A DNA stretch of 64,000 nt from the NCBI GenBank assembly GCA_001560915.1, contig CP014214.1, positions 1,426,001-1,490,000 of the forward strand. Direction: 5' to 3'. Under the pieces are notes generated by a model. The model was not told the origin of the DNA. It did not search any database and saw nothing but the letters and a program-made list of their open reading frames with translations. The stretch comes from a methanogenic archaeon ISO4-H5 (GTDB lineage: Archaea > Thermoplasmatota > Thermoplasmata > Methanomassiliicoccales > Methanomethylophilaceae). The position numbers and the translations under genes were made by a program. Positions 1 through 64,000 of this stretch are shown here, piece by piece (the first letter of the stretch is position 1; each line of letters starts with the position of its first letter).

Positions 1-1
1 A

Positions 2-223
2 GGCAAGATCGTACACCAGGATTTCGAACAGGCACTCGTTTGGCTCAACAAAGCCGCCGACCAGGGAGAACCCTTCGCTATGTACAATATCGGAATCCTG
101 TACTCCTGCGGTCACGGGGTCAAACAGAACTGCTCCAAGGCTCAGCTCTGGTTCGCCAAGGCCAACGAGCACGGACTCATCGACAGGATTAATGAGGCCA
201 AAGCAAAGCAAAAATCCCAGTAA
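2..223 (+). CDS. Sel1-like repeat protein, C-terminal fragment
   Basis: The window opens inside this gene; the visible 73 residues end at a TAA. The segment holds about one and a half Sel1-type repeats (A-x-x-W-x-x-K-A-A-x-x-G pattern near the beginning, then AMYNIGILY and a second W-x-x-K-A). Sel1 repeats form alpha-helical solenoids that scaffold protein-protein contacts. The C-terminus is short, basic and Gln/Lys rich. The N-terminal part and the total repeat number cannot be seen, so no specific partner can be named. Confidence 0.75.
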   Translation, partial: GKIVHQDFEQALVWLNKAADQGEPFAMYNIGILYSCGHGVKQNCSKAQLWFAKANEHGLIDRINEAKAKQKSQ

Positions 224-273
224 TCTGGAACAAAACCTCTTCCCAACCACTTATCTGTCCAAAAATACCCAGG

Positions 274-346
274 TGCGGCAGCCGGGATTCGAACCCGAGT
301 TCTAACCTTGGCAAGGTTAAGTGCTAACCAACTACACTACTGCCAC
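274..346 (-). tRNA. tRNA-Gly (GCC)
   Basis: Read on the minus strand, GTGGCAG pairs with CTGCCGC (one G-U pair) to make the acceptor stem, followed by discriminator A. The anticodon stem TAACC/GGTTA closes a seven-base loop TTGCCAA with anticodon GCC. The T arm has the standard GGTTCGAATCC core. CCA is not encoded. The gene sits between the Sel1 protein end and the DUF1846 gene. Confidence 0.93.
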
Positions 347-419
347 AGTGGGTACTGCGAGGATTGACTCAATCCATATAAAGCTTATGTTGGGGCCTGG
401 GCCCGCCTTTATGCGGACC

Positions 420-1904
420 TCAGTGGCCGAACATGAGCTTGGTCTGGAGAATGGGCTCGCAGGTGAGATTCAGTCCGAGCTTCCTCAGGATGGAAATGTC
501 CTGGGGATACTGTGTGACGGAACAGTGGATATCGCAGCCTTTCAGGAAACCGATCTGGTCGAGAGCCTTCTTGGCAAGCTGGTCCTTGGAAGCCGAAATC
601 GATAGAGCCAGCATCATCTCATCCGCACGGAGCATGGTGTTCTCGAAACCGAGGATCTGGGTCCTCATGTCCTGGATGGGTTTGATGATCTCCGGCAGGA
701 CGATGTCCTTCTCCTTGTGGATCTTGGCGATGTACTTCAGAGCATTGAGGATGGCGGCGGATACCGCGGTGAGGTCCTTGCTGCGCTTTCCGAGGACGAT
801 GGTACCGTCCTCGAGCTCGATTCCGGCGATGGCCTTGGAATACTCCGCGGCCGCATCCCTGACGGTCTTGTACAGGGGGAAGTCGTCGGGAGATACGTTG
901 GCCTGCTTCATGATGGTGTCCATCCTGCTGACGGCCTTGTCGCCCACCTTGCCAGAGAGCTTCTCCACGTGGGTGCGGTAGTACCTCCTTACAATCTCCC
1001 TCTTGGAGGCCTCGTTGACCACGTCTTCGTTGCAGATGCAGAATCCCACATGGTTGACACCCATATCCGTGGGGGACTGGTAAGGGCTCTCACCAAGCAT
1101 CTTCTCGAAAAGCGCCTTCAGGACGGGGAAGGTCTCCACGTCGCGGTTGTAGTTGACGGCGGTGATGCCGTGGGCGGCGAGATGGAACGGATCGATGAGG
1201 TTGATATCCTCCAAGTCCACGGTCGCCGCTTCGTAGGCTAGGTTGACAGGGTGGTACAGGGGGAGGTTCCATACTGGGAAGGTCTCGAACTTGGCGTATC
1301 CGGAACGGATGCCCTTCATATTGTCCTGATACACCTGGGACAGCGAGACTGCGAGCTTTCCGCTGCCGGGTCCGGGGGCGGTGACGAGCACGACAGGGGC
1401 GGTGGTCTCGACATACTCGTTCTTGCCGTATCCGTTCTCGCTCACGATGAGGTCGATGTTCTCGGGATAGCCGTGGATAGGGTAGTGGAGATAGCTCTTG
1501 ATGCCCCTCTCCTGGAGCACCTTCCTGAAGATGTCGGCCTCCGGCTGCCCGGCATACATGGTGAGGACGACGGTACCGGTCTTGATTCCCCAGCTTTGGT
1601 ACTGCTCGATCATGCGGAGACACTCGATATCGTAGGTGATTCCGAGATCTCCCCTCTCCTTGCTCTTCTGGATATCCTGACAGTTGACGCAGACGATGGC
1701 TTCCAGCTTGTCCTTCATGGTGGAGAGCATGCGGATCTTGTTGTCGGGAAGGAATCCCGGGAGGATCCTGGATGCGTGCATGTCGTCGAAGATCTTGCCG
1801 CCGACCTCGAGGTACAGTTTACCTCCGAACTTCGCCATGCGGTCGAGAATTGCTTTCGTCTGCAGTTCGGTGTACTTCTTACTATCAAAGCCGAGGGCAG
1901 TCAT
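420..1904 (-). CDS. DUF1846 family protein
   Basis: A 494-residue protein resembling the DUF1846 (UPF0371) family over its whole length. The family is found in Firmicutes and some archaea; structures exist but no reaction is firmly assigned. A glycine-rich nucleotide-loop-like stretch (APGPGSGKLA) lies near residue 180. I chose the ATG at 1904 rather than an in-frame TTG at 1919: an AT-rich TATA-like sequence around 1935-1945 would put the transcript start just upstream of 1904, giving a nearly leaderless mRNA. It is divergent from the YbaK gene. Confidence 0.85.
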   Translation of the reverse strand: MTALGFDSKKYTELQTKAILDRMAKFGGKLYLEVGGKIFDDMHASRILPGFLPDNKIRMLSTMKDKLEAIVCVNCQDIQKSKERGDLGITYDIECLRMIEQYQSWGIKTGTVVLTMYAGQPEADIFRKVLQERGIKSYLHYPIHGYPENIDLIVSENGYGKNEYVETTAPVVLVTAPGPGSGKLAVSLSQVYQDNMKGIRSGYAKFETFPVWNLPLYHPVNLAYEAATVDLEDINLIDPFHLAAHGITAVNYNRDVETFPVLKALFEKMLGESPYQSPTDMGVNHVGFCICNEDVVNEASKREIVRRYYRTHVEKLSGKVGDKAVSRMDTIMKQANVSPDDFPLYKTVRDAAAEYSKAIAGIELEDGTIVLGKRSKDLTAVSAAILNALKYIAKIHKEKDIVLPEIIKPIQDMRTQILGFENTMLRADEMMLALSISASKDQLAKKALDQIGFLKGCDIHCSVTQYPQDISILRKLGLNLTCEPILQTKLMFGH

Positions 1905-2024
1905 GTTAACTTCGTTCAAAATCCGTTCTTGGTTTTTGAATATTTGGATATCGATTTTTCACATGAACGTCTGTTATGTCCGAGAACGAACAGCAGATAT
2001 ACCCCCTTGTCGGATATCGTCAGC

Positions 2025-2492
2025 ATGGAGAAGACCAACCCTATGAGGATCCTCGACCGCGCCGGGATCGGCTACACGGTCCACGACTACAGCGCATCCG
2101 GCAAGATTGCCGCCATGGATGTGGCGGAGGAGATGGGGGAGAACCCGGAGGAGGTCTTCAAGACCCTGGTCACCCAGGGGAAGTCCGACAGGTATTACGT
2201 CTTCGTTCTTCCGGCGACCTGCGAGCTCGATCTGAAGAAGGCAGCCGCCAGCGTGGGAGAGAAATCCGTTGCCATGATTCCGCAGAAGGAACTGCAGCCC
2301 CTGACGGGCTACGTGCACGGAGGATGTTCGCCTCTGGGTATGCGGAGATCCCTGAAGACTGTCATTCACAAAACTGCCGCCGACTGCAACAGATTCTACG
2401 TCAGCGGCGGGAAGGTTGGGCTCCAGCTGGAACTCGATTTCAAAGAATTGGAAAAGGTTTTGGACTATGTCCTGGCGGACATAGCGAGGTGA
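2025..2492 (+). CDS. ybaK: YbaK/EbsC family Cys-tRNA(Pro) deacylase
   Basis: A 155-residue single-domain protein of the YbaK/ProX editing superfamily. These enzymes hydrolyse mischarged aminoacyl-tRNA, most often Cys-tRNA(Pro). Family traits visible are the early H-D-Y (YTVHDYS), the FKTLV segment, the conserved Lys after CELDLKKAA, and the GGCSPLG loop near residue 105. The open frame extends far upstream only as an antisense shadow of the DUF1846 gene; the ATG at 2025 matches the family N-terminus. It converges with the helicase gene, 12 nt away. Confidence 0.88.
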   Translation: MEKTNPMRILDRAGIGYTVHDYSASGKIAAMDVAEEMGENPEEVFKTLVTQGKSDRYYVFVLPATCELDLKKAAASVGEKSVAMIPQKELQPLTGYVHGGCSPLGMRRSLKTVIHKTAADCNRFYVSGGKVGLQLELDFKELEKVLDYVLADIAR

Positions 2493-2504
2493 CCCCGGAG
2501 GGGA

Positions 2505-3917
2505 TCACCTCTCGATGACCTTGACGATGACCTTCTTTCCCCTGTACTTGACCTTGGGGACATCCATCAGCATGCGGTTGCCGAAATCGCGGTGGACCTC
2601 GACGGTGGATTCCTCCTCCCCGAGGTTGATCTTTCCGATAGCTGCGTCCATGATGTGGCCGATCTTATTGATGTGGTCGGCGAGTTTGACCTTTCCGAGA
2701 CCGTCCTTCTTTCCGAGGTTGATGCTGAAGGTGACCATTCCGAAGGGATCTGAGAGCTGATCGTAATCGACGACCTTCCTGATGGTGTCGCGGGCACCCT
2801 CTTCTGCCTCGGGAACGTCCCTCCTCTCGATCTTGATTCCGGTCCTGAGCTCGAACTCACGGATGAGGAACTCCTCCTCCGAGGTGACGAAGGATACTGC
2901 GGTACCCCTGTTTCCGGCCCTTCCGGTCCTTCCGATCCTGTGGATGTAGGTGTCGATCTGCTCGGGCATGTCGTAGTTGATGACGTAGTTGATGTCATCG
3001 ATGTCAATACCCCTGGCGGCGACATCGGTGGCGATGAGGAGGTCGGTCTTGCCGCTCCTGAAGTCGTTCATGACCTTCTCCCTCTTGCCCTGTGCCATGT
3101 CTCCGTGGATGGCCTCCACCTTGTAGTTGTACTGCTTGAGCCTCTGTTCGAGGGTGTCGACCATCTTGATGGTCTGACAGAAGATGAGCGCCTTGGGCTT
3201 GTCGATGTCGAGGATACGGGTGAGGGCCCAGGACTTGTTCCTCCTGCCGACGCTGATGTAATATGCATCGATGAGGTCGAGGGGGATGTCGTCCTTGGAG
3301 ACGTTGATCTCCTTGGGTTTCCTCATGTAATCGGATGCGAGCCTCTTGATGTCCTCGGGCATCGTGGCGGAGAACATCAGCATCTGGCGCTTCTCGGGGC
3401 AGGCTTTGAATATGAACTCGATGTCGTCGATGAAACCCATGTCGAGCATGCGGTCCGACTCGTCCATAACGATGACCTTGATGGTGGTGAGGTCGAGGTA
3501 TCCGCGCTCGATCATGTCCCTGACACGTCCGGGGGTTCCGGCCACGATATCGCATCCGGCCTCCAGCTCGTCGACCTGCCTCTCGATGCGTGCTCCTCCG
3601 TAGATGGCGACGCAGACATGACCGGTGTATGCGGCCATCTTGTTGAGCTCCTCGGAGACCTGCACGGCCAGCTCCCTGGTGGGTGCGAGTACGATTGCGC
3701 TGGGCTTCTGCTGCTCAGAGGGAATGTTGGAAATGATGATGGATCCGAATGCTCCGGTCTTACCGGTACCGGTCTGTGCCTGTGCGATGAGATCGTATCC
3801 GTTGAGTCCAAAGGGGACGGCTTCCTGCTGGATGGGGGACGGCTCCTCCCATCCCATCTCATCCAATGCTTTTGCTAGGTCCTCGGATAATCCGAGTTTG
3901 GTGAATTTGGAGATCAT
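2505..3917 (-). CDS. DEAD-box RNA helicase with DbpA-like RNA-binding tail
   Basis: An ATP-dependent RNA helicase of 470 residues. All core motifs are visible: Q motif (PSPIQQEAV), Walker A AQTGTGKT, PTRELA, TPGR, a DESD variant of the DEAD box, SAT, and HRIGRTGRAG. The last about 75 residues resemble the DbpA RNA-binding domain, which in bacteria directs helicases to structured rRNA. Expected roles are ribosome assembly and RNA unfolding. An upstream GTG/ATG extension exists, but the ATG at 3917 has a GGTGAT-like ribosome-binding site (AAGTGATT) and starts at the family N-terminus. Confidence 0.93.
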   Translation of the reverse strand: MISKFTKLGLSEDLAKALDEMGWEEPSPIQQEAVPFGLNGYDLIAQAQTGTGKTGAFGSIIISNIPSEQQKPSAIVLAPTRELAVQVSEELNKMAAYTGHVCVAIYGGARIERQVDELEAGCDIVAGTPGRVRDMIERGYLDLTTIKVIVMDESDRMLDMGFIDDIEFIFKACPEKRQMLMFSATMPEDIKRLASDYMRKPKEINVSKDDIPLDLIDAYYISVGRRNKSWALTRILDIDKPKALIFCQTIKMVDTLEQRLKQYNYKVEAIHGDMAQGKREKVMNDFRSGKTDLLIATDVAARGIDIDDINYVINYDMPEQIDTYIHRIGRTGRAGNRGTAVSFVTSEEEFLIREFELRTGIKIERRDVPEAEEGARDTIRKVVDYDQLSDPFGMVTFSINLGKKDGLGKVKLADHINKIGHIMDAAIGKINLGEEESTVEVHRDFGNRMLMDVPKVKYRGKKVIVKVIER

Positions 3918-4085
3918 ATGAATCACTTGATCTGAACAACAGCCTGCGACTTCCGCAGACATCACATCGTTCTTGCTTGCGCGTATTATAAAGGCGATTA
4001 AAAATGTATGGTGCTGACAAGGACATCCAACCCCTGTCTTTTCCCAAATTTTTAATTTCGGATAACCCGCTCTACCTCCGATAAC

Positions 4086-4631
4086 ATGAGTATCGTTGCT
4101 ATCATCTCCAGTCCCGAGAAAAACGGGAACACCGAAGCCGTGGTAAACAGGATCGCTGAGTCAGCCAAGGCAAACGGACAGGAAACACAGGTATTCCACC
4201 TCAACACCATGACCAACAAGAAGGGCTGTCAGGCATGCTTCGGATGCAAGGCTAAGGGCCGCTGCGTGCAGAAGGACGACCTCACCCCCGTGCTCGATGC
4301 CATCCGCGAGGCGGACGGAATCATCCTCTCCACCCCCGTATACTTCGGAGAGGCCTGCGGACAGTACAGACTCCTCGAGGACAGGTTCTTCGGATTCCTC
4401 GACGGTTCCTTCGCTCTCAACATGCCCGCCGGAAAGAAGGTCGCCATCGTCGTCGCCGCAGGTACCGCAGGTGCGGACACCCTCGCCAACAAGATCGAGG
4501 GAGTTATGACCAACTTATTCAAGTGCCAGTGTGTCGGAAAGATCACCTTCAACACTGCCAACAACAAATCCTTCGCAGCCGAGAACTCCGACGTGATGAC
4601 CCAGGCCGACGCGATCGGAAAGAAATTCTGA
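4086..4631 (+). CDS. Iron-sulfur flavoprotein (Isf-like), FMN-dependent
   Basis: A 181-residue NADPH-dependent FMN reductase/flavodoxin-fold protein. The N-terminus carries the FMN phosphate loop (SSPEKNGNTEA). Cys48, Cys51, Cys54 and Cys60 form the compact C-x2-C-x2-C-x5-C motif that binds a [4Fe-4S] cluster in the Isf family of methanogens. Such proteins pass electrons between ferredoxin and O2/H2O2 or other acceptors. The gene is monocistronic with an upstream TTTTTAAT TATA-like element, and a hairpin follows the stop codon. Confidence 0.85.
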   Translation: MSIVAIISSPEKNGNTEAVVNRIAESAKANGQETQVFHLNTMTNKKGCQACFGCKAKGRCVQKDDLTPVLDAIREADGIILSTPVYFGEACGQYRLLEDRFFGFLDGSFALNMPAGKKVAIVVAAGTAGADTLANKIEGVMTNLFKCQCVGKITFNTANNKSFAAENSDVMTQADAIGKKF

Positions 4632-4641
4632 AACCTCAAAA

Positions 4642-4661
4642 CGAGGGGGCAAAACCCCTCG
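4642..4661 (+). terminator. Hairpin downstream of the Isf gene
   Basis: CGAGGGG (4642-4648) and CCCCTCG (4655-4661) form a perfect 7-bp stem with loop GCAAAA, 10 nt after the Isf stop codon. A second stem (4702-4708 with 4713-4719, CCCCGGG/CCCGGGG) follows and would serve the convergent valS transcript. Neither has a long T run, so their termination strength is uncertain. Confidence 0.5.
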
Positions 4662-4728
4662 GATACTTATTGCTGGCACATCCGTGCCATGAGAAATAGA
4701 ACCCCGGGTCTCCCCGGGGAAGAAATGT

Positions 4729-7353
4729 TTACTGCTCGATGACCAGGAGGGCATCGCCGCACTGTATGGTGGATACCTCCCTGCCGTTGAGGGAAAGGAT
4801 CTTCTTGACCTCGAAGAACTCGGGTCCGAGCTCGACGCTCTCGCCGTCGGCCTGCAGGACGACCTTGCCGGTTGCGATCTGAGCTGCGATATCCTCGGGG
4901 GCAGCTGCCTTGAGGGCGGCCACGATGGACTTGGCCTTGTCCTTGAAGGCGGGACCGAGCTTTCCGTAGACGGGTTTGACCTCGGCGACCTTCTCGACCA
5001 GGTCGGCCTTCTCAGCGATCTCGAACTCCTTGGCGTTGACTCCCTGCTGGATATCCTCCGCGGACATCCTGTACATGGCGCTGTTGCCTCCGATGATCTC
5101 CAGCCTGGAGATCTCGGCGGCGAGGTTGATCTTCCTCTCGGCCTTCCAGGCGCGGACCTGGGCGATGAACTCGGCCGCGGTGTCTCCGGCCTTCACGGCC
5201 TCGGCGTCGATCTCCTCGGCGACGGGCCAGGAGGTCAGGTGGACGGATTTGCATCCGTCGAACTTGGCATAGTGGGACTGGTAGACCTCCTCGGTGATGT
5301 GGGGCATGAAGGGTGCCAGCAGCTTGATCGCGTTGAGGAACACGGTGTAGAGGGTGTAGACGACAGCGTCGTCGGACCTCTTCTTGACCATCTCGACGTA
5401 GTCGTCGGCGAAGACGTGCCAGATGAACTCCTCGACATACTTCATGGCCTTATCGAACTGGTAGACGTCGAGGCAGTCGCCGGTATTCTTGATGGTCTCG
5501 GCGAGCTTACCGATGATCCACCTGTCGGCGGTCCTCAGGTCGGAGGGCCTGGCGGGTGCCGCGGTCAGTTTCTCGAAGTACCTGGAGACGAACTGTCCCA
5601 GGTTGTAGACCTTGATGGCGATCTTCTTGCCGCGGACGACATCCTTCTCGCGGAAGGCATGGTCGATTCCGAGCGAGCAGTTGGCTGCGAAGTACCTCAG
5701 TGCGTCCGCACCGTATTTCTCGAGGATGGGTATGGGGTCGATGACGTTTCCGATGGAGGAGTGCATGGGGGTTCCGTCGGGGGCCATGATGAATCCGTGG
5801 ATCATGATGTCCTTCCAGGGGATGCATTCCTCGATCTGCTCCGCCCTGAGGATGGAGTAGAATGCCCAGGTCCTGATGATATCGTGGGACTGGGGCCTCA
5901 TGGACATGGGGAAGAGCTTCTTGTGGAGCTCGGGATCCCTCTCCCAGAAGGTGTTGTACAGAGAAGAACCGGAGGAGTCCATCCAGGTGTCGAACACGTC
6001 GGTGCATCCGATAAACTCGGTACACCCGCACTCGGGACACTTGTCGACAGGAGCTTTGTCCTCGGTGGGGTCCACGTAGTTCCTGGCCTGCTCCTCGGTG
6101 GCGCAGACGGCATGGCCGCACTTCTTGCATTCCCAGATGGGGACGGGGGTGGCGAAGATCCTCTGCCTGGAGAGGACCCAGTCCCACCCGAGGGAGTTGG
6201 TCCAGTCCTCGAGACGGACCTTCATGAACTCGGGATACCAGTTGATCTCGGATGCCCTCTTGAGGATGGCGTCCTTGAATGAAGTGGTCTTAAGGAACCA
6301 CTGGGGGACCTGCAGGAACTCGATGGGGGAGTGGCACCTCCAGCAGATGGAGACCTGCTGGGGGTTGTCTTCCTGATGGTCGAGGACACCCATGGCTTTC
6401 AGGTCCTCGATGATGGCCGCGCGCGCATCCGCGACCTTCATGCCTGCGTATTTGCCGGCGAGCTCGGTCATGCAGCCGGCCTCGTCGATTCCCTTCTCGA
6501 GCTCGAGGTGGTACTTCATGATCCACTCGAGGTCTGCCTTGTCTCCGATGGTACAGATCATGACGTTTCCGGTACCGTATCCGAGTTCGACCTTGGGGTC
6601 GGCGATGACCTTGACGTGCCTTCCGTAGATGGGAGTGATGAGTTCCTTGCCGACCAGGTGGGCCTTCTCCTTGTCGTCGGGGTGGACAGCGACGACTTTA
6701 CAGGTGCAGAGCAGCTCGGGCCTGGTGGTGGCGATCATCATGTAATCGTCGGTGCCGGCGATCTGGAACTTGAGGTAGTTGAGCTTGTTGACGTTGTCTT
6801 TGTACTCGACCTCGGCATCGGCGAGGGCGGTCATACATCCGGGACACCAGTTGATGGGGTAGCTTGCCTTATAGACGAGTCCGCGGTTGAACAGCTTGAC
6901 GAAGGAAAGCTGGGTGATGCTCCTGTAGTAAGGGGCGTCGGTCTGGTAGTAGATGGAAGGATCCATGGACTCTCCGAGGATCTCGAAGTCATGGGTCATC
7001 TTCTCGATGAAACCGTTGGCATACTCCTCGCACAGCTCCCTGTACTTCTTCCTGGGGGTGTTGAGCTTGTTGATGCCGTGCTTCTTCTCCACCTTGACCT
7101 CGATGGGGGTTCCGTTCACATCGAAACACAGGGGGAAGAACACGTTGCATCCCTTCATCCTGTGATACCTGGCGGCGAAATCGATGAGGGAATATCCGGT
7201 GGCGTGTCCGAGATGGAGGGGACCGGAGGTGTACCTAGGGGGGTTGTCGATGCTGAAGACGGGCTTGTCGGACTTGGGGTCGAAGCGGTAGACTGCCTCC
7301 TTCTTCCACATGTCCTCCCAGCGTTTCTCTATTTCTGCGCAGTCGTATGCCAT
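4729..7353 (-). CDS. valS: Valyl-tRNA synthetase
   Basis: Class I aminoacyl-tRNA synthetase of 874 residues that charges tRNA-Val. The HIGH-type signature is PLHLGHA near residue 45, and the family traits DVNGTPIE and the WCPGC and CWRC zinc-type motifs are present. The CP1 editing domain lies in the middle (TTRPELL). The usual KMSKS loop is unusual: the segment reads GTPMHSSIGN, so both lysines are replaced while the flanking G-T and GNVIDP are kept. The C-terminal part holds the anticodon-binding helical domain. The gene stands alone with its own promoter region. Confidence 0.92.
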   Translation of the reverse strand: MAYDCAEIEKRWEDMWKKEAVYRFDPKSDKPVFSIDNPPRYTSGPLHLGHATGYSLIDFAARYHRMKGCNVFFPLCFDVNGTPIEVKVEKKHGINKLNTPRKKYRELCEEYANGFIEKMTHDFEILGESMDPSIYYQTDAPYYRSITQLSFVKLFNRGLVYKASYPINWCPGCMTALADAEVEYKDNVNKLNYLKFQIAGTDDYMMIATTRPELLCTCKVVAVHPDDKEKAHLVGKELITPIYGRHVKVIADPKVELGYGTGNVMICTIGDKADLEWIMKYHLELEKGIDEAGCMTELAGKYAGMKVADARAAIIEDLKAMGVLDHQEDNPQQVSICWRCHSPIEFLQVPQWFLKTTSFKDAILKRASEINWYPEFMKVRLEDWTNSLGWDWVLSRQRIFATPVPIWECKKCGHAVCATEEQARNYVDPTEDKAPVDKCPECGCTEFIGCTDVFDTWMDSSGSSLYNTFWERDPELHKKLFPMSMRPQSHDIIRTWAFYSILRAEQIEECIPWKDIMIHGFIMAPDGTPMHSSIGNVIDPIPILEKYGADALRYFAANCSLGIDHAFREKDVVRGKKIAIKVYNLGQFVSRYFEKLTAAPARPSDLRTADRWIIGKLAETIKNTGDCLDVYQFDKAMKYVEEFIWHVFADDYVEMVKKRSDDAVVYTLYTVFLNAIKLLAPFMPHITEEVYQSHYAKFDGCKSVHLTSWPVAEEIDAEAVKAGDTAAEFIAQVRAWKAERKINLAAEISRLEIIGGNSAMYRMSAEDIQQGVNAKEFEIAEKADLVEKVAEVKPVYGKLGPAFKDKAKSIVAALKAAAPEDIAAQIATGKVVLQADGESVELGPEFFEVKKILSLNGREVSTIQCGDALLVIEQ

Positions 7354-7501
7354 GTTAAACGACGCTCGTATAATGGTTTACATAAAATAGGTTGCGCATG
7401 CGCACACGCACCCCCGCGCGGGCATGAACAAAGACGTCCGGACACAGAAAAATGATAGTGCCAGACAGGTTAATCGGAGGGGGTTGGCCCCTCCTTGGAT
7501 T

Positions 7502-8710
7502 TCACTTTCTTCTTCTCGTCGAGCTTATCCTGTCCTTGTCGGACTTGATTGCCTCCTCGAACTTCTTCAGCAGATCCTTATTGGCCTGGATGAGATCCCA
7601 GCCAATCTGCTTGGCGTTGAGCACCCTTCCGTTGTAGAACAGCTTCCCGATGAGACTGTACTTCTTCCTGTCTCCGGTCTCGTTGTACCTGGCGACATGG
7701 ATGTTGAGGGACTCAGGCTTGACGATCTTGGTTATCTTCGACATCTCGTTCTGGATATCGGAGTACATCGCATCGGCATAGACGCGGTCCTCTTCCGAGA
7801 GTCCACTGATCTGCACGAACAGTCCCTCCCTCTCGACGCAGTTGGCGATGAGTTCCACTATGTCGAACTCGGTCACGACACCGACGATCTCGTCGCCGTC
7901 CATGACAGGCAGGGTGGAGATGTTCTTGTCCGCCATGATGGCGGCCACCTGGGCGATGGAGTCCTCCCAGTCCACGGTCAGCACGTTGGTGACCGCGATG
8001 GTGGATACCGGAATCTGGTTGCTGGGGTTCTTGTTGAGGGTGCTTACGGACCTCTCTCCGGCCTTCCAGCTGTTCTCGATGACCTCCTTCATTCCCAGCA
8101 CTCCGCTGAGATTGCCCAGCCTGTCGATGATGGGTAAGGTCCTGATGTCAAGGTCGATCATGGTCTCGATGGCTTCGGAGAGCATCTCTGTCTCCTTGGC
8201 GGTGACGACCGGCGAGGTCATGATCTCCCACACCTTGTAATCCTTAAGGGCCTTCATCCTGGAAGCGATTCCTACGATCTTGTTCCTGGTGACCACGTCG
8301 ACGATTTTCTTGCCGTCGAGCACTGCGAGCTGCCTGCAGTTCTCCTTCACCATTATCTCTGCGATCTCGGTAACACCGCTGATGCATGTCAGAGTGGGGA
8401 GGTTGGTCATGACCGCCTTAACCTTGGTGGAGGGGATAGCACTCTTCTTCCTGAGCAGAGTAGAGTACTTCACCATTCCGACATAGTTCCCTCCGGATAC
8501 GACAGGGATCTCCTGAAACCCGGACTTGCGCATGGCGCCGAGGACATCGGAAACGGTGTCATCCTCGCCAACAGTTGGGAACTGTCCGGCGCAGAGGTCT
8601 TTGATGGAGAAAGAATCCATCTGTGCCTTCAGAATGGTGAGCTTTTCAAGGTCTTCAAGATCATTGATAGCCATTTTTTCAATCACCGAGATTGATATCG
8701 ACTCAGTCAT
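7502..8710 (-). CDS. Multi-CBS-domain protein with C-terminal ribosome-hibernation-like domain
   Basis: A 402-residue cytosolic protein. Four CBS motifs can be followed: beginning near residues 35 (DLCAGQFPTVGEDD), 97 (VKAVMTNLPTL), 165 (VWEIMTSPVV) and 240 (VTNVLTVDWED). CBS pairs bind adenosine nucleotides as energy sensors. The last about 100 residues, with LNIHVARY and a basic tail, resemble the HPF/S30Ae fold. The combination suggests nucleotide-controlled binding to ribosomes or RNA. This role is inference; the CBS assignment is clear. It is transcribed alone. Confidence 0.8.
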   Translation of the reverse strand: MTESISISVIEKMAINDLEDLEKLTILKAQMDSFSIKDLCAGQFPTVGEDDTVSDVLGAMRKSGFQEIPVVSGGNYVGMVKYSTLLRKKSAIPSTKVKAVMTNLPTLTCISGVTEIAEIMVKENCRQLAVLDGKKIVDVVTRNKIVGIASRMKALKDYKVWEIMTSPVVTAKETEMLSEAIETMIDLDIRTLPIIDRLGNLSGVLGMKEVIENSWKAGERSVSTLNKNPSNQIPVSTIAVTNVLTVDWEDSIAQVAAIMADKNISTLPVMDGDEIVGVVTEFDIVELIANCVEREGLFVQISGLSEEDRVYADAMYSDIQNEMSKITKIVKPESLNIHVARYNETGDRKKYSLIGKLFYNGRVLNAKQIGWDLIQANKDLLKKFEEAIKSDKDRISSTRRRK

Positions 8711-8922
8711 AATTTAAAGGTTAATCCGAACAGACCTTAAACCGAAAAAGTTGCTACGATTTTCGTAAAAAATAATGTCATTGACAAGGAATGTCACGGG
8801 ATGGATGCATTTCTGTCGTTAGCTTTATCTACTTGGTTATGGACGGCGGTTCCGACAGGGTCGGGGGATGGGATCTGCTGAGCTCAAATGCAGTCCGTAG
8901 ACATCAAAATAGATTTAAACAC

Positions 8923-8938
8923 GGGCCCCGAAGGGCCC
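8923..8938 (-). terminator. GC-rich hairpin downstream of glyS
   Basis: GGGCCC-CGAA-GGGCCC gives a perfect 6-bp stem with a stable tetraloop, 13 nt beyond the glyS stop codon; on the minus strand it is followed by GTGTTTAAAT. The rest of 8711-8950 holds the promoter region of the CBS-protein gene and no open reading frame I can support. Confidence 0.6.
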
Positions 8939-8950
8939 TTGAATGGTTTC

Positions 8951-10666
8951 TCAGAGGTCGGAGAACTTCCTCTTGCCGGTGATGAGGTCGTCGATGATGG
9001 CGGGTGCGTCATCCATCCTGATCCTCTTCTGCTCGGTGGTGTCCCTGTCCCTGATGGTGACGGTTCCCTTCTTGTCCCCGTCAAGGGTGTCGTAGTCGAC
9101 GGTGATGCACCAGGGGGTTCCGGCCTCGTCCATACGGGCGTACCTCCTTCCGATCTGTCCGGCGTCGTCGTAGTAGGCTTCGGCGCGGTGGGTGTGGACT
9201 GCCTCGCAGAGTTCTCTGGCGACGGTGTCGAGTCCGTCCTTGGCCATCAGGGGGAACACTCCGACCTTAATGGGGGCGACCTCAGGGGTCAGCCTGAGGA
9301 CGGTGTAGTCCTCCTTCTCGTCGTAGGAATACGCATGTTCCAGCACGGTGTAGAAGATCCTATCGAGACCGCAGGAGGGCTCGATGACGTTGGGGATGAT
9401 CCTCTCTCCGGAGATTTTCTCCTTGACCCTCACGACGTTGAACTTGTCGGAATCGAGGACCATCTCCTCGCCGTCGACGGTGATGGTGAGCTTTCCGTCA
9501 ACGATGTCGGCAGGGGTCTTGGCTTCGATGGCATCGGTGACCGCTTTGGCCTTGCCCTTGAAGGTGGGGCCGATAACCTTGTAGTTGGCTTTGACCTTGT
9601 CCATCTCGACCTCGCGGGGCTCGTCGTACTTGACGAAGTGGGAGAGGTCGGTACCGGAGAACTGTCCGTGCCTGGTAAGGTCCCAGGCACCGCGGTCCGC
9701 GACACCGGTGATCTCGGTCCATCCGATGGAGAGGAGTGCCTCGGCGTCCCAGCAGTCGTTGGCGTAGTGGGCCATCTCGTCGGGCATGTGCTGCCTGAAC
9801 CTGAGCCTTGCTGGGTCTACACCGCACCTTACCAGGAGCTGCTTGGTGGTGCCCACGAAATAGGCAAGTGCCTCGTTGGCGATGACCTTCTTCTCGACGG
9901 CCTCGCGGACGGTCATGGTGACGGTCTCGGAACCGGTGTTGGGGAGAAGGGTGAGAACCTCGTCCGCCATTTCGGGGAACCTGGGCCAGGTCTTGTCCTC
10001 TGGGTCTATGAAGAGTTCGACCTCCATCTGGTTGAACTCCCTCATACGTATCATACCCTGCCTGGGGGCGATCTCGTTCCTGTAGCTCCTGCCGGTCTGC
10101 ATGACTCCCAGGGGGAGCTTCTCCCTGTTGTACCTGTAGAGATTCTGGAAGTTCATGAAGATACCCTGGGCGGTCTCGGGCCTGAGGTATCCGACACGGG
10201 AGGTACCGGGACCGATGTTGGTCCTGAACATGAGGTTGAAATCCTCGACGGGACCGAGTTTTCCGCCGCAGGTGAGGCACTTTACGTTATGTTTCTCGAA
10301 GGCCTCCTCCAGCTCCTTCTCGGTCATGGTGTCGGGGTTGTCGTAGTACTCCTTGACCAGGTGGTCGGCCCTGAAAGGGGCACCGCACTTGGTACAGTAG
10401 GTGATCTTGTCGGCGAACTTGTCAAGGTGTCCGGAGGCCTTGAAGACCTCCCTGGGCCCGACGTACTCGGAATCGATCTCGACGAATCCCTCCCTTCCCT
10501 TGTAGAGGGACCTCCAGACGTCGACGATGTTGTTCCTCAGGCTGAATCCGAGGGGCCCGTAATCATACATACCGGCGACTCCGCCGTAGATATCGTAGGA
10601 GGGCCAGATGAATCCCCTGCGCTTGAACAGGGCCATCAGGGTATCCATCGTTTTGTCGTCGCTCAC
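8951..10666 (-). CDS. glyS: Glycyl-tRNA synthetase (class II, alpha2 type)
   Basis: Charges tRNA-Gly. The 571-residue protein has the family N-terminus (KRRGFIWPSYDIYGG, GMYDYGPLG), class II motif 2 (YRNEIAPRQGMIRMREF), and motif 3 with the GLDR arginine (EPSCGLDR). A C-x2-C pair (YCTKCG) and a second (CLTCGG) probably bind zinc in the insertion. A C-terminal anticodon-binding domain follows (VGVFPLMAKDGL). Its start overlaps the stop of the upstream CBS gene by 4 nt (ATGA), so the two are translationally coupled. Confidence 0.95.
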   Translation of the reverse strand: MSDDKTMDTLMALFKRRGFIWPSYDIYGGVAGMYDYGPLGFSLRNNIVDVWRSLYKGREGFVEIDSEYVGPREVFKASGHLDKFADKITYCTKCGAPFRADHLVKEYYDNPDTMTEKELEEAFEKHNVKCLTCGGKLGPVEDFNLMFRTNIGPGTSRVGYLRPETAQGIFMNFQNLYRYNREKLPLGVMQTGRSYRNEIAPRQGMIRMREFNQMEVELFIDPEDKTWPRFPEMADEVLTLLPNTGSETVTMTVREAVEKKVIANEALAYFVGTTKQLLVRCGVDPARLRFRQHMPDEMAHYANDCWDAEALLSIGWTEITGVADRGAWDLTRHGQFSGTDLSHFVKYDEPREVEMDKVKANYKVIGPTFKGKAKAVTDAIEAKTPADIVDGKLTITVDGEEMVLDSDKFNVVRVKEKISGERIIPNVIEPSCGLDRIFYTVLEHAYSYDEKEDYTVLRLTPEVAPIKVGVFPLMAKDGLDTVARELCEAVHTHRAEAYYDDAGQIGRRYARMDEAGTPWCITVDYDTLDGDKKGTVTIRDRDTTEQKRIRMDDAPAIIDDLITGKRKFSDL

Positions 10667-11505
10667 TCGAGCACCCCGGTGACGGCGCGGAGCACGTCCA
10701 CGTCGTAGATCATGCCGATGAGCTCGTCCTTGGTGCCGCGGACGGGGATCTGTCCGAAGTCGTTGCTAATCATGAGGCGGGCGACCTCGTTGAGGGCGGT
10801 CTTCCTGAAGACAGTGAGGGGCTTGGGGACCATGTAGTCCTTAATCTGCTTGTTGTTGTCGAAGTAGTCGCTGGTGGCGGTGTAGAACAGGGGCAGGACG
10901 TTCCTGAGACCGATGAGCTTGGTGTCGGAGACTCCGAGCTTGGCAGCGGCCTCCTCGTCGGAGACCTGATCGTTGAACATGTCACGGTCGGTGAGAATTC
11001 CGGAGAGATCCCCCTTGGCGTTGAGGATGCAGAGAGCAGCCACGTCGCTGACCCTCATGGCCGCGACAGCGTAGGAGATGGGGTCCTCCTCGTAGGCGGT
11101 GACGCAGGTGGTGTTGATGACGTCCTCCGCGGTCATGGCGGTCTTCATGTTCCTGATCTCCTTCAGGATGTCGGTAGGGGTGATGATTCCCACCAGCTTG
11201 TTCTCGTCGACCACGGGGATCCTGTGGATCCTCTTCTCGGCGAAGATCCTAGCAGCCTCGGGAAGAGGTGCGTAGGGGGAGATGGTGATGATGTGCTTCT
11301 TCATGATGAGGGACAGCTGGGTCTCTTCGAACTTCTTGAAGATGTCCCTCCTGGAGACGATTCCCATGAGCTTTCCGTCGGATGCACGGACGACGGGAAG
11401 TCCGGTGAGCTTGTTCCTCACCATCATGTTGATCACTTCGTTACGGCTTCCGGGAACCTGTGCTACGATAGGCGCGGGGGTCATTACGTCTGCTACTGTC
11501 TTCAT
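10663..11505 (-). CDS. CBS-domain protein
   Basis: A 280-residue protein made of four CBS motifs with no additional catalytic domain. Motifs begin near residues 5 (VADVMTPAPIV), 68 (MKKHIITISPY), 127 (AEDVINTTCVT) and about 222 (DYMVPKPLTVF). Stand-alone CBS proteins bind AMP, ATP or SAM and regulate partners. The ATGA overlap with glyS and the 6-nt distance to the universal stress gene upstream place it in a three-gene stress or energy-status operon (uspA, CBS, glyS). Its target is not evident. Confidence 0.85.
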   Translation of the reverse strand: MKTVADVMTPAPIVAQVPGSRNEVINMMVRNKLTGLPVVRASDGKLMGIVSRRDIFKKFEETQLSLIMKKHIITISPYAPLPEAARIFAEKRIHRIPVVDENKLVGIITPTDILKEIRNMKTAMTAEDVINTTCVTAYEEDPISYAVAAMRVSDVAALCILNAKGDLSGILTDRDMFNDQVSDEEAAAKLGVSDTKLIGLRNVLPLFYTATSDYFDNNKQIKDYMVPKPLTVFRKTALNEVARLMISNDFGQIPVRGTKDELIGMIYDVDVLRAVTGVLE

Positions 11506-11511
11506 TTCTGT

Positions 11512-11943
11512 TCACTCCTTGATTTTGACTGCCATGACGGGGCATTCCGTGTTCGCTATCACATATTGGGTTACGCTGCCCATGAGCATCTTCCTGATAC
11601 CGGTCCTGCCGGCGGTACCCATGACCACCAGGTCGTAATTCTCCGCCAGTTCCGCAATGGTCCTGCCGGGATTGCCCTCTACGGAGACCGTCTCGCAGGA
11701 TACTCCGAGGGATTCCGCGGTCTCGGATGCCTTGGAAAGAACCCTGTCCGATTCCTCGGCGAGGATGCTGTCCACATCGTCAGGGTCAGTGTTCACTGCC
11801 ATCTGGAGATATGCTGCACGGTCCTTCACGAAAAGTATGGTGACGGCCGAACCCGCGTCCTTGGCGAACTCGCAGCCCTTTGCAAGGGCCTCATCCGAGA
11901 ATACACTGCCGTCCACGGGGATCAGGATTTTCTGGTAACTCAT
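11512..11943 (-). CDS. Universal stress protein, UspA family
   Basis: A 143-residue single USP domain. It starts with the typical ILIPVDGS strand-loop and carries the ATP-binding signature G-x2-G-x9-G-S near the C-terminus (MGTAGRTGIRKMLMGSVT). ATP-binding USP proteins act in stress survival by an unresolved mechanism. It is the first gene of the operon with the CBS protein and glyS. Confidence 0.92.
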   Translation of the reverse strand: MSYQKILIPVDGSVFSDEALAKGCEFAKDAGSAVTILFVKDRAAYLQMAVNTDPDDVDSILAEESDRVLSKASETAESLGVSCETVSVEGNPGRTIAELAENYDLVVMGTAGRTGIRKMLMGSVTQYVIANTECPVMAVKIKE

Positions 11944-11961
11944 ACGGGGGATGCTCCCATT

Positions 11962-12975
11962 TCACAGGAAAGGGACACGCTCCGAGGAGTACCAGGCCGA
12001 TTCGGGGCCGGAGCCTCCCAGCGGAAGGACTGCGTATTCCACTTCCCTCTTATACGCGTGTATCCCGCGGGTGCGATTTAATAATTCTGATGAACCTACT
12101 GTCATGCACTCCCAAATCCAACTGTCGGCATCCTCCATACCCAGAATCTCCCTGAAAAGAGCTGACTCGGGACGGAGGTCGGGGGTGCACAGCATGGCAT
12201 TGTCGGTACCCATGGCCACGGTGCATCCGCATTCCTTCATCCTCTTCAAGGGAGGGACCTTCCCGAAGAAGCGGTTGGAGCGGGCGCAGACGGATATCGG
12301 TATGCCGGCGTCGGCGCACTTCCTCAGGTCCGAATCGGAGGCCTCGCACATATGTACCAGGAAGGCGGGTTCGAGGGAGAGTACCGCATCGATGTCCTCG
12401 CGAATCCTCTCGCTGCAGTGGATGGCGAACGGCCTGCCTGCGGCATGAGCGGCATGGGCTGCCTTTTCCGCTGCGGCATAGCCGACGTCAGTCAGGGAAG
12501 AAAGGGCGATTCCGTCTGCTACGGAAAGTAGGTCTTCCAGCTCTGTGAGGCCCGCTTCGGGTGTAGACGGACGCCCGAGAATTACTGCGCTGGCACATGC
12601 CTCGCGAGCCATCCTGCAGCCCTCCGCCCCACCCTCGCGGAAATCCACGAAAGTACCGATTCCGTTGGATGCTGCCAGCTCCCCGAATGCATGCATATCC
12701 TTCACCAGAACGTCCCTCGGAGTCTCACGCAGATAACGATGCTTGAGTCCGTCTGGAGGTGCCACCAGTTCCTCGAGGGTCATTCCCGGTTCCGGTTTGA
12801 CCCCGGCATCGGCGCAATGGGTATGGGTATCGATCAGGGCGGGAAGAATCACACCGAAAAGATCCGGCTTTCCCGAGTACGGACCTTCGAACACCTCAGT
12901 AATCCCGCCCTCGGAGACGGCGTGACCGCGGACCATCCTCCCGTCGATGAAAACAAAACCGTCCGCAGTCCTCAT
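11962..12975 (-). CDS. Amidohydrolase-superfamily protein (deaminase-like)
   Basis: A 337-residue metal-dependent hydrolase. Visible metal ligands are the H-x-H pair in LIDTHTHC, a later His in FAIHCSE, the segment LVHMCEASD, and the catalytic Asp in GTDNAML near residue 280. This pattern is closest to cytosine/nucleoside deaminases of the superfamily, but the substrate cannot be deduced. An upstream in-frame extension to 13098 lacks family similarity. A TATA-like TTTTTATA on the minus strand near 13000 lies about 25 nt before the ATG at 12975, supporting that start. It runs head to tail with uspA. Confidence 0.8.
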   Translation of the reverse strand: MRTADGFVFIDGRMVRGHAVSEGGITEVFEGPYSGKPDLFGVILPALIDTHTHCADAGVKPEPGMTLEELVAPPDGLKHRYLRETPRDVLVKDMHAFGELAASNGIGTFVDFREGGAEGCRMAREACASAVILGRPSTPEAGLTELEDLLSVADGIALSSLTDVGYAAAEKAAHAAHAAGRPFAIHCSERIREDIDAVLSLEPAFLVHMCEASDSDLRKCADAGIPISVCARSNRFFGKVPPLKRMKECGCTVAMGTDNAMLCTPDLRPESALFREILGMEDADSWIWECMTVGSSELLNRTRGIHAYKREVEYAVLPLGGSGPESAWYSSERVPFL

Positions 12976-13193
12976 AAAACATACCAGAGAATGAGAGTAT
13001 AAAAACCGAACTAAGCTACCCTGTTTAGGGGCAAAACAGGAATCAGATTGTGAACTCGGACTCCCTGCTGCGGATTGCAGACAATCATCGGGATGCATAT
13101 CCGGAAATTCTGCCCGTTTTTTATCCTATGCAAAATACTAATTTTCAAAATACTATTTCATCGATTAGTAAAATGCAAAACCGCTCCGAACCA

Positions 13194-13376
13194 ATGGAGA
13201 AGAGCGACATCGAGACCCTGATCAGGCGCTCGAAACTGGTGAAGAGTTCTCTCGCCAGAGAACTGATGGCGTTCTCCAGGTCCGGTTTCACAGAAGGAGC
13301 ACAGAGATGTGCGGAATCAAACGACGTTGTTCTGTATACGCTCAAAGACGTGTCCCGGCCAAACGGGAAACAGTAA
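13194..13376 (+). CDS. Small hypothetical protein
   Basis: A possible 60-residue protein, soluble and mildly basic, with two short amphipathic helices (SDIETLIRRSKLVKSSLARE). I choose the ATG at 13194 because the longer frame from 13050 runs through an AT-rich promoter-like stretch (TTTTTATCCTATGC near 13120). No family recognised. It could also be an untranslated region; support is only the open frame, a plausible promoter and the T-rich terminator side of its convergent neighbour. Confidence 0.35.
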   Translation: MEKSDIETLIRRSKLVKSSLARELMAFSRSGFTEGAQRCAESNDVVLYTLKDVSRPNGKQ

Positions 13377-13387
13377 AAAAATAAGCC

Positions 13388-13401
13388 GGGTCCGAAGACC
13401 C
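13388..13401 (-). terminator. Terminator of the ferredoxin-NADP reductase gene
   Basis: GGGTC-CGAA-GACCC hairpin, 14 nt past the stop codon of the minus-strand reductase gene, followed on that strand by a run of seven T (13374-13380). A textbook hairpin plus T tract. Confidence 0.7.
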
Positions 13402-13415
13402 AGCATGTGAAAGTT

Positions 13416-14354
13416 TCAGGCCCAGTAGGGCTTCTTGACGAACTTATAGGCAGAGAGACAGGCGGTGGCGGCCTCGCCGCATCCGGTGATGATCTGCTTG
13501 TACTTTCCGGGGTAGTCGACGACATCCCCACAGGCGAAGATTCCGTGCCTGTTGGTGCTCATGTCGAATCCGCACTTGACAAGTCCGTTCTCGGTGAGGT
13601 CGAGTCCCCACCTGGTGAGTGCTCCGAGATCGGCGGTGATACCGATGTTGATGACGGCCAGGTCAGCGGGGATCTCGATCTCCTTCTTGTCCTGGTCCAG
13701 AAGTGTGATGCTGGTGAGTTTGTCGGTTCCGTTGAAGGATTTGACCGAACAGCTCATGTACTGCTTGACGGCGCTCTCGTTGAGGTTCTTGACGTTGATC
13801 TCGTCAGCCCTGAACTCGGGCCTCCTGTGGACGATGGCGGTCTCGGTAACGGTATCGGCGACCATGGCCATCTCGATGGCACTGTTTCCTCCTCCGAAGA
13901 GGACGACCTTCTTTCCGACGAGGTGCTCCTTGAGCGGCAGGAAGTAGCTGACTCCCTTGCCTTCGAGTTCTGCCTCTCCGGGGGCGTCCATCTTCCTGGG
14001 TGCGAACTCTCCCATTCCGATGGCAATGATGACCGAGTTCGCTTCATACTCGTTGTCCTGCGTCTTCACGATGAGTTTCTGGTCACCGTCTATGATGTCG
14101 ATGACCTTCTGGTGCTCACGGATCTCGCAGTCCAGGGATTCTGCCTGTGCGTAGAGCTTGTCGGAGAGCTTCCTAGCCTGGATGTTCTCGTATGCGGGAT
14201 AGTTGTGGATACCCTTCTCGGGGTAGAGTGCGACCAGCTGTCCTCCAACGGTTCCGGATTCCAGAATCAGCGTGCTCATCATCTTGGACCTCGCATAGAT
14301 CCCGGCGGTGAGACCTGCAGGTCCGGCTCCGATAATCACAACGTCGTATGCCAT
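13416..14354 (-). CDS. Ferredoxin/flavodoxin-NADP reductase, YumC type (thioredoxin reductase-like)
   Basis: A 312-residue two-domain FAD/NAD(P)H flavoprotein. The FAD Rossmann motif GAGPAG is at residues 9-14 and the NADP motif GGGNSA is in the second domain. It resembles thioredoxin reductase, but the redox CxxC of true TrxB is absent: the equivalent segment reads YFLPLKEHLVG. The N-terminal signature GGQLVALYPEKGIHNYPA is characteristic of YumC-type ferredoxin-NADP reductases. It probably shuttles electrons between ferredoxin or thioredoxin-like partners and NADPH. A single-gene transcript with terminator. Confidence 0.85.
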   Translation of the reverse strand: MAYDVVIIGAGPAGLTAGIYARSKMMSTLILESGTVGGQLVALYPEKGIHNYPAYENIQARKLSDKLYAQAESLDCEIREHQKVIDIIDGDQKLIVKTQDNEYEANSVIIAIGMGEFAPRKMDAPGEAELEGKGVSYFLPLKEHLVGKKVVLFGGGNSAIEMAMVADTVTETAIVHRRPEFRADEINVKNLNESAVKQYMSCSVKSFNGTDKLTSITLLDQDKKEIEIPADLAVINIGITADLGALTRWGLDLTENGLVKCGFDMSTNRHGIFACGDVVDYPGKYKQIITGCGEAATACLSAYKFVKKPYWA

Positions 14355-14418
14355 CCTCCCGCGGAATGGATTATGTTATAAAAACAGTAGCGCCCCGACT
14401 GTGGTTACTGCGGGGAAA

Positions 14419-14458
14419 TTCGTAGTATTATGCTGAATTTCTTCAGAAATACTACGAA
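14419..14458. repeat. Long inverted repeat (possible operator or RNA hairpin)
   Basis: TTCGTAGTATT (14419-14429) is matched perfectly by AATACTACGAA (14448-14458). Between the arms, CTGAA and TTCAG form an inner 5-bp stem, so the whole could fold as a 40-nt two-tier hairpin. It lies in the 300-bp gap upstream of the reductase gene and upstream of a 34-codon membrane-peptide gene. No T tract follows, so an operator or RNA element is more likely than a terminator. Confidence 0.55.
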
Positions 14459-14654
14459 ATTCGTATCAATGCTGTGAATAACGATGGTTTCCCCGCCGTT
14501 CCTCGTAATGTGTCCGCTGGATGCCGGAGAGATCGGCAGAACCGATGGTGCTTTCGCATGTGCCAGATGTCATACCGAGGTATATTCGTCTGCGGATCCG
14601 GGAGTATTCGTCGACAGGCGAACCTATTTGTAGGTTCACAGATTCTCTGGGTAC

Positions 14655-14759
14655 ATGGTAAGCCTCGACTGGAATTACTTCATCCCCCTCTTCGCCGCCA
14701 TGGCAGTCTTCCTCATCGGAATGTTCGCCTACAACGCGAAGAAGAAAGATAACGAGTGA
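14655..14759 (+). CDS. 34-residue single-span membrane peptide
   Basis: A short reading frame with the logic of a real small protein: a polar start (MVSLDWNY), one hydrophobic span of about 18 residues (FIPLFAAMAVFLIGMFAY), then a positively charged tail NAKKKDNE, predicting N-out/C-in topology. It begins at the ATG at 14655 and ends in TGA. No family recognised. Its hydrophobic-then-basic architecture resembles small subunits or regulators of membrane complexes. It lies between the inverted repeat and the PNPOx-like gene. Confidence 0.5.
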   Translation: MVSLDWNYFIPLFAAMAVFLIGMFAYNAKKKDNE

Positions 14760-14972
14760 ATCCGTTTACTGCCGTAAGGCAGATTCCTTTTCTTAGTAAG
14801 CTGTACTTACAGCTGATAGCATCAACAGTTTCGTAACCGGCTGCAGGATTTATTTTGCGGCGCTCCGCATTGTCTGCAGTCCCGGATTATCCCCATATCA
14901 GAACTCATCCAGAACGCCGTTTGCGACTATGATTATATACTGCACTATTCATTTGTTAGTTAGGTGTTACAA

Positions 14973-15371
14973 ATGGTAGCAATCCCTGAAAACGTATTGA
15001 ATCTTCTGAAAGATCCCGAAGCAAAGAAAGTCATCAGCACCGTCTGCCCCGGCAACAGGCCCCACACCATTACCGCAGGCACCATCGGAGCCGTCGGCGA
15101 CAGCCAGATGATGGTCGGAGAGATCCTCATGAAGAGGACCGCCCAGAACCTCTCCAAGAACCCCAACGCTTCCTTCAACGTCATCAAGGGAACCGAGTCC
15201 TACGAGATCCACTGCGTCTGCAAGGAGCAGGTCAAATCCGGACCTCTCTACGACGGTGTCAAGGCTGTCTGCGACAAGATGAACCTTCCCCTTTCCTCCG
15301 TGTTCGTCTTCGACGTGATCTCGGTCTACAACCAGTCCGCCAACATGGACGCCGGCAAGAAGATCGCCTGA
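14973..15371 (+). CDS. Pyridoxamine 5'-phosphate oxidase-family FMN-binding protein
   Basis: A 132-residue split-barrel flavoprotein. The N-terminus MVAIPENVLNLL, a central RPHTITAGTIGAVGD and the MKRTAQNL segment fit the PNPOx-like FMN/F420-binding fold common in archaea. The substrate is unknown. The start is the ATG at 14973, preceded by a GGTG Shine-Dalgarno; a promoter-like TATATAC-type stretch (ATTATATACTGC) lies near 14935. A strong terminator follows. Confidence 0.75.
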   Translation: MVAIPENVLNLLKDPEAKKVISTVCPGNRPHTITAGTIGAVGDSQMMVGEILMKRTAQNLSKNPNASFNVIKGTESYEIHCVCKEQVKSGPLYDGVKAVCDKMNLPLSSVFVFDVISVYNQSANMDAGKKIA

Positions 15372-15385
15372 TCTATAAAACTACA

Positions 15386-15409
15386 GCCCCTTCGGGGGCA
15401 TCTTTTTTT
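15386..15409 (+). terminator. Terminator after PNPOx-like gene
   Basis: GCCCC-TTCG-GGGGC type stem at 15386-15399, followed by TCTTTTTTTC with seven consecutive T (15403-15409), 14 nt past the stop. Confidence 0.8.
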
Positions 15410-15463
15410 CATATAGCCAGATATAAAAAATACGGTTTTCGGCACCGTGAAGGTGCCAGGGTT

Positions 15464-15661
15464 TCAGAATAGGTGCTTGCGGGACCTGTTCTCCGGAGGA
15501 CGGTGGTTCCTGTAGCAGTCCCTGCAGTAGACCGGACGTCCCTCGGTGGGCCTGAAGGGAATCTCGCATTCCTTCCCGCAGTCAGCACAGGTCGCCTTGA
15601 AGAACTCCCTCGGCGCGTCCCTGCGCTGGGGGCGGTTCCCGTTCCTGTTTTCATATGCCAT
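15464..15661 (-). CDS. Small CxxC/CxxC zinc-binding protein
   Basis: A 65-residue basic protein with two Cys pairs (CADCGKEC and CRDC) separated by about 15 residues including a conserved-looking PFRPTEGRPVYC turn: a compact zinc ribbon. The rest is rich in Arg, Asn and Pro, suggesting nucleic-acid binding. Archaeal CxxC-CxxC proteins of this type are frequent but mostly uncharacterised. The ATG at 15661 is preferred over 15694 because the upstream segment overlaps the TATA-like TATATA of the promoter between this gene and the divergent membrane protein. Confidence 0.65.
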   Translation of the reverse strand: MAYENRNGNRPQRRDAPREFFKATCADCGKECEIPFRPTEGRPVYCRDCYRNHRPPENRSRKHLF

Positions 15662-15744
15662 AAATGGATATCGGCCTGGCCGTATATATCCCAACTGGCG
15701 GACAGGGTGGCCCTTTTTATTTATTAGAAACTATACGACATCGT

Positions 15745-16902
15745 ATGAAGCGCATACCGCTCAGCGACCTCCATCTCACCACCAAAATGCGGCAGTGGTT
15801 CCAAGAGAATCCGCGTTGGGACGCTGAGACGAGACAGGACAAACTGGACCGCTTCATATTCAGGGTTTTCCCTGCATCGGTGATCATCTTCGCACTGATC
15901 ACCGTGATCCTTTTCTTCACGGCCTGGGGAAACCACACCTCGTTCGGCCATTTCCTTTACTCGGCATGCGTATCCTATACTGCGCTGTTTATCATCCTGG
16001 GAATCCCGGCATTCATCCTCTCCGAGCACAACGTCATCAAGTGCCGCTACACCGCAGCGGTACTGCTGTTCGGATCGGTACTGCTGGGCCTTCTGTTCTG
16101 GTTCATACTCGGGCCCGAGACCAACGGTCTTAACAGATTCATCTCCGGTTTCTACTGGTTCATCAGCCGTTCCGGTCTGGAGATCACCCTCTACTCCACC
16201 GTTCTGGGAATGGTGGTCCTCATGGTCGTCTGCGTGCTGGTGTCATACGGGGTGTTGGCGGTTATCGTCGCCTACTTCCGTCAGAACTACCACCGCATCA
16301 TGCTCTCGCTGGAGAAGAACGATGATTCCAAACTCTGCCGCACCGCCAGGAAGTATTTCCTCATACCGAGCATCATAGATGTCACCGAAGTCACGCTGGA
16401 ACCCGAGGTGGACGACAGCATCTTCCAGAAGAACGTCTTCAAGAGGATGCTGTTCTACGAGATCGTCGCGGGATTGGTCATCGCCTCGTACCTCTTCCTG
16501 AACCCGGTCTTCCTGCAGACCATCAACTACGGAGAGATGATGGTCATCATCATGCTCCTCTCGCTTTTCATAGCGACCCTTGTCGTGCCGGTGAGCATCC
16601 TCAGATCCTTGGGTGCCGCAGCCCATTCCTCGGGGAACCGCCCGTATTACCTGTGGAGAGGCATGAAGAAGAAGCTTTTCCATCCCGCATTCTACATCGG
16701 TCTCTTCCTGACCCTCATGTGGATCTCACTCTATACCCAGATGGACGGACTGAGGATCATCACCCACTATGTCGGGTACCTGGTGTTCATGTTCATGCTG
16801 GGCGCCATCGTCTCCTTCACCTATGTGAACGTCTTCTATGTTCCGTTCAAGAACGGTATCATCAGGAACTTCTATCAGAGGAAGAAGGACGGCAAAAAGT
16901 GA
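15745..16902 (+). CDS. Multi-spanning membrane protein of unknown function
   Basis: A 385-residue integral membrane protein. Hydrophobic spans are visible at roughly residues 45-65, 75-95, 105-125, 145-185, 245-265, 275-300 and 330-370, giving about eight to ten passes. A charged cytoplasmic segment (LEKNDDSKLCRTARKYF) sits in the middle. No transporter or enzyme signature recognised. The ATG at 15745 follows a TTTTTATTTATT promoter element at about 15712; the longer frame from 15664 would run through it. The TPR gene starts 28 nt downstream, probably the same transcript. Confidence 0.65.
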   Translation: MKRIPLSDLHLTTKMRQWFQENPRWDAETRQDKLDRFIFRVFPASVIIFALITVILFFTAWGNHTSFGHFLYSACVSYTALFIILGIPAFILSEHNVIKCRYTAAVLLFGSVLLGLLFWFILGPETNGLNRFISGFYWFISRSGLEITLYSTVLGMVVLMVVCVLVSYGVLAVIVAYFRQNYHRIMLSLEKNDDSKLCRTARKYFLIPSIIDVTEVTLEPEVDDSIFQKNVFKRMLFYEIVAGLVIASYLFLNPVFLQTINYGEMMVIIMLLSLFIATLVVPVSILRSLGAAAHSSGNRPYYLWRGMKKKLFHPAFYIGLFLTLMWISLYTQMDGLRIITHYVGYLVFMFMLGAIVSFTYVNVFYVPFKNGIIRNFYQRKKDGKK

Positions 16903-16930
16903 TTTATCCGCGGGGACCGTTCCGGGCAGT

Positions 16931-17581
16931 ATGAGCGACCCCGTCTTCGAGGCAGTCAGCAAGGCGAAGAGGCAGGAGGAGAGCGGCAACCCCAAGGCCG
17001 CCGCTGAGACCCTCGAGAAGTTCCTTTCCGAGAACCCCATGAGCATCCCGCCCAGGATGGAACTCGCCAGGATCTACATCTACAAGCTGAACGACCGCGA
17101 ATTCGGTATCACGCAGCTCGATGTCATCCTGGACATGGATCCGGATAACATAGACGCGCTGAAGGCCGCCACCACGGTCATGATGACCGACAAGAAGTAC
17201 CGCTTCAGGGTCGACGAGGATTATTCGCATCTTGTCAGCCTGGTGGCCGCCAGGAAAGATCCCAAGGAGTTCGCGCAGGTATGCGCAGCATACGCGGTCT
17301 TCCTCCGCAGGCAGATGGTGGATTTCCCCAAGTCCGGGGAGTATTACGAAAAGGCTATTGCGGCGGTGCCGGATGCCTACGAGTATCATCAGGATTATGC
17401 CGTTCTCCTGCTGAACGATCTCAAGGACTACCCCAAAGCGAAGACCGAGCTGGAGGAAGTTCTCAGGCTCAAGCCCAACAGCATCTCTGCCAGGAAGAAC
17501 TACGACCTTCTTATGAAAACGAAGTACGATAAAGACGGCAACCTGAAGAAACAGGGATTCTTCAGCAGGCTCCGTCACTGA
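16931..17581 (+). CDS. Tetratricopeptide-repeat protein
   Basis: A 216-residue helical protein with TPR-like motifs, for example AKRQEESGNPKAAAETLEKF near residues 12-31 and YYEKAIAAVPDAYEYHQDYA near residues 137-156, followed by AKTELEEVLRLKPN. TPR arrays bind partner proteins. The ATG at 16931 is chosen because the upstream frame overlaps the end of the membrane-protein gene. It may be the soluble partner of that protein. The 3' end overlaps the convergent hydrolase gene by 7 nt. Confidence 0.75.
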   Translation: MSDPVFEAVSKAKRQEESGNPKAAAETLEKFLSENPMSIPPRMELARIYIYKLNDREFGITQLDVILDMDPDNIDALKAATTVMMTDKKYRFRVDEDYSHLVSLVAARKDPKEFAQVCAAYAVFLRRQMVDFPKSGEYYEKAIAAVPDAYEYHQDYAVLLLNDLKDYPKAKTELEEVLRLKPNSISARKNYDLLMKTKYDKDGNLKKQGFFSRLRH

Positions 17582-18453
17582 TTGTCGGCGAAGAACCCGA
17601 ACATCTTGGAGATGGATCTGGCACATTCGCTTCCGGCGGCATAGTCCTCCATGAATCCGTTCAGCGTACGGATGCCGTTGTCGAATTCCAGAGTATCGTG
17701 GACCACCGCATTCTCCTCCAGCAGGAGATTCATCCTGTGCACGTCGGGAAGCGCCGAATCGGAATCCCCTGTAATCTGATACACGGGAGGAAGATCGCGC
17801 AGGTCGTGGTTGGACCAGGGACGCATGGCCTCCCCGAGATCCTTGTTCGAGGATTCGGCCTTGGAGATGGATTTGCAGATGCTGCGCATGATACGGTCGC
17901 CGCTCTCGGTGTCGGTCATGCCGTTGAAAAGACCCAGACCCTTGACCCTGAAGGGTGCTTCGCCCATCCCGAGAGCCGCCGGGAGTCTTTTGGAATTGCA
18001 GAGGAGCGCCATCCAGAATGCCATCAGCGCCCCGTACGAGGAACCTGCGACATAAACCCTTTCGAGATCGGTCTTGTATCTTCCGGAATTGGTCGCCACC
18101 CACTTCATCAGGTGCATGACATCCCCGAGCTGGGCATCGGCGCCGACTCCCCTACCGAGGTCGGGGAACTCGCAGTTGATGACCACGAAGTTGCGCTGGG
18201 CGATGATATTGCACAGACCTGCGGCACGGCTGCGGTTGCTCTTGTGGAACGATCCGCTGTTGAAGTAGAAGAGGACAGGGACCGAGGAAGATGGATCCTG
18301 AGGCCAGAACACATCGAGGAAGTGACCGCTCCTGGCATCCGCACGGTATGCCATATTGGAGGTCTTGCGGACCCCTCCCGAGGAGACATCTTCCTCTGCA
18401 CGCACCCCGGATTTGAGACCGAGTGCGGATGTGACCGAATTCGTGAAACCCAT
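17575..18453 (-). CDS. Alpha/beta-hydrolase (esterase/lipase-like)
   Basis: A protein of 292 residues with the nucleophile elbow G-S-S-Y-G (VAGSSYGALMAFW), an oxyanion-type segment (VLFYFNSGSFHKSN) and a late QITGDSDSALP that could carry the acid. It is reminiscent of the acetyl-esterase/BD-FAE group, which deacylates small or sugar-linked esters; the substrate is unknown. Two in-frame ATGs exist (18471 and 18453). A TTAATTAAAT element at 18475-18484 lies about 26 nt before 18453, so I prefer the latter as a leaderless start. Confidence 0.7.
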   Translation of the reverse strand: MGFTNSVTSALGLKSGVRAEEDVSSGGVRKTSNMAYRADARSGHFLDVFWPQDPSSSVPVLFYFNSGSFHKSNRSRAAGLCNIIAQRNFVVINCEFPDLGRGVGADAQLGDVMHLMKWVATNSGRYKTDLERVYVAGSSYGALMAFWMALLCNSKRLPAALGMGEAPFRVKGLGLFNGMTDTESGDRIMRSICKSISKAESSNKDLGEAMRPWSNHDLRDLPPVYQITGDSDSALPDVHRMNLLLEENAVVHDTLEFDNGIRTLNGFMEDYAAGSECARSISKMFGFFADNQ

Positions 18454-18559
18454 CGGATGGATTAAGACCATCCCATTTAATTAATCTACGCCCGTAAAAA
18501 AATGGACTGAGCGAACCTTATTTATCGTACCATCCGATAATGAGAGTAGAGGTTATCCA

Positions 18560-19099
18560 ATGGAACTAAAAGGATCGAAAACCGAAGCAAACCTCCTTGC
18601 AGCATTCGCAGGAGAGTCCCAGGCTAGGAACAAGTACACCTACTACGCATCCCAGGCCAAGAAGGAGGGTTACGAGCAGGTTGCAGAGCTCTTCCTCGAG
18701 TCCGCAGAGAACGAGAGGGAGCACGCCAAAATCTGGTTCAAACAGCTCCATGACGGAGCAGTCCCCGGCACCATCGACAACCTGAAGGATGCCGCCAACG
18801 GAGAGAACTACGAGCACACCCAGATGTACGTCCAGTTCGAGAAGGACGCCAGGGAAGAGGGCTTCGACCAGATCGCCAACCTCTTCAAGATGGTCGGAGA
18901 GATCGAGAAGCACCACGAGGAGAGGTTCCTCGCACTCCTGAAGAACCTCGAGTCCGGAGCCGTCTTCGAGAAGGACCAGGTCGTCGTATGGAAGTGCAGG
19001 AACTGCGGACACCTTCACGTCGGCAAAACCGCACCCAAGGTATGTCCCGTGTGCAAGCACCCCCAGTCCTACTTCGAAGTCCAGGCACAGAACTGGTAA
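18560..19099 (+). CDS. rbr: Rubrerythrin
   Basis: A 179-residue non-haem diiron peroxidase that protects anaerobes from H2O2. The N-terminal four-helix bundle carries the diiron ligands ([41 protein letters not shown]). The C-terminal rubredoxin-like Fe(Cys)4 domain has WKCRNCGH and CPVCKHP. The electron donor may be the reductase or Isf encoded in the same window (inference). A TATA-like TTATTTATCG lies at about 18520, a ribosome-binding GAGGT precedes the ATG, and a terminator follows. Confidence 0.95.
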
Positions 19100-19120
19100 A
19101 ACTGTCACCGAAACTTTTTA

Positions 19121-19138
19121 CCTCCCCGACAGGGGAGG
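19121..19138 (+). terminator. Terminator after rubrerythrin
   Basis: CCTCCCC-GACA-GGGGAGG, a perfect 7-bp stem 21 nt past the stop codon, followed by GATACTTTTC. It may also act on the convergent zinc-ribbon gene. Confidence 0.65.
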
Positions 19139-19221
19139 GATACTTTTCTGATTTGTTCGAAACAACTCGGACGGAAGTTTTTGCAAAGAATAGGGATCGG
19201 ACAGGGGATCGCCCCCTGTCC

Positions 19222-19794
19222 TCAGCTTGTGAATACGGGTTTGCAGGTGTAAACCAGGTAGAGGACGATCAGTCCGACGATGAGACTGAAGATTCCCACA
19301 CCGGCGAACAGGATGCATGCGACCAGCAGGATGATGCACACGATAAAGTTGATCTGCTTGAACATCAGGAATGCCGATACGAGTCCGCATGCACCGGATG
19401 CTGCCAGGAGTGCGCCCATGAGAGCGAAGGAAGCCTGGAGGTCAGCTGCGGAGAGTCCGTTCTCGACGAATACGTCCCAACCGGTCTTCCCTCCGCCCAT
19501 GTCGGTCTGCTGGAGGGCTTCTACCATCATATCGGTGAACGAACCTGCGCTCACTGCCAGGTAAACACCGAGAATCAGTGCGAATACGGACCAGACCAGG
19601 GTCAGGATCATTGCGATCTTCAGGGTACCGGCCTTGTCGGATGCCCTTGCAGGTTCCTGACGGTAGGTGGGTATCGCTGCTCCGGCCTCGGGGACGGGCT
19701 CGTCCTCCGGGACCTTCGCACCGCAGGAGGGGCAGAATTCGTCGCCCTCGCGGAGTTCGTAACCGCATTCGACACAGTATCTTTTGTCAGCCAT
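19222..19794 (-). CDS. Zinc-ribbon membrane protein
   Basis: A 190-residue protein with an N-terminal zinc ribbon (YCVECGYEL then FCPSCGAKV), a proline-rich linker, and four hydrophobic spans (about residues 61-81, 121-145, 146-165, 167-185). Zinc-ribbon-plus-TM proteins are common in archaea and usually unassigned; a DUF4064-like membrane part is possible. I start at the ATG at 19794 (MADKRYC), which directly precedes the ribbon. It lies head to tail with the PC4-like gene upstream. Confidence 0.7.
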   Translation of the reverse strand: MADKRYCVECGYELREGDEFCPSCGAKVPEDEPVPEAGAAIPTYRQEPARASDKAGTLKIAMILTLVWSVFALILGVYLAVSAGSFTDMMVEALQQTDMGGGKTGWDVFVENGLSAADLQASFALMGALLAASGACGLVSAFLMFKQINFIVCIILLVACILFAGVGIFSLIVGLIVLYLVYTCKPVFTS

Positions 19795-19821
19795 AGGCAA
19801 ACGCCTTCGATGATTCTCGCA

Positions 19822-20046
19822 TCAAAGATCTTCTTTGGAGTTGAGGGCCTTCTTGAGGATCTCCGCCTCCTCCTTGGAGATGGTGATTCCCTTGCCCATC
19901 TTGGCCCTGTCGGGTGCCCATTCCCTGATGTCGTACTTGGGCTCCCTTCCGTTCCAGCTGATGATGTTGATCTCCTTGGTCCATCCTTTGGGGGACTGGG
20001 AGAGGACTGCGATGGTCTCGATGATTTCGTATTCGAACTCGGGCAT
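19822..20046 (-). CDS. YdbC/PC4-like single-stranded nucleic-acid-binding protein
   Basis: A 74-residue protein similar to YdbC of Lactococcus, a prokaryotic relative of the transcription coactivator PC4 that binds ssDNA as a dimer. The family core is evident: KGWTKEINIISWNGREPKYD, IREWAPD, and MGKGITISKEEAE. It may assist transcription or repair. A TATA-like TTATTTTAAATATAATTA lies just upstream (20055-20090 region). Confidence 0.8.
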   Translation of the reverse strand: MPEFEYEIIETIAVLSQSPKGWTKEINIISWNGREPKYDIREWAPDRAKMGKGITISKEEAEILKKALNSKEDL

Positions 20047-20145
20047 TGATATCGGCTTTATTATAGGGTTAATTATATTTAAAATAAAAAGAGGAAAAAG
20101 TAGCGCGCGCCCGTGTTAACATAGGTGGTTTAGTCCAATAGTCCG

Positions 20146-20153
20146 CGGAGTTC
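20146..20153. repeat. Left 8-bp target-site duplication of the IS element
   Basis: CGGAGTTC at 20146-20153 directly abuts the left inverted repeat; the identical octamer at 21565-21572 abuts the right one. Confidence 0.9.
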
Positions 20154-21564
20154 CTACAACGTTCGATAATTAATTCGCAACAATGATTGCTGCCAGAACC
20201 GATGCCGGCATCAGGATGATGCCAGGCATCCGCTCAGCAGAATCGCCCTCTGTTCCTTGTACCGGCTGAATGTCTCCGTCTTCATCAGCAGCTTGCGGAC
20301 AGCCCCTTTCATCGTGAACGCATGTATCGACTCTCCGAAGAGACGTTTCACGTCGCTGAATCCGCATTCCGATTTCCAACGGCGTCCGTAACCGCTTTTC
20401 TCAACCCATTCCGCATATGGCATGCTGCACCAGAGTCTGGTCGCCTCTCCTCTGTAACGAGAACCGCCGTTCACAGGCTTCGTGTTCACTTTGAAGCTGG
20501 TGACGAATCTTGACCCGAGTCTTCCGCAGACGTGATCGAAGTTCTCCGCCGAGCTGTATGCCCCGTCGGCATACACAGTGCCGATACGGTGGCCTGCGGC
20601 CACCGCCGCATCCAGCAGGGGGATCATCAGCGGCGAATCGCCCACGGTCTTGTCCGTCACCGCGAACGCGATGACTTCTCCCGTATCCACATCGGACAGC
20701 ACATGGAGTTTCAGCCATCCCCTGCGTTTCGGACCAGTCCCCCATTTCTCCTTCCTCCAGAGACAGGTGTTCGAGAGGTTGAATCCGGAAGAATCTATGC
20801 CTACGTTGCGCGGGCGGCCGATGACGTTGCTTCCTGCCCTGAGGATGTACGTTCCGCCATTCTCTGAAAGAAGCCTGTCCAGTATTTCCGCAGAACGTTC
20901 GAAGAGTCTGGAATACGAAGGTGCCTTCATGCCGTGGCCCTCCAGTATGGCCGCCGCCAAGCCGGCGGCCGTACGGTACGTGCCCTTGATCAGTGTCTGG
21001 AGGGAGATGATCCAGAAAATCATCGAATCACAGAAAGAATAAGGTCTCCCGACCTTCCCCGAGTTCATCTCCGCCAGTTCCTTCCGGAACAGCGGGATCC
21101 AGTTTCCGACCGAAGCCGATTCCCTGGAGAATTCGACCGGGGCGAGGTTGTTCGCCCGCTGTTCCTCGGAAGTCGGTTTCCTCGGCGGAAGCTTCTCTTT
21201 CTTAGGCGGTTCGGCGAATGTGCCCTTAACCTTCACATCGTAGGGGGTCATCCGAGCATCGGTCTTTAAATTCCTCTGAGCCTTATTCCTTCTTGTCATC
21301 TGTTGTCATCTCCAGGTGGCCGCCCGCAAGGTGTGGTAATCGATACGGGCGTACTTCTGTTTTCGAATGAGCCAGCAGTTGTTTTTACTGGCAGTATACG
21401 GTATGCATTTCTACTATTTAATACCGAAAAAACTAAATATTAGAAGTGCACACGAAACGGTGGTTTATTTAAATACTATTTCCACTGGAAACTAAAACAG
21501 GCGGTCGAGATTACCGCAGATCGGGGCCGTCACAAGTCATTCGGAGAATTGCCGAACGTTGTAG
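20154..21564 (-). mobile_element. Complete IS5-like insertion sequence, 1411 bp
   Basis: The element begins with CTACAACGTTCG at 20154 and ends with CGAACGTTGTAG at 21564: perfect 12-bp terminal inverted repeats, with AATT matching again two bases further in. It is flanked by identical CGGAGTTC octamers. It carries one transposase gene on the minus strand and about 265 bp of AT-rich non-coding DNA before it. Intact ends, an intact duplication and an intact reading frame suggest recent, possibly still active transposition. An 8-bp duplication is known for the ISH1 subgroup of IS5. Confidence 0.92.
20211..21299 (-). CDS. IS5-family DDE transposase
   Basis: A 362-residue transposase. The first catalytic Asp is in NVGIDSSGF, the second in VYADGAYSS, and the Glu in a perfect Y-(2)-R-(3)-E-(6)-K signature (YGRRWKSECGFSDVK) typical of the IS4/IS5 superfamily. 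The N-terminus is Lys/Arg rich (MTRRNKAQRN) for end binding. No frameshift or stop interrupts it. It catalyses cut-and-paste movement of the surrounding element. An alternative start at Met17 exists. Confidence 0.93.
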   Translation of the reverse strand: MTRRNKAQRNLKTDARMTPYDVKVKGTFAEPPKKEKLPPRKPTSEEQRANNLAPVEFSRESASVGNWIPLFRKELAEMNSGKVGRPYSFCDSMIFWIISLQTLIKGTYRTAAGLAAAILEGHGMKAPSYSRLFERSAEILDRLLSENGGTYILRAGSNVIGRPRNVGIDSSGFNLSNTCLWRKEKWGTGPKRRGWLKLHVLSDVDTGEVIAFAVTDKTVGDSPLMIPLLDAAVAAGHRIGTVYADGAYSSAENFDHVCGRLGSRFVTSFKVNTKPVNGGSRYRGEATRLWCSMPYAEWVEKSGYGRRWKSECGFSDVKRLFGESIHAFTMKGAVRKLLMKTETFSRYKEQRAILLSGCLASS

Positions 21565-21572
21565 CGGAGTTC
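21565..21572. repeat. Right 8-bp target-site duplication
   Basis: Second copy of CGGAGTTC. Eleven bases downstream lies the TATA-like GCTTATATCC (21581-21590) that probably drives the DUF21/CBS gene, so the IS landed immediately upstream of a promoter. Confidence 0.9.
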
Positions 21573-21646
21573 CGCTTAATGCTTATATCCATGAGACGCT
21601 ATCGCATTACGTTATTTGGGATGTTAAATCCCGGGGAAAACGTCAG

Positions 21647-22942
21647 ATGGACACTATCGAACTCATTGCTTTGGTTGCCGTGATGGCTGTCCTTCTGGCA
21701 CTGTCGGCATTCTTCTCCGCTTCCGAGACCGCGTATACAGGTATGAGCCGCACCAGGCTCAAGAGCATGGATCCCGAGGGTACCAACAAGAAGGTCCAGA
21801 GGGCCATGAGGAACGCCGATGACTTCGACAGACTGCTCACCACCATCCTCGTGGGCAACAACATCGTCAACATCGCCTCGTCCACCATCTGTACATTCCT
21901 GATGTGCGAACTGATCATGGACGACTTCTGGGGAACCGTAGCAGCCACCGTCCTGATGATCACCCTGCTGCTCATCCTGGGAGAGATCACCCCCAAGACC
22001 TGGGCCAAGAAGAATCCCGAGAAGATCGCCGTCAACATGTCGGGACCCGTCAGCCTGGCCATCAGGATCCTGAAGCACGTCACCTCCCTCTTCCTGAAGG
22101 TCACGCACGGTGTCACCAAGGTCACCGGTGCCGAAGAGAGCGACCCCGCCATCACCGAGGAGGAACTCGGCATCATGATAGACGAGATCCAGCAGGAGGG
22201 TACCCTCGAGAAGAGGGAGAGCGAACTCGCCAAGGCCGCCTTGGAATTCGACGACATCAGGGTGGGCGAGATCTGCGTGCCCAGGGTCGACATGGTCACC
22301 GTCAGCCTCACCGCCGATGCGGAGACCCTCAAGAACCTCTTTGTGGTGACCGAGTTCTCCAGGATTCCGGTTTACGAGGGAACGGTGGACCGCATCATCG
22401 GTGCGGTGTTCTTCAAGGACTTCTTCATGAAGTACACCACCAAGAAGACCGTGAGGATTGCGGATATCCTGCGTCCCGTCAGGTTCGTCCCCCAGGAGAT
22501 GAGCATTTCCAATGTCATGAGCGACCTCCAGAAATCCAAACTCCATATGGCAGTGGTCCTGGATGATTTCGGCGGCACCGCCGGACTCGTCACCATGGAG
22601 GATCTGCTGGAGGAACTGGTCGGCGAGATCTGGGACGAGAGCGACATCGTCAAGCACATCTACACCAGGGAATCGGAGACCACCTTCCGCGTGCTGGGAG
22701 ATGCCAACATCGAACAGGTAACCGAGGAGCTGGGTCTTCAGTTCGACAGGGGCGAGTGCGAGTCCCCCACCACCGGCGGATACATCGCATACAGGCTCTC
22801 CAAGATGCCTCAGGTGGGAGACAAGGTGGACTGCGGAACGTTCGAACTCGTGGTCAGGAGCATGCGCTCGCGCAGGGTGAAAGAGGTCTCCCTGAACATC
22901 AAGGAAGCCGAAAAAGAGGAAGAGGTCACTCCCGATCAATGA
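21647..22942 (+). CDS. CNNM/HlyC-CorC family membrane protein (DUF21-CBS-CorC_HlyC)
   Basis: A 431-residue divalent-cation transport-type protein. The DUF21 membrane domain covers about residues 1-190, with spans at 5-25, 65-85 and 95-115 and the signature SAFFSASETAYTGMS. Two CBS motifs follow (EICVPRVDMVTV, IADILRPVRFVP), then the CorC_HlyC domain with the phrase VLDDFGGTAGLVTMEDLLEE. Family members export Mg2+/Co2+ or regulate such export, with the CBS pair sensing ATP-Mg. It is preceded by the IS element insertion; the 3' end overlaps the convergent RNA-binding gene by 17 nt. Confidence 0.9.
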   Translation: MDTIELIALVAVMAVLLALSAFFSASETAYTGMSRTRLKSMDPEGTNKKVQRAMRNADDFDRLLTTILVGNNIVNIASSTICTFLMCELIMDDFWGTVAATVLMITLLLILGEITPKTWAKKNPEKIAVNMSGPVSLAIRILKHVTSLFLKVTHGVTKVTGAEESDPAITEEELGIMIDEIQQEGTLEKRESELAKAALEFDDIRVGEICVPRVDMVTVSLTADAETLKNLFVVTEFSRIPVYEGTVDRIIGAVFFKDFFMKYTTKKTVRIADILRPVRFVPQEMSISNVMSDLQKSKLHMAVVLDDFGGTAGLVTMEDLLEELVGEIWDESDIVKHIYTRESETTFRVLGDANIEQVTEELGLQFDRGECESPTTGGYIAYRLSKMPQVGDKVDCGTFELVVRSMRSRRVKEVSLNIKEAEKEEEVTPDQ

Positions 22943-23363
22943 GCTTCTTCAGGAACTGGGACATGTTCTCCATGGCCACTTCCTTCCGGGCGGGATTGGA
23001 TGCTACCTTACCGGTTATGGATATGACGTCTCCGTGATGGGCGACCCTATATTCCCCACAAACGGCCTTCTGCTTGTCGAGACGGGTGTAGAACACGCAG
23101 TCCTCGTCGATACGGTTCTCGAGGTCATCCATCAGGTCCTGCAGGAGCTCCTTACCCAGACGTGCGAAAATCTCATCCATCTCCTTCTGCTTGGTGACCA
23201 TGTGCTGCATGATGAGCATCTGGTTCCCGTGCTCGCTCTCGCTGACGTCGGTCTGGAACTCGTCGGTCCCCACGAGATCCCTGAAAGTCTGGGAGACCAG
23301 GTCCTCTTTCTCGGTCGCATAGCAGAACGTCTCGATCCTGAGCCAATGGAAGGTTGCCTGCAT
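22926..23363 (-). CDS. Archaeal RNA-binding protein, COG1325 (exosome-subunit-like)
   Basis: A 145-residue protein matching the COG1325 group, annotated as a predicted exosome subunit or RNA-binding protein. The pattern is an N-terminal HWLRIETFCYATE, a central QKEMDEIFARLG helix, then a DEDCVFYTRLDKQKAV strand-turn and a C-terminal lysine-rich helix. A role in RNA processing is inference from the family. The start overlaps the stop of the upstream membrane-protein gene by 1 nt, so they form an operon. Confidence 0.8.
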   Translation of the reverse strand: MQATFHWLRIETFCYATEKEDLVSQTFRDLVGTDEFQTDVSESEHGNQMLIMQHMVTKQKEMDEIFARLGKELLQDLMDDLENRIDEDCVFYTRLDKQKAVCGEYRVAHHGDVISITGKVASNPARKEVAMENMSQFLKKLIDRE

Positions 23364-23830
23364 CAGTCGGTCCTCCTGTGTTCCATGAGCAGCGCATAGA
23401 GTTCGTCCGGACGGGCAGTGGTCATGGTGAGCACGATCCTCCCGAGAAGTTTGACAGATACTGCACCCTCCACGCCGTGGACGGTATAATTCCTGAACTT
23501 GACCTTCTTAATTCCCCATTCGCTGTAGTTGCGCATGATGTCGATGTCCCCCTTCTTGACATCGATGATGTGGTCGAGGGGAACGGTGTAGGGCCTGAGG
23601 CGACGGATGGTTATGTTCGCTTCGTCGACGGTGATATGCACCTTGACCAGGAGGCACACTGCAATGACCGCGGCGGACACCGCGGCGAAGGCTGCGGACT
23701 GCCACCAGGCGGTAAGACCCAGAGCACTGCATATGATGATGAATGCCACGCATGCGATGAGGCTCAGAACCAGGATCTTCAGAGGAATCTCCGGGATCAG
23801 GTCCTGCTTTTCTTCGAAGGTTGCTGCCAC
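23363..23830 (-). CDS. Two-span membrane protein with PH-like domain
   Basis: A 155-residue protein: a short cytosolic N-terminus, two hydrophobic spans (about residues 17-38 and 42-63), then a beta-rich domain (VHITVDEANITIRRLRPYTV, VKLLGRIVLTMTTARPDEL) that looks like the bacterial PH-like fold next to membrane spans. Function unknown. It is first in a two-gene operon with the COG1325 protein. Confidence 0.65.
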   Translation of the reverse strand: MAATFEEKQDLIPEIPLKILVLSLIACVAFIIICSALGLTAWWQSAAFAAVSAAVIAVCLLVKVHITVDEANITIRRLRPYTVPLDHIIDVKKGDIDIMRNYSEWGIKKVKFRNYTVHGVEGAVSVKLLGRIVLTMTTARPDELYALLMEHRRTD

Positions 23831-23928
23831 GTCACAGACATTATCTGGATTCCATATAAGGGGTTCGTCGGGGACCGCGAAAAGAAGTCGTAAGGTTTAT
23901 ATGGATAGCCAATATAGTCCGACTCACT

Positions 23929-24003
23929 GGGCCCATTGCTTAGACTGGCTAGAGCGTCCGACTGATAATCGGAAGGTCATGAGTTCAAATCTCATTGGGC
24001 CCA
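23929..24003 (+). tRNA. tRNA-Ile (GAT)
   Basis: GGGCCCA pairs perfectly with TGGGCCC; discriminator A. The anticodon stem CCGAC/ATCGG-side loop TGATAAT gives anticodon GAT. A TATA-like TTTATATGG lies about 30 nt upstream. CCA is not encoded. It marks the left border of the accessory island. Confidence 0.94.
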
Positions 24004-24083
24004 CTCATTTACATTTTTGGATTGTTCTTGCTTTCATGGCGGGATTTTTATCTCCCTACTCAGGTACCGACACGGGTGAGAAA

Positions 24084-24221
24084 ATGGGACTCAAAGATTT
24101 TCTGAAAAGCCACCAGGACAAAGAGGACAAGGACGTCATCGTCGAGGATAATGACGGAGAGACCACCATCCACCTCGGCAAGGCATTTAAGGCGATTAAG
24201 AACGCCGTCAAGAAGAAGTGA
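24084..24221 (+). CDS. Small acidic/basic protein of unknown function
   Basis: A 45-residue protein with a strongly acidic middle (KEDKDVIVEDNDGE) and a lysine-rich C-terminal helix (LGKAFKAIKNAVKKK). The ATG at 24084 has GGGTGAG seven bases upstream, a good archaeal ribosome-binding site, and a TATA-like GATTTTTATCTC lies at about 24045. No family recognised. Confidence 0.55.
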   Translation: MGLKDFLKSHQDKEDKDVIVEDNDGETTIHLGKAFKAIKNAVKKK

Positions 24222-24719
24222 GGAACGGGGACGGCCTGTCCTCCTTATCGCCACAGTTGATACCGCGATAAGGACAGGGACTCTCCGTCATTACGATCCG
24301 GATGTTGATTCCGGATGGCGTCCCGATTGGCTGTTTTTCGCAAATCCGAAGCTTAATTTCGGGATTTTTAAGGGTCTATTGCCAATATTTACTCTTTTTG
24401 GGCAAATATCGAGAATAGTTCGATGGGATTCTTCTGTTGTATGGAGACCAATCAGTCCGCCGTGTCTATAAATGTCTCGTCGCGGAACTCCATCGGTATC
24501 GATAGCTCGTCGCGGACGATTCAACCAAGCGGCAATTCGTATCCTGCGCGGTCTTGAAGCACAGCCGCGTTACAGGCGTAAGGTTCGATCGGTTTTCTCC
24601 TCAAGATTAAAAGTGCCAGAAAGTACAACAACGGACTTATCAACATTCTCCTATGATTGTCTGTGGGCCCTTACACCCTATGGTGGAGGATTCCGGAATA
24701 ATCATCGGAACGGGATACG
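24222..24719. other. 498-bp non-coding stretch at the island border
   Basis: No reading frame here has a convincing start and composition. It holds a 9-bp stem CCTTATCGC/GCGATAAGG (24243-24251 with 24265-24273), which may terminate the small gene; an AT-rich segment (24340-24420); two copies of CTCGTCGCGGA between 24477 and 24522; and an 18-bp sequence at 24623-24640 that recurs at 28085-28102. Composition is more AT-rich than the housekeeping parts, in line with acquired DNA. Confidence 0.6.
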
Positions 24720-25307
24720 GTGTCTTACTACATTTACTACATAATAGAATGCGACCAACTGACCTATGACAGAATGCTCGAAGCGTGGAAGCAGAAAGAT
24801 TGGGCAGAACTGTGCCTGATTGGTAGGCCGGATTATATATGGTCAAGCGTCGAAGAAAATGATGTCGGTACAGCCGGTAAAACATATCTCTTGTTCTTCA
24901 TGGTCAACCGCGGACCGACCCTCTGGGAGGCCATAGATTGGGTTACCGACTACCTAGGCGTGGATACCCCGCACTTCTCAATGTGGTCTCGGGGAGAGAA
25001 TGAGGATGAATGGCACCAAGGAGGATCGTATGTGCCGGAAGGCACGATGCCGGTTCAAACGGTTGCGCTGAAGTACCTCGAAGAAGAAGATAAGTGGGAG
25101 GATGCTCCAGATGGCTACACCTCCTACAAGTATTGCACCATTGCCGTGAATCTCAAAGCATGGATGGAAATTACTGTGGATTACACCAGAGAAGAAGGAA
25201 TCATAGTCCAATCACCGATGGAAGAGCTACTTCGGAGTATAGATGAAAAACTGGATTTGATCGTAGACCTGTTGGGATGCGTTGCGGATAGTACGAAAGA
25301 TGACTGA
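24720..25307 (+). CDS. Hypothetical protein, accessory island
   Basis: About 195 residues, acidic, with many Trp and Tyr (WKQKDWAEL, IDWVTDYLGV, FSMWSRGEN). No family recognised. The long frame begins with a GTG at 24720 and no clear ribosome-binding site, so the true start could be further in (for example Met19, MLEAWK). The C-terminal about 35 residues (LLRSIDEKLDLIVDLLGC) look like a coiled-coil or amphipathic helix. The gene stands alone, with about 160 bp of non-coding DNA after it containing a small ACTAC/GTAGT inverted repeat. Confidence 0.5.
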   Translation: MSYYIYYIIECDQLTYDRMLEAWKQKDWAELCLIGRPDYIWSSVEENDVGTAGKTYLLFFMVNRGPTLWEAIDWVTDYLGVDTPHFSMWSRGENEDEWHQGGSYVPEGTMPVQTVALKYLEEEDKWEDAPDGYTSYKYCTIAVNLKAWMEITVDYTREEGIIVQSPMEELLRSIDEKLDLIVDLLGCVADSTKDD

Positions 25308-25467
25308 CGGAACGAACTGCTGACCGGGAAGCCATGTTATTCTCGGTCTCACATGGGCCTCAGCACCGAGTCCTTGCGGATATCGCTCCATTCACATAAG
25401 GTGTTCGGATACTACGGATATAACTGTAGTCTATCTCCTTAATAATCCCGGAAGAGAACTCATATCC

Positions 25468-25965
25468 ATGTCGAAAAAGACAGATAAGTTTGTGGAAGTC
25501 TGCAATCTGCTGAAAGACCTGAGCGAGGATGAACTGAAAAGACTCGCCGTGAAACTGGAGATAGAAAAAGGATTCAGGAGGGAGTACAGTACCTTCCGGG
25601 AGTTCATTTACAGCCGTATTGCGCTGGACAGGGCCGGCCTTAGGAACATCATACCCAGACTGCTATGTTATGACGGGTATGAAACGATTCTGCAGAACGA
25701 CACCGACAGGTGGAGATTTGTCAACGAAAGACTGATTCTATCATTCAGGAACGATTTTGAGGTCCTCGTGAAGGACGCACAATATGATATCGCGATGGAG
25801 TTCGCCCACGCAATCGCCGAATACATCGACGAATATGATTCCGATATCCTCTCTGAGGAGGACCGCCACATTATGGCATCTCTGATCAGAGCGAAACTCC
25901 TCGTTAAGGATTTCGGGATGTTCATGAGGGTGTTCTACCCCAAGAGAGTGTCTCCCCGCCGTTGA
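25468..25965 (+). CDS. Hypothetical helical protein, accessory island
   Basis: A 165-residue, mostly alpha-helical, charged protein (KKTDKFVEVCNLLKDLSEDELKR at the start). No enzymatic motif or family recognised. It begins at a clear ATG after CTCATATCC and ends in TGA, and the downstream retropepsin-like gene follows after 45 nt, so the two may be co-transcribed. Confidence 0.55.
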   Translation: MSKKTDKFVEVCNLLKDLSEDELKRLAVKLEIEKGFRREYSTFREFIYSRIALDRAGLRNIIPRLLCYDGYETILQNDTDRWRFVNERLILSFRNDFEVLVKDAQYDIAMEFAHAIAEYIDEYDSDILSEEDRHIMASLIRAKLLVKDFGMFMRVFYPKRVSPRR

Positions 25966-26010
25966 ACAGATTCTATGTAGATACAAGAAAATCAGAATGG
26001 GTGAAAAGGC

Positions 26011-26634
26011 ATGTCGCTGACCGTCGAATCCGACTATTTCATGACGATGGATGTGGCTCCGTACATGGGGGAATGGATTGCCCTCCGCGGAAGGGAGGTA
26101 ATAGCCCATGCCAGATCCTTCGGAGAAGTACATGACCAGGTGTCGAAGATCGCCGACCCTTCCTCTGTACTCTTCATACCCATCTCCGATTCTGATTCTC
26201 TGATACGATGTCGTTGGTATACAGATATCGCACCATCGACGGGTGGGGCCCCCATCAAAAGACCGATGATCGATGTGGAATTCATCAACGGCAGCAAGCG
26301 TTTCACCGTGAAAGCTTTGCTCGACTCAGGGGCGGATTCGTGTGCCATCAGCTCAGACATGGCTACCGCTCTCGGACTGGATACGGGCGGTGAAAGAGGC
26401 GTTTCGCTCGGTGTTACGGGATCGGTGAAATCGGTCATCAGGACACTCAACATAAGATTGAGTGTTGCACATGAATCCTATAACCTGAAGGTTCCGGTAA
26501 GGATACTCTTCGTGGATGAAAGGGACTCTGGATCATTTGTGCCTCTTCTCGGAAGATCGGAATTGTTCGACAGATTCAGAATAACTTTCGATCAGAAGAA
26601 ATCGAGGATAATACTGAAGCACGAGAACGAGTAA
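26011..26634 (+). CDS. DUF5678 domain fused to retropepsin-like aspartic protease domain
   Basis: A 207-residue protein. Residues about 15-60 fit the small archaeal DUF5678 module (GEWIALRGREVIAHARSF). From about residue 84 a clan-AA aspartic protease fold follows: LLDSGADSCAIS with the catalytic D-S-G at 105-107, and a later LLGRSELFDRF matching the G-R-D-type second signature. Such single-domain proteases act as dimers. The physiological substrate is unknown. A ribosome-binding stretch (GGTGAAAAGGC) precedes the ATG. The neighbours are orphan genes, so this is probably an acquired processing or defence factor. Confidence 0.75.
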   Translation: MSLTVESDYFMTMDVAPYMGEWIALRGREVIAHARSFGEVHDQVSKIADPSSVLFIPISDSDSLIRCRWYTDIAPSTGGAPIKRPMIDVEFINGSKRFTVKALLDSGADSCAISSDMATALGLDTGGERGVSLGVTGSVKSVIRTLNIRLSVAHESYNLKVPVRILFVDERDSGSFVPLLGRSELFDRFRITFDQKKSRIILKHENE

Positions 26635-26724
26635 TTACCGCGAACTAAGCCCATAGCTCTCCTGGCAGCCAGAACTCATGGGGATCCCCATTCAAGCGAT
26701 ACCGTGACTATCGAGATGTGTGAA

Positions 26725-27447
26725 TCATTGCGCGGCTGGGACAGTAATTCCGGTGAATTCCTCGACCTTAGCAATCTGCTCATCCAGAGGAATCATCCCA
26801 TCCAGATACAAGACCTTGAATCCTCTGCACATCCCACCGAATGCCCAGGAATCAAGAAATCTGCCCACATGTCTGATGAATTCCTCTTTGCCGCCATCAA
26901 AAAACGGGAACGGTATGCCGTCGTACTTGTGTGGATCGATACGGGAGATGCATATCTCGTCCGGGACCTCCAACACGATGATGTATACCTCTTCGCCGCG
27001 AAGACAATCCATCGTATGTTCGGTCATACGTCCGGTTCCGGAACTCTCATAGAAACCGTTCCCGTGAAGTTTGGAATCCAGGAACCTGTACTGTGCTCTC
27101 ATCTCGCCCGTTATGGTGCCGTCCCCGTACTCTCTCCTGAAATCATCGATACAGAAATTGTTGAAATCCGGATGGCGGCTTGCCAGGGCGTTACGCAGGG
27201 TCGTCTTTCCGGAATTCGGTCTTCCGAAGATGTGGATGATCTTTCCCGCCTCCGACGGAACTGTTGCCGGACGAACTGACGTTTTTGTTCCCTGCCCGAT
27301 TGTGAAGGGAAATCCCTGTTCCGTCACCGCCTGGTGCAGGAAAACGCTTATCGCCTCTTCGGTAGAAATGCCCAGTTTGGCGAATAATTCATCACATTTG
27401 GCCTTGAATTCAGCGCTTGTTTCCAACCCGATCTCTACGGTTTCCAT
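26725..27447 (-). CDS. RelB/DinJ-like antitoxin domain fused to a zeta-like P-loop kinase
   Basis: A 240-residue two-part protein. Residues 1-50 (METVEIGLETSAEFKAKCDE onward, GISTEEAISVFLHQAV, EQGFPF) match the RelB/DinJ ribbon-helix-helix antitoxin pattern. After a Ser/Thr-rich linker, a P-loop kinase begins at about residue 70 with Walker A GRPNSGKTT (75-83) and ID-DFRREYGDG following, as in zeta/PezT and related small-molecule kinases. The start at 27447 has AGGTGAATT as Shine-Dalgarno. Antitoxin and kinase in one chain is unusual. The domain match is good; a toxin-antitoxin role is inference. Confidence 0.72.
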   Translation of the reverse strand: METVEIGLETSAEFKAKCDELFAKLGISTEEAISVFLHQAVTEQGFPFTIGQGTKTSVRPATVPSEAGKIIHIFGRPNSGKTTLRNALASRHPDFNNFCIDDFRREYGDGTITGEMRAQYRFLDSKLHGNGFYESSGTGRMTEHTMDCLRGEEVYIIVLEVPDEICISRIDPHKYDGIPFPFFDGGKEEFIRHVGRFLDSWAFGGMCRGFKVLYLDGMIPLDEQIAKVEEFTGITVPAAQ

Positions 27448-27530
27448 ATCCAATTCACCTTTGACTCTAAGACTTCGTCTAACCAATGCCAACTAAAAAC
27501 CGAAAATGAACGGAATGCCGTTAGAATACG

Positions 27531-27968
27531 TCAATCCGCCACATCGATCATCATCTCTCCGCAGAACGTCATGGGGATGCCTGCGTCACTGCGGACCATC
27601 CTGACCAGACGGTCCTTCATGTACTGGGCGGTCTTCAGGCACACCCCGCATCTGGTGGCACACCTGTGGATGGATATGCCCTTCAGATACAGGTGGCAGA
27701 AGGTCTTCCACCTCTCCTTACTGACATGTGAATAGGGTACCGCGTTACCGATGAATCCCCTGCCGCACGCCTTACACGCATATCTCTGGGTGCCGGTGGA
27801 TGAACGGCCCTTCCTGATAATCTCCTCCGAATCGCAAAACGGACATGTGTTGAACTCTGAATCCATCATGCGGTCCAGACGTTCGATGGTCTGTTCGTAT
27901 TCGGATTCTGGGATCGTCCTCAGATAACCGCAATCGAACGTTTCGTAGAAACCGTGCTTCCCTTTCAT
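27531..27968 (-). CDS. Zinc-ribbon/HTH protein, N-terminal part of an IS1/IS1595-type transposase
   Basis: A 145-residue protein with a treble zinc ribbon (CPFCDSEEIIRKG, YACKACGRGF) and a helix-turn-helix segment (ISIHRCATRCGVCLKTAQYMKDR). This is the DNA-binding front half of IS1/IS1595 transposases. The frame stops right after FCGEMMIDVAD, where the catalytic domain with its first Asp would start. It is either a decayed insertion sequence or a domesticated DNA-binding protein. The ATG at 27968 is preceded on the minus strand by TCTTTTTATTTGG, a plausible TATA box. Confidence 0.6.
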   Translation of the reverse strand: MKGKHGFYETFDCGYLRTIPESEYEQTIERLDRMMDSEFNTCPFCDSEEIIRKGRSSTGTQRYACKACGRGFIGNAVPYSHVSKERWKTFCHLYLKGISIHRCATRCGVCLKTAQYMKDRLVRMVRSDAGIPMTFCGEMMIDVAD

Positions 27969-28147
27969 ACCCTCCCACTCTCGTCTTGGAAACCTATCTG
28001 ATTCCCCAAATAAAAAGAATGTTAGACTTTGTGTTCCTGAGAACGAATTTCCCAAATTTGCATGGAATCGAAAGGTACTGGAATGTACAACAACGGACTT
28101 ATTATTACCCACAGATGGAACACCATGAACAACATGGAGGATGTGGA

Positions 28148-28249
28148 ATGAGCGGAGGTCGTTTCGACTATATGGATCGCAGATTATACGAATGGTCATT
28201 ACAAGTGCGGATGGACGGCAACCCTTTCCCTGAAAGATGGGATGAATAG
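28148..28249 (+). pseudogene. Remnant of a phage/plasmid-type MSGGxFDY protein
   Basis: A 33-codon frame beginning MSGGRFDYMDRRLYEW and ending in TAG. Many phage and plasmid genomes encode short proteins starting MSGG-(H/S/R)-FDY; those are normally 60-120 residues, so this looks truncated. It follows the second copy of an 18-bp island repeat. It is the only gene-like unit seen here that ends with TAG. The following 28250-28441 has no recognisable gene. Confidence 0.4.
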
Positions 28250-28441
28250 CCTGACGTTCGCGTACAGGCACAAAACAGATGGGATCTAGTGCTAAAACTG
28301 GTTTCATCTAAGGTTCATACACTGTTTATCTAAGGGATTGTCATTTTTCGATGAAAAAGAAACTAAGGGATTGCCTATAGCCGTGCAAAACTAATGTTAT
28401 CCAGACATAGGTGGATGGTGTTCAGTTTAAGGATTGTTTCC

Positions 28442-29875
28442 TCATCTCAGGGCCGGCATCTCATCCTTGTACAGCAGCTCCCGCTGACCGAAAAGCAGGA
28501 TACCGTTTTCTTCAGCGTACTCCCTGAGCTCGTCGGTGAATCCCGATGCAGAGAACAGAGCGTAACGCACATTGTATCCGCCTTTGAGCGATCTAACCCT
28601 CGAGACCAGCAGGTTCAGGGCACCGAACCCCATCGGGGGCCCCGTGAATTTGCATTCCCCGAACAGGTCTATGCGAGCGTTGCCTTGCCTTATGGTGGCG
28701 ACTACGTCTATGTCCGCATATTCGGTGATGACCTTCCCCTCAGGGCCCTTCATCAATCTCCCTTCAGCATCTCTCTGGGGTACGGGGCCCCACCATTGGC
28801 CCACGGCGGTGCATGGGTAGTTGGACGATATCAGATCGATGCAATACAGCTCGAATGCCTTCCCGAGATGAGTGGATATTAACTGCGACATGGCATCGTA
28901 GGGTTCATCCGCTTTCATAAGGGATACGGAACGATACCGATCGGCAATCGAGGACCAAAAAGATATGGCCAGATCCGATATGACGTATCTGCTGCTTTTC
29001 GTCGGTGTCGGAAGATGCTCCATCTTGGATATCACCCTCATGGACACCAGATCCTTGATGCTTTCGTTCACGGAACTGTCCGACAGTCCGGTATAGTTCG
29101 CGATTTCCCCGAATGATTCATTTCCCGCAGATATGGCATCCAATACGGCCATGGCATTCGAACTGGATGCCCCCAGCTCGGTCTGAAGGTCATAGACGAT
29201 CTCATCGCCTATGAGCCCGTTCCTGTCCAGTACGTACCTGTTGATTACGGTGCGATAATCATTATCCCCCACCATGTCATGATATGCCGTAATCCCATCA
29301 AGCGTAAGGTACAGCTTCAGCATATCCGTGTCGCTGATGCTCGGATGAAACTTTCTGGCCTCGGTGATGCTCATGGGCGACATATCGATCTTGAAGGCGA
29401 ATCTCCCATACAGCGGGCTGTCCTTCTTCAGCATCCCGTCCGACATCATCTTCACGGAGGACCCGCACACGATGACCATGGAATCGGTACTGTTCCTTAT
29501 CCAGTCGACGAAATGCTGCAGTTCGGATGCGGCGTAAGGATTGTTGTGTATGAGGTACGGAAGTTCGTCGAATATGATGATCGTTTTCCCCTGGGAACAC
29601 ACCCCTTTGACAGATTCTAGGACGGAACGGAGGTCCCGGACGTCTGGCTTGATGCCGAATGCCTCCTCCAGCTTATCGGCTATCCGGCGTACGTTACGGA
29701 CCTCCGGACCTCTTACGAGATCGATGTACAAACTGCGTCTGCCTTCAATGAATTTCAGGATCGTACTCGTCTTCCCGATCCTGCGGCGGCCGTAGACCAT
29801 GCAGGTCTTGACCCTCTCTTCCGCGAAGATACGTCCCAGCAATCCCAATTCAGACTCTCTGCCTATGAATTCCAT
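28442..29875 (-). CDS. Archaeal ATPase (MNS clade) with DUF234 nuclease-like domain
   Basis: A 477-residue protein. The N-terminal AAA/STAND-type ATPase starts FIGRESELGLL with Walker A YGRRRIGKTS (residues about 28-37) and Walker B IIIFDELPYL. A winged-helix region follows (NESFGEIANYTGLSDSSV). The C-terminal DUF234 domain has the restriction-endonuclease-like arrangement E-Y-A-D-I-D-V-V and GECKFT. Such archaeal ATPases are abundant on mobile islands and their function is poorly known. A palindromic operator lies just upstream, suggesting self-regulation through the winged helix. Confidence 0.85.
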   Translation of the reverse strand: MEFIGRESELGLLGRIFAEERVKTCMVYGRRRIGKTSTILKFIEGRRSLYIDLVRGPEVRNVRRIADKLEEAFGIKPDVRDLRSVLESVKGVCSQGKTIIIFDELPYLIHNNPYAASELQHFVDWIRNSTDSMVIVCGSSVKMMSDGMLKKDSPLYGRFAFKIDMSPMSITEARKFHPSISDTDMLKLYLTLDGITAYHDMVGDNDYRTVINRYVLDRNGLIGDEIVYDLQTELGASSSNAMAVLDAISAGNESFGEIANYTGLSDSSVNESIKDLVSMRVISKMEHLPTPTKSSRYVISDLAISFWSSIADRYRSVSLMKADEPYDAMSQLISTHLGKAFELYCIDLISSNYPCTAVGQWWGPVPQRDAEGRLMKGPEGKVITEYADIDVVATIRQGNARIDLFGECKFTGPPMGFGALNLLVSRVRSLKGGYNVRYALFSASGFTDELREYAEENGILLFGQRELLYKDEMPALR

Positions 29876-29907
29876 CGTAATACCATACGCACCAGGATTA
29901 CATAAAT

Positions 29908-29944
29908 ATTACTACAATCGTTTGTAGTAATCTAATATTACTAC
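29908..29944. promoter_or_regulatory. Palindromic operator upstream of the DUF234 ATPase gene
   Basis: ATTACTACAA (29908-29917) and TTGTAGTAAT (29922-29931) form a perfect 10-bp inverted repeat with spacer TCGT. A third half-site, AATATTACTAC, recurs directly at 29934-29944 (first copy 29905-29915). It lies 33 bp upstream of the ATPase start codon, where a repressor would block the promoter. Confidence 0.65.
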
Positions 29945-30107
29945 TATCCTTTGAAGTTATATTCGCCATAACTGGAAGATTGAAGTTACGCCGTGAATCA
30001 CATCGTTTACTAAGTGGCAGCATTTTGCCGGCCACATTTTGATTGACCCTCGATGTTCGATCCGATGATCTTCAGGACTATGGCCTCCAGTGTCATACCT
30101 ATGGCAA

Positions 30108-30260
30108 GCGATGTCTCACACCTTTGAGGGCATTGTGTCTGTCTGTATACACCATTATGCAAATAAGAGACTTTGAGCAGGGTTGACTCGGATTATTCCG
30201 TATAATGCCGGTATACTGCGGTATACAGCCTGTTTTCGATGAAATGAGCGGACCCGCCGG
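30108..30260. repeat. Island repeat copy A (tRNA-Arg 3'-end duplication, att-like)
   Basis: The strongest part, 30185-30260, matches 32744-32819 with three mismatches in 76 bp; weaker similarity extends left to about 30108. It includes the last 12-13 bp of the tRNA-Arg acceptor/T-stem (GCGGACCCGCCGG) and then diverges, exactly as expected for a displaced attachment site. It contains three 10-bp-phased GGTATAC-like units. The rest of 29945-30398 holds no gene I can support. Confidence 0.8.
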
Positions 30261-30398
30261 AACTCGCATATCGAATAGCCAGCAATCAAATTTCGAAATC
30301 AATAGCGCCTTTGAAGGGGTTATTGAAAAATCAATAACTGAAAGCGAACAACTTCACTTCGAACAATCTTTAAGTATTACAGTTGTCATACACTAAAT

Positions 30399-30620
30399 AT
30401 GGTCTACTCAATCAGATTTTCGGAAGATGAACAGGCAGCCATAGAGCAGTATGCATTACTGTACGGAATGAAAATATCAGAAGTTATCAGGAAAGCAACA
30501 ATGGAGATGATTGAGGACGAAATGGACATACAGGCCTTCAAAGAATCGAAAGAAAGATTCGAAAAGAACCCTGTCACTTATTCCCATGAGGATGTCGGAA
30601 AGGAATTGGGATTCCTTTGA
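30399..30620 (+). CDS. relB: RelB-type antitoxin (DUF6290-like ribbon-helix-helix)
   Basis: A 73-residue antitoxin. The N-terminal RHH (YSIRFSEDEQAAIEQYALLY, MKISEVIRKATMEMIEDEMD) would dimerise and bind the operator; the C-terminal acidic/aromatic tail (SKERFEKNPVTYSHEDVGKE) would wrap the toxin. It is preceded by an AT-rich promoter (TTTAAGTATTACAG). The stop codon overlaps the toxin start. It is the front gene of a type II toxin-antitoxin cassette lying between island repeats A and B. Confidence 0.88.
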   Translation: MVYSIRFSEDEQAAIEQYALLYGMKISEVIRKATMEMIEDEMDIQAFKESKERFEKNPVTYSHEDVGKELGFL

Positions 30621-30895
30621 GCTATCACGTTGAATACAGCGATGATGCGAAGAAATCGCTGTCTAAGATGAAGAAAAAGGATCCGATGGAGGCACTTAGA
30701 ATCTATAATTGGATCGGGAAGAATCTTGTAGATTGCGATGACCCCCGTAAAACAGGTAAGGCATTGACTGGCCAATACAAGGGATCGTGGAGATACAGAG
30801 TGGGAGATTACAGAATATTGGCCGAGATTCATGATGATGTACTGGTCATACTCCTAATCGATATTGGACATCGCAGTACTGTTTATGACAAATGA
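30617..30895 (+). CDS. relE: RelE/ParE-family toxin
   Basis: A 92-residue toxin of the RelE fold. Signature pieces are the N-terminal YHVEYSDDAKKSLSKM, the middle ALTGQYKGSWRYRVGDYRIL, and the terminal VILLIDIGHRSTVYDK. RelE toxins cleave mRNA at the ribosomal A site. The start codon is TTG, overlapping the antitoxin TGA (TTGA), a tight coupling that keeps toxin below antitoxin. The stop codon lies about 10 bp from the GTATAC units of repeat copy B. Confidence 0.9.
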   Translation: MSYHVEYSDDAKKSLSKMKKKDPMEALRIYNWIGKNLVDCDDPRKTGKALTGQYKGSWRYRVGDYRILAEIHDDVLVILLIDIGHRSTVYDK

Positions 30896-30915
30896 TTACA
30901 ATCTCGTATACTCGA

Positions 30916-30967
30916 GTATACTGCGGTATACAGCCTGTTTTCGATTAAATGAGCGGCCCCGCCGGGA
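30916..30967. repeat. Island repeat copy B (short att-like copy)
   Basis: 52 bp aligned to 32768-32819 plus flank with four mismatches, again ending in the tRNA 3' sequence (GAGCGGCCCCGCCGGGA) before diverging. To its left GTATAC occurs at 30905 and 30915, so three GTATAC units are spaced 10 bp. It lies between the RelBE cassette and the AlbA-type regulator gene. Confidence 0.75.
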
Positions 30968-31001
30968 ACCGCTTAAGGCAATGCCAGACATCAGAAATCA
31001 G

Positions 31002-31044
31002 GGTAACTTATACCCCATATACCGGCATAAGTTCGGTAACTTAT
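31002..31044. repeat. Direct repeat GGTAACTTAT
   Basis: GGTAACTTAT occurs at 31002-31011 and 31035-31044 in the leader of the AlbA-type regulator; ATAAGT before the second copy also makes an inverted pair with ACTTAT. A possible binding site for a regulator. Confidence 0.4.
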
Positions 31045-31106
31045 CCGAGATTGGATGATGATTGGTCACGGCCTGCCTAGACAGATCAGAATCGTATCCT
31101 CAATTA

Positions 31107-31171
31107 GTATATCAATATGGAATCAATTTGTATATCAATATGGAATCATTAAGTATATCAATATGGAATCA
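31107..31171 (+). repeat. Three 23-bp tandem repeats with TATA-like core
   Basis: The 19-bp core GTATATCAATATGGAATCA recurs exactly at 31107, 31130 and 31153 with four variable bases between. Each unit contains a TATA-like TATATC and an ATG. Because 23 is not a multiple of three, the ATGs of the units fall in three different frames. The last TATA is about 35 bp before the ATG at 31193 that I assign as the gene start. Confidence 0.85.
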
Positions 31172-31192
31172 ATTACTCTACTGGCGAGTATT

Positions 31193-32491
31193 ATGGCGAA
31201 CATCGGAAGAGAGGACGAAACACAGGAATTCAAAGAGAGCACGGCAGAGATGGACGAAGCGATGGAAGCGATCTGCGCCATGCTCAACAATTCCGGCAAA
31301 GCCCATGTGTTCTTCGGAGTCAGAGATGACGGGACTGTAATCGGCCAGATGATTGGAAAGAACACCCTGAAGGACATCTCCAAGAGCGTTCGTGAATCCA
31401 TCGAACCCCCCGTGATTGCCAAAATCAAAGTGCTGGATACATCGGACGGAAAGGAGTACATCTCGGTGGAAACCCAGGGTACCGCCCGTCCGTACTCGGT
31501 AAAAGGGAACATACTGGTCAGAACCGGTGCGGAGAACCGCAAGGCTCCCCTGTCGGAGCTCAAACGTATGATACTGAGCTCGGGCGATAATCTTCTGGAC
31601 ACCTCCTCCTACAATCAGGAACTGACATTCAAGGAACTCTGTACCCTGCTGAGGGACAATGGTTTCGACGTTCAGGACGACGAACGCCTGAGGAAGAGCT
31701 TCGGTCTGCTGAACAGCGACGGAAGACTGAACTTTCAGGCACAGCTCCTGTCCGATCAGAACGATATCCCCCTGTCGGTGGCCATGTTCCGCGGGACGGA
31801 CAGATCGGACATGACCTTCAGGAAGGATTACGGCGGACGCTCCCTGCTGACTGAGGTCAATCAGGTCCTCGACTTCGTACAGGCTCAGAACGAAATATCC
31901 GTCCAGGTCGGTCCGGGAAGCAGGAAGGAAAGAGAACTCTTCGACGGGAACGCGTTCAGGGAGGCATGGATCAATGCCTGCGTACACAACAACTGGATCG
32001 GCCACATCGCACCGACCGTCCACATATTCGACGACCGTATGGAGATCATATCCTACGGAAGCATCCCGTACTGGCTGTCGCTGGACGATTTCTTCTCCGG
32101 GAAGAGTCTCCCGGTGAATGACGCCCTGATGAGGGTCTTTGTACAGACAAGGCTGACAGAGCACACGGGGCACGGCATCCCGGTGATAACCTCAGCATAC
32201 GGGAAGGAAGCGTTCGATCTGACAAACGGAACGGTTACCGTCACGCTCAGATTCCACGGACTGCGTTCCGCGGCATCGAGACACCCTGAGGAATACCCGC
32301 TGACGGAAAGGGAAATGAGCGTACTGGATGCGATAAGGTCCAATCCGAACGCCAAGCTGAACGACGTCGCATACATGAGCGGCGTGAGCAGGGCGTATGT
32401 AGGCAAGATCGTGGTCAAACTGAAGGATAAGGGCCTGATCGAACGCATCGGGAACCAACGTACAGGATACTGGAAGGTCCGTCAGGCCTGA
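31193..32491 (+). CDS. Schlafen/AlbA_2-domain putative transcriptional regulator
   Basis: A 432-residue protein of the COG2865 type. The N-terminal AlbA_2/Schlafen-like domain starts at ETQEFKES with NNSGKAHVFFGVRDDG. A middle ATPase-like HATPase_c_4 segment has FREAWINACVHNNW and RLTEHTGHGIPVI. The C-terminal winged helix is at LTEREMSVLDAIRSNPNAKLNDVAY. These proteins sit on mobile islands and are thought to be regulators or defence factors. The start at 31193 places the family N-terminus right after the tandem promoter repeats; starts inside the repeats are possible and would add MESITLLASI. Confidence 0.85.
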   Translation: MANIGREDETQEFKESTAEMDEAMEAICAMLNNSGKAHVFFGVRDDGTVIGQMIGKNTLKDISKSVRESIEPPVIAKIKVLDTSDGKEYISVETQGTARPYSVKGNILVRTGAENRKAPLSELKRMILSSGDNLLDTSSYNQELTFKELCTLLRDNGFDVQDDERLRKSFGLLNSDGRLNFQAQLLSDQNDIPLSVAMFRGTDRSDMTFRKDYGGRSLLTEVNQVLDFVQAQNEISVQVGPGSRKERELFDGNAFREAWINACVHNNWIGHIAPTVHIFDDRMEIISYGSIPYWLSLDDFFSGKSLPVNDALMRVFVQTRLTEHTGHGIPVITSAYGKEAFDLTNGTVTVTLRFHGLRSAASRHPEEYPLTEREMSVLDAIRSNPNAKLNDVAYMSGVSRAYVGKIVVKLKDKGLIERIGNQRTGYWKVRQA

Positions 32492-32654
32492 AAGGGGGAA
32501 CAGTTCAGCCCAACAGTCTCAGCATACCACCGAACGCGGCGGACGATGCAACCTGAATCGAATCCGCACCGCACAGCATCCCCGCGCCTCCATGAAGATG
32601 ATGTGATGGAGCGTAATGAAACCTCGTCGTTCCTCCGATTTCTGTACCTTGCCA

Positions 32655-32819
32655 ATCGATGCTTCACGCCTTTGAAGGCCAGGCGTCGCGCCTATTCCTC
32701 AGTATACTCTATTATGTAAAATAGAGACTGTTCGAGAAGGGCCGACTCGGATTATTCCGTATATTGCCGGTATACTGCGGTATACAGCCTGTTTTCAATG
32801 TAATGAGCGGACCCGCCGG
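32655..32819. repeat. Island repeat copy C, continuous with the tRNA-Arg gene
   Basis: This is the full copy: its right end (32808-32819) is the 3' end of the tRNA-Arg gene, and the rest is the downstream flank of the tRNA on its own strand. The core 32744-32819 matches copy A with three mismatches; similarity continues left to about 32655. It contains three units of the GGTATACTGC type at 10-bp spacing. Confidence 0.8.
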
Positions 32820-32881
32820 GATTCGAACCCGGGTCTGGGGCTCCGGAGGCCTCTATGCTATCCAAGCTATACTACGGGACC
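32808..32881 (-). tRNA. tRNA-Arg (CCG), with stem mismatches
   Basis: Minus strand: acceptor GGTCCCG with CGGGTCC, anticodon loop CTCCGGA (CCG), T arm CCGGG-TTCGAAT-CCCGG, discriminator G. Three mismatches are seen: T3-T70 in the acceptor, A12-C23 in the D stem and A28-C42 in the anticodon stem. The fold and loops are otherwise normal. It could be a functional but unusual tRNA, or a copy degrading after being used as integration target. It is the anchor of the repeat series A-B-C. Confidence 0.8.
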
Positions 32882-32988
32882 GTATGATAAAAAGGGTAAA
32901 AAGTAGTGAGATCAGGAAAGGTGGCCGGGGTGCCAGCCCCGGCATATGGCCCCAAACTGAGAGGGAAAGGAGCCTTGGAGATTTTCCT

Positions 32989-33177
32989 TCACTCTTTGTT
33001 GTTGAACTCGGTGTAACCGCAGCGTCCGCAGGAGGTACGGTCCTTGTGGACGGCCATGAAGGTTCCGGGTCCGCACTTGGGGCAGACGGGCTTGGTCCTT
33101 GTAACGGAGTCGCCCTCGACCTTGTATGCGTCTTTCTTCTGAATGGGTTTCTTCACTGCAGGTTTCTTTGCTGCCAT
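32989..33177 (-). CDS. rps27ae: Ribosomal protein S27ae (eS31)
   Basis: A 62-residue basic protein with the zinc finger C-P-K-C-G and C-G-R-C-G ([24 protein letters not shown]) that defines S27ae. Part of the small ribosomal subunit. I start at [10 protein letters not shown] (33177). Last gene of the archaeal S24e cluster; the upstream S24e gene ends 5 nt before it. Confidence 0.93.
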
Positions 33178-33182
33178 CTGAA

Positions 33183-33494
33183 TCACTCCTGTGCTTCCTC
33201 TTCGGCGGGCTTGTCGGTGTAGCCGTTCCTCTTGAGGAGGTACTCGTTCTCGTATTTCTTAGCGAGTTCCTCGGACTTGTAGATCTTGGCGTAGCCGTTG
33301 GTCTTTCCGACACCGTAGACGGACTTGAGGTCATCGACGATGACGAGGTTCCTCTTGGTGTTGAACTGCTTTGCGAGTTCCTCTGCGACTGCGTTCCTGC
33401 CGGGGGTTGCCTCCCTGGCGTGATCGATTACGAAGCAGACTTCGGTCCTCTCCTGAAGGACGTTGTCTTTCTGTTCTTTAATCTCCATTTTCAT
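33183..33494 (-). CDS. rps24e: Ribosomal protein S24e (eS24)
   Basis: A 103-residue small-subunit protein. Signature regions are [28 protein letters not shown] and the preceding [15 protein letters not shown]. The C-terminus is an acidic extension ([10 protein letters not shown]). The ATG at 33494 overlaps the TGA of the dephospho-CoA kinase gene (ATGA). Confidence 0.94.
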
Positions 33495-33997
33495 TTTGAC
33501 TCCTCCATCATATCGTACAGCCGTGCGATATGTGTTCTCGTGGGGCCGTCCGTGTCGACGGCTTTCATCCCTCTCCCGGGCCATCCGTAGATGACCACCG
33601 AGTTCTCAGGGGCATGGATGACACACGGCAATAGTGCCAGGTCCTCCTCCCCTTCGACCCTGATGATCCCTGCGGACCGTCCGGCCAAAGCGTTTTTGAC
33701 GGCTTCAACCAGCTCGGAGGTTATCTCTCCGGGCGGATTGGAAACCACCGTCTCCGCCAGTCCCCCGTTCTTCACGAGGTCGGCGAATCCGGTGACCTCG
33801 TGCCTCTCCGTGAATCCATCGTAGATGGACAGGAGCGGCACGATGCCGTTCCTCCTCATCGTCAGCGAGACCACGTCGCCGACGGCGATTATGAGATGTT
33901 TAGCGTTGATTTCACGAAGGTCTTCTTCGCTGATGTCATATCCGACCGGTTCCTGGAAGACCTCCCTCCTTTCCTGGGGGAGCCTCCTTCCGGTCAT
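33491..33997 (-). CDS. GTP-dependent dephospho-CoA kinase (DUF359)
   Basis: A 168-residue enzyme of the DUF359 family, shown in archaea to phosphorylate dephospho-CoA using GTP in the last step of CoA synthesis. Family landmarks are VGDVVSLTMRRNGIVPLLSIYDG, the N-P-P-G-E-I-T segment (VVSNPPGEIT), and the late IRVEGEEDLALLPCV and YGWPGRGM. The long upstream frame is an artefact overlapping spt4; the ATG at 33997 begins the family N-terminus. The location between Spt4 and S24e is the standard archaeal arrangement. Confidence 0.9.
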   Translation of the reverse strand: MTGRRLPQERREVFQEPVGYDISEEDLREINAKHLIIAVGDVVSLTMRRNGIVPLLSIYDGFTERHEVTGFADLVKNGGLAETVVSNPPGEITSELVEAVKNALAGRSAGIIRVEGEEDLALLPCVIHAPENSVVIYGWPGRGMKAVDTDGPTRTHIARLYDMMEESK

Positions 33998-34002
33998 GGC
34001 AA

Positions 34003-34200
34003 TCAGCGGACCTTCAGGGCATAGACGCCGTTGGCGGTGATGCCCATCTTCTTGGCGATATCGGACTTCTCGAAGTCTGCGATAGCGACCATTCCCTGCC
34101 AATCCTTGGTGGCCTCTCCGCCGCAGCGGGGGCACACGGACTGATCGGAGATGAAGTGACAGGACTTGCATGCAAGTTCGACTGCTCTTGCGGCTGCCAT
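34003..34200 (-). CDS. spt4: Transcription elongation factor Spt4 (RNA polymerase subunit E'')
   Basis: A 65-residue zinc protein with the CKSCHF...CPRCGG ribbon and the SDIAKKMGITANGVYALKVR tail of archaeal Spt4. It pairs with Spt5/NusG to make RNA polymerase processive. The start (MAAARAVEL, 34200) overlaps the last base of rpoE1. Confidence 0.93.
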   Translation of the reverse strand: MAAARAVELACKSCHFISDQSVCPRCGGEATKDWQGMVAIADFEKSDIAKKMGITANGVYALKVR

Positions 34201-34772
34201 CACTCCTCGCCTCCTTTGCTCTCTCCCTTCTTGGCGTCTTCCTCGAGCCACTGGAGTTTTCCCAGTCCGGGCTGACGCATGGTGAGTCCGATCTTGCTGT
34301 CCTGAGGGGTCTTGTCATCGAAGGTCAGGCTGACGATCCTCGCCTTCACTCTGTCTCCGACCGCAAGGAACCTTCCGCTCTCCTTTCCGACGAGCCTCTG
34401 GTTGACCTGGTCGATGTCCACACGGTCATCCATCACCTGGCTGACGTGGAGCAGACCGTCGAGGGGGCCGAACCTGACGAACGCGCCGTACTCGCGGATC
34501 TCAATGACGATACCTTCGACAACCTCTCCGTCCTTGGGGATGTAGGCGAGCCTTCTGTACTTGACGGTCTGGTGTACCGCACCGTCGCCGTGTACGATAA
34601 GTCCCAATCCTTCTGCCCTGACATTGTCTACGAGGATGGTGAGACTGCGGTCCTGTTCCATTTTCCCTTCGAACTGTTCGTGCGACACTTCGCCTACGAT
34701 GGCGTCGATGTCCTGTCCGAGTTTGGAGGGAGGGATGCGAATCTTACCCTCGGCTTCAGTTATCATGTACAT
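34200..34772 (-). CDS. rpoE1: DNA-directed RNA polymerase subunit Rpo7 (RpoE1)
   Basis: A 190-residue stalk subunit. An N-terminal RNP-like domain (MYMITEAEGKIRIPPSKLG) is followed by an S1 domain (GEVVEGIVIEIREYGAFVRFG, LLHVSQV). With Rpo4 it forms the stalk that binds nascent RNA. It is the lead gene of the five-gene operon rpo7-spt4-DPCK-S24e-S27ae; a TATA box (minus TTTTATAT at 34810-34817) lies about 38 nt upstream. Confidence 0.95.
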   Translation of the reverse strand: MYMITEAEGKIRIPPSKLGQDIDAIVGEVSHEQFEGKMEQDRSLTILVDNVRAEGLGLIVHGDGAVHQTVKYRRLAYIPKDGEVVEGIVIEIREYGAFVRFGPLDGLLHVSQVMDDRVDIDQVNQRLVGKESGRFLAVGDRVKARIVSLTFDDKTPQDSKIGLTMRQPGLGKLQWLEEDAKKGESKGGEE

Positions 34773-35066
34773 TGAGGTACCTCTTGGATGGTCGCATTAG
34801 TCCTATCTCATATAAAAACCATAGGCCCTCTTTATAGGGTAAAAAGAGTAAGAATCCGAACGGTACTGACAGACATACAGAAAGATCCGGGAGGGCACGT
34901 CCTGCGGAATGCGATCCCTCCCGAAGGGTAACGGGCCTTCGACAAACGTGGGTTTTCCGATATCTGGCACATGCGGTCGTACGGTCAACGGGCGATCCGT
35001 GTGCGGGTACGCGGGCGGGCGAACTTATATTTATTACGGGGCCCTCGTGGACGGCAGTGAAATAAC

Positions 35067-36041
35067 ATGGCAGTCAAAGAAGACCCCAAGAGCAAATCGC
35101 TGAAGAAAATCCCCGTGAAAGACATCAAAGCCACCAAAGGCATGACCGTAGACGACATGCTGGTACAGATGGGCAAAGCGGGAGGATTCACCGCTCAGAA
35201 GCTCGCCGACGCCACCGATATCGTGGAGAAGATGGTCAAGAAGGACGGAGTCCTCAAGATCCTCTCCTTCCCCGCCTGCATCATGGCCACCGGTACCCGC
35301 GGTGTCATCGTCGATATGGTCAAGAACCACATGGTGGACGTCATCATCACCACCTGCGGATGTCTCGACCACGACCTCTCCAGGCTCTACGCCGCATACT
35401 ACAAGGGTGACTTCATGATGGACGACAAGATGCTCAGGGAGCACGATGTCTCCAGGCTCGGAAACGTCCTGGTCCCCGACGACTGCTACGGACTCGTCCT
35501 GGAGGACAACCTCCTCCCCATGTTCGACGAGATCTTCGCAGAGACCCAGTCCATGTCCACCCACGAGATCATCGACAAGGTCGGAGAGAAGCTCGCCAAC
35601 GTCAAGGGCCACGAGGACTCCCTCCTCTACTGGGCCCACCAGAACAAGGTGCCCATCGTCGTCCCCGGAATCACCGACGGTTCCTTCGGATGCCAGCTCT
35701 GGATGTACTACCAGACCCACAGGAAGCTCAGGATCGACCTCTTCGCCGACGAGCAGATGCTCAGCGAGATGACCAACGACGCCAAGTACACCGGCGCGGT
35801 CATCATCGGAGGAGGAATCTCCAAGCACCACGTCATCTGGTGGAACCAGTTCCGCGGAGGACTCGACTACTGCATCTACCTGACCACCGCCATGGAGTAC
35901 GACGGATCACTCTCCGGAGCCCAGATCCGTGAGGCTGTCTCCTGGGGTAAGGTCAAGAGCAACGCCAAGAAGATGACTGTCGAGGGAGATGCCACCATCA
36001 CCCTCCCGCTCATCTACGCAGGCGTCCTGAACAGGCTCTGA
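35067..36041 (+). CDS. dys: Deoxyhypusine synthase
   Basis: A 324-residue NAD-dependent enzyme that transfers the aminobutyl group of spermidine to a lysine of aIF5A. The family features are TRGVIVDMVKNHMVDVIITTCG, the GGGISKHHVIWWNQFRGGLD core, and the catalytic lysine in EAVSWGKVK. The length is normal for archaea. A TATA box (ACTTATATTTAT, about 35022-35033) precedes the ATG. The next gene begins 1 nt after its stop, so the three genes to 38107 are probably one transcript, an unexpected association with methyl transfer. Confidence 0.94.
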   Translation: MAVKEDPKSKSLKKIPVKDIKATKGMTVDDMLVQMGKAGGFTAQKLADATDIVEKMVKKDGVLKILSFPACIMATGTRGVIVDMVKNHMVDVIITTCGCLDHDLSRLYAAYYKGDFMMDDKMLREHDVSRLGNVLVPDDCYGLVLEDNLLPMFDEIFAETQSMSTHEIIDKVGEKLANVKGHEDSLLYWAHQNKVPIVVPGITDGSFGCQLWMYYQTHRKLRIDLFADEQMLSEMTNDAKYTGAVIIGGGISKHHVIWWNQFRGGLDYCIYLTTAMEYDGSLSGAQIREAVSWGKVKSNAKKMTVEGDATITLPLIYAGVLNRL

Positions 36042-36042
36042 G

Positions 36043-37041
36043 ATGACCAAGAAGGTCCTGATCACCGGCGGCGACGGTTACGGTCGCACCATCGTCGGAG
36101 CTGCCGAAAAGGTGCTCCGCTCGGTAGCTCCAGACCTGGAACTGATCCACGGCAAGATGGGAGCCGAGGCGTACGAGGTCACCGGCTATGCCCTCCCTCC
36201 GGCCACGATGGACCTCATCAGCGAATGCGATGCCATGCTGGCCGGCCCCATCGATATGAAAGGTGTGCCGGAACGCGACCCCATAGCATCCATTCAGAAA
36301 CAGATGGGCCTCTATCTGCAGTACAGGGAGTTCTTCCCCCTGTGCGACTACCTGGGCAAGGGATCCGTGGACATCGTGGCCCTGAGCCCCACTCCCGAGA
36401 GCACCATGGTGGTCCACGAGACCGAGAGCATCGACGGCATATCCTCCGAGATGTACACCGATTCGGACCGTCTCAGGGACATGCTCGCCGAGACCCTCAA
36501 GATCTGCGAACTGAAGAGCGGACGCAGGATCCATACCGTCGGCGACGGCATCCTCTTCAAGAACCGCGAGAAGGTCGTAGACGAGGTGCTGGGACAGTTC
36601 TTCGCAGACAGTGAGTTCAGGGTCGATCGGACTACCACCGCAGAGATGCTGTTCACTATGATACAGCACGGTTCGGACCCTTCCATACTGCTGTGCGACA
36701 TCCCCTCGGCCAACTGCATACACGGACTTGCGGCAGGGATTGTCGGAGGCAGCGGCCTCATGCCCTGCGCATACCTCGGAAAGGACATGGACCTTTACTG
36801 CACCGCCCCCATCTATCACACCGAATCGGTCGGAAGGGAACTGAATCCCACATCCGCCATCCTGTCGGCGGCGGCCATGCTTCTCATGTTCGGCATGGTG
36901 GAGGAATATACCCAGATACAGTCGGCCGTCTGCGAGATGTATAAATCCGGGCGCACGACCCCCGATGTGGGCGGCCACCTGGGCGCGGACAAATTCGCCC
37001 AGGGAATCAACGAGATTATCCATATGAACATGCATTCATGA
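36043..37041 (+). CDS. Isocitrate/isopropylmalate dehydrogenase-like protein, metal site altered
   Basis: A 332-residue protein of the IDH/IPMDH superfamily by overall pattern: an N-terminal GGDGYGRTIVGAA, RDPIASIQKQMGLYLQYR in place of the R-x-L-x-L-x-x-x-R motif, and the C-terminal ELNPTSAILSAAAMLLMFG and GRTTPDVGGH. The G-D-I-L-S-D block that supplies two metal-binding Asp in true enzymes reads ANCIHG here, so ordinary Mg-dependent decarboxylation is unlikely. It sits 1 nt after dys and 19 nt before an MtaA-like methyltransferase. The function is unassigned. Confidence 0.75.
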   Translation: MTKKVLITGGDGYGRTIVGAAEKVLRSVAPDLELIHGKMGAEAYEVTGYALPPATMDLISECDAMLAGPIDMKGVPERDPIASIQKQMGLYLQYREFFPLCDYLGKGSVDIVALSPTPESTMVVHETESIDGISSEMYTDSDRLRDMLAETLKICELKSGRRIHTVGDGILFKNREKVVDEVLGQFFADSEFRVDRTTTAEMLFTMIQHGSDPSILLCDIPSANCIHGLAAGIVGGSGLMPCAYLGKDMDLYCTAPIYHTESVGRELNPTSAILSAAAMLLMFGMVEEYTQIQSAVCEMYKSGRTTPDVGGHLGADKFAQGINEIIHMNMHS

Positions 37042-37060
37042 TTGCAAAGGAGACGGAAAA

Positions 37061-38107
37061 ATGAAGGACACAGGACACCGCCAGACAATCGAAGCCGCTT
37101 TGAACATGGAGAAGACCGACAGGACCCCTGTCAACAACTTCGCCCTCGTTACCGCCGCCCGCAGTGCGGGCATCATGGTGAAGGATGCTAGATACGAGCC
37201 CAAGGTCTCCGCCAAGGTCTCCGTGGACTATGCCCTCAAGACCAAATCGGACTTCGTCAAACCGGTGGTCGATTCTCAGATAGTATTCATCGACCTGGGT
37301 ATGGATGTCCAGATGCCCGACGACGATTACGGACGTGTCCGCTCCAAGTACATCAACGACCTGTCGGAGATCGATGACCTGGCGTTCTTCGATCCCTCGA
37401 AGGCGTCCGAGTGCCCCCACTTCGACCTCTGCATCCTGCAGGCCCTGAAGGAGACCGAGAAGTACCTTCCCGAGGACCTCCACATCTGCGGACTGTCGTG
37501 GGGACCCATTTCCACCGCAGGGTACCTCATGGGTACCGAGGACCTCCTCATGGCCACCATGATGGGAGAGACCGAGGCTGTCCGCAAACTCATCCAGAAA
37601 TGCGCTGTGTTCATCGCCGAACAGGAGAGGGCACAGATCGACGCCGGTGCATCCCTGATGTGGATGGCCGACCCCACGTCGTCCGAGGACCTCATCTCCC
37701 CCGACATGTTCGACCTCTCCCTGGGCGGAATCAAGACCGCCATAGCCGGAGTCAAGAAGGATTATGATGCCCCCGCATTCCTGCACGTTTGCGGCAACAC
37801 CACCGACCTCATCCCGCTTGTACGCGACACCGGTGCGGAGTGCCTCAGCTTCGACCATGCCGTCGATCCGGCAGTGGCAAAGAAGGCCGCAAACGGACGT
37901 CTGGCACTTATGGGTAACATTGATCCTGTGGCATACATTATGAACGGTAAGCCCGATATGATCAAACAGAAGTGCTACGAGATCATCGACGCCTGCGGAG
38001 CCGACGGAGGTTTCATCCTCGCACCCGGATGCGAGTCCCCCATCTCATCCCCCGACGCCAACGTCCTCGCCATGGGTGAGGCTGGTATCGATTACTGGTC
38101 GAGATGA
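37061..38107 (+). CDS. MtaA/MtbA-type methylcobamide:CoM methyltransferase (UroD family)
   Basis: A 348-residue enzyme of the uroporphyrinogen-decarboxylase-like methyltransferase family. The N-terminal RQTIEAALNMEKTDRTPVNNFAL and central GLSWGPISTAGYLMG are typical. The zinc site H-x-C is at FLHVCGN, with a third ligand Cys in APGCESPI. These enzymes move a methyl group from a methylated corrinoid protein to coenzyme M. The substrate branch (methanol, methylamine or other) cannot be told. It is third in the operon behind dys and the dehydrogenase-like gene. The C-terminal 16 nt overlap the convergent SMR gene. Confidence 0.85.
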   Translation: MKDTGHRQTIEAALNMEKTDRTPVNNFALVTAARSAGIMVKDARYEPKVSAKVSVDYALKTKSDFVKPVVDSQIVFIDLGMDVQMPDDDYGRVRSKYINDLSEIDDLAFFDPSKASECPHFDLCILQALKETEKYLPEDLHICGLSWGPISTAGYLMGTEDLLMATMMGETEAVRKLIQKCAVFIAEQERAQIDAGASLMWMADPTSSEDLISPDMFDLSLGGIKTAIAGVKKDYDAPAFLHVCGNTTDLIPLVRDTGAECLSFDHAVDPAVAKKAANGRLALMGNIDPVAYIMNGKPDMIKQKCYEIIDACGADGGFILAPGCESPISSPDANVLAMGEAGIDYWSR

Positions 38108-38445
38108 TCCTTCTCGCCCGAACCGTCCCCTTCCTGGAGCTGTAAAAGCAGGATACCCCCGATAAGAATCGCCAGGAAGAAGATCTCTATAAGTGACAGG
38201 CCCTGGCTGAATATTATCCATCCGAATACGGCCGACATCACGGTACCGCATCCGGCCCAGACGGCATAACACATGCCTATGGGGAGTTTTCTCATGGCCA
38301 CATAGAGCAGGTAGACGCTGATCAGACTGATCAGGTACGCGGCGATGCCCCACTCTACCTTCACGAAACCGTCGGAAAGGTTCATCACCAGCGCCCAGCA
38401 CATCTCGAAGAATCCACCGGCCACCAAACATATCCAGGGGTTCAT
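38092..38445 (-). CDS. SMR-family transporter subunit 2 (SugE/Gdx-like)
   Basis: A 117-residue membrane protein with four spans (about residues 3-22, 31-51, 57-78, 85-103). The first helix carries the essential Glu in the GGFFEMCWALVM motif of guanidinium-exporter type SMR proteins. A polar C-terminal tail follows. It overlaps the upstream partner gene by one base (TGATG). With that partner it probably forms a heterodimer, as in YkkCD. Confidence 0.88.
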   Translation of the reverse strand: MNPWICLVAGGFFEMCWALVMNLSDGFVKVEWGIAAYLISLISVYLLYVAMRKLPIGMCYAVWAGCGTVMSAVFGWIIFSQGLSLIEIFFLAILIGGILLLQLQEGDGSGEKDHLDQ

Positions 38446-38777
38446 CAGAGACCTCCCGCCAGTTCCAGACCTGTGATTCCGATGAGGATCATCATTATAC
38501 CGACGATCTTCAGGGGTTTGAACATCTCGTTGTAGAATATCTTGCTGATGATGAGGGTAAGGATGGATCCCACGGCGGTCCAGATGGCATAGGATACTCC
38601 TACGCTCATGGTCCGCATCGCGAACGACAGGAAGAAGATGCTCAGGAACATACACGTGAGGGCGATGGCATAGAAACCCATCATCCTCCGTCCTTCGGAG
38701 GAATCGGCCTTCTCCAATGCGAAGACCCAGACTGGCTCGAAACAGCCGCCGATCACGATGTATGCCAGAGCGAACAT
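38445..38777 (-). CDS. SMR-family transporter subunit 1
   Basis: A 110-residue four-helix SMR protein. The active-site Glu lies in GGCFEPVWVFAL; the W and the SYAIWTAVGS of helix 3 are typical. Proton-coupled export of small cations or guanidinium is the family role; no guanidine riboswitch is recognisable upstream. It is preceded by a small unknown gene 9 nt upstream, so the three form an operon. Confidence 0.88.
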   Translation of the reverse strand: MFALAYIVIGGCFEPVWVFALEKADSSEGRRMMGFYAIALTCMFLSIFFLSFAMRTMSVGVSYAIWTAVGSILTLIISKIFYNEMFKPLKIVGIMMILIGITGLELAGGL

Positions 38778-38786
38778 CGGCTTACC

Positions 38787-39077
38787 TTACTGGGAAGAGT
38801 AGGCCTTGAAGACTTCTTTGGCGGCGTAATCGCCGCACCTTATGAGGAAGACCTCGTCGGATACCCCCTCGTGACGGTGCTTCTCGATGAAACCGGGATC
38901 GTCCATGACGATCGATATGAGTTCGTCGAACTTGCCTCCGATATCGGCGGCCTTTACGACAGGTACTCCAACAGCCTTGCAAATCCTCTCGCAATCCTCG
39001 TCCGTAAGGGTGACGATTGCGTAATTCTCGATTCCGTACTGCCTTCCGTAATATTGGAGTTTCTTACGCTGGAGCAT
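38787..39077 (-). CDS. Conserved-looking hypothetical protein, 96 residues
   Basis: A 96-residue soluble protein (MLQRKKLQYYGRQYGIENYA start; IVMDDPGFIEKHRHEGVSDE middle). No family recognised. The ATG at 39077 is chosen because a TATATCC-like element at about 39100 lies upstream of it and the longer frame would include it. It leads the SMR operon and could be its regulator or an accessory factor; no DNA-binding motif is visible. Confidence 0.6.
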   Translation of the reverse strand: MLQRKKLQYYGRQYGIENYAIVTLTDEDCERICKAVGVPVVKAADIGGKFDELISIVMDDPGFIEKHRHEGVSDEVFLIRCGDYAAKEVFKAYSSQ

Positions 39078-39138
39078 AATTACCTCAACAGGATTTGGAT
39101 ATAAAAGTGCGTCCGTAGAACAGAGATATGGAGAATGG

Positions 39139-39222
39139 TGCAAGGGACGAGATTTGAACTCGCGGACCGCTATGGACTAGCCCCTCAAGCTAGCGTCGTT
39201 GGCCATGCTTGACTACCCTTGC
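39139..39222 (-). tRNA. tRNA-Leu (GAG)
   Basis: The minus-strand acceptor GCAAGGG pairs with CCCTTGC; discriminator A. The anticodon stem CTAGC/GCTAG encloses TTGAGGG with anticodon GAG. A long class II variable arm is present, as required for tRNA-Leu. 84 nt; CCA not encoded. Confidence 0.95.
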
Positions 39223-39318
39223 AGTAAGCCACCCTATTTACACGTGCCTTATAAGTCTTTTGGCGTGATGAAGCCAGCACCGCGAAAATCCTATAAACAC
39301 CTGCCTCAATCCCTTTAT

Positions 39319-39623
39319 GTCAATAGAGAGAGGACGGCTAACGGTAGGGCCTTCGGGCCCGGCTGAGGAAGTTCCCTCCTCCACGGGCAAAGATGAACTG
39401 AGAAATTCAGTAAGGCGAGAGCCTTGGCAAGGGCCCAGAAACGACACAGCCCCGGTAAACAGGATGACCTGTTCGGCAGCGACATTCCCGGGGATTTGGT
39501 GAAACGGCGACTCCTCATCGGAGCAAGCTCACACAGCCGGGATGAGATGCCTGCGACCGGCGGGTAGAGTGCGTTAGTTGAATGCTGTCTGAAACAGAAG
39601 GGGGGCTACTACTCTGAATTGAC
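39319..39623 (+). ncRNA. rnpB: RNase P RNA (archaeal type A)
   Basis: Catalytic RNA that trims tRNA 5' leaders. The P1 ends pair as GTCAAT (39319-39324) with ATTGAC (39618-39623). Conserved blocks are visible: GAGGAAGTTCCCTCC (CR-I region) after 39362, GGTGAAACGGCG (CR-II) near 39498, GCAAGCTCAC (CR-III) and ACAGAAGGGGGGCTACT (CR-V) near 39594. A TATA-like CCTATAAACA at about 39288 sits about 27 nt upstream. It is followed by a hairpin and then the HAD gene 48 nt later. End points are accurate to a few bases. Confidence 0.93.
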
Positions 39624-39627
39624 ACCT

Positions 39628-39645
39628 CCGCTGGGAATCCAGCGG
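39628..39645 (+). terminator. Hairpin after RNase P RNA
   Basis: CCGCTGG-GAAT-CCAGCGG, a perfect 7-bp stem five bases after the P1 helix, followed by ACTAATTATC. It may be a terminator or a processing signal; the next gene starts at 39672. Confidence 0.55.
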
Positions 39646-39671
39646 ACTAATTATCACAAAGGAAACATACC

Positions 39672-40349
39672 ATGGCCCGTGACGGAAGAATCAAAGCGAT
39701 AGGTTTCGACATGGACGGAACCCTGATGAACACCAAGGTGGACTACGACAAATTAGGGCGCATAGTCCAGGACGAATTCGAGTTCCAGGGCGTTCCCGAG
39801 GAGATCATCGCCGAGGACATCAAAGCCAATTCAATGACCCACGGACTCGGGTGGCTCAAGGCCAACAAACCCGATATGTTCAACGAGTTCGATAAGAGGA
39901 TCGGCGACCGTGCCACCGAGATAGAGATGGAATTCTCTGACTTAGCGAAACCCTATCCCGGCACCATCGAGCTGCTGGAGGACCTCAGGGCCGTAGGTTA
40001 CAAGACCGCCATCCTGACCAGAGGGGGACATTCGTATGCGGATCACATCCTATCCAGATTCGATATGCTGGGTCTTTTCGATGCGCTGGTCGCCAGGGAC
40101 GATTATCCCTACCTGGAAGCGAAACCTGCCAAGATATCCATGGAGCACATGTGTGACAAAATAGGGGTCGGCTGCGAGGAGGTCCTCTTCGTCGGGGACG
40201 GAACCACCGATTACTACACCTGCGTGAACTCCGGCTCGAGATTCGTCGGTGTCGAGACCCACTTGGACCGCGAGCAATGGGTGAAGATCGCAGGGCCTTC
40301 CGTCGTCACGGTACCCCTCGTAGCAGACATACGCAGATTCGTCGAGTGA
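39672..40349 (+). CDS. HAD-superfamily phosphatase (phosphoglycolate phosphatase-like)
   Basis: A 225-residue haloacid-dehalogenase-type hydrolase. Motif I FDMDGT is at residues 12-17, motif II Thr in AILTRGGHS, the Lys of motif III in EAKPAK, and motif IV GDGTTD. A helical cap lies between motifs I and II. Small phosphomonoesters are the likely substrate class. It is followed 9 nt later by the HyuA-like gene, so co-transcribed, possibly from its own promoter behind rnpB. Confidence 0.87.
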   Translation: MARDGRIKAIGFDMDGTLMNTKVDYDKLGRIVQDEFEFQGVPEEIIAEDIKANSMTHGLGWLKANKPDMFNEFDKRIGDRATEIEMEFSDLAKPYPGTIELLEDLRAVGYKTAILTRGGHSYADHILSRFDMLGLFDALVARDDYPYLEAKPAKISMEHMCDKIGVGCEEVLFVGDGTTDYYTCVNSGSRFVGVETHLDREQWVKIAGPSVVTVPLVADIRRFVE

Positions 40350-40358
40350 GGGGGCCCC

Positions 40359-42335
40359 ATGACCTACGGACTCGGGATCGACACGGGCGGCACTTACACG
40401 GACACCGTCATAGTGGATCTGGAGACGGGTAAGTCAATATGCAGCAACAAGGCGCTTACGACCCGTGACAACCTGTCCGTAGGGATCAGAGAGTCCCTGG
40501 AAGGACTCGACCGCTCGCTCCTCGCCAAGGTCTCACTTACATCACTCTCATCCACGCTTGCGACCAATTCGGTCGTCGAAGGCAAGGGTTGCAGGGTAGG
40601 ACTCGTCTGTATAGGGAAGAAGTATCTGGAAACCTCCCTGCCTGACGTTTATGCAGAAATCGACGGGAAGTTCTCGATGTCCGGAGAAGAGGAGGTACGG
40701 CTCGATACAGGCAGCGCGAAGCAGGTTCTGGAAGGAATGAAGGGTAAGGTCGATGCGGTCGTGGTATCCGGATACCTGAGCGTTCGCAACCCTTCGCATG
40801 AGGAACGCGTGGCCGCCATGGCCGCCAGGATCCTCGACCTGCCGGTGGTCTGCGGACACGAACTCACCTCCAAATTGGGATTCGAAGTGCGCACCACCAC
40901 TGCGGTCATGAACGCACGTCTCATCCCCATCATCAGGGAACTCCTTGATTCAGTAATAGCGGTCATGAAAGATCTGGGTATATCGTCCCCGCTCATGGTG
41001 GTGAAAGGAGACGGTGCGGTGATGAAGGCGGAAACGGCAATCATGAGGCCGGTGGAAACCATCCTCTCCGGCCCTGCGTCCAGTCTTGTGGGCGCCAAGG
41101 CACTGTCCGGAGCCGATGATGCCGTCGTGATAGACATCGGCGGGACCACCACCGACATCGGTATCCTGAAGAACGGCTTCCCGCGCATAGAGCCGGAAGG
41201 GGCCCGCATTTCGGGCAGGAGGACCCGTGTCATGGCCGCCGACATATCCACCTTCGGAATCGGCGGAGACAGCCGTATTCTCGTCAACGGGAAGGAGATA
41301 ATGCTGACTCCTGTCAGGGTCATCCCGCTCTGCATCGCTGCTTCCAAATGGCCTTCCGTGAAGTCGGCGATAGAGGGGCTGGCCTCGGTTACCGATGACC
41401 GTCCCAGGGAGGACTATGATCCGGAAGATGTCGTGCAGGATACCGAATTCTTCATCCTGGCACATCCCCGTTTCACAGATGAGCTGCCCGAACATGACCG
41501 TATGTTACTGGAAGCTCTCAGGGAGGGCCCCAGGAAGATTGCCGACCTGTGCAGGGAGTTCGGTCTGCCTGCCCACGCGTTCTCCGTGGCTGAATTGGAG
41601 AGAAGAGGCTATGTTACCCGGATCGGTATGACCCCGACCGATCTTCTCCATGCGGAGGGCAGTTACACCGAATACGATGCCGAAACCTCACTCATAGCGG
41701 CAGGATATCTTTCCCGCAAATGCGGACTTACCCTGGAGAGATTCATTGACAAAGCGAAGACCGAAGTCGTCAATAAGATGGCTGCCTCGGTGATGGAGAA
41801 GATGATGCTTGACAGCAATGGCTCCGATGAACTTACCGAGTCCCAGAAGGAGATTCTCAGGATGTCACTCAGCTCGAACGAAGATTATTCTCTCAGATTC
41901 GAGCTCAAACGGCCCATCGTCGGCATAGGCGCGCCGGTGGGCGCATGGCTCCCCAAGGTAGCTGAATTACTCCGTGCTGAACTCCTGCTGCCCTCCGATT
42001 CTGAGATCGGAAACGCCGTCGGTGCCATCACAGGCTCTGTATCCGAGACAGCGACCGTCACGGTCCGTGCAGCCGGCACCGATGTTGTGGAAGAGCCCGA
42101 ATGCAACGTATTCACGGGACAGACGATCAGGACCTTCGCCCGCCCGCAGGAGGCGATGGAATTCGCACGCTCCGAATGTGCCAGACTTGCAAATGCGAAG
42201 GCTTCGGAGTCAGGTACCGCCAACCCTGTGGTGGAGATTACTGTCGAGGAGAACACCATGACCGTATCGGGCAGGAGCTTCTTCCGGGGCGCCACAGTGA
42301 CCGCCAAGGCCACCGGCAAACCAGACCTGTACTGA
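40359..42335 (+). CDS. Hydantoinase/oxoprolinase-family ATPase, HyuA-like
   Basis: A 658-residue protein with the family start GLGIDTGGTYTDTVIVD (phosphate 1 loop) and the second actin-like motif VVIDIGGTTTDIGIL. Family members use ATP to open lactams such as hydantoins or 5-oxoproline, usually with a HyuB partner; none is encoded nearby. Residues about 390-430 (LLEALREGPRKIADLCREFG, VAELERRGYVTRIGMTP) look like an inserted winged helix. Related archaeal proteins are annotated only generally. The substrate is unknown. Confidence 0.82.
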   Translation: MTYGLGIDTGGTYTDTVIVDLETGKSICSNKALTTRDNLSVGIRESLEGLDRSLLAKVSLTSLSSTLATNSVVEGKGCRVGLVCIGKKYLETSLPDVYAEIDGKFSMSGEEEVRLDTGSAKQVLEGMKGKVDAVVVSGYLSVRNPSHEERVAAMAARILDLPVVCGHELTSKLGFEVRTTTAVMNARLIPIIRELLDSVIAVMKDLGISSPLMVVKGDGAVMKAETAIMRPVETILSGPASSLVGAKALSGADDAVVIDIGGTTTDIGILKNGFPRIEPEGARISGRRTRVMAADISTFGIGGDSRILVNGKEIMLTPVRVIPLCIAASKWPSVKSAIEGLASVTDDRPREDYDPEDVVQDTEFFILAHPRFTDELPEHDRMLLEALREGPRKIADLCREFGLPAHAFSVAELERRGYVTRIGMTPTDLLHAEGSYTEYDAETSLIAAGYLSRKCGLTLERFIDKAKTEVVNKMAASVMEKMMLDSNGSDELTESQKEILRMSLSSNEDYSLRFELKRPIVGIGAPVGAWLPKVAELLRAELLLPSDSEIGNAVGAITGSVSETATVTVRAAGTDVVEEPECNVFTGQTIRTFARPQEAMEFARSECARLANAKASESGTANPVVEITVEENTMTVSGRSFFRGATVTAKATGKPDLY

Positions 42336-42355
42336 TGGAATAAGACAAAAATGAT

Positions 42356-42383
42356 GCACCGGAGGGAATTGCCCCGCCGGTGC
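42356..42383 (-). terminator. Hairpin between HyuA-like and GlcD-like genes
   Basis: GCACCGG (42356-42362) pairs with CCGGTGC (42377-42383), 14-nt loop. On the minus strand it is followed by ATCATTTTTGTC, so it probably ends the GlcD-like transcript. Confidence 0.5.
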
Positions 42384-42399
42384 GGGTTTATGGTTTAGA

Positions 42400-45099
42400 T
42401 CACTCGTAACCGCGTCCGAGGACGTGCTTCCTGTCCTCGGCCTTCTCCTCAGCGTACTTGTTGAACTTGAACCTCTTGATGTTGTTCTCGAAGTTGTGCT
42501 CAGGAGGCATGAGCTTCTTGATGGTCTGCATCATCTTGAACATGAAGCTCGAGAGGCCGTGGCTCATTCCGATTCCAAACTTGGTCATTCCGCAGACGAG
42601 GTGTCCAGGGTTCATGACGTCGTGGGGGTCGAGGAAAGTCTTGAGCTCCCTCATGAGGGCGACGGTGTTGGCGTCGTGGGCTGCGTCGAGGTTTCCTGCG
42701 AAGAAGATACCGTATCCGGTGGACCTTCCGCCGTATACCTCTGCCCTGTCGCCGAGATACATGTTGAATGCGAATGCGAGCATTCCGGTCATCATCTCGT
42801 CGTCCTTGAAGTAGTAAGGCATGAACAGGGTGGTCTGGTTGTCGACCATGACACCGATGATTCCACCGATGTCCATCTTCATGACACCGAAGCCGGTGTA
42901 ACACTCGTCGACGAACTTGCCCCAGGTCTTGGCAGGTACGATGACCTCAGCGGGAATCTCTCCGATTCCGACCTTCCTGGCCCTGAACTCGTAGCAGCGC
43001 TCGTCCCACTCGTGGGATGCGATGGAGTCGTCGACCCTCTTTCCGCCGAACTTGGCGGCGAGCTCATCGGTGACTGCGATCTCCATGTCGACGTAGTTCT
43101 CCTGGCCCTGGTAGGTGACAAGGAGGAGGTTGCGTACATCGGGTGCGTGCAGGCCGGCCATCTTCTGGTGCTCGAAGTGGTAGTGGTCGGACCAGGCGAT
43201 GTGGAGAGGCCTGATGCTGGGGTCGGCGATGATTGCCTGGATGACGGGGTTGGCGTCGGCCAGGTTCTCGAAGTCGTATGCCAGGGGGTGGATGACACCC
43301 ATGGGGTGGATCCTGAAGGTAACGGTACCGAAGATACAGGCGGTTCCCTCGGATCCGACGAAGAACTGGTTCAGGTTGAGACCGGAGTTGTAGTTGCCCA
43401 TATCGCCGTAACCGGTGTGCAGGACTTCTCCGTTGGAGAGGATGACCTCCATGTCGAGGACATTGTCCTTGGCGGATCCGTACTTGAAGGATCCGATTCC
43501 CATACCGTTGGTGGAGAGCCAGGCTCCGATGGTCGCGGCGGGGAAGGAAGAGGGGTAGGAACCCACGATGAATCCCTTTGCCATACAGGCGTCGAGGGTG
43601 GCCTTCCAGGTTGCTCCGGACTGGACCTTGACGGTCATGTTCTTCTCGTCGACGACGATCTTGTTGAATTTGGAAGAGCAGTCGCAGACGATTCCGCGGA
43701 ATGCGGGCTGTGCTCCTCCGAGACCCCAGGTGGAGTTTCCGCGGGGAGTGACTGCGATACCGTGCTTGTAGGCCACTTTCATGACGGCGGCGATCTGAGC
43801 GGTGGTGCTGGGCCTGACGACCACATCGGGGATGTTGTCGAAGGCGATTCCCGCCAGCTTGGGCAGGGGTGCGAGATCGTGGCAGTAGAGGAGCCTCTCG
43901 GGTCCGGACTCGTTGACGTTGTCCTTTCCGACGGCCTCGACCAGTTTCTCATGGATTGCGTCGTTGTAGGCGCGGGAGAGTTTGTCGCCGCTCTTGGCGA
44001 TGTCGTCCACGTTGGGCTCTGCAAGGAATCCGGTGAGGTCCCTCATGAACTTGGAGGTAGCCTCGTCGTGGATCTTCTCGATGTTTCCATCGGCGAATGC
44101 CCATCCGCAGGCCTTCCTTCCGCCGCAGGTCTCGATGGTGGCTTTGATGTCATCCATGCTGTCGCTGCTGACGAGAGCGGTGTACCTGTCGACGATCATG
44201 GCCATCTTGGCGTTGGATTTGGCAAGGTTGGCGATGGGGATGACTGCCTTGAACTTGTAGCAGGCAGGCTTGTAGACCGCATCGGACTTCTTTCCGCCGT
44301 TGGCCTCGAGGATGGCATCGGTCTCGGCCGCATCGGTGTCGACGAATGCCTGTGCGCCCTGGTAGTCGAGGAAGAGCATGGTCTTTCCGTCGGCGACCTG
44401 GAGGGTGAACCTCATGGGCTTGAGGTTGGGGTGGCGGATGAGTGCCTGGACAGCTGCGTCGGCCTCTGCGAGTCCTCCGGCGATCTCGTAGGCGAAGGAT
44501 TTGGTGACTCCGGCTGGATATGCCTTGAGGGTGGCGGAGGTGATGATTCCGATTGCTCCCTCGGATCCGGCGAAGATCTGGTTGAGGTTGTAAGCGGACA
44601 TGTATGCGCCGATGTCGTCGTAACCGGTCTCGATGACGGTTCCGTCCTTCAGGACGACCTCAAGGTTGAGGACGGCGTCCCTGGCGGTTCCGTATTTGTA
44701 GCTTCCGTATCCGGGGGTGTTGGAACCCATCCACTCGCCGACGGTGGTCCTGGCAGCGTGGAAAGGCTGTGCTCCAAGGATGAGTCCCTGGGCTGCTGCG
44801 GCGTCGATGACGGCCTGGAAGGTTGCTCCGGCCTTGGCCTTGACGGCGTAGTCCTCGGGAACGACCTCGACCTTCTGCATCTCCTCGGAGAAGGTGACAG
44901 TGATGGGGGTGTTTCCGCAGACGGCTGCGGTCACTTTGGCTTTCTTCGCGATTTTGGCTACGGCAGCGACCTGCTCGGTGCTGCATACAGTAACGGTGAC
45001 TCCTCCCTCGGTTACCTTAACGTTGGCCGCACCTACAGCCGCCACAAGGGCTTCGCAGGTATCAGGGGCAAGTTCGCAGTTCTTTTTGTTGCAATCCAT
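42400..45099 (-). CDS. Tandem double FAD-linked oxidase (GlcD-like) protein
   Basis: A protein of 899 residues containing two GlcD-type modules. The first (about residues 35-400) has AKAGATFQAVIDAAAAQG, YKYGTARDAVLNLEVVLKDG and FAGSEGAIGIIT, but its FAD-pyrophosphate loop is degenerate (VCGNTPITVTFS). The second (about 425-860) has the intact loop TPRGNSTWGLGG, SFKYGSAKDNVLDMEVILSNG and FVGSEGTACIFG. Single GlcD proteins oxidise D-lactate/glycolate and may pair with HdrD-like subunits in this order. The ATG at 45099 follows GGAGG 11-13 nt upstream; seven upstream codons are excluded. Monocistronic. Confidence 0.82.
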   Translation of the reverse strand: MDCNKKNCELAPDTCEALVAAVGAANVKVTEGGVTVTVCSTEQVAAVAKIAKKAKVTAAVCGNTPITVTFSEEMQKVEVVPEDYAVKAKAGATFQAVIDAAAAQGLILGAQPFHAARTTVGEWMGSNTPGYGSYKYGTARDAVLNLEVVLKDGTVIETGYDDIGAYMSAYNLNQIFAGSEGAIGIITSATLKAYPAGVTKSFAYEIAGGLAEADAAVQALIRHPNLKPMRFTLQVADGKTMLFLDYQGAQAFVDTDAAETDAILEANGGKKSDAVYKPACYKFKAVIPIANLAKSNAKMAMIVDRYTALVSSDSMDDIKATIETCGGRKACGWAFADGNIEKIHDEATSKFMRDLTGFLAEPNVDDIAKSGDKLSRAYNDAIHEKLVEAVGKDNVNESGPERLLYCHDLAPLPKLAGIAFDNIPDVVVRPSTTAQIAAVMKVAYKHGIAVTPRGNSTWGLGGAQPAFRGIVCDCSSKFNKIVVDEKNMTVKVQSGATWKATLDACMAKGFIVGSYPSSFPAATIGAWLSTNGMGIGSFKYGSAKDNVLDMEVILSNGEVLHTGYGDMGNYNSGLNLNQFFVGSEGTACIFGTVTFRIHPMGVIHPLAYDFENLADANPVIQAIIADPSIRPLHIAWSDHYHFEHQKMAGLHAPDVRNLLLVTYQGQENYVDMEIAVTDELAAKFGGKRVDDSIASHEWDERCYEFRARKVGIGEIPAEVIVPAKTWGKFVDECYTGFGVMKMDIGGIIGVMVDNQTTLFMPYYFKDDEMMTGMLAFAFNMYLGDRAEVYGGRSTGYGIFFAGNLDAAHDANTVALMRELKTFLDPHDVMNPGHLVCGMTKFGIGMSHGLSSFMFKMMQTIKKLMPPEHNFENNIKRFKFNKYAEEKAEDRKHVLGRGYE

Positions 45100-45182
45100 T
45101 TCAATCGTCCTCCATGCCACCCAGGGGTGACAGGATTATGCGTGCGCGTATTCTGTATCCCTTATTAAGGCTTACCCTGGCG

Positions 45183-45599
45183 TCACGGAGAACGGTATCT
45201 GGCCAGATGCAGTTCCGAGACCAAATCCGTCTTCGTTCCGGCATCCACGCGGAAAAGATGTGTGAGGCACCTGCAGTCGGAACATCCGAAATGCTCCATC
45301 TCCGGGATGCCTCCCAATGCCCCGACACGGTCCGCCAGTTCGCACTCCGGGATCGGTTCCGGGTAGGAGATCCACGCTTCGGAAGAATCGCAGACGGTCG
45401 TCAGGTAATCGATGTGCCATTTGAGCGTCTTCTCATGTGCCAGATGTCTGGCGAGACGCTGGTCGAGACCAGCCATCGCACTGCCCACGTAACAGTACGT
45501 GCCGGCTTTGAAAAGGTGGGGGCCGCGGGCCCCCACGGTGATGTTTCTGTCGCTTCCGAGGGTGACGAAAAGGACATAGGTCCCCTTCCTCACACTCAT
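45183..45599 (-). CDS. DUF123/GIY-YIG-like nuclease-domain protein
   Basis: A 138-residue protein of the DUF123 group, which resembles the GIY-YIG fold: the GTYVLFVTLG start and GTYCYVGSAMAGLDQRLARHLA central motif, then HWHIDYL-type KWHIDYLTT and the Cys-rich CSDCRCLTHLF. In archaea the domain is sometimes fused to endonuclease III, suggesting DNA repair. It overlaps the mmp7 stop by 4 nt (ATGA), making it the last gene of the marker operon, an unexpected companion. Confidence 0.82.
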   Translation of the reverse strand: MSVRKGTYVLFVTLGSDRNITVGARGPHLFKAGTYCYVGSAMAGLDQRLARHLAHEKTLKWHIDYLTTVCDSSEAWISYPEPIPECELADRVGALGGIPEMEHFGCSDCRCLTHLFRVDAGTKTDLVSELHLARYRSP

Positions 45600-46534
45600 T
45601 GCTTTGCCTTCAGGGAATCCTCGTACTCGACCTGCGAGCGGGTCTTGATACGGATCAGCATACTGCTGTCATTGATCTTCGAGGGGGCGATGGTGCACAC
45701 ATCACCCAGACGGCGTCCGTAGACCATCATGTTCTCGACGGCCTCGTGATGCTCCTCGTAGGAGATCTTGGCCCTCAGTCCGTCGAGATGCATGACGATG
45801 GGGGCGGGCCTTAGACACATGTTGATGGGCTCGTAGTTCTCCAGCAGGGACTTGATCTCCGACGGGTGGACGAAGGGCGGGTCCTCCTCGAGGGCTTTCT
45901 TCTTGTCGGCAAGGATCTCCTCGATGCGGTCGGAGACCTCTTCGAGCTTCTGCCTGTCGGCGGGTTCCCTCATACGGGATGCCTTCCTGCCGACACCGTA
46001 GACGATGGCGTCGCAGGTGTGTTCGATTCCCTCGGGCTTGGGTCCGCAGACCAGCACGGTGGGGATGTTGATCTTGCTCAGGAGCAGATCGGCTTTGGTC
46101 TCCACGCAGGACTTGAAGTTGCCGAGCATGAACACGCATGCGTCGTACTCGTCGATGATGGAGGTCTCCTGGAGATTGATCTGGGACGTTAGCTTCCCCC
46201 TTCCCCTGGCAAGACCCATGACTACGGTGATCGCACCGCAGCGGCGAAGGTACTCCGCAATGTCGCAGATGGGGTGGGGCATGTGGTGGCGTCCCAGGGT
46301 GGGACCTACCACCGCGATTTCGGTACCCGCGAGAGGCACCTCCTTCACCTGTCCTCCGATATCCTTGCAGAGGGCCTCGACCAGAGGTCTGTCCTCGGAG
46401 GGGGTGGACATGGTCACGGTGAGCATCTGGGAGCTGCGGTTCTTCATCAGGACCACTCCGCCCACATCCTCGATGAGCTCGAAGAGCTCGTCGGAACGGT
46501 AGATTCCTCCGTCGTACATTATGACCTCATACAT
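45596..46534 (-). CDS. mmp7: Methanogenesis marker protein 7
   Basis: A 312-residue protein of the methanogen-specific marker 7 family (MYEVIMYDGGIYRSDELFEL start; VVGPTLGRHHMPHPICDIAE). Mmp7 has been found together with McrC and Mmp17 in the ATP-dependent MCR-activation complex. Cys residues at FKSCVETK, VLVCGPKP and HTCDAIVYG could bind Fe-S clusters. I start at 46534 (ATG with GGAGGTGA upstream) rather than a GTG at 46543. It overlaps mmp17 by 8 nt. Confidence 0.88.
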   Translation of the reverse strand: MYEVIMYDGGIYRSDELFELIEDVGGVVLMKNRSSQMLTVTMSTPSEDRPLVEALCKDIGGQVKEVPLAGTEIAVVGPTLGRHHMPHPICDIAEYLRRCGAITVVMGLARGRGKLTSQINLQETSIIDEYDACVFMLGNFKSCVETKADLLLSKINIPTVLVCGPKPEGIEHTCDAIVYGVGRKASRMREPADRQKLEEVSDRIEEILADKKKALEEDPPFVHPSEIKSLLENYEPINMCLRPAPIVMHLDGLRAKISYEEHHEAVENMMVYGRRLGDVCTIAPSKINDSSMLIRIKTRSQVEYEDSLKAKQ

Positions 46535-47108
46535 CGATCTCACCTCCCTTCTTCATGGCCTCGTGAATCACGGTGGCCTCATCCAGCATCTCGGGCTGCA
46601 TCCTCTCCTCGGTAGCGACGACAGTAATGACGTCGGTGTCCGCCAGGGTGCGCCTGACACGGATTCCCTCGGGAAGCACCCTGTAGAGCGCTCCCAGGAC
46701 CTCCTGGATGGGCTGTTCGTTGGACTCCACCTCGATCTCGTCGACCTCGAAGGAGCTGGATACCCCTTTGACCGCGATGTCGAGCCTGTCGAGCTGCTGC
46801 ACGTTGTCCCTGCCGTACCTGTTCCAGAGCGCCTTGAGGGTACCGGGTGCGTACATCTCGTCGGAGATGCTCACGTACACGGTATCGCGCTCCGACCTGG
46901 TGGATGCCACGACCCCGATGGTCTTGGCCGAGGGCAGGGCCTTCATCTTCACCGAGATGATGAAGAGGGGCACCTTGGGTTTCAGCACCAGGTAGGATTT
47001 CTCCACGGCCGCAAGTTTACCGACGTCGTACATGAGCTCCTCGTAGAGAGCCTTGTACCTCTCGTTTCCGTATTCGTCGGTTCCTGTGACCACTGTTTCA
47101 GCTGGCAT
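46527..47108 (-). CDS. mmp17: Methanogenesis marker protein 17
   Basis: A 193-residue protein of the marker 17 family, specific to methanogens and alkane-oxidising relatives. The N-terminus (ETVVTGTDEYGNERYKALYE) and C-terminal TDVITVVATEERMQPEMLDE are family-like. There are no obvious catalytic motifs. It is thought to be a structural component of the MCR activation complex. It starts 9 nt after mmp15. Confidence 0.85.
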   Translation of the reverse strand: MPAETVVTGTDEYGNERYKALYEELMYDVGKLAAVEKSYLVLKPKVPLFIISVKMKALPSAKTIGVVASTRSERDTVYVSISDEMYAPGTLKALWNRYGRDNVQQLDRLDIAVKGVSSSFEVDEIEVESNEQPIQEVLGALYRVLPEGIRVRRTLADTDVITVVATEERMQPEMLDEATVIHEAMKKGGEIDV

Positions 47109-47117
47109 GGTCGCACC

Positions 47118-48341
47118 TCACAGCATTCCCGAACTGAGCAGGGCTCCGCCCACGGCTCCGATGTACTGGGAGTCAGGAGGCACGATCGGAGGCTCTCCAA
47201 GCACCTCTCCGATGGCCTTCACGAGACCTGCGTTGAGGGAGGTTCCTCCGACCTGGATAATGGGGTGCCTGACGTCGACCTCCTGCAGCTGCTGCTCGTA
47301 GACCTGCTCCGCGACGGAGTGGCAGGCGGCGGCCGCTACGTCCTCGAAGGACTTTCCGGCTCCGAGGGTGGTGACCAGGTCCTGGATTCCGAAGACGGAA
47401 CAGTAGGAGTTCATCTTCGCATTGACCCAGTTACCCTTGACTGCGTAGGATCCGAGTTCCCCGATGGGGACCTTCAGCCTCCTGGCGGTCATCTCGAGGA
47501 AACGTCCCGAAGCTCCGGCACAGATTCCTCCCATGGTGAAGTTGTCGGGGACTCCGTCCCTGACGGTGATGGCCTTGTTGTCCATTCCTCCGATATCGAT
47601 GATGGTGGCCTCTCCCCTCTGCCTGTCGGCCAGCCAAACGGCGCCCTTGGAGTTGACGGTCAGCTCCTCCTGCACGAGTTTGGCCTTGAAGTGGGTACCG
47701 AGGGTGAACCTTCCGTATCCGGTGGTTCCCATGGCCTCGATCTGCTTAAACTCGATACCGGCCATCTTCATGGCCTCCTCCAGGACCTCGGTGGCGCACT
47801 GGACGACATCTCCGGATGCAGTCCATGCCTTTCCGATGATCTTGTTGTTCTCCATGATGACGCACTTGGTGGTGGACGATCCGGAGTCGAGACCCGCGGT
47901 GATTCCGGTCTGCCTCTCCCTGGCAAGGAGTTCCTTCCTCGAGACGATGGTGACGAGAGCCTCCATCCTGGTGAGGAGCTGGGATGCCTTCAGCCTCTCG
48001 GTGAAGGAATAGGTGACGACGGGGAGCCTGGTGTTCTCCTGGATGAACCTCCTGAGCTCGTTCCTGACCAGGGCGGCCTCCGCACACCTGAAACAGGTGG
48101 TGATGAATACCGCATCGGCCTCGTAGAGACCGTCGGCGAGGCTGACCGCACGGGCGATCATGAGCTGCAGCTGAGGCGATTTGGGGGTGAATCCGAAACG
48201 TTCCAGGGCGCTCTTGACCTGGTCGTAGGAGACATCAGGGTAGACGATCTTGGCTCCGACGGAACGGGCTGCGGACTCGATCTCGTACTGTACTCCGCTG
48301 TACTCGGTACCGCAGGAGAGCTGGGCGATCCTGATGGTCAT
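47118..48341 (-). CDS. mmp15: Methanogenesis marker protein 15 (BadF/BcrA-type ATPase)
   Basis: A 407-residue protein whose C-terminal two thirds belong to the BadF/BadG/BcrA/BcrD activator ATPases: phosphate loop [16 protein letters not shown], the cluster-type Cys in [14 protein letters not shown] and [10 protein letters not shown], and [13 protein letters not shown]. Activators of this type use ATP and an interfacial [4Fe-4S] cluster to drive electrons to low potential, so a role in reductive activation of MCR Ni(I) is plausible. The ATG at 48341 overlaps mmp5 by 4 nt. Confidence 0.88.
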
Positions 48342-48775
48342 TCCTTCAGACCTCCCAGGAAATCCTTGATCTGTCCGACCATGGTCTTGGCCTCCTCCTC
48401 GCTGGAGGGGTACTGCACGGTGAGGGCGGGGATACCGCGCCTCTTGATGCGGTACTTGGTGAGCTCGTTGGAACGGTCGCATCCGACGCATCCGAAGCTG
48501 AACGGGGGGTTCTCGATGATGATGGCAGCATCGGCAGCCTCGATCATGGGTCCCCAGATGGCCAGCCTTCCCCTGATTCCGGAAGGAACCTCCACTCCGG
48601 CGTACTTGAGTCCTTTGACGACGTCGTCAAGGGTAACGTTCATGGGCGGCATGTCGACCTCGATGTTGTCGACTTTCTCCTGGATGAGAGCCATCGAACT
48701 CAGGGGTTCGTGGCCGAACCTCTCCACCAGGTCGAAGAGGATCATGCTGTTAGGGGGATCTATGAATACCTTCAT
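48338..48775 (-). CDS. mmp5: Methanogenesis marker protein 5
   Basis: A 145-residue protein of marker 5 type ([26 protein letters not shown] start). A Cys pair in [20 protein letters not shown] is close to a metal-site pattern. It is encoded between mmp6 and mmp15 with 4-nt overlaps on both sides, hence the same polycistron and probably the same complex or pathway. No reaction is known. Confidence 0.85.
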
Positions 48776-49197
48776 CTGAAAGCCTCGCTGATTTCTTTCA
48801 TTTCTTTGACGGGAAGGGGTTTCTTATCGACAGGTTTCTGATAATCGTCTTTTCCGGCGTCGAACTCATCCAGTGCATACTGGATCAGCGGGAGGCACTC
48901 CCATTCGGCCTCCAGCTGCGCGTATCCGGGACGCGTTCCGTGCTGTGCACGGCATCTCCTGGGGTCCCCTGCGGGGAATCCCCTGACCTTGGAAAAGACC
49001 TCGTTGCGGTAAGTGGTGCGGACCTTCTCCATGACGATCCTCATGGTCTCCGCATCCGATTCCGCCAGGCATCCGTAGCAGGTCTCCTTGACGTTGATGC
49101 CGGGGGCCATGGTCTGCACGTTGCGGACCAGCTGGTCCGGGGTGACCATGGAGTTGGGGGAGATCATGAGCAGTCTGGTTACTCTCTGCTGACTCAT
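48772..49197 (-). CDS. mmp6: Methanogenesis marker protein 6
   Basis: A 141-residue protein of the marker 6 family (RLLMISPNSMVTPDQLVRNV). Conserved-looking parts are KETCYGCLAESDAETMRIV and FPAGDPRRCRAQHGTRPGYA. The family occurs strictly with MCR. It overlaps mmp3 and mmp5 by 4 nt each. Function unknown. Confidence 0.86.
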   Translation of the reverse strand: MSQQRVTRLLMISPNSMVTPDQLVRNVQTMAPGINVKETCYGCLAESDAETMRIVMEKVRTTYRNEVFSKVRGFPAGDPRRCRAQHGTRPGYAQLEAEWECLPLIQYALDEFDAGKDDYQKPVDKKPLPVKEMKEISEAFR

Positions 49198-50705
49198 AGT
49201 TTGGCCTCCGTGATGTAGATGATCTGTTCGTCGTCCAGTACCTCCATGTCGGCGAGGTCGCCAAAGAACTTACCGACCAGGTTGGTTCCGTAGGGCTCCT
49301 CTCCGGTGGGACCGTACTGTTTGCTGTCGATGAGCCTGATACCGATCAGACCGTGGTGCGGCCTGGACTGGTTGGTGACCCCAATCTCTCCCTTCTTGCA
49401 TTTCTTGAAGGGTTCCTGAGGGTAGAGGTTCTGTGCCCTGGGCTCATCGCCGTAGAAGGTTACCATCGGAGAACCGGGGAACGAGAACTGGGTCTTCAGC
49501 TGACCGATGGACTTGTGGCTCAGTCCGGTGACCTTCTTGAAGTAGTGAACGGTGGCTTCATCGTCGGTGGTGATCGAGATGCGGTAGATCCTGTCGCGGG
49601 GTACTCCGAAGGTCTCCACTTCGCCCTTCTTGAGAGCCTCCATGGTCTCCTCCGGTCCCTGGTCGACGATGACCGCGTCATCGGAGGTGTCTCCGGTACG
49701 GATCTGTTTAACTCCGTACTTGGCGAGGAATGCCGCTCCCGCCTTCTGTGTCATCCCGACCGAGATGATGCGGGGAGGGTCGGTCTCCACGGCGATGATG
49801 TCGCCGGCCTGTGCACGGGCCATGAGCGCCATTCCGTCGGTGACCTCTCCGGCGGTGTTGAGGTCGGGGGACACCTGTCTCCTCTCTCTGTAGAAGAGGA
49901 TGTGTCCCTTGCCCACACCCGCATGCCTGACCATTACCTGGCCGACGTCGCGGACGCCGCTGATCTCGGCGTCCAAATCGACGTCCATGTCATCCCTGCA
50001 TCCCATGAAGGTACCGCTTCCCTCGGACACGTTGATGTATCCCTTGGAGGTGATGATGAGGACGTGCTCAGCGGATTTCGGAGACTCGTGCTTCAGGGTG
50101 ACCAGCACACGGGTGCTGATCCTGTAGCCGTCCTCCAGGGGCTGGCTGAGATCCTTGGTGATGATGACGTTGTCCTGACTGGTCTCGGACACGACGGGGT
50201 GGATGTCCACGATGCCCTGCCCTTCCTTGATGAGGTTCAGCAGGTGCCTTCCGACCGTGATCTTTCCGATCTTGCCGGATCCCGCACCGTACGCCTTGGT
50301 GAAATTGGATTTGGCCACCATCAGGTAGGTGGTCTGGTTGTCGTTTCCTCCGAGGGAGAAGAAGCACTCGAAACGGCGGTACATGCCCGCATCCGCGCTG
50401 TAGGGGATGTCGGTGGGGAACGAACCGAACGCCACGAGCTCCTTGTTGGCCCACCTGATGTTGGACCCGACAGCCTCGTCGGCGTATTTCCTGAAGAGCT
50501 TCGCTTCGGGGGTGTCGTACAAGTGGAGAACCATCTCGCCCTGTTCGGTGACGATGGCGAAGTCGTTGGTGACCTCGGTCACCTTCTCGGTGGACAGGTA
50601 GATGGAAACGGTGGAACCTTCCACATACCTCTCGCCGGCGACCGCATCCTTCAGGGTTGCACCCTCTTTGAGGGTCTTCTCCTTCCCGTTGACGAATACC
50701 TTCAT
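49194..50705 (-). CDS. mmp3: Methanogenesis marker protein 3
   Basis: A 503-residue protein of the marker 3 family. The N-terminus looks like a small ubiquitin-like beta-grasp ([20 protein letters not shown]); the C-terminal half contains [17 protein letters not shown] and resembles a cyclophilin-like beta barrel. It is known to associate with MCR activation. It shares the polycistron with mcrC upstream (4-nt overlap). Confidence 0.88.
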
Positions 50706-51322
50706 CTGGATTCCTCCGTGGGAAGGATCTTCTGGAGTTTCGAGGCGATCTCGTCGAGCTTCTCCTGGGGACAGGTGACTCCCCTGACGACGCCGGTGAC
50801 GATGTCCTCGATGGTACCCATGGTACCGATGTTGTCCTTATCGGGCATGACGTCGCGGGTCTTCACGCCGATGGCGGCGAAGTCCTCGAAGTCCACGGGA
50901 CACTGGGCCACCACGACGGCGGGGATGTCCACGTTCCTGAGGATCAGCCTCGCTTTGTAAACGATGTGGTTCCTGACGTTCCCGAGGTGGATCAGCGCCA
51001 CCTTGTACTGCCTTATCCTGTCGACCTCGATGGGATCCAGTCCGAACCTGGATCCGGTGGTGACATCAGGTGCGTCGGTGGGGACTCCGGAACCGGAATT
51101 GACCACCAGGACCGAGGCGTTGATGCCGACCTCCCTGAGGGCATATGTGATCTCGCACACCGGCTTGGTGATGTGCCTCCTCCCGGGACCCATGGCAATG
51201 ACGCAGACGTCCTTGCCGCTCTCGGAGATGGTGGCCCTCTGGGCCAGACCTCCTCCGATTCCGAGTCCCTGGGAGTCCCTGCACTCTACGAAGCTCAGGT
51301 GTCTCCCTATCTGCTGCTTCAT
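50702..51322 (-). CDS. mcrC: Methyl-CoM reductase operon protein C / activation factor
   Basis: A 206-residue McrC protein. Landmarks are [40 protein letters not shown] and [16 protein letters not shown]. In hydrogenotrophic methanogens mcrC lies inside mcrBDCGA; here it heads the marker gene series, as expected in Methanomassiliicoccales. McrC is part of the ATP-dependent complex that reduces F430 Ni. It follows atwA after 25 nt. Confidence 0.92.
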
Positions 51323-51347
51323 GAACGTATCCTCTGTCTGGTTCAGA

Positions 51348-52943
51348 TCATTCCATGGGTCCGCGGAGCTCGTCGAACTTCTTCATCATGTCCTCAGGCT
51401 TGCCGATGCCCACGACCTTTCCATCCTTCATGAAGGCTGCACGGTCGCAGCAGTTCTTGACGAAGTCCATGTCGTGGCTGACGACGATGAAGGTCTCTCC
51501 GAGGGTCTCCCTGGCGCGGAGGACGGATTTGGCGACGATGACCTTGGTGATGGGGTCCATGGTTCCGGTGGGCTCGTCAAGGAGGACGATACGGGGCTCC
51601 TTGATGAGGACCTGGGCGAAGGCGATCCTCTGACACTCTCCCACGGAGAGGGTGTCGGGGTAGGCCTCGAGGACCCTGTTGACGTCCTTCTTCTCGAATC
51701 CCACGCTGATGAGGACCTGTACGGCCTTCATGCGGGCCAGCTCGGCGGGCATGTTGATTCCGATGCAGGTGGTGAGGTTCTGCAGGACGGTGTCGAACGG
51801 GTAGAGGGTGTACTCCTGGTGGAGGACGCCGATGTAGGGGGTCGCACGGCCCTTGTTCTGGTATCCGTCCTTGGACATGTCGACCCAGTCGTCACCGATA
51901 CGGACCTCCACCTTTCCTTTGGTGGCATTGGACAGACCGCAGATCATCCTGGAAAGGGTGGTCTTGCCTGCGCCGGAGAATCCCACGATGGCGAAGCATT
52001 CCCTCTCGTTGATGTCGAAGGAAACTCCGTCGACGGCTTTGACGACTCCCCTGGATACGGAGAAGAAGTGCTTCTCGGCGTCGGTGAGGCGGACGATCTC
52101 GCTTCCGAGGTTCTCGATCTCGCTCCTGTCGAAGTGGTAACCCTCCATGAACTTCTGGGTGATGGGTTTGGGTTCTCCCTTCATCTTGGTGACTCCACCC
52201 TCGAGCCAGAAGGCCTCGTCCGCCATCTTGTCGATGGCCTCGGGCCAGTGGGAGGCGAACACCATGCAGATGTTGTTCTCCCTGACGTACTGGACCAGTT
52301 TCTGGTGGATGATTTCGGCGGTGTAGGGGTCGAGGGTTCCGGTGGGCTCGTCGGCCAGGAAGAACAGGGGCTTCTTGGCGAGCTGCCTGGCAAGGACGAT
52401 CCTCTGTTTCTCTCCTCCGGACAGGTCACGCGCGATGTGCATGGTCCTGTGGCTCATGTGTACGAATTCGAGGAGGGCGATGGCCTTCTCCACACGGTTG
52501 GGGGTATCGGTACCGATGGCCTCCAATACGTTCTCGATGACTGTGAGGTCTCCCCAGAGAGCGAAGGTCCTCTGGAGCATGATGGCAACCCTGTTCTTGA
52601 TGGCCTCCCTCATGGCGTCGTATTCCTTGAGGGCCCAGAAGTCCACATCGATGCGCTCGGTGTCCCCGTTGCAGATCTTACAGGCCGATCCCTCGTAGGG
52701 GAGTCCGAGATGCCTGCATTTGACGCAGCAGGTGACGTGGTAGATGACGCGCCCGGAGTCGGGCTGGTACTCGGGGTTTCCCCTCAGCATGTGGAGGAGC
52801 ACGCTCTTACCTGCACCGCTCTTTCCGATGAGTCCGGTGATCTGGCCGGTGCGGATTACAGCGCTGAAGTTGTCAAGTACGACCTTACCGTTGAATTTCT
52901 TCGTAACGTTCTCAATCGTGATCAGTTCGACCGGTTGTGACAT
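51348..52943 (-). CDS. atwA: MCR activation component A2 (AtwA), double ABC ATPase
   Basis: A 531-residue ATP-binding protein with two ABC modules. The first has Walker A GKSGAGKS (residues about 38-45), signature LSGGEKQR and [11 protein letters not shown]; the second has GFSGAGKTT, signature LSVGECQR and [11 protein letters not shown]. Between the Walker A and signature of module 1 lie two Cys pairs (CCVKC and CKIC), a zinc or Fe-S site. A2 supplies ATP for reductive activation of MCR. It has a TATATA promoter at 52966-52971 and probably a leaderless mRNA; first gene of the nine-gene run to 45183. Confidence 0.95.
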
Positions 52944-52965
52944 ACTTTGTCTTATTACGCGCGAC

Positions 52966-52971
52966 TATATA
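52966..52971 (-). promoter_or_regulatory. TATA box of the atwA-mmp operon
   Basis: TATATA lies 23-28 bp upstream of the atwA start codon on the minus strand, the archaeal spacing for a leaderless transcript. A second, divergent TATAAATA at 53060-53067 serves the DUF4443-DUF2111 gene. Confidence 0.65.
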
Positions 52972-53090
52972 TGGGTCACTACTCACCCTTTCAATGCACC
53001 GATTCGTCATTTTTGGATGTCTGGGTTATCTGATTAACTGATATTCGAAGATTGAGGGGTATAAATATTGGATGAATCATATATCCATCA

Positions 53091-54056
53091 ATGGCATCAC
53101 TGGAAATGCGTTCACGCATGGGCGGACCGGTACCCAAGTTCAAAGATTACCACATCTGGAAAACTTTGTATTTCCTCAGCAGGGAATCCCCTATCGGACG
53201 CAAGAAGCTCGCTTCGCTTCTCGGCATCGGCGAAGGCAGTACCAGGACCATCCTCTCGATCCTTCAGGAGGAAGGAAGCACGCTCATCAGGAAGAACGGT
53301 GTCTCGCTGACCCCCGACGGGAAGAAGGCCTGGGACCGTGTTGCCATGGCTCTGGCACCGCTCAACGTAGACGCTCTGACCATCGGCGACTGCAACTGCG
53401 CGGTGCTCGTCCCCAATGCGGCCGACCGTGTGAAATACGGCTGCGAGGAGAGGGACAATGCCATCCTGTCCGGTGCCACAGGCGCCACGACTCTCATTTT
53501 CACCAAAGGTTCGCTCATCTTCCCGGGCAACGAATACCCCGTGGATACCAAAGCGGACAAGGCCATCAGGACCACTTTCAACCTCCGCGAGGGCGATGTC
53601 ATAATCATCGGGACCGCCCCCACCATGGCGGCCGCCGAGGAAGGAGCCGTGTCCGCAGGACTCAAACTGCTTGGAGGATTGCATAAGACCCAGACGGTCG
53701 AACAGCCCTCCGGTTCCATGAACTCCATCAACGAACTTCTGGCTATGTCTTTCATGATCCACGACCTGGTCGGAGGACTCCCGGTCTGCGCCAAAAGCAA
53801 GGACGACCTCGGCATCCGTATCGAGAACGGGGCCGTCGTGGACAACGCATACACAGGTGCCGTTCTGGAGGAAGTGCTCAAGGTGGGCACCACCATCAGA
53901 AGGGTCGCCACCTCCGGTCCCTACAAGGGAATCAGGGTAATCGTGACCCCCCTGGAAGTCAACAACAAGGTCGTGGCCGCCATCGGTGTCGTCGACATCA
54001 GGAGCATGGCGGGAATCACAAATCTCATCCGTCTCCACGAAGACGACGAACTTTGA
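53091..54056 (+). CDS. DUF4443 winged-helix regulator with DUF2111 domain
   Basis: A 321-residue protein. The N-terminal part (YHIWKTLYFLSRESPIGRKK, GEGSTRTILSILQEEGSTLI) is a winged helix of the DUF4443 type. Residues about 105-200 carry a beta-rich CTP/sensor-like segment (GATGATTLIFTKGS). The C-terminal about 100 residues (VGGLPVCAKSKDDLGIRIENG, GPYKGIRVIVTPLEV) match DUF2111, found in methanogens. It starts 24 nt after a TATAAATA, so leaderless. Divergent from atwA and beside mcr; a local regulator of MCR genes is a reasonable hypothesis. Confidence 0.82.
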   Translation: MASLEMRSRMGGPVPKFKDYHIWKTLYFLSRESPIGRKKLASLLGIGEGSTRTILSILQEEGSTLIRKNGVSLTPDGKKAWDRVAMALAPLNVDALTIGDCNCAVLVPNAADRVKYGCEERDNAILSGATGATTLIFTKGSLIFPGNEYPVDTKADKAIRTTFNLREGDVIIIGTAPTMAAAEEGAVSAGLKLLGGLHKTQTVEQPSGSMNSINELLAMSFMIHDLVGGLPVCAKSKDDLGIRIENGAVVDNAYTGAVLEEVLKVGTTIRRVATSGPYKGIRVIVTPLEVNNKVVAAIGVVDIRSMAGITNLIRLHEDDEL

Positions 54057-54063
54057 GAAGGCA

Positions 54064-54627
54064 ATGATTATGGCTGATCCGGAACTCCCATTGGAGATTA
54101 TCAGGAAAATGAAGGGTGTGCGTTATGCGTTCTATCTCAATCACGAGACCATCGACAAGATGGTCAAGGAAGAGGCGACAGTTAGGGCGGCAGGCGGCAA
54201 GATCAATGCCGAGAACGCCGGATTCAACGAAGCCGTGAAGAGGGACCACATCATCGCCATCGTCAAGGATCCCCGCTTCAGACCCCCGCCGGAACCCACA
54301 GTCATTCTCACCGACGGCGTCGGAAGGAAGCTCGGGGAAGAGGTATTCCCCACCAACAAAGCGGATTATGACAACAGGACCGACATCGTATGGATGTTCG
54401 ATTCCTTCGTCCTGTTCCCCAATGTCAAGGGAGAAGGCAAAGAGAAATTCGTCATGCCCCCCGTGAGCTTCCCGGAACTCAATCCCTCCAACGGATGCAA
54501 GGATGTCGTGTCCTGCAGTCCCGCACCCACCACCGACAGACTCATGCGCGAGAGCAACGGTCTGAAGGACGATGCCCGTTTCGCATCGGTTCTGGTGGCC
54601 TTCAACGACTGTCCCGTCACGGAATAA
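54064..54627 (+). CDS. Methanogen-type protein of unknown function next to mcr
   Basis: A 187-residue acidic protein (MADPELPLEIIRKMKGVRYA). Segments such as FRPPPEPTVILTDGVGRKLGEE and PVSFPELNPSNGCKDVVSCSPAPTTD appear designed rather than random, but no family is recognised. Starts at 54064 or 54070 are both possible. It follows the DUF4443-DUF2111 gene by 7 nt, so they share an mRNA. A T8 tract at 54649-54656 may terminate it. Context suggests a link to MCR. Confidence 0.6.
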   Translation: MIMADPELPLEIIRKMKGVRYAFYLNHETIDKMVKEEATVRAAGGKINAENAGFNEAVKRDHIIAIVKDPRFRPPPEPTVILTDGVGRKLGEEVFPTNKADYDNRTDIVWMFDSFVLFPNVKGEGKEKFVMPPVSFPELNPSNGCKDVVSCSPAPTTDRLMRESNGLKDDARFASVLVAFNDCPVTE

Positions 54628-54670
54628 TCGTCACATCTGGGTCATCGTTTTTTTTGCTTGAATTGTTAAT

Positions 54671-54700
54671 GTAAAAAAGGGGCCCTGCCCGAAGGCAGGG
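54671..54700 (-). terminator. Terminator of the mcr operon
   Basis: CCCTGCC-CGAA-GGCAGGG (54683-54700) makes a perfect 7-bp stem with a tetraloop; on the minus strand it is followed by CCCCTTTTTTAC. Located 34 nt beyond the DUF2098 stop codon. Confidence 0.8.
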
Positions 54701-54733
54701 TAAGTGGTTTGAGGTGTGGCCCAAGGAGCCGGA

Positions 54734-55012
54734 TCATCCACCTCCGCTGGGCATCATCTCGGAGATATCGACTTCCTTCTCCATTTTGTTGAGGTCGTCG
54801 ACACTCGTGGTGCCCTTGAAGGTCTTGGTTTCCTTCTCCTTGTAAGAGACCGTCTTGTACTCCGAAGCATCCGCTGGAACGAGCGTTGAGCTCACATAGA
54901 AGAGCCCGGTACGGTCCAGTTTTACCCAGACCTTTCCGTCCTCTTCCTTGATCTCGACCACCTTTCCGACGGTGTTGGTCGGGACGTACTTGACGATGTC
55001 TCCTTTGTCCAT
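54734..55012 (-). CDS. DUF2098 protein downstream of mcrA
   Basis: A 92-residue small beta-barrel-like protein (MDKGDIVKYVPTNTVGKVVE, KVWVKLDRTGLFYVSSTLV), matching DUF2098, a family confined to methanogens. The Lys/Thr-rich tail ends in MMPSGGG. It begins 8 nt after mcrA and before the operon terminator, so it is co-transcribed with MCR and may assist its assembly or stability. No direct function is known. Confidence 0.82.
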   Translation of the reverse strand: MDKGDIVKYVPTNTVGKVVEIKEEDGKVWVKLDRTGLFYVSSTLVPADASEYKTVSYKEKETKTFKGTTSVDDLNKMEKEVDISEMMPSGGG

Positions 55013-55020
55013 TTACGCTT

Positions 55021-56682
55021 TCATCCCTTGATGACTGCGGTCCTCTCTCCGGCAGGGACGAACTCCCTGAGTCCTCCGCGTCCGAACTCTTTGGTAACGT
55101 TAGCGAAGTCGAAGACGAGGTCCTTGTCGGAGAATGCGACCTTGATCATGGGGTTGGCGACGAATGCGTCTCCACGAGCGAGGTGAGCTGCCTTGGGGAT
55201 ACCTGCGTATCCGGAAAGGTGTCCGACGTTCATTGCGTAGTTGGGGTAGTTAGGACCACGGAGCTCCATGGGCAGACCCTCATCGGACCTGTATGCATAG
55301 GAGTTCGCGGAACCGCACTGGTCCTGCAGGTCGAATCCGTAGAATCCGAGCCTTCCGGTCCTCTCCTTGTGCTGGAGCATGGACTGGTACCAGGCGTTCA
55401 GACCGTTGTCAGCAACTCCGGTTGCCATAGCGGTGATGATACCGGTGGATGCGGCGGTAACGGTTGCCCTCTGGGATCCTCCGAAGTGGATCTCCATAAC
55501 GGCGGGGTACCTCTCGTACATCTCAAGTGCGTAGGAGGAGATCTCGTCGGCGAGCTTGAGCTGTTTCTTGTAGTCGTCGGGCTTGACACCGCAGAATCCG
55601 CCGTAGCGGTCTTTGATGGTGTCGATTCCGTGGTAGACGTAGTCCTCAAGGATGTTGTCGGTGTATGCTGCGGTAGCGTACTGGGTGAATCCGACTCCAC
55701 CGGACATGTATCCACCGAGGTAGACCTGGTCGTAGATACCGGCTGCGAGAGCAACGGTCTCGAGTGCTGCACGTCCAGGGTCGTCAGGGTAGACACGGTC
55801 GGACTGGACCATATCGTCGAGGAATCCGAAGGTGATTCCTCCGGGCTCGTTGGGTCCCCTGACACGCCTTGCGGGCATCATGGATCCCATGGTGATGGAC
55901 TGGTGCTTTGCGGAGTATGCGAAGTCAGCGATGGCTGCCTCTCCGGCTGCGAGTTTGTAGGCGGAGATGAATGCCATGGAAATCTGCATTGCTGCGTGCC
56001 TGGAGACGGTTCCTCCATCCATGAGCCTTCCGACCATGGTGGGGACACGGACAGCCTGCATGAAAGTGTTTCCGATTGCTTTCTTCAGCTGTGCTGCCTG
56101 CTCCTTGGGGAAGTTCTTGTTGATGTCGATAACGAACCTGGGGTCGATCTCATCAATAAGGTCATCGTTTCCGGAGAAGACTTTGACGTAAGAGTCTGCA
56201 ACGAGTGCAGGGTTGCACTCTGCCATGTGCTCCTGAACGACTGCTCCTCCAGGCATGGTGTGGTTGACGACTTCAAGGTAGTTGGAGATGGTCTCGGGGG
56301 TGACCTCCTTTCCAAGCCTCTTTTCGATGGTCTGGTGAGGGAAGTCGAGTCCGACGAGGACAGTCCTCCTGATGTCGTCCCATGCCTGCTGGATTGCAGG
56401 GTTGTTGATGCAGTGAAGGTCATCGGGCTCTACGAAGATGTCAGTGTGGGACAGCTGGTAGGGCATCCAGGACCTCTGTCCGAGAGGAACTCCGATGTCC
56501 TCGTTCATCATGGGGAATCCACGTTTCTTGGCGATCTCCGCGGCGGTAGCCTGGAGCTCAACTTTCCTCTTGGACTGTTTCCAACCGCCGTAGCAGTAGT
56601 ACTTGGTGTCCATCTGGGTGGGTTCTTCCTTGAACTTCTTCTTGCATGCTTCAAGGAAAAGTTTCTGATCTTTTGCAGCCAT
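55021..56682 (-). CDS. mcrA: Methyl-coenzyme M reductase subunit alpha
   Basis: The 553-residue catalytic subunit that binds F430 and forms methane from methyl-CoM and CoB. Hallmark sequences are intact: [20 protein letters not shown] (modified Arg region), the MCR signature [32 protein letters not shown] (thioglycine region) and [20 protein letters not shown]. The ATG at 56682, with GGTGAG upstream, is chosen over a GTG two codons earlier; it lies 2 nt after the mcrG stop. Single MCR type; no mrt-like second copy is in the window. Confidence 0.98.
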
Positions 56683-56684
56683 TT

Positions 56685-57461
56685 TCACTCACCTTTTACA
56701 TCGAAGGGCCTGAATCCGCCGAGGGTCCTGAGTTTGTGAATCCTGAGGTAGAAGTCGGTCACTTCTTTGTCGTCCCTCATGTCGACGCCATCTGCTCTGA
56801 AGATGGTGGTCCTCTTCTTGAGGTCGGACATGGATGCGGGCTTTCCGACATAGATCTTCTTGTCGAGAGGCAGCGCAACCTGGTCTTTCACATACATAAC
56901 TTCTTTCTTCTTGTCGTCCCAGAGGTACCTCTGCCAGCCGTCGAACATAAGTCCGTGCTCGTCGAGACGGCAGGAGTGTCCGTGAACGGTTGCTCCCCTG
57001 ATACCGGTAAGGGCGGGGTCGAAGGTCTCGTTGTCGATAAGCTCTTTTGCAACCTGCTCGAGGTTCCTCTCACGCATCTCGATGATCTGCCTTCCGGAAA
57101 GGGTTCCGGTGTCGACTCCCCTGTACCTGGAAAGGTACATCCATGCCCTCTGGTAGGGAGAGATGGGTGCGAAGTAGACGGAGTCGGTGAACTGGATGTA
57201 CCTGACACGGTCTCCAGCGGCGGCTCCCTCGATGGGGGTGACGAGTTTCCTGATGGGGCACTCGGGCTCGTTGGCCTCGGTGATCGGGGGGTGGATGCTC
57301 TTGTAAGCCTCTCCAGGGGCCCTGTGTCCCATAATCCTTACAACATCGTCCATGGGGACGTCACGAAGCTGTTTGAGCTTCACTTTGGGATCCAGGTACC
57401 TGCGCCTGTTTTTGGCGGGGGTGGTGGTTCCCGGGAAGAACTGTCTCTTGTATTTTGCCAT
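56685..57461 (-). CDS. mcrG: Methyl-coenzyme M reductase subunit gamma
   Basis: The 258-residue gamma subunit of the (alpha beta gamma)2 enzyme. Family traits are [40 protein letters not shown] and [20 protein letters not shown]. It contributes residues to the substrate channel. Two nt separate it from mcrD and from mcrA, so translation is coupled. Confidence 0.97.
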
Positions 57462-57463
57462 AA

Positions 57464-57889
57464 TTAAGCACTCCTATAGTCGTGAAGGGATGGTCTGTAT
57501 TTCGAGTACCTGCCTACGTCGATGGTATAACCATCAGGGATGGTCCGATCGAAGGCAGCTTTGATCTCGTCTACCGTCTTGTCCATTTCAGCCTCATCGG
57601 TGACGGAGAGCTCGATGTAGAAAGCGCCCACCAGACAGTGGAGCTCCACCTCGTGTCCGTTCACGTGAATCACCTTGCGCTCAGTGTGATTGTTGGCAAG
57701 TCCCTTGGCGGGGCCGCTGCTGATCGTCCTGGGCAGACTCTCTCCGCTCATGTTGATCTGGCGGAGGTTGGGAATGACGTCGATGTCATTCAGAATCTTC
57801 TCGGTGGTCTCGGCGCTGAGGAGACGGTTCGTCATCACGCGGACCTCTGGAAGAGGGACGTTCGCGTAATCAACGGTTGGGGTAGACAT
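57464..57889 (-). CDS. mcrD: Methyl-coenzyme M reductase operon protein D
   Basis: A 141-residue McrD protein (VRVMTNRLLSAETTEKILND, INMSGESLPRTISSGPAKGL, YYIDVGRYSKY-like C-terminus). It is not part of the mature enzyme; it binds unactivated MCR and is thought to act in assembly or cofactor delivery. Located between mcrB and mcrG, with mcrC absent from the operon. Confidence 0.94.
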   Translation of the reverse strand: MSTPTVDYANVPLPEVRVMTNRLLSAETTEKILNDIDVIPNLRQINMSGESLPRTISSGPAKGLANNHTERKVIHVNGHEVELHCLVGAFYIELSVTDEAEMDKTVDEIKAAFDRTIPDGYTIDVGRYSKYRPSLHDYRSA

Positions 57890-57907
57890 GTACAGACCTC
57901 AATCTCC

Positions 57908-59236
57908 TCAGATTTTGTTCTTAATCTTCTTAGCCTCTGCTCCAACGATCTGGAGGGGGGTGTTGAATTCGGGCATTCCTCCGAAGATCTTCTGGAATAC
58001 ACCAGAGGTCTTCTCTGCGGAGAAGAACTGGGTTCCTCCGTCAAGGCAGTTTCCTGCAGTGACAGCGGGGATGAGAGTTCCTTTTGCGTGCCTGGTAACG
58101 ACGTGGTTTCCGTGGAACAGTCCAGGACCTCCTCCTCCGTAGATGGAGTGAGAGAAGAAGGACATTCCGACTCCGACTCCCTCTGCACGTCCGTAGTCGA
58201 CTCCAGGGAGTCCGGACTCGTGCTCGAGCAGGTCGTTGTAGTACAGAACAGTGGAGGGGACTCCCTGTGCTGCCCTTGCGGCTCCGACGTTCACCATAAC
58301 TGCGGCAACCTCTCCGGCTGCTGCGTATGCGTTCCAGAGGGGAAGGTCATCGGTGGTGTATACCTTGTATCCAGAGGGGAGGACCTCTTTTACGCGGATG
58401 ACACCGTCAGCGATTGCCCTCTCCATGAGGGACTCGATAACAGTTCCGACAGTTCCGGTCTTTCCGTTCTTCTTGACGAGAGAGTATACGATGTTGTTGG
58501 CGTTCATTCCCTGGTATGCGAGGGACAGAAGGTGCTGCCTCTCGAAGGGTCCGACTGCGTCACCCATCTCGTATGCGGCGCAGGTCTCGAAGATTGCGGA
58601 CAGGGCGACACCCTGCATTGCGTTCCTCTTGACAAGTGCAACGACGTGGTTGGACATGATGTTCCTAAGTGCGAATCCGGCACCCTCGTTGTTCTGGGGG
58701 ACCTCAAGAATGGTCTTGATGTTGGATCCGACGAAGTTGACGGTCTGAGGGTATTTACCCCAGACTGCGGCCTTGACCATGTTGGCTTTGTACATAGGCA
58801 CTTTGTACCTAGTGATGATAGCCTCGGTGACTGCTGCAGCGACGCTGGTGAATCCAGTGGTGTACTCGATTCCTGCATCGGTCCTCGCCTGAGGGACGAT
58901 AACGACAAGGGTCTTTCCTTCGTCGATGACGTTAACGACAGTGTCGTCGCCGTCTACGACCTGGACCATCTCCTTGATGTCCTTTGCGAGTTTCTCTGCA
59001 TCCTTGACGAGATCGGCTTTGATCTCTTTACCCTGGATGATGTTGCCAGCGATTGCGCCGGTTGCCAGTGCATTCTGGATTCCTGCGAGACTGACTCCGA
59101 TAGTCCTCTTGGTCAGGGAAGCAATTTTCTGGATTGCTTTGTTCCTGAGGGGGCTAAGGGCTTCCAGCGGCACATCTTTAGCAATGCGCTTGCCGTAGTC
59201 ATCATACAAGTCAATTTTGTCCTCGTATTTTGGCAT
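57908..59236 (-). CDS. mcrB: Methyl-coenzyme M reductase subunit beta
   Basis: The 442-residue beta subunit. Family sequences include IDLYDDYGKRIAKDVPLEAL at the N-terminus, GYKVYTTDDLPLWNAYAAAG, and SIYGGGGPGLFHGNHVVTRH towards the C-terminus, which helps bind coenzyme B. First gene of mcrBDGA; preceded by an excellent Shine-Dalgarno AAGGAGGT. Confidence 0.97.
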   Translation of the reverse strand: MPKYEDKIDLYDDYGKRIAKDVPLEALSPLRNKAIQKIASLTKRTIGVSLAGIQNALATGAIAGNIIQGKEIKADLVKDAEKLAKDIKEMVQVVDGDDTVVNVIDEGKTLVVIVPQARTDAGIEYTTGFTSVAAAVTEAIITRYKVPMYKANMVKAAVWGKYPQTVNFVGSNIKTILEVPQNNEGAGFALRNIMSNHVVALVKRNAMQGVALSAIFETCAAYEMGDAVGPFERQHLLSLAYQGMNANNIVYSLVKKNGKTGTVGTVIESLMERAIADGVIRVKEVLPSGYKVYTTDDLPLWNAYAAAGEVAAVMVNVGAARAAQGVPSTVLYYNDLLEHESGLPGVDYGRAEGVGVGMSFFSHSIYGGGGPGLFHGNHVVTRHAKGTLIPAVTAGNCLDGGTQFFSAEKTSGVFQKIFGGMPEFNTPLQIVGAEAKKIKNKI

Positions 59237-59330
59237 TTTATACCTCCTTTTTATTCATTCACGCCGAAAAAGTGAATTCTCAGCGTTCCTCTTGCAAAAG
59301 TGCGTCATGCCTCGTAATAATATAAAGTCA
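59237..59330 (-). promoter_or_regulatory. Promoter, leader and ribosome-binding site of mcrBDGA
   Basis: On the minus strand a TATA element TTTATATT (59319-59326) precedes a leader of about 60 nt, ending in AAGGAGGT (59242-59249) five bases before the mcrB ATG. ATTCAC/GTGAAT (59257-59262 with 59272-59277) can form a small leader hairpin. The remaining 59331-59515 is AT-rich DNA without a gene; T runs near 59345-59350 could end the DUF169 transcript. Confidence 0.65.
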
Positions 59331-59515
59331 TTGGAAAAATCGCATTTTTTGAGCAAAAAAGTAAATTTGGATATATTTTCGGCAACCTGAAAAATCTGCC
59401 AAACAACATTTCGCCGATTCGGGTTTTATTTATAATTTAGGTTCAGTGTTACAAAAACAGCATAATATGCATAAAAAATGTTTGTAAAAAGGTTTGTTAG
59501 GGGCGTATGCGGACT

Positions 59516-60226
59516 TCAGTCACGCTTCGCCTTGGTCATGATTCCGGTCTCGTAACGTCCGAGACGCTCTACGTAACCGGGGATGCGGTTGTACGGGATG
59601 CCGACGACCATCTCGTCGGGGCGGATGGAGGTCCTCTTCCTGCATCCGAAACATCCTATGGAGATGTTGGGCTTGTCCGTGACCAGCGGGACGGCGTTGA
59701 CGTCCTCGCAGCAGCACTGGAAAGGAGCGGTGCTGAACTCGGCACGGCCTCCGGCGGCGGCGGTCTCCAGGGGGACGACCCAGTAAACCCTCTCGGGGAT
59801 GTCGCTGATGACCACCACATCGGGCACGAAATCCGCATCTTTCAGAGGGCAGACAGCTTCACCAATGGTCTTGAAGGGGATCATGATCCTCTTCTCGATC
59901 ATCTCGCGGGCGGCCTCGACGCTGTCGTGCATGCCCATTCCGCCGTGCATCTCCCCGGATGCGACCTTCTCGGGGGTCTCCATCATACCCAGGACGCTGG
60001 CGCCGACATGGCAGGACTCGTCCTCGGCATAGAGGATGTTGCCCTCTCCCTCTCCGGCGCGGAAGATGGCCTGACAGTGGGACATCTGCGAGGAAGCGCG
60101 GGGACAGCAGGTAGGGAACTCCTCCCCCTCCTTCACGAGCTTGCATGCAACGGGCTCATGCCTGAGTTTCAGTACTGTCTTGAGACGGTCTGCGTACATC
60201 TTATTCTCTTCAAGAACGCTTGACAT
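59516..60226 (-). CDS. DUF169 family protein
   Basis: A 236-residue protein of the DUF169 family, frequent in methanogens. It has a Cys-rich N-terminal segment (TCCPRASSQMSHCQAIFRAG) and a C-terminal CFGCRKRTSIRPDEMVVGIP. PFQCCCEDVN lies between. The many cysteines suggest metal or cluster binding; family function is unknown. An upstream AT-rich promoter separates it from argF on the other strand. Confidence 0.85.
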   Translation of the reverse strand: MSSVLEENKMYADRLKTVLKLRHEPVACKLVKEGEEFPTCCPRASSQMSHCQAIFRAGEGEGNILYAEDESCHVGASVLGMMETPEKVASGEMHGGMGMHDSVEAAREMIEKRIMIPFKTIGEAVCPLKDADFVPDVVVISDIPERVYWVVPLETAAAGGRAEFSTAPFQCCCEDVNAVPLVTDKPNISIGCFGCRKRTSIRPDEMVVGIPYNRIPGYVERLGRYETGIMTKAKRD

Positions 60227-60349
60227 ACTGCACGTATCGGCTGGTCAGCATAAAATAGTGTCCGATAACGATGGTTAACAGGTATTGTCTTTCTTCGGTC
60301 TGTCAAATGCGTGGGCAAAGTAGTTATTGAGCGTGGGGCATTAGAGGTC

Positions 60350-61267
60350 ATGGGCAAGAAGAATCTCATTTCAGTTATGGACATGAAGGACGAGTGGCCC
60401 GCACTCGTCGATCTTGCGATCAAGCTCAAGAAAGAACGCGGCAACCACGGGGACCCCCTCAAGGGAAAGACCCTTGCCATGATGTTCGAGAAACCCAGCA
60501 CCAGAACCAGGACCTCCTTCGACATCGCCATCACCGAACTCGGCGGACACGCCCTCTATCTGGACGTCTCCAAGATGCAGATGGGTCACGGCGAGACCGT
60601 CGAGGACACCGCCAGGGTCCTCAGCCGCTTCGCACACGGTATCATGTACCGTGCATTCGACTACAAAATGATGGACAAACTCGGCGAGTGGTCCACCATC
60701 CCCGTCATCAGCGGTCTCGACAACCTCGAGCACCCCTGCCAGGCACTGGCCGACATGGTCACCATCAAGGAGAAGTTCGGAGACCTCCGCGGACGCAAAC
60801 TCGTCTACCTCGGAGACGGAAACAACGTCTGCAACTCCCTGCTCTACGCATGCGCCATCCTCGGAATCGACATGGTCGCCTGCTGTCCCGCACCCAGGAT
60901 GCCCAACGCGGAGATCATGCTCAACGCCGCCAGGGTCGCCGACTCCAACGGATCCAAGATCATCGCATCCCATGAGCCTGAAGAGGCCTGCAAGGACGCC
61001 GACGTCCTCTACACCGACACCTGGATCTCAATGGGCGACACCACCTCCGAGGTGGAGGCCATCAAACTGTTCCAGAAGTATCAGATCAACGACGATCTGC
61101 TGGCACTTGCCAAACCCGACTGCATCGTGATGCACTGCCTCCCCGCACACAGGGGACAGGAGATCACCAACTCCGTCATCGAGGGCAAGCACAGCGTCGT
61201 CTTCGACCAGGCCGAGAACAGGCTCCACGCCCAGAAGGCCGTACTGTACACCCTTCTCAAGGATTGA
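60350..61267 (+). CDS. argF: Ornithine carbamoyltransferase
   Basis: A 305-residue enzyme of arginine synthesis (ornithine + carbamoyl phosphate to citrulline). The carbamoyl-phosphate loop KPSTRTRTSF, HPCQALAD, the SMG-type ornithine motif in TDTWISMGD and the HCLPAHRG motif are all present. The ATG at 60350 gives the usual length; upstream in-frame codons to 60311 are not needed. The end overlaps the convergent DHH nuclease gene by 11 nt. Confidence 0.95.
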   Translation: MGKKNLISVMDMKDEWPALVDLAIKLKKERGNHGDPLKGKTLAMMFEKPSTRTRTSFDIAITELGGHALYLDVSKMQMGHGETVEDTARVLSRFAHGIMYRAFDYKMMDKLGEWSTIPVISGLDNLEHPCQALADMVTIKEKFGDLRGRKLVYLGDGNNVCNSLLYACAILGIDMVACCPAPRMPNAEIMLNAARVADSNGSKIIASHEPEEACKDADVLYTDTWISMGDTTSEVEAIKLFQKYQINDDLLALAKPDCIVMHCLPAHRGQEITNSVIEGKHSVVFDQAENRLHAQKAVLYTLLKD

Positions 61268-62681
61268 GAGCGGCGATAAGCTCCTCGAGCTTATCGAGGA
61301 AAACCTCTTCCTTCCCCTCGGGGATGGTGGCACCGGCGGCCACATTATGGCCGCCTCCCATGCCTCCCACGGCCGCGGCCGCTTCCGACATGAGTTTTGA
61401 GAGATCCATTCCGGCGTCGACCAATGATTTGGGGGCTCTCGCAGATACTTTGATTCCATCATCGGCTTCCGCGAAGGCTATGATCGGCATATCCGGAGCA
61501 GCCTCGGAACTGCTGAGGATTATACCTGCGACGATACCCACGACGGTCTCGCGTATAGCAGACCCAGCATCGAAATACTGAAGGTAATTGCGGCGGCGGA
61601 GAAGGTGGTTCTCCTTGACGTATGCGAGGGCCACGGAGATGTTCTTGCGGTGGTCCTTGCGGTTGCTCTCCGCCTCCCTGAGGGCGTCCAAGTCGCCGAG
61701 GCAGATCTTGGCACCGGTCTCGGCATCGTCGTACCTCCCGCAGGAGTTCAGGGTGGTGGCGAATTCCTTCGCGTCGCCGAGTCCGGTCTTGAAATCATAA
61801 CGCTTGACTGTATACAGTTCGCCCAGCAGAGCGGCACGGTCCTCATCGTTCTTGGCGCGGGAGACCAGCTCATCGGTAAGCATGGCAGACTCGACCGGAT
61901 CGAGGTCGCACCAGGTGCGGCGGATGCCGTCGGAATTGGCTGCTGGCACTTGGCATTCGTTGAGGAGTCCATAGCACGCATCAGAATCGCCTGAGATGCC
62001 CGGGATCGCAGGTTCGCCGTACTGCAGGAACTGCACCAGGGGACGGGTTCCCCTGCCGAAGAAGCGTATTCCGTACGATACCTCCATGTCCCCGCGGTCC
62101 ACGGCATCCTGCAGTATTACACGGTTCCATCCGACCAGCTTCGATTCACGGCTGTCCTGAAAATCCCCTATAGCGCCGATGACTGCGAGATATGCCAGAT
62201 CGGTATTGTTGGGGTCGATTGCACGGGACAGGAGATAGGTCATACCGGCTCCGCTGACCTCGTAGGAACCTGATGCCCCGTAGAGATGGGGGTTAAGCTG
62301 ATAGGAGGCGCTGAACGCATCGAGCATCGACTGTCCGCTGCGCCACTTGGTATCCGGTACGTGGTGGTCGGTGACCACTATACCGCTGCGGGTGAACTGC
62401 CCCATATAGGCACTGCCGAGGTCGCATATCCAGACATAGTCGCTTGGGTCATTGTTGATCTTCTCGACGGTCTCCTCGGTGATCTTCTTCTCGAAGGAAA
62501 GGGTGTAGGTCTTGCCGAGACGGCGGAGGGTCTCCGCCGCGATGGCTCCCGCGGTTATTCCGTCTGCATCGATGTGGGTGATCACATCGACAGTGCGTGC
62601 ACTCATGAGAGCGGAAGCAGCACGCTTCAGATCGGTCAGAAGTCTCGGCGGGAGACTTACGGAGGCCTCTTCTTCGGACAT
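61257..62681 (-). CDS. DHH-family single-strand nuclease (archaeal RecJ/GAN-like)
   Basis: A 474-residue phosphoesterase. DHH motifs: HIDADGITAG (residues about 36-45), DLGSAY, VVTDHHVPD; the DHHA1 domain ends in GGMGGGHNVAAGATIPEG. Archaeal proteins of this family degrade single-stranded nucleic acid, and some (GAN) bind GINS at the replication fork. I start at the ATG at 62681 (MSEEEASVSLPP); the frame further upstream is antisense to the metallophosphoesterase gene. Confidence 0.9.
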   Translation of the reverse strand: MSEEEASVSLPPRLLTDLKRAASALMSARTVDVITHIDADGITAGAIAAETLRRLGKTYTLSFEKKITEETVEKINNDPSDYVWICDLGSAYMGQFTRSGIVVTDHHVPDTKWRSGQSMLDAFSASYQLNPHLYGASGSYEVSGAGMTYLLSRAIDPNNTDLAYLAVIGAIGDFQDSRESKLVGWNRVILQDAVDRGDMEVSYGIRFFGRGTRPLVQFLQYGEPAIPGISGDSDACYGLLNECQVPAANSDGIRRTWCDLDPVESAMLTDELVSRAKNDEDRAALLGELYTVKRYDFKTGLGDAKEFATTLNSCGRYDDAETGAKICLGDLDALREAESNRKDHRKNISVALAYVKENHLLRRRNYLQYFDAGSAIRETVVGIVAGIILSSSEAAPDMPIIAFAEADDGIKVSARAPKSLVDAGMDLSKLMSEAAAAVGGMGGGHNVAAGATIPEGKEEVFLDKLEELIAALNP

Positions 62682-62741
62682 ATTACGGCACTGTATCGTC
62701 CCAGCGCTATTTCTTTTTAAGGGAAAGGCTTCCCCACAGCA

Positions 62742-63470
62742 ATGGGAGCTAAACGCATCAGGGTGATGCCCGGGGTCACCATAACCAACGACCGGTGCCT
62801 CATCCTCGACGAAGGACCGACAGCGGTCATCGGGGACCTCCATCTTGGGTACGAGAGCGCACTCGAGGAGGAGGGCATGTTCATACCCCGCATCAACACC
62901 GAGTCCGTGCGCGACGCCCTCAACCGCATCGTGGACGATTACGAACCCGCCCGCATAGTCCTGCTGGGAGACATCAAGCACGATTTCAAGAGATCCAGCT
63001 ACCAGGCCCGCGAGGACGTCCGCAGCATCATCAGACTGGTTGACGAGGCCGCGGAGGCCATCGTGATCAGAGGCAACCACGACAACTTCCTGCAGACCAT
63101 CCTCTCCGACACCGGCGTGAACACCCTCGACTACTTCGACATCATGGGATTCCGCCTGGAACACGGACATGTGGATTCCGGAGTGAGGCCCGTGATCATA
63201 GGTCACGAGCATCCCTCCATCAGGATACCGGGGGAACTGAGCGGCTACATGAAACTCCAATGCTATGTGGTGGCCGAGAAGGAGGGAGTCATCGTCATCC
63301 CCCCGTTCAGCCCCTTCGCATCCGGCAACGACCTGAACCCCGGTCAGGATGCTGTCATGGCCCCCGCCCTGAAATCCTGCGACATCCGTCAGGCCAAGGT
63401 ATACGGGGTGTCCGAGATGGGGCTGATGGAGTTCGGGCAACTGGACGATGTCTCTTTACTTACAATATAA
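62742..63470 (+). CDS. Calcineurin-like metallophosphoesterase (YmdB/MJ0037-like)
   Basis: A 242-residue phosphoesterase with the metal motifs GDLHLGYE (D-x-H), LLGDIKHDF (G-D), RGNHDN (G-N-H-D) and VIIGHEHPSIR (G-H-x-H). Archaeal homologues are usually near helicase or DHH genes and are annotated as predicted nucleic-acid phosphoesterases. It is divergent from the DHH nuclease, with 60 bp in between. Ends in TAA. Confidence 0.88.
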   Translation: MGAKRIRVMPGVTITNDRCLILDEGPTAVIGDLHLGYESALEEEGMFIPRINTESVRDALNRIVDDYEPARIVLLGDIKHDFKRSSYQAREDVRSIIRLVDEAAEAIVIRGNHDNFLQTILSDTGVNTLDYFDIMGFRLEHGHVDSGVRPVIIGHEHPSIRIPGELSGYMKLQCYVVAEKEGVIVIPPFSPFASGNDLNPGQDAVMAPALKSCDIRQAKVYGVSEMGLMEFGQLDDVSLLTI

Positions 63471-63577
63471 GATGAGTGAAGCGCTGTTAGGGCACTTCCG
63501 ATACCCATCCGATTCTCCTCCGATGGGTGCTTGTTTTATACCTTCAGCGTATTCTTATCCCCAAGGAGTATCATATC

Positions 63578-64000
63578 ATGGCAATGACCCCTAGAGAAAG
63601 AGTACAAGCCGCTATGAACAAAGAGAACCTCGACAGGCCCCCTGTAGCCATCTTCACCCAGTCCGCAACCCTCGGACAGATGGACGCACTCGGAGCAGCA
63701 TGGCCCGAGGCTCACAAGAACCCTGACCTCATGGCAACCCTTGCCGCCGGAACCATCGAGTGTTTCGACATGGAGGGCGCAAGGACCGCATTCTGCCTTA
63801 CCGCAGAGAGCGAGAGGTTCGGCCTCACCGTTGCAGTCGACAAAAAAGACGCAGCACCCATGATTAAAGACCACAGCTACCACTTCGACTGCATGAACGG
63901 AGAGTACGACGATCTTGCAGAGAAGCTCATGCCCGTTGACGAGTTCCTCGCCGGCGGAAGGCCCGCAGTCGTTATCGAGTCCTGCAGGATCCTCAAGGAG
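63578..64000 (+). CDS. mtbA: MtbA/MtaA-type methylcobamide:CoM methyltransferase, 5' part
   Basis: The window ends after 141 codons. The visible part (MTPRERVQAAMNKENLDRPP, AAWPEAHKNPDLMATLAAG, GARTAFCLTAESERFG) is the N-terminal half of the UroD-type methyltransferase that transfers methyl groups from corrinoid proteins to CoM. The WPEAH and FCLTAE phrases fit MtbA/MtaA of methylotrophic methanogens. A good ribosome-binding site AAGGAG lies about 10 bases before the ATG, and TTTTATACC near 63534 is a TATA candidate. The zinc-site half is outside the window, so the methylamine or methanol specificity cannot be fixed. Confidence 0.82.
   Translation, partial: MAMTPRERVQAAMNKENLDRPPVAIFTQSATLGQMDALGAAWPEAHKNPDLMATLAAGTIECFDMEGARTAFCLTAESERFGLTVAVDKKDAAPMIKDHSYHFDCMNGEYDDLAEKLMPVDEFLAGGRPAVVIESCRILKE

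Follow-up and report, generated by a model that had tools for sequence, protein, structure and literature searches.

Tandem islands bounded by repeats of the 3' end of a tRNA-like gene are known from ssrA in Dehalococcoides (PMC3146451), and, together with the cis-mobilizable elements (CIMEs), they share this layout with the locus described here; some ssrA islands also have no integration module, and their movement is attributed to the recombinase of others. Integrons and CALINs, including archaeal ones (PMC9668308), are likewise arrays of single-gene cassettes with one site per cassette and one anchor, where a recombinase may act in trans. In archaeal proviruses and integrative elements with tyrosine integrases, as in the cassettes below, a tRNA 3' end serves as attB, with a core of 15-16 nt and arm motifs. 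Casposons, too, can be flanked at the 3' end of a tRNA gene by a repeat of 14-15 nt; the casposase makes 14-15 bp duplications, and in A. boonei its target overlaps a tRNA-Pro gene (PMC6614799). In the literature searched, the nearest parallels to archaeal tRNA cassettes without an integrase were CIMEs, ssrA islands and archaeal integrons, and no description of the cassette arrays was found. The ISO4-H5 genome paper (PMC5011839), presumably that of this strain, reports integrases and a 32-kb element that excises; no mention of the arrays was found in the passages searched.

In the window, meaning the whole stretch of 64,000 nucleotides analysed, the initial annotation had reported three same-orientation repeat copies around the 3' end of tRNA-Arg(CCG), each ending in true tRNA sequence, and both a repeat search and a genome BLAST recovered them. 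Copies A (30172-30266) and C (32731-32825) are 91% identical over 95 nt, copy B (extent 30906-30967) matches over 52 nt at 92% (30916-30967), and all three are direct repeats. In a BLAST of the whole genome, copy C retrieved A (E 3e-32) and B (E 1e-15); the next-best matches (E 5e-4 and 0.02) lie at a tRNA-Ser(GCT) locus, where the same genome carries a second array. Common to each copy is a piece of 13-15 nt from the tRNA-Arg(CCG) 3' end, TCCCGGCGGGTCCGC, with one mismatch in B, and the repeats also have a conserved arm besides it. The 3' end of the tRNA points left (ARAGORN; minus strand), and the features, listed from the anchor outward, are the following.

32807..32881, minus strand: tRNA-Arg(CCG), anchor and putative attB (ARAGORN; sequence)
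32699..32821, minus strand: site C, 15-nt core (32807-32821, the last 15 nt of the tRNA) and right arm P'
30954..32806, minus strand: cassette 1, whole unit, sites C to B, 1853 bp
31166..32491, plus strand: cargo 1, SLFN_AlbA_2 / HATPase_c_4 / winged-helix protein (domain annotation)
31100..31174, plus strand: three 23-bp promoter repeats TATATCAATATGGAATCA, ahead of cargo 1
30968..31031, minus strand: left arm P of cassette 1 (R1/R2 models)
30900..30967, minus strand: site B, core 30953-30967 and right arm P' of cassette 2
30249..30952, minus strand: cassette 2, whole unit, sites B to A, 704 bp
30617..30895, plus strand: cargo 2b, ParE/RelE-superfamily toxin (domain annotation)
30399..30620, plus strand: cargo 2a, DUF6290 antitoxin (domain annotation)
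30261..30296, minus strand: left arm P of cassette 2, degenerate, with GATTGCTGGC at a distance of 35 nt from the core end
30121..30260, minus strand: site A, core 30248-30260 and full-length right arm P' of the third cassette
28313..30247, minus strand: cassette 3, truncated, its own core and P arm lost
28442..29875, minus strand: cargo 3, ATPase_2/DUF234 protein, PADLOC candidate PDC-S27
27531..28307, minus strand: transposase-like zinc-ribbon ORF adjoining the cut end of cassette 3 (assigned by eye, no database match)

The cargo agrees with what had been described, a toxin-antitoxin pair between A and B and an AlbA/Schlafen-type regulator with its promoter repeats between B and C. The array was found to be longer than the three copies noted, with a full right arm at A and a third cassette to its left. 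The ORF start of cargo 1 could be farther upstream, and the acceptor stem of tRNA-Arg(CCG) now has a U3.U70 mismatch. The right arm of site C runs to about 32699 and carries GTATAC repeats at 10-11 nt spacing, whereas the left arm of cassette 1 has the palindrome CTTATGCCGGTATATGGGGTATAAG, then GATGTCTGGC 35 nt ahead of the core end. The core of site B differs once, tRNA position 70 being G instead of T.

These units are best read as non-autonomous integrative cassettes moved by a trans-acting tyrosine integrase at tRNA 3' ends, a reading given a probability of about 0.8 on the sequences compared here. Each cassette, 0.7-2.6 kb long, holds one gene or operon and both att halves but no integrase gene, its att site consisting of a left arm P, a core that has the same sequence as the tRNA 3' end and a right arm P'. 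A provirus or integrative element, either co-resident or incoming, would supply a tyrosine integrase of one subfamily in trans, and this enzyme would recombine the core of a circular cassette with the 3' terminus of tRNA-Arg(CCG) or tRNA-Ser(GCT). Every insertion would keep the tRNA usable and move the older cassettes outward, so that arrays would grow at the tRNA-proximal end, and cassettes could be released via recombination of neighbouring cores. The array may serve as a store of functions in defence or addiction.

Regarding the architecture of the sites, the P arm is strongly conserved, and about 30 of 34 sites have TCTGG at a distance of 35-36 nt from the core end, while the right arms fall into several types. 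Neither P nor P' is an inverted copy of the other, the exception being P' of type 3 with its inverted arm. The site palindrome shows covariation (12 both-sided cells; 0/500 shuffles). This architecture bears on a casposon-like or other transposase, by which a Cas1-type integrase acting at tRNA 3' ends would have produced the 15-nt core as a target-site duplication. Core length and position agree with casposase duplications, and the distal-site core in G119, G037 and G052 is the host tRNA's own variant; however, the cassettes end in a P arm that is asymmetric and in P' arms that vary, and they lack the terminal inverted repeats of casposons, and their annotated genes include no Cas1 or casposase. 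Moreover, at position 70 the window's core B suits the tRNA 5' strand better than the present 3' end (U3.G70 vs U3.U70), as would follow from replacement of the host end by a foreign core, a difference of one nucleotide only. Such an origin is considered very improbable.

The cassette-end arm is present in 17 of the 147 genomes of the order, all belonging to one family and five genera, mostly as rumen or gut MAGs. No match to the exact P-core motif or the P' motif was obtained in IMG/VR, and hence no viral carrier is known there; among GTDB r220 contigs the motif occurred in only nine stretches, all from Methanomethylophilaceae/Thermoplasmata MAGs. The arrays hold one to four cassettes and lie at tRNA-Arg(CCG), some of them at other loci, in keeping with the variable number and content predicted for relatives. 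The whole cassettes (0.7-2.6 kb) encode an AAA_14/DUF4143 ATPase, a RelBE-like pair, Fic, AlbA_2 or HEPN proteins, and the same cassettes stand in different order between genera, as seen for the cassette of a 395-aa ATPase, which is first in G116 and third or later in G048 and G119. Identical gene content in all relatives, which would have spoken against mobility, was not observed, and duplicated tRNA terminators were rejected as the source of the repeats because these bound units that move.

Cassettes align end to end across genera at 94-96%, whereas identity in the flanking chromosome is 67-75%, and the homology ends at the repeats: L060_cd and L062_ab share 1471 nt at 96.3% (flanks 73.0%), L058_bc and L065_ab 1647 nt at 93.9% (flanks 67.1%), and L059_bc and L060_ab 1853 nt at 94.9% (flanks 74.6%). 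Beyond the cores identity drops, except where other arms follow. The AlbA part of cassette 1 is 92% identical over 1368 nt with that of G121 (L104). An insertion-free site is seen in G122, which carries a 146-nt stretch (91.8%) directly after the tRNA; in G119 this stretch is displaced by an 889-bp HEPN cassette, and the homology begins in the core. In addition, a relE remnant of the window's cassette 2 lies directly beside tRNA-Arg in G012 (L068), without cassette 1.

It could also be argued that the arrays represent decay and accretion only, in which ordinary integrase-bearing islands, integrated serially at the tRNA, lost their integrase and most genes, with no cassette movement today. Decay is visible at some sites (A in the window, L064b and L109), in the IS-like ORF cutting cassette 3, and in a remnant of the integrase subfamily within the decayed tRNA-Arg array of G002. 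Nevertheless, short units keep the same two ends intact across genera well above the chromosomal background, and larger islands decaying independently would not yield identical units, making this explanation improbable. The cut in cassette 3 lies at about 28313, next to the transposase-like ORF, and window positions 28313-28421 match the tail of the intact cassette L058 (3825-3934) of another genome. Partial matches to this ORF occur in L065. L064b and several further sites were too degenerate to be interpreted.

Homologous recombination between the repeats of 75-150 bp, without any site-specific recombinase, could shuffle cassettes too and stands as a point against the integrase-driven reading. 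The arms are long enough, and several intergenomic matches cover only the end segment (about 175 bp between the window's cassette 1 and others). As the whole explanation it appears still less probable than decay, since it accounts neither for the first insertion at the tRNA 3' end nor for the conserved TCTGG spacing nor for the presence at both tRNA-Ser and tRNA-Arg. Meanwhile, no intact tRNA-Arg(CCG) anchors the arrays of G046, G119 (contig 8) and G002 (contig 3), indicating that some integration or rearrangement was off-target; for G046 a clean empty site was not usable, the relatives being too distant (65-75%).

As for the integrase-driven reading, a recombinase encoded elsewhere had been postulated for arrays without an integrase. 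Indeed, none of the arrays contains an intact integrase, PF00589 matches being absent save for the remnant in the decayed G002 locus, and no PF00589 fragments were found at array ends, as a split integrase gene of the SSV type would leave. Encoded outside the arrays or in other genomes, a tyrosine-integrase subfamily is associated with the same two tRNA genes. In G012, a 19-kb element is bounded by tRNA-Ser(GCT) on one side and by an exact 16-nt repeat of that tRNA's 3' end on the other; its integrase (L166) adjoins the distal site, with ATCTGGCCACAGTG 37 nt ahead of the core end. An intact integrase of G127 (L210), 42% identical to that of G012, is located about 450 bp from tRNA-Arg(CCG), and the third relative, the remnant in the G002 tRNA-Arg region, lies beside a P-arm-like sequence.

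The tRNA sites of this subfamily have the TCTGGM arm motif common to the cassettes. Of 17 tRNAs near subfamily integrases, 8 have the reverse motif KCCAGAY at a distance of 10-12 nt beyond the tRNA end, with 14 matches against 2.4 expected (p 1e-6; the loci are not fully independent). Full P-arm matches near integrases are weak (E 0.02-0.07), and the likeness is short and depends mainly on TCTGGM and its spacing. Arrays or sites are present in G054, G121 and G125, where no integrase was detected, the genomes of G121 and G125 being incomplete. A GTATAC pair near the integrase L012 of the same genome was considered as a link and set aside as probably chance, because the paralogous integrase locus L020 lacks it. 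Taken together, the same tRNA targets and the arm motif indirectly support movement by a recombinase encoded elsewhere, as in CIME-like elements, and suggest that this subfamily acts on the cassettes and that circles form.

Compared to the archaeal tyrosine-integrase proviruses, which carry the integrase gene beside the site and are autonomous at about 19 kb (G012), the cassettes are 0.7-2.6 kb and without integrase. The ssrA islands use a serine recombinase, many having their own, whereas the recombinases linked here are tyrosine integrases; the units described here are also minimal and of a single operon, with both arms conserved and end-to-end sharing between genera. As in integrons, the cassettes are short, are exchanged between genomes and each combine one gene or operon with a single recombination site; the integron-like label first proposed holds for the logic. 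It does not hold for the system itself: the anchor is a tRNA gene instead of attI, the site is two-armed and of double-strand type, gene orientation is mixed, the cargo has its own upstream region, and none of ten integrases scanned from array-bearing or related genomes reaches the integron-integrase (IntI) cut-off (best 63.5 vs 265 for TIGR02249). A dedicated archaeal cassette-exchange system, evolved independently of integrons, in which a shared pool of minimal defence or addiction cassettes with a standard two-armed site is inserted by a widespread subfamily of tyrosine integrases, acting in trans, at the 3' end of either tRNA-Arg(CCG) or tRNA-Ser(GCT), has slightly better than even odds. 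If true, integron-like cassette logic would have been assembled from ordinary tRNA-targeting integrases, giving gut methanogens that are hard to manipulate a route to swap single toxin-antitoxin or candidate defence operons across genera, and the named site sequences and candidate integrases would be possible integration tools for Methanomethylophilaceae. Like CIME-like elements, the cassettes are flanked by att repeats of a tRNA 3' end and lack an integrase; the arrays read as following integron-like logic, yet not as integrons, with cis-mobilizable elements and the tandem ssrA islands as their closest known counterparts.

The 3' end of tRNA-Arg(CCG) is repeated three times in the window, as the initial annotation had claimed, and the units bounded by these repeats are considered mobile cassettes with a probability of about 95%:

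32807-32881, minus strand, tRNA-Arg(CCG)
32731-32825, same orientation as the tRNA, repeat C
about 30906-30967, same orientation as the tRNA, repeat B
30172-30266, same orientation as the tRNA, repeat A

A and C are 91% identical over 95 nt and the B copy shows 92% identity over 52 nt, each having 13-15 nt of the tRNA 3' end (core), and GTATAC repeats with 10-11 nt spacing occur in the right arm (P'). The single operon noted between each repeat pair was also found: an AlbA_2/HATPase_c_4 protein between C and B (cassette 1) and a DUF6290/ParE pair between B and A (cassette 2). Left of A, cassette 3 carries an ATPase_2/DUF234 gene; its tail (28313-28421) matches that of an intact cassette in genome G027. 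Core and arm of cassette 3 are absent, next to a transposase-like ORF. Regarding the tRNA, its acceptor stem has a U3.U70 mismatch, while the core of copy B (30953-30967) retains G70, pairing with U3; this one base fits an incoming core that would have replaced the tRNA end, displacing the old one.

Among 147 genomes of the order Methanomassiliicoccales, mostly MAGs, the repeat was detected in 12 by DNA search and in 17, all from one family and five genera, by a custom model of left arm (P) and core, whose E-values are rough. Only 10 of 101 genomes have the GTATACN4GTATAC pattern, in most cases at the 3' end of tRNA-Arg(CCG) or tRNA-Ser(GCT). The arrays read have one to four cassettes, each closed by the conserved P arm, in which a palindrome (CTTATRCCCGTATACGGGGTATAAG) with compensatory changes is followed by GATTTCTGATGTCTGGC and finally by the core. 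About 30 of 34 sites have TCTGG at 35-36 nt ahead of the core end, and P' arms are of several types. Therefore, given the conserved arm, palindrome and TCTGG spacing, the sites are complete attP-like sites (P-core-P'), not tRNA fragments alone. A T-arm-like sequence (GGTTCGAATCC), resembling the 3' half of another tRNA, was noticed in RelBE-type cassettes, where it lies in the right arm at 10-15 nt beyond the core (L065 9341, L062 8977, L064 642, L060 11878, L100 9288/10746), and also near integrase L155.

The same GTATAC arm is borne by tRNA-Ser(GCT) in the window's genome, with a second copy 3.65 kb away, and three further arrays lie away from an intact tRNA-Arg(CCG), regarded as off-target insertion or rearrangement:

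L011:8701-12466, second array of the same kind, tRNA-Ser(GCT) locus
G046:C1:509488-514926, array whose first core follows a SIMPL-domain-like gene
G119:C8:1515-6586, array
G002:C3:9288-10746, array

Between the L011 sites are an AAA_14/DUF4143 ATPase, a RelB-like antitoxin and a HATPase_c_4 protein. A RelB gene lies past the distal site, and in G006 (L066) it is found with Fic directly at the tRNA. G002 has a CRISPR array on the far side of its decayed tRNA-Arg array and of a RelBE cassette (L185:13000-16500).

Mobility is seen in complete cassettes common to different genera:

AAA-457: G027, G046, G048, G054
AAA-395: G048, G116, G119, G121
AAA-429: G005, G027, G119
AAA-393: G046, G119
RelBE pair: G005, G048, G054, G116; also G122 at about 77%

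Between genera, full units are 94-96% identical in nucleotides against 67-75% for the flanking chromosome, and in the same-genus pair G048/G054 98.0% against 91.0%. The order varies, AAA-395 being the cassette nearest the tRNA in G116 but no nearer than third in G048, and the cores are the limits of homology. The 146 nt directly after the tRNA in G122 lie beyond an 889-bp HEPN cassette in G119. Moreover, a relE remnant of the window's cassette 2 adjoins the tRNA directly in G012, as expected if cassette 1 had inserted in between later.

The cargo, of mixed orientation relative to the tRNA, comprises many AAA_14+DUF4143 ATPases, ATPase_2/DUF234, DUF6290+ParE, Fic, AlbA_2/HATPase_c_4, HEPN and one S15 peptidase (Pfam). 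PADLOC lists the AAA_14/DUF4143 proteins as PDC-S01 (E 1e-98 to 1e-137), Fic as PDC-S04 and the window's ATPase_2 as PDC-S27, all candidate, not proven, defence genes.

No cassette encodes an integrase, and PF00589 matches in 18 genomes lie outside cassettes, mostly beside other tRNAs, agreeing with the earlier proposal of a recombinase encoded elsewhere. In G012, tRNA-Ser(GCT) and a perfect 16-nt repeat of its 3' end flank a 19-kb element, whose 344-aa integrase terminates about 85 nt away from the distal core; the element's arm (ATCTGGCCACAGTG) is similar to that of the Ser cassette (CTGGCCACAGG) and lies at nearly equal distance. Searching with this integrase revealed another of 42% identity in G127, at a distance of about 450 bp from tRNA-Arg(CCG), as well as a remnant beside P-arm-like sequence in the decayed tRNA-Arg array of G002; thus, one integrase subfamily occurs at both cassette tRNA targets. 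The reverse arm motif KCCAGAY is enriched near 17 tRNAs that have subfamily integrases, with 14 hits where 2.4 are expected (p 1e-6, although not every locus is independent), and in eight it lies 10-12 nt past the tRNA; GTCTGGC downstream of integrase stops, counted separately, was found 8 times against an expectation of 1.1, in part owing to paralogs. With a wider P-arm model, weak matches were obtained at tRNA-Pro ends, beside integrases in G117 and G129. Two otherwise unrelated proviruses in the window's genome have in common a 1.25-kb block of 97% identical integrase and att-like sequence (L012:2766-4015 and L020:10321-11569).

Most likely, a provirus or integrative element would supply a tyrosine integrase of one subfamily, acting in trans on cassettes in circular form that carry P-core-P' sites and inserting them at the tRNA 3' end. 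Action in trans by a tyrosine integrase is quite probable, and its assignment to the G012/G127 subfamily is somewhat favoured; cassette circles, strand exchange and host benefit we infer.

Comparing with known systems, the core agrees with casposons in repeat length, but the cassettes are without terminal inverted repeats. The integron-like character initially proposed, with serial integration as its alternative, holds for the behaviour as a cassette array; however, the anchor is a tRNA gene, and no integron integrase was found among ten integrases scanned from array-bearing or related genomes. The arrays fit best as integrase-less, att-flanked elements of the cis-mobilizable type, examples of which include the ssrA islands of Dehalococcoides (PMC3146451). 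What is new here is that the cassettes are uniform and minimal, with conserved arms, that they are exchanged between archaeal genera, and that they have two tRNA targets in common with one integrase subfamily.

Follow-up and report, generated by a model that had tools for sequence, protein, structure and literature searches.

The window analysed here is a stretch of 64,000 nucleotides (contig CP014214.1, positions 1,426,001–1,490,000) of the genome of the rumen methanogen ISO4-H5, an archaeal genome which consists of one contig of 1,937,883 bases. Its minus strand carries, in order of transcription, mcrB, mcrD, mcrG, mcrA, A2, the mcrC-type gene, mmp3, mmp6, mmp5, mmp15, mmp17, mmp7, DUF123 and a gene for a GlcD-like protein, which we call glcD2 and which closes this mcr/MCR-activation gene cluster (Table 1). 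The marker-gene order published for ISO4-H5, as given in passages of PMC5011839, agrees with that of the window.

A preliminary description of this DNA had read glcD2 as a fused tandem GlcD of 899 residues preceded by a strong ribosome-binding site. Both points hold: the ORF comprises 899 codons (ATG at 45099, stop at 42400), Pfam places FAD_binding_4 twice and FAD-oxidase_C once on its product, and a GGAGG stands 9 nt ahead of the ATG. The description overlooked both the position of glcD2 at the end of the cluster and the loss of the GlcD catalytic motif from the half that it regarded as intact. Note that the hairpin beyond the stop codon, terminator-like by its T run, is not among the hits of a consensus terminator scan. 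The plus strand holds a 914-aa ORF opposite glcD2 (42424–45168), which we read as an antisense shadow of the gene; this frame and another one at 46521–48779 (752 aa) are, as we read them, shadow ORFs arising from biased codon usage.

Table 1. Position of glcD2, its modules and motifs, and its neighbours in the window
Feature	Coordinates	Strand	Basis
glcD2 (working name), tandem GlcD-like protein, 899 aa	42400..45099	-	ORF list, translation, Pfam
N module, residues 1–365, GlcD/D-LDH fold without FAD pyrophosphate loop	44005..45099	-	module alignment, predicted structure
Site of lost pyrophosphate loop in N module, residues 56–70	44890..44934	-	alignments
C module, residues 366–899; single-module form in most genera of the order	42403..44004	-	alignment, genome survey
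FAD pyrophosphate loop of C module, residues 452–465, PRGNSTWGLGGAQP	43705..43746	-	PRG.[SA][ST] in 60/60 C/single modules
Family-specific conserved motif, residues 696–708, HEWDERCYEFRAR	42976..43014	-	conserved alignment columns
Site of lost GlcD/D-LDH metal-His motif, residues 745–763, GGIIGVMVDNQTTLFMPYY	42811..42867	-	alignments
Shine-Dalgarno-like GGAGG	45109..45113	-	9 nt ahead of glcD2 ATG, read from sequence
Terminator-like hairpin, then T run, past glcD2 stop codon	42356..42383	-	fold -20.9 kcal/mol, z -3.40
DUF123 gene, immediate upstream neighbour of glcD2	45183..45599	-	profile match
mmp7, mmp17, mmp15, mmp5, mmp6	45596..49197	-	profile matches
mmp3, mcrC-type gene, component A2 (atwA)	49194..52943	-	profile matches
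mcrA, mcrG, mcrD, mcrB	55021..59236	-	similarity

The position of glcD2 recurs across the Methanomassiliicoccales. In all 40 genomes with upstream sequence, the gene comes after mmp7, mmp17 or mmp15 and shares their strand; it is thus encoded with the genes of the MCR activation complex (39 of these genomes come from 41 loci and the window is the fortieth; L073, where the contig ends, and L047, on the same contig as L054, were dropped). Where DUF123 was picked, the gap separating it from glcD2 is about 35–115 bp in most loci of family f1, in which co-transcription is likely, and 300–2900 bp in most loci of families f2, f3, f5 and f6, often with other frames in between. Among the main texts searched, no paper linking a GlcD-like protein to the marker cluster of the order came up. 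In several families of the order (L065, L069, L072, L074 and L085), a gene whose product has an MKVIGISGSPR-like start (flavodoxin/FMN-reductase-like by eye) lies between mmp7 and DUF123; its homolog in the window is far from the cluster, at 4086–4631. In G075 (L079/L034), the DUF123 region and the glcD2 frame follow each other with no stop in between, and the resulting 1186-aa open frame is possibly a DUF123–GlcD fusion or a sequence error; L020 and L053 may present the same situation.

Two modules of unequal conservation

The modules were compared in an alignment of one locus per genome, with 35 N modules set against 60 modules of the C or single kind. Two rows were excluded, L041 for an internal stop and L052 because its gene is split over two frames; L023 (G044) ranks among the single C modules solely because the contig breaks off, a match to residues 1–290 sitting on another contig. 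The pyrophosphate-loop motif PRG.[SA][ST] is present in all C or single modules and in 0/35 N modules. In the product of glcD2 itself, the N half reads VCGNTPITVTF where the C half carries PRGNSTWGLGGAQP. The loop region persists as a SSNNPSWATDGT-like sequence in the N modules of genera g8 and g6 and is shortened or deleted in those of g1 and g9, related genera displaying stages of loop decay. The fold seems to have outlived the loop: the predicted structure of the N module (pLDDT 75, pTM 0.71) matches mLDHD (8jdy) in a fold search with a Z of 28.2 and an rmsd of 3.0 over 320 aligned residues, and the module is still predicted to adopt a D-lactate dehydrogenase-like fold. The model of the full-length product was poor (pLDDT 53.8) and its fold search gave an rmsd of about 20 Å, so that neither was used as evidence. 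Altogether, the earlier claim that the N half kept the GlcD pattern and lost the pyrophosphate loop is borne out; binding of FAD by both halves is unlikely given the missing N loop, and nothing was found in support of a second cofactor in the pseudo-module, which had also been suggested. By its domain and its loop, the C module belongs to the FAD_binding_4/VAO-PCMH flavoproteins; the N module has the domain and the fold but lacks the loop motif.

The N module is nonetheless under purifying selection, as judged from dN/dS ratios of 0.06–0.44 in 11 of 12 pairs (0.89 in the remaining one, L034/L035), and it changes faster than the C module, for which the ratios are 0.03–0.36. It provides an example of a duplicated flavin domain retained under selection after the loss of its cofactor loop.

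The C module had been called complete, which is true of the FAD loop but not of catalysis. The GlcD/D-LDH motifs HxxDGNxH and [GAS]EHG were searched for in the C or single modules and found in 0/60, and both are present in the GlcD encoded at 257 kb in the same genome (L002, row OG_L002). The D-lactate dehydrogenases mLDHD and LctD (8jdb, 7qh2) are the top sequence and fold matches of the glcD2 product; yet, in a profile alignment with mLDHD, GHVGDGNFH stands opposite GvvvDrntv, and the His mutated in 8jdb (H405A per its title) has no His at the matching position, nor has the neighbouring motif His. What the alignment columns reveal is a conserved set proper to the family: Y405, D408, A410–P413, H633, D638, H641, HEWxERCYExRxR and FMPYY. 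In addition, the NCBIfam glcD equivalog gives 202.4 bits for the glcD2 product, against a cut-off of 567.9. On both catalytic/metal motifs and equivalog score, the protein therefore lies outside the GlcD/D-2-hydroxyacid dehydrogenases, and its C module is best described as bearing an FAD loop without being a complete GlcD, the metal/His site for 2-hydroxy acid oxidation being gone. The LctD-like, EtfAB-linked gene of this genome is a separate gene: at about 810 kb (L087 4566–7938), a FAD_binding_4/FAD-oxidase_C gene is followed by EtfB and EtfA, the layout of an LctBCD-like bifurcating lactate dehydrogenase, here in a methanogen.

Distribution of the family and origin of the tandem

At a best E below 1e-60, 137 of 147 genomes of the order have a family-level match, as do 73 of the 74 good ones, the exception being G137; these counts are read from individual rows, a broader tally of 144/147 including ordinary GlcDs. 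A scan of the genome contigs gave 3 loci. The fused architecture, which the preliminary description proposed to look for in other Methanomassiliicoccales, occurs in 35 of the 60 genes compared, and an open frame of at least 880 aa is present at the glcD2 gene in 49/147 genomes, every one in genera g1, g6, g8 and g9. With tandem genes in so many genomes, an assembly artefact is ruled out.

In the tree, all 35 N modules fall into a single clade (support 99) whose inner groups mirror the C-module groups, which argues for one duplication in the ancestor of g1, g6, g8 and g9, followed by losses. The single-module genes of G034, G037 and G043 come from the same genus as tandem bearers; upstream of them, no clear trace of an N module came to light, the matches there being read as the mmp7/DUF123 region. 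The N-module clade attaches inside g1, a placement that we attribute to long branches. Outside the order, four genomes (G473, G400, G454 and G162) carry tandems too, with a weak N module. In a careful tree built without the rows of 17 loci and without OG_L087, their N modules stand apart from those of the order, and a topology constrained to unite every N module is worse by 26 log units (p-AU 0.0405), on long branches. Two origins of the tandem, one in the order and one outside, would be the better reading, although a weakly supported one.

HdrD-type partners of the family

High-scoring members of the family were found in 12 genomes of other Thermoplasmatota, and MCR alpha in none of the 12. 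The family would therefore not have arisen for MCR activation; that these lineages lack MCR points to an earlier function elsewhere. According to the homology search, an HdrD/GlcF-type gene lies directly after the glcD gene, on the same strand, at 11 of 15 outside loci (L098–L101, L104, L105 and L108–L112); the search found no HdrD neighbour at the other four (L102, L103, L106 and L107). Ten proteins were submitted to a profile scan, seven of which are downstream neighbours, and all seven matched TfrB/GlcF/HdrB-type profiles. Moreover, a single 903-aa polypeptide of G186 (L113 6474–9185) joins an HdrD-like part to a GlcD-like part of more distant kinship.

The counterpart of these partners in ISO4-H5 is the HdrD encoded at 50 kb, referred to as HdrD1, which is the best match of all eight partners first tested (32–44% identity). 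From the order of accessions, we infer that it corresponds to the hdrD1 of Borrel et al. and to the HdrD tabulated for M. luminyensis (passages of PMC4153887 and PMC7374477). In the trees, the HdrD1 of the order is nearest to the L098 partner (93/91) and then to those of L108–L110, which are outside tandems (98/94); neither the LarA-linked HdrD (184 kb) nor the HdrDs linked to ordinary GlcD group with it. These trees rule out the LarA-linked HdrD as the partner of GlcD2. The flavoprotein tree likewise makes L098 the sister of the order (99/98), L111 and L101 being placed less consistently between the flavoprotein and HdrD trees. HdrD1 is present in 145/147 genomes and in 74/74 good ones; by these counts and by the tree, the partner lineage of a GlcD–HdrD two-component system exists in the order. 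The earlier suggestion of an HdrD-like partner for the pseudo-module thus gains support for the whole family, single-module members included, but not for the pseudo-module specifically.

Within the order, hdrD1 and glcD2 were never seen linked: glcD2 lies beside the marker genes, and hdrD1 adjoins a helicase-like gene (about 915 aa) in 13/13 loci (L115, L117–L127 and L136). At L098, genes for a multiheme cytochrome c, a cytochrome b561, GlcD and HdrD follow one another in this order, which suggests that the GlcD–HdrD pair of this locus works in a membrane electron chain. By eye, hdrD1 in several families also has genes resembling those of membrane complex I or hydrogenases in its vicinity. At about 184 kb in ISO4-H5 (L006 47–1827), a 221-aa LarA C-terminal-domain protein is encoded directly ahead of the second HdrD-type protein.

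Possible function of GlcD2 and related systems

The reading that we favour, with about even confidence, is that GlcD2 is a catalytically altered flavin subunit working with HdrD1 and that its N module is a structural pseudo-subunit. GlcD2, an FAD protein of the GlcD/D-LDH fold, would serve the reduction of CoM-S-S-CoB by moving electrons between HdrD1 and a further carrier, for which ferredoxin and the headless Fpo complex are possible candidates in this order, and the place of glcD2 after the mcr and marker genes would co-express it with MCR, the maker of CoM-S-S-CoB. The N module would be a duplicated copy that lost FAD and survived by replacing the second protomer of a dimer, a replacement that we put forward as an inference only. 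This reading builds on (i) the FAD loop of the C or single modules, its loss from the N modules and the missing catalytic motifs; (ii) the retained fold of the N module and its dN/dS ratios; (iii) the HdrD-type genes downstream of the outside glcD genes and the single chain of G186; (iv) the kinship of HdrD1 with the outside partners, above all that of L098, whose flavoprotein is likewise sister to that of the order; (v) the presence of HdrD1 in all good genomes and of the flavoprotein family in all but one; and (vi) the cytochrome genes of L098. Against it stand the separation of glcD2 from hdrD1 in the order, the four outside loci lacking an HdrD neighbour, the poor full-length model and the fact that HdrD activity in M. 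luminyensis is explained without GlcD in passages of PMC7374477.

The main rival, which we hold to be possible but unlikely, assigns GlcD2 to the MCR activation complex as an accessory whose FAD would feed the McrC/Mmp7/Mmp17 iron-sulfur chain for reduction of the F430 nickel to Ni(I). The same-strand position behind mmp7, mmp17 or mmp15 in 40/40 genomes fits this idea, as do two points in passages of PMC12176620: the outermost cluster of the published complex is near the surface, and ferredoxin is merely suggested as the physiological donor. However, the outside genomes carry the family without MCR alpha, most f2, f3, f5 and f6 loci have wide gaps to DUF123, so that co-transcription there is no more than possible, and the same passages do not mention a flavin ('flavin' gives 0 matches). 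The components of the M. maripaludis complex that they name include no GlcD. Unlikely, too, is that GlcD2 is a flavoenzyme which acts on some small substrate, hands its electrons to some carrier and has nothing to do with HdrD1 or MCR in the order: the pocket-like set formed by Y405, D408, H633, H641, HEWxERCYE and FMPYY does resemble an active site, and some outside loci have no HdrD neighbour, but co-inheritance with HdrD1 and the fixed place after the MCR-activation genes speak against it. It is conceivable, though we give it little credence, that GlcD2–HdrD1 docks on MCR and its activation complex, electrons of the heterodisulfide step also re-activating the F430 nickel and the blank N module of the tandems serving as a docking surface; the pair would then connect heterodisulfide reductase with MCR activation by way of a flavin.

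Two further alternatives concern the modules themselves. That the N module is a functionless, decaying leftover of the duplication would account for its faster evolution and for the single-module genes of G034, G037 and G043, but we consider it quite improbable in view of dN/dS ratios below 0.45 in 11/12 pairs, of the retention of the module in four genera with its modelled fold intact and of a comparable tandem outside the order. Least probable is an ordinary glycolate/D-lactate dehydrogenase (GlcD) in tandem: fold and Pfam domains fit, but the catalytic His motifs are missing from every C or single module, the equivalog score is far too low and the genome has a separate ordinary GlcD elsewhere. 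The absent motifs and the sub-threshold score lead us to discard it.

In published accounts of the Methanomassiliicoccales, HdrD works with an Fpo-like complex and, in the passages considered, without GlcD (PMC4153887, PMC7374477, PMC10804542); the order lacks HdrE, and electron supply to HdrD is modelled there as direct contact with the headless Fpo complex (PMC7374477, PMC10804542). GlcD2 is a nearly order-wide flavoprotein that shares its inheritance with HdrD1 and whose gene comes after those for MCR activation; it offers a concrete and testable candidate for a missing component of the electron chain.

Besides the D-lactate dehydrogenases, three known systems come closest. Glycolate oxidase combines an FAD subunit (GlcD), a second FAD-domain polypeptide (GlcE) and a CCG iron-sulfur subunit (GlcF); GlcE sits beside GlcD as the N module stands next to the C module, and the best stretch of the GlcE profile falls in the N half of the glcD2 product. 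Unlike in glycolate oxidase, however, the GlcD score is far under the curated cut-off, the His motifs are lost and the N modules arose, according to the trees, inside the glcD2 family; the N module is therefore not GlcE by descent, and its identification as a true GlcE is ruled out. The partner HdrD-type proteins resemble the CoM/CoB-dependent fumarate reductase TfrAB in that, among NCBIfam models, they score highest with TfrB, albeit under its cut-off. TfrA is an SdhA-type flavoprotein, whereas the flavin subunit here is of the GlcD type. Finally, hdrD–glcD pairs or complexes have been proposed in Verstraetearchaeota, and co-location of hdrD and glcD has been noted in Archaeoglobi (passages of PMC6783470 and PMC6474303). 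These, too, associate a GlcD-type FAD protein with an HdrD-type iron-sulfur protein, a likeness in the kind of pair; the Methanomassiliicoccales differ in that the two genes are unlinked, with glcD2 placed after the marker cluster, and in that the protein has lost the GlcD catalytic motif and, in its tandem form, consists by half of an FAD-less copy.
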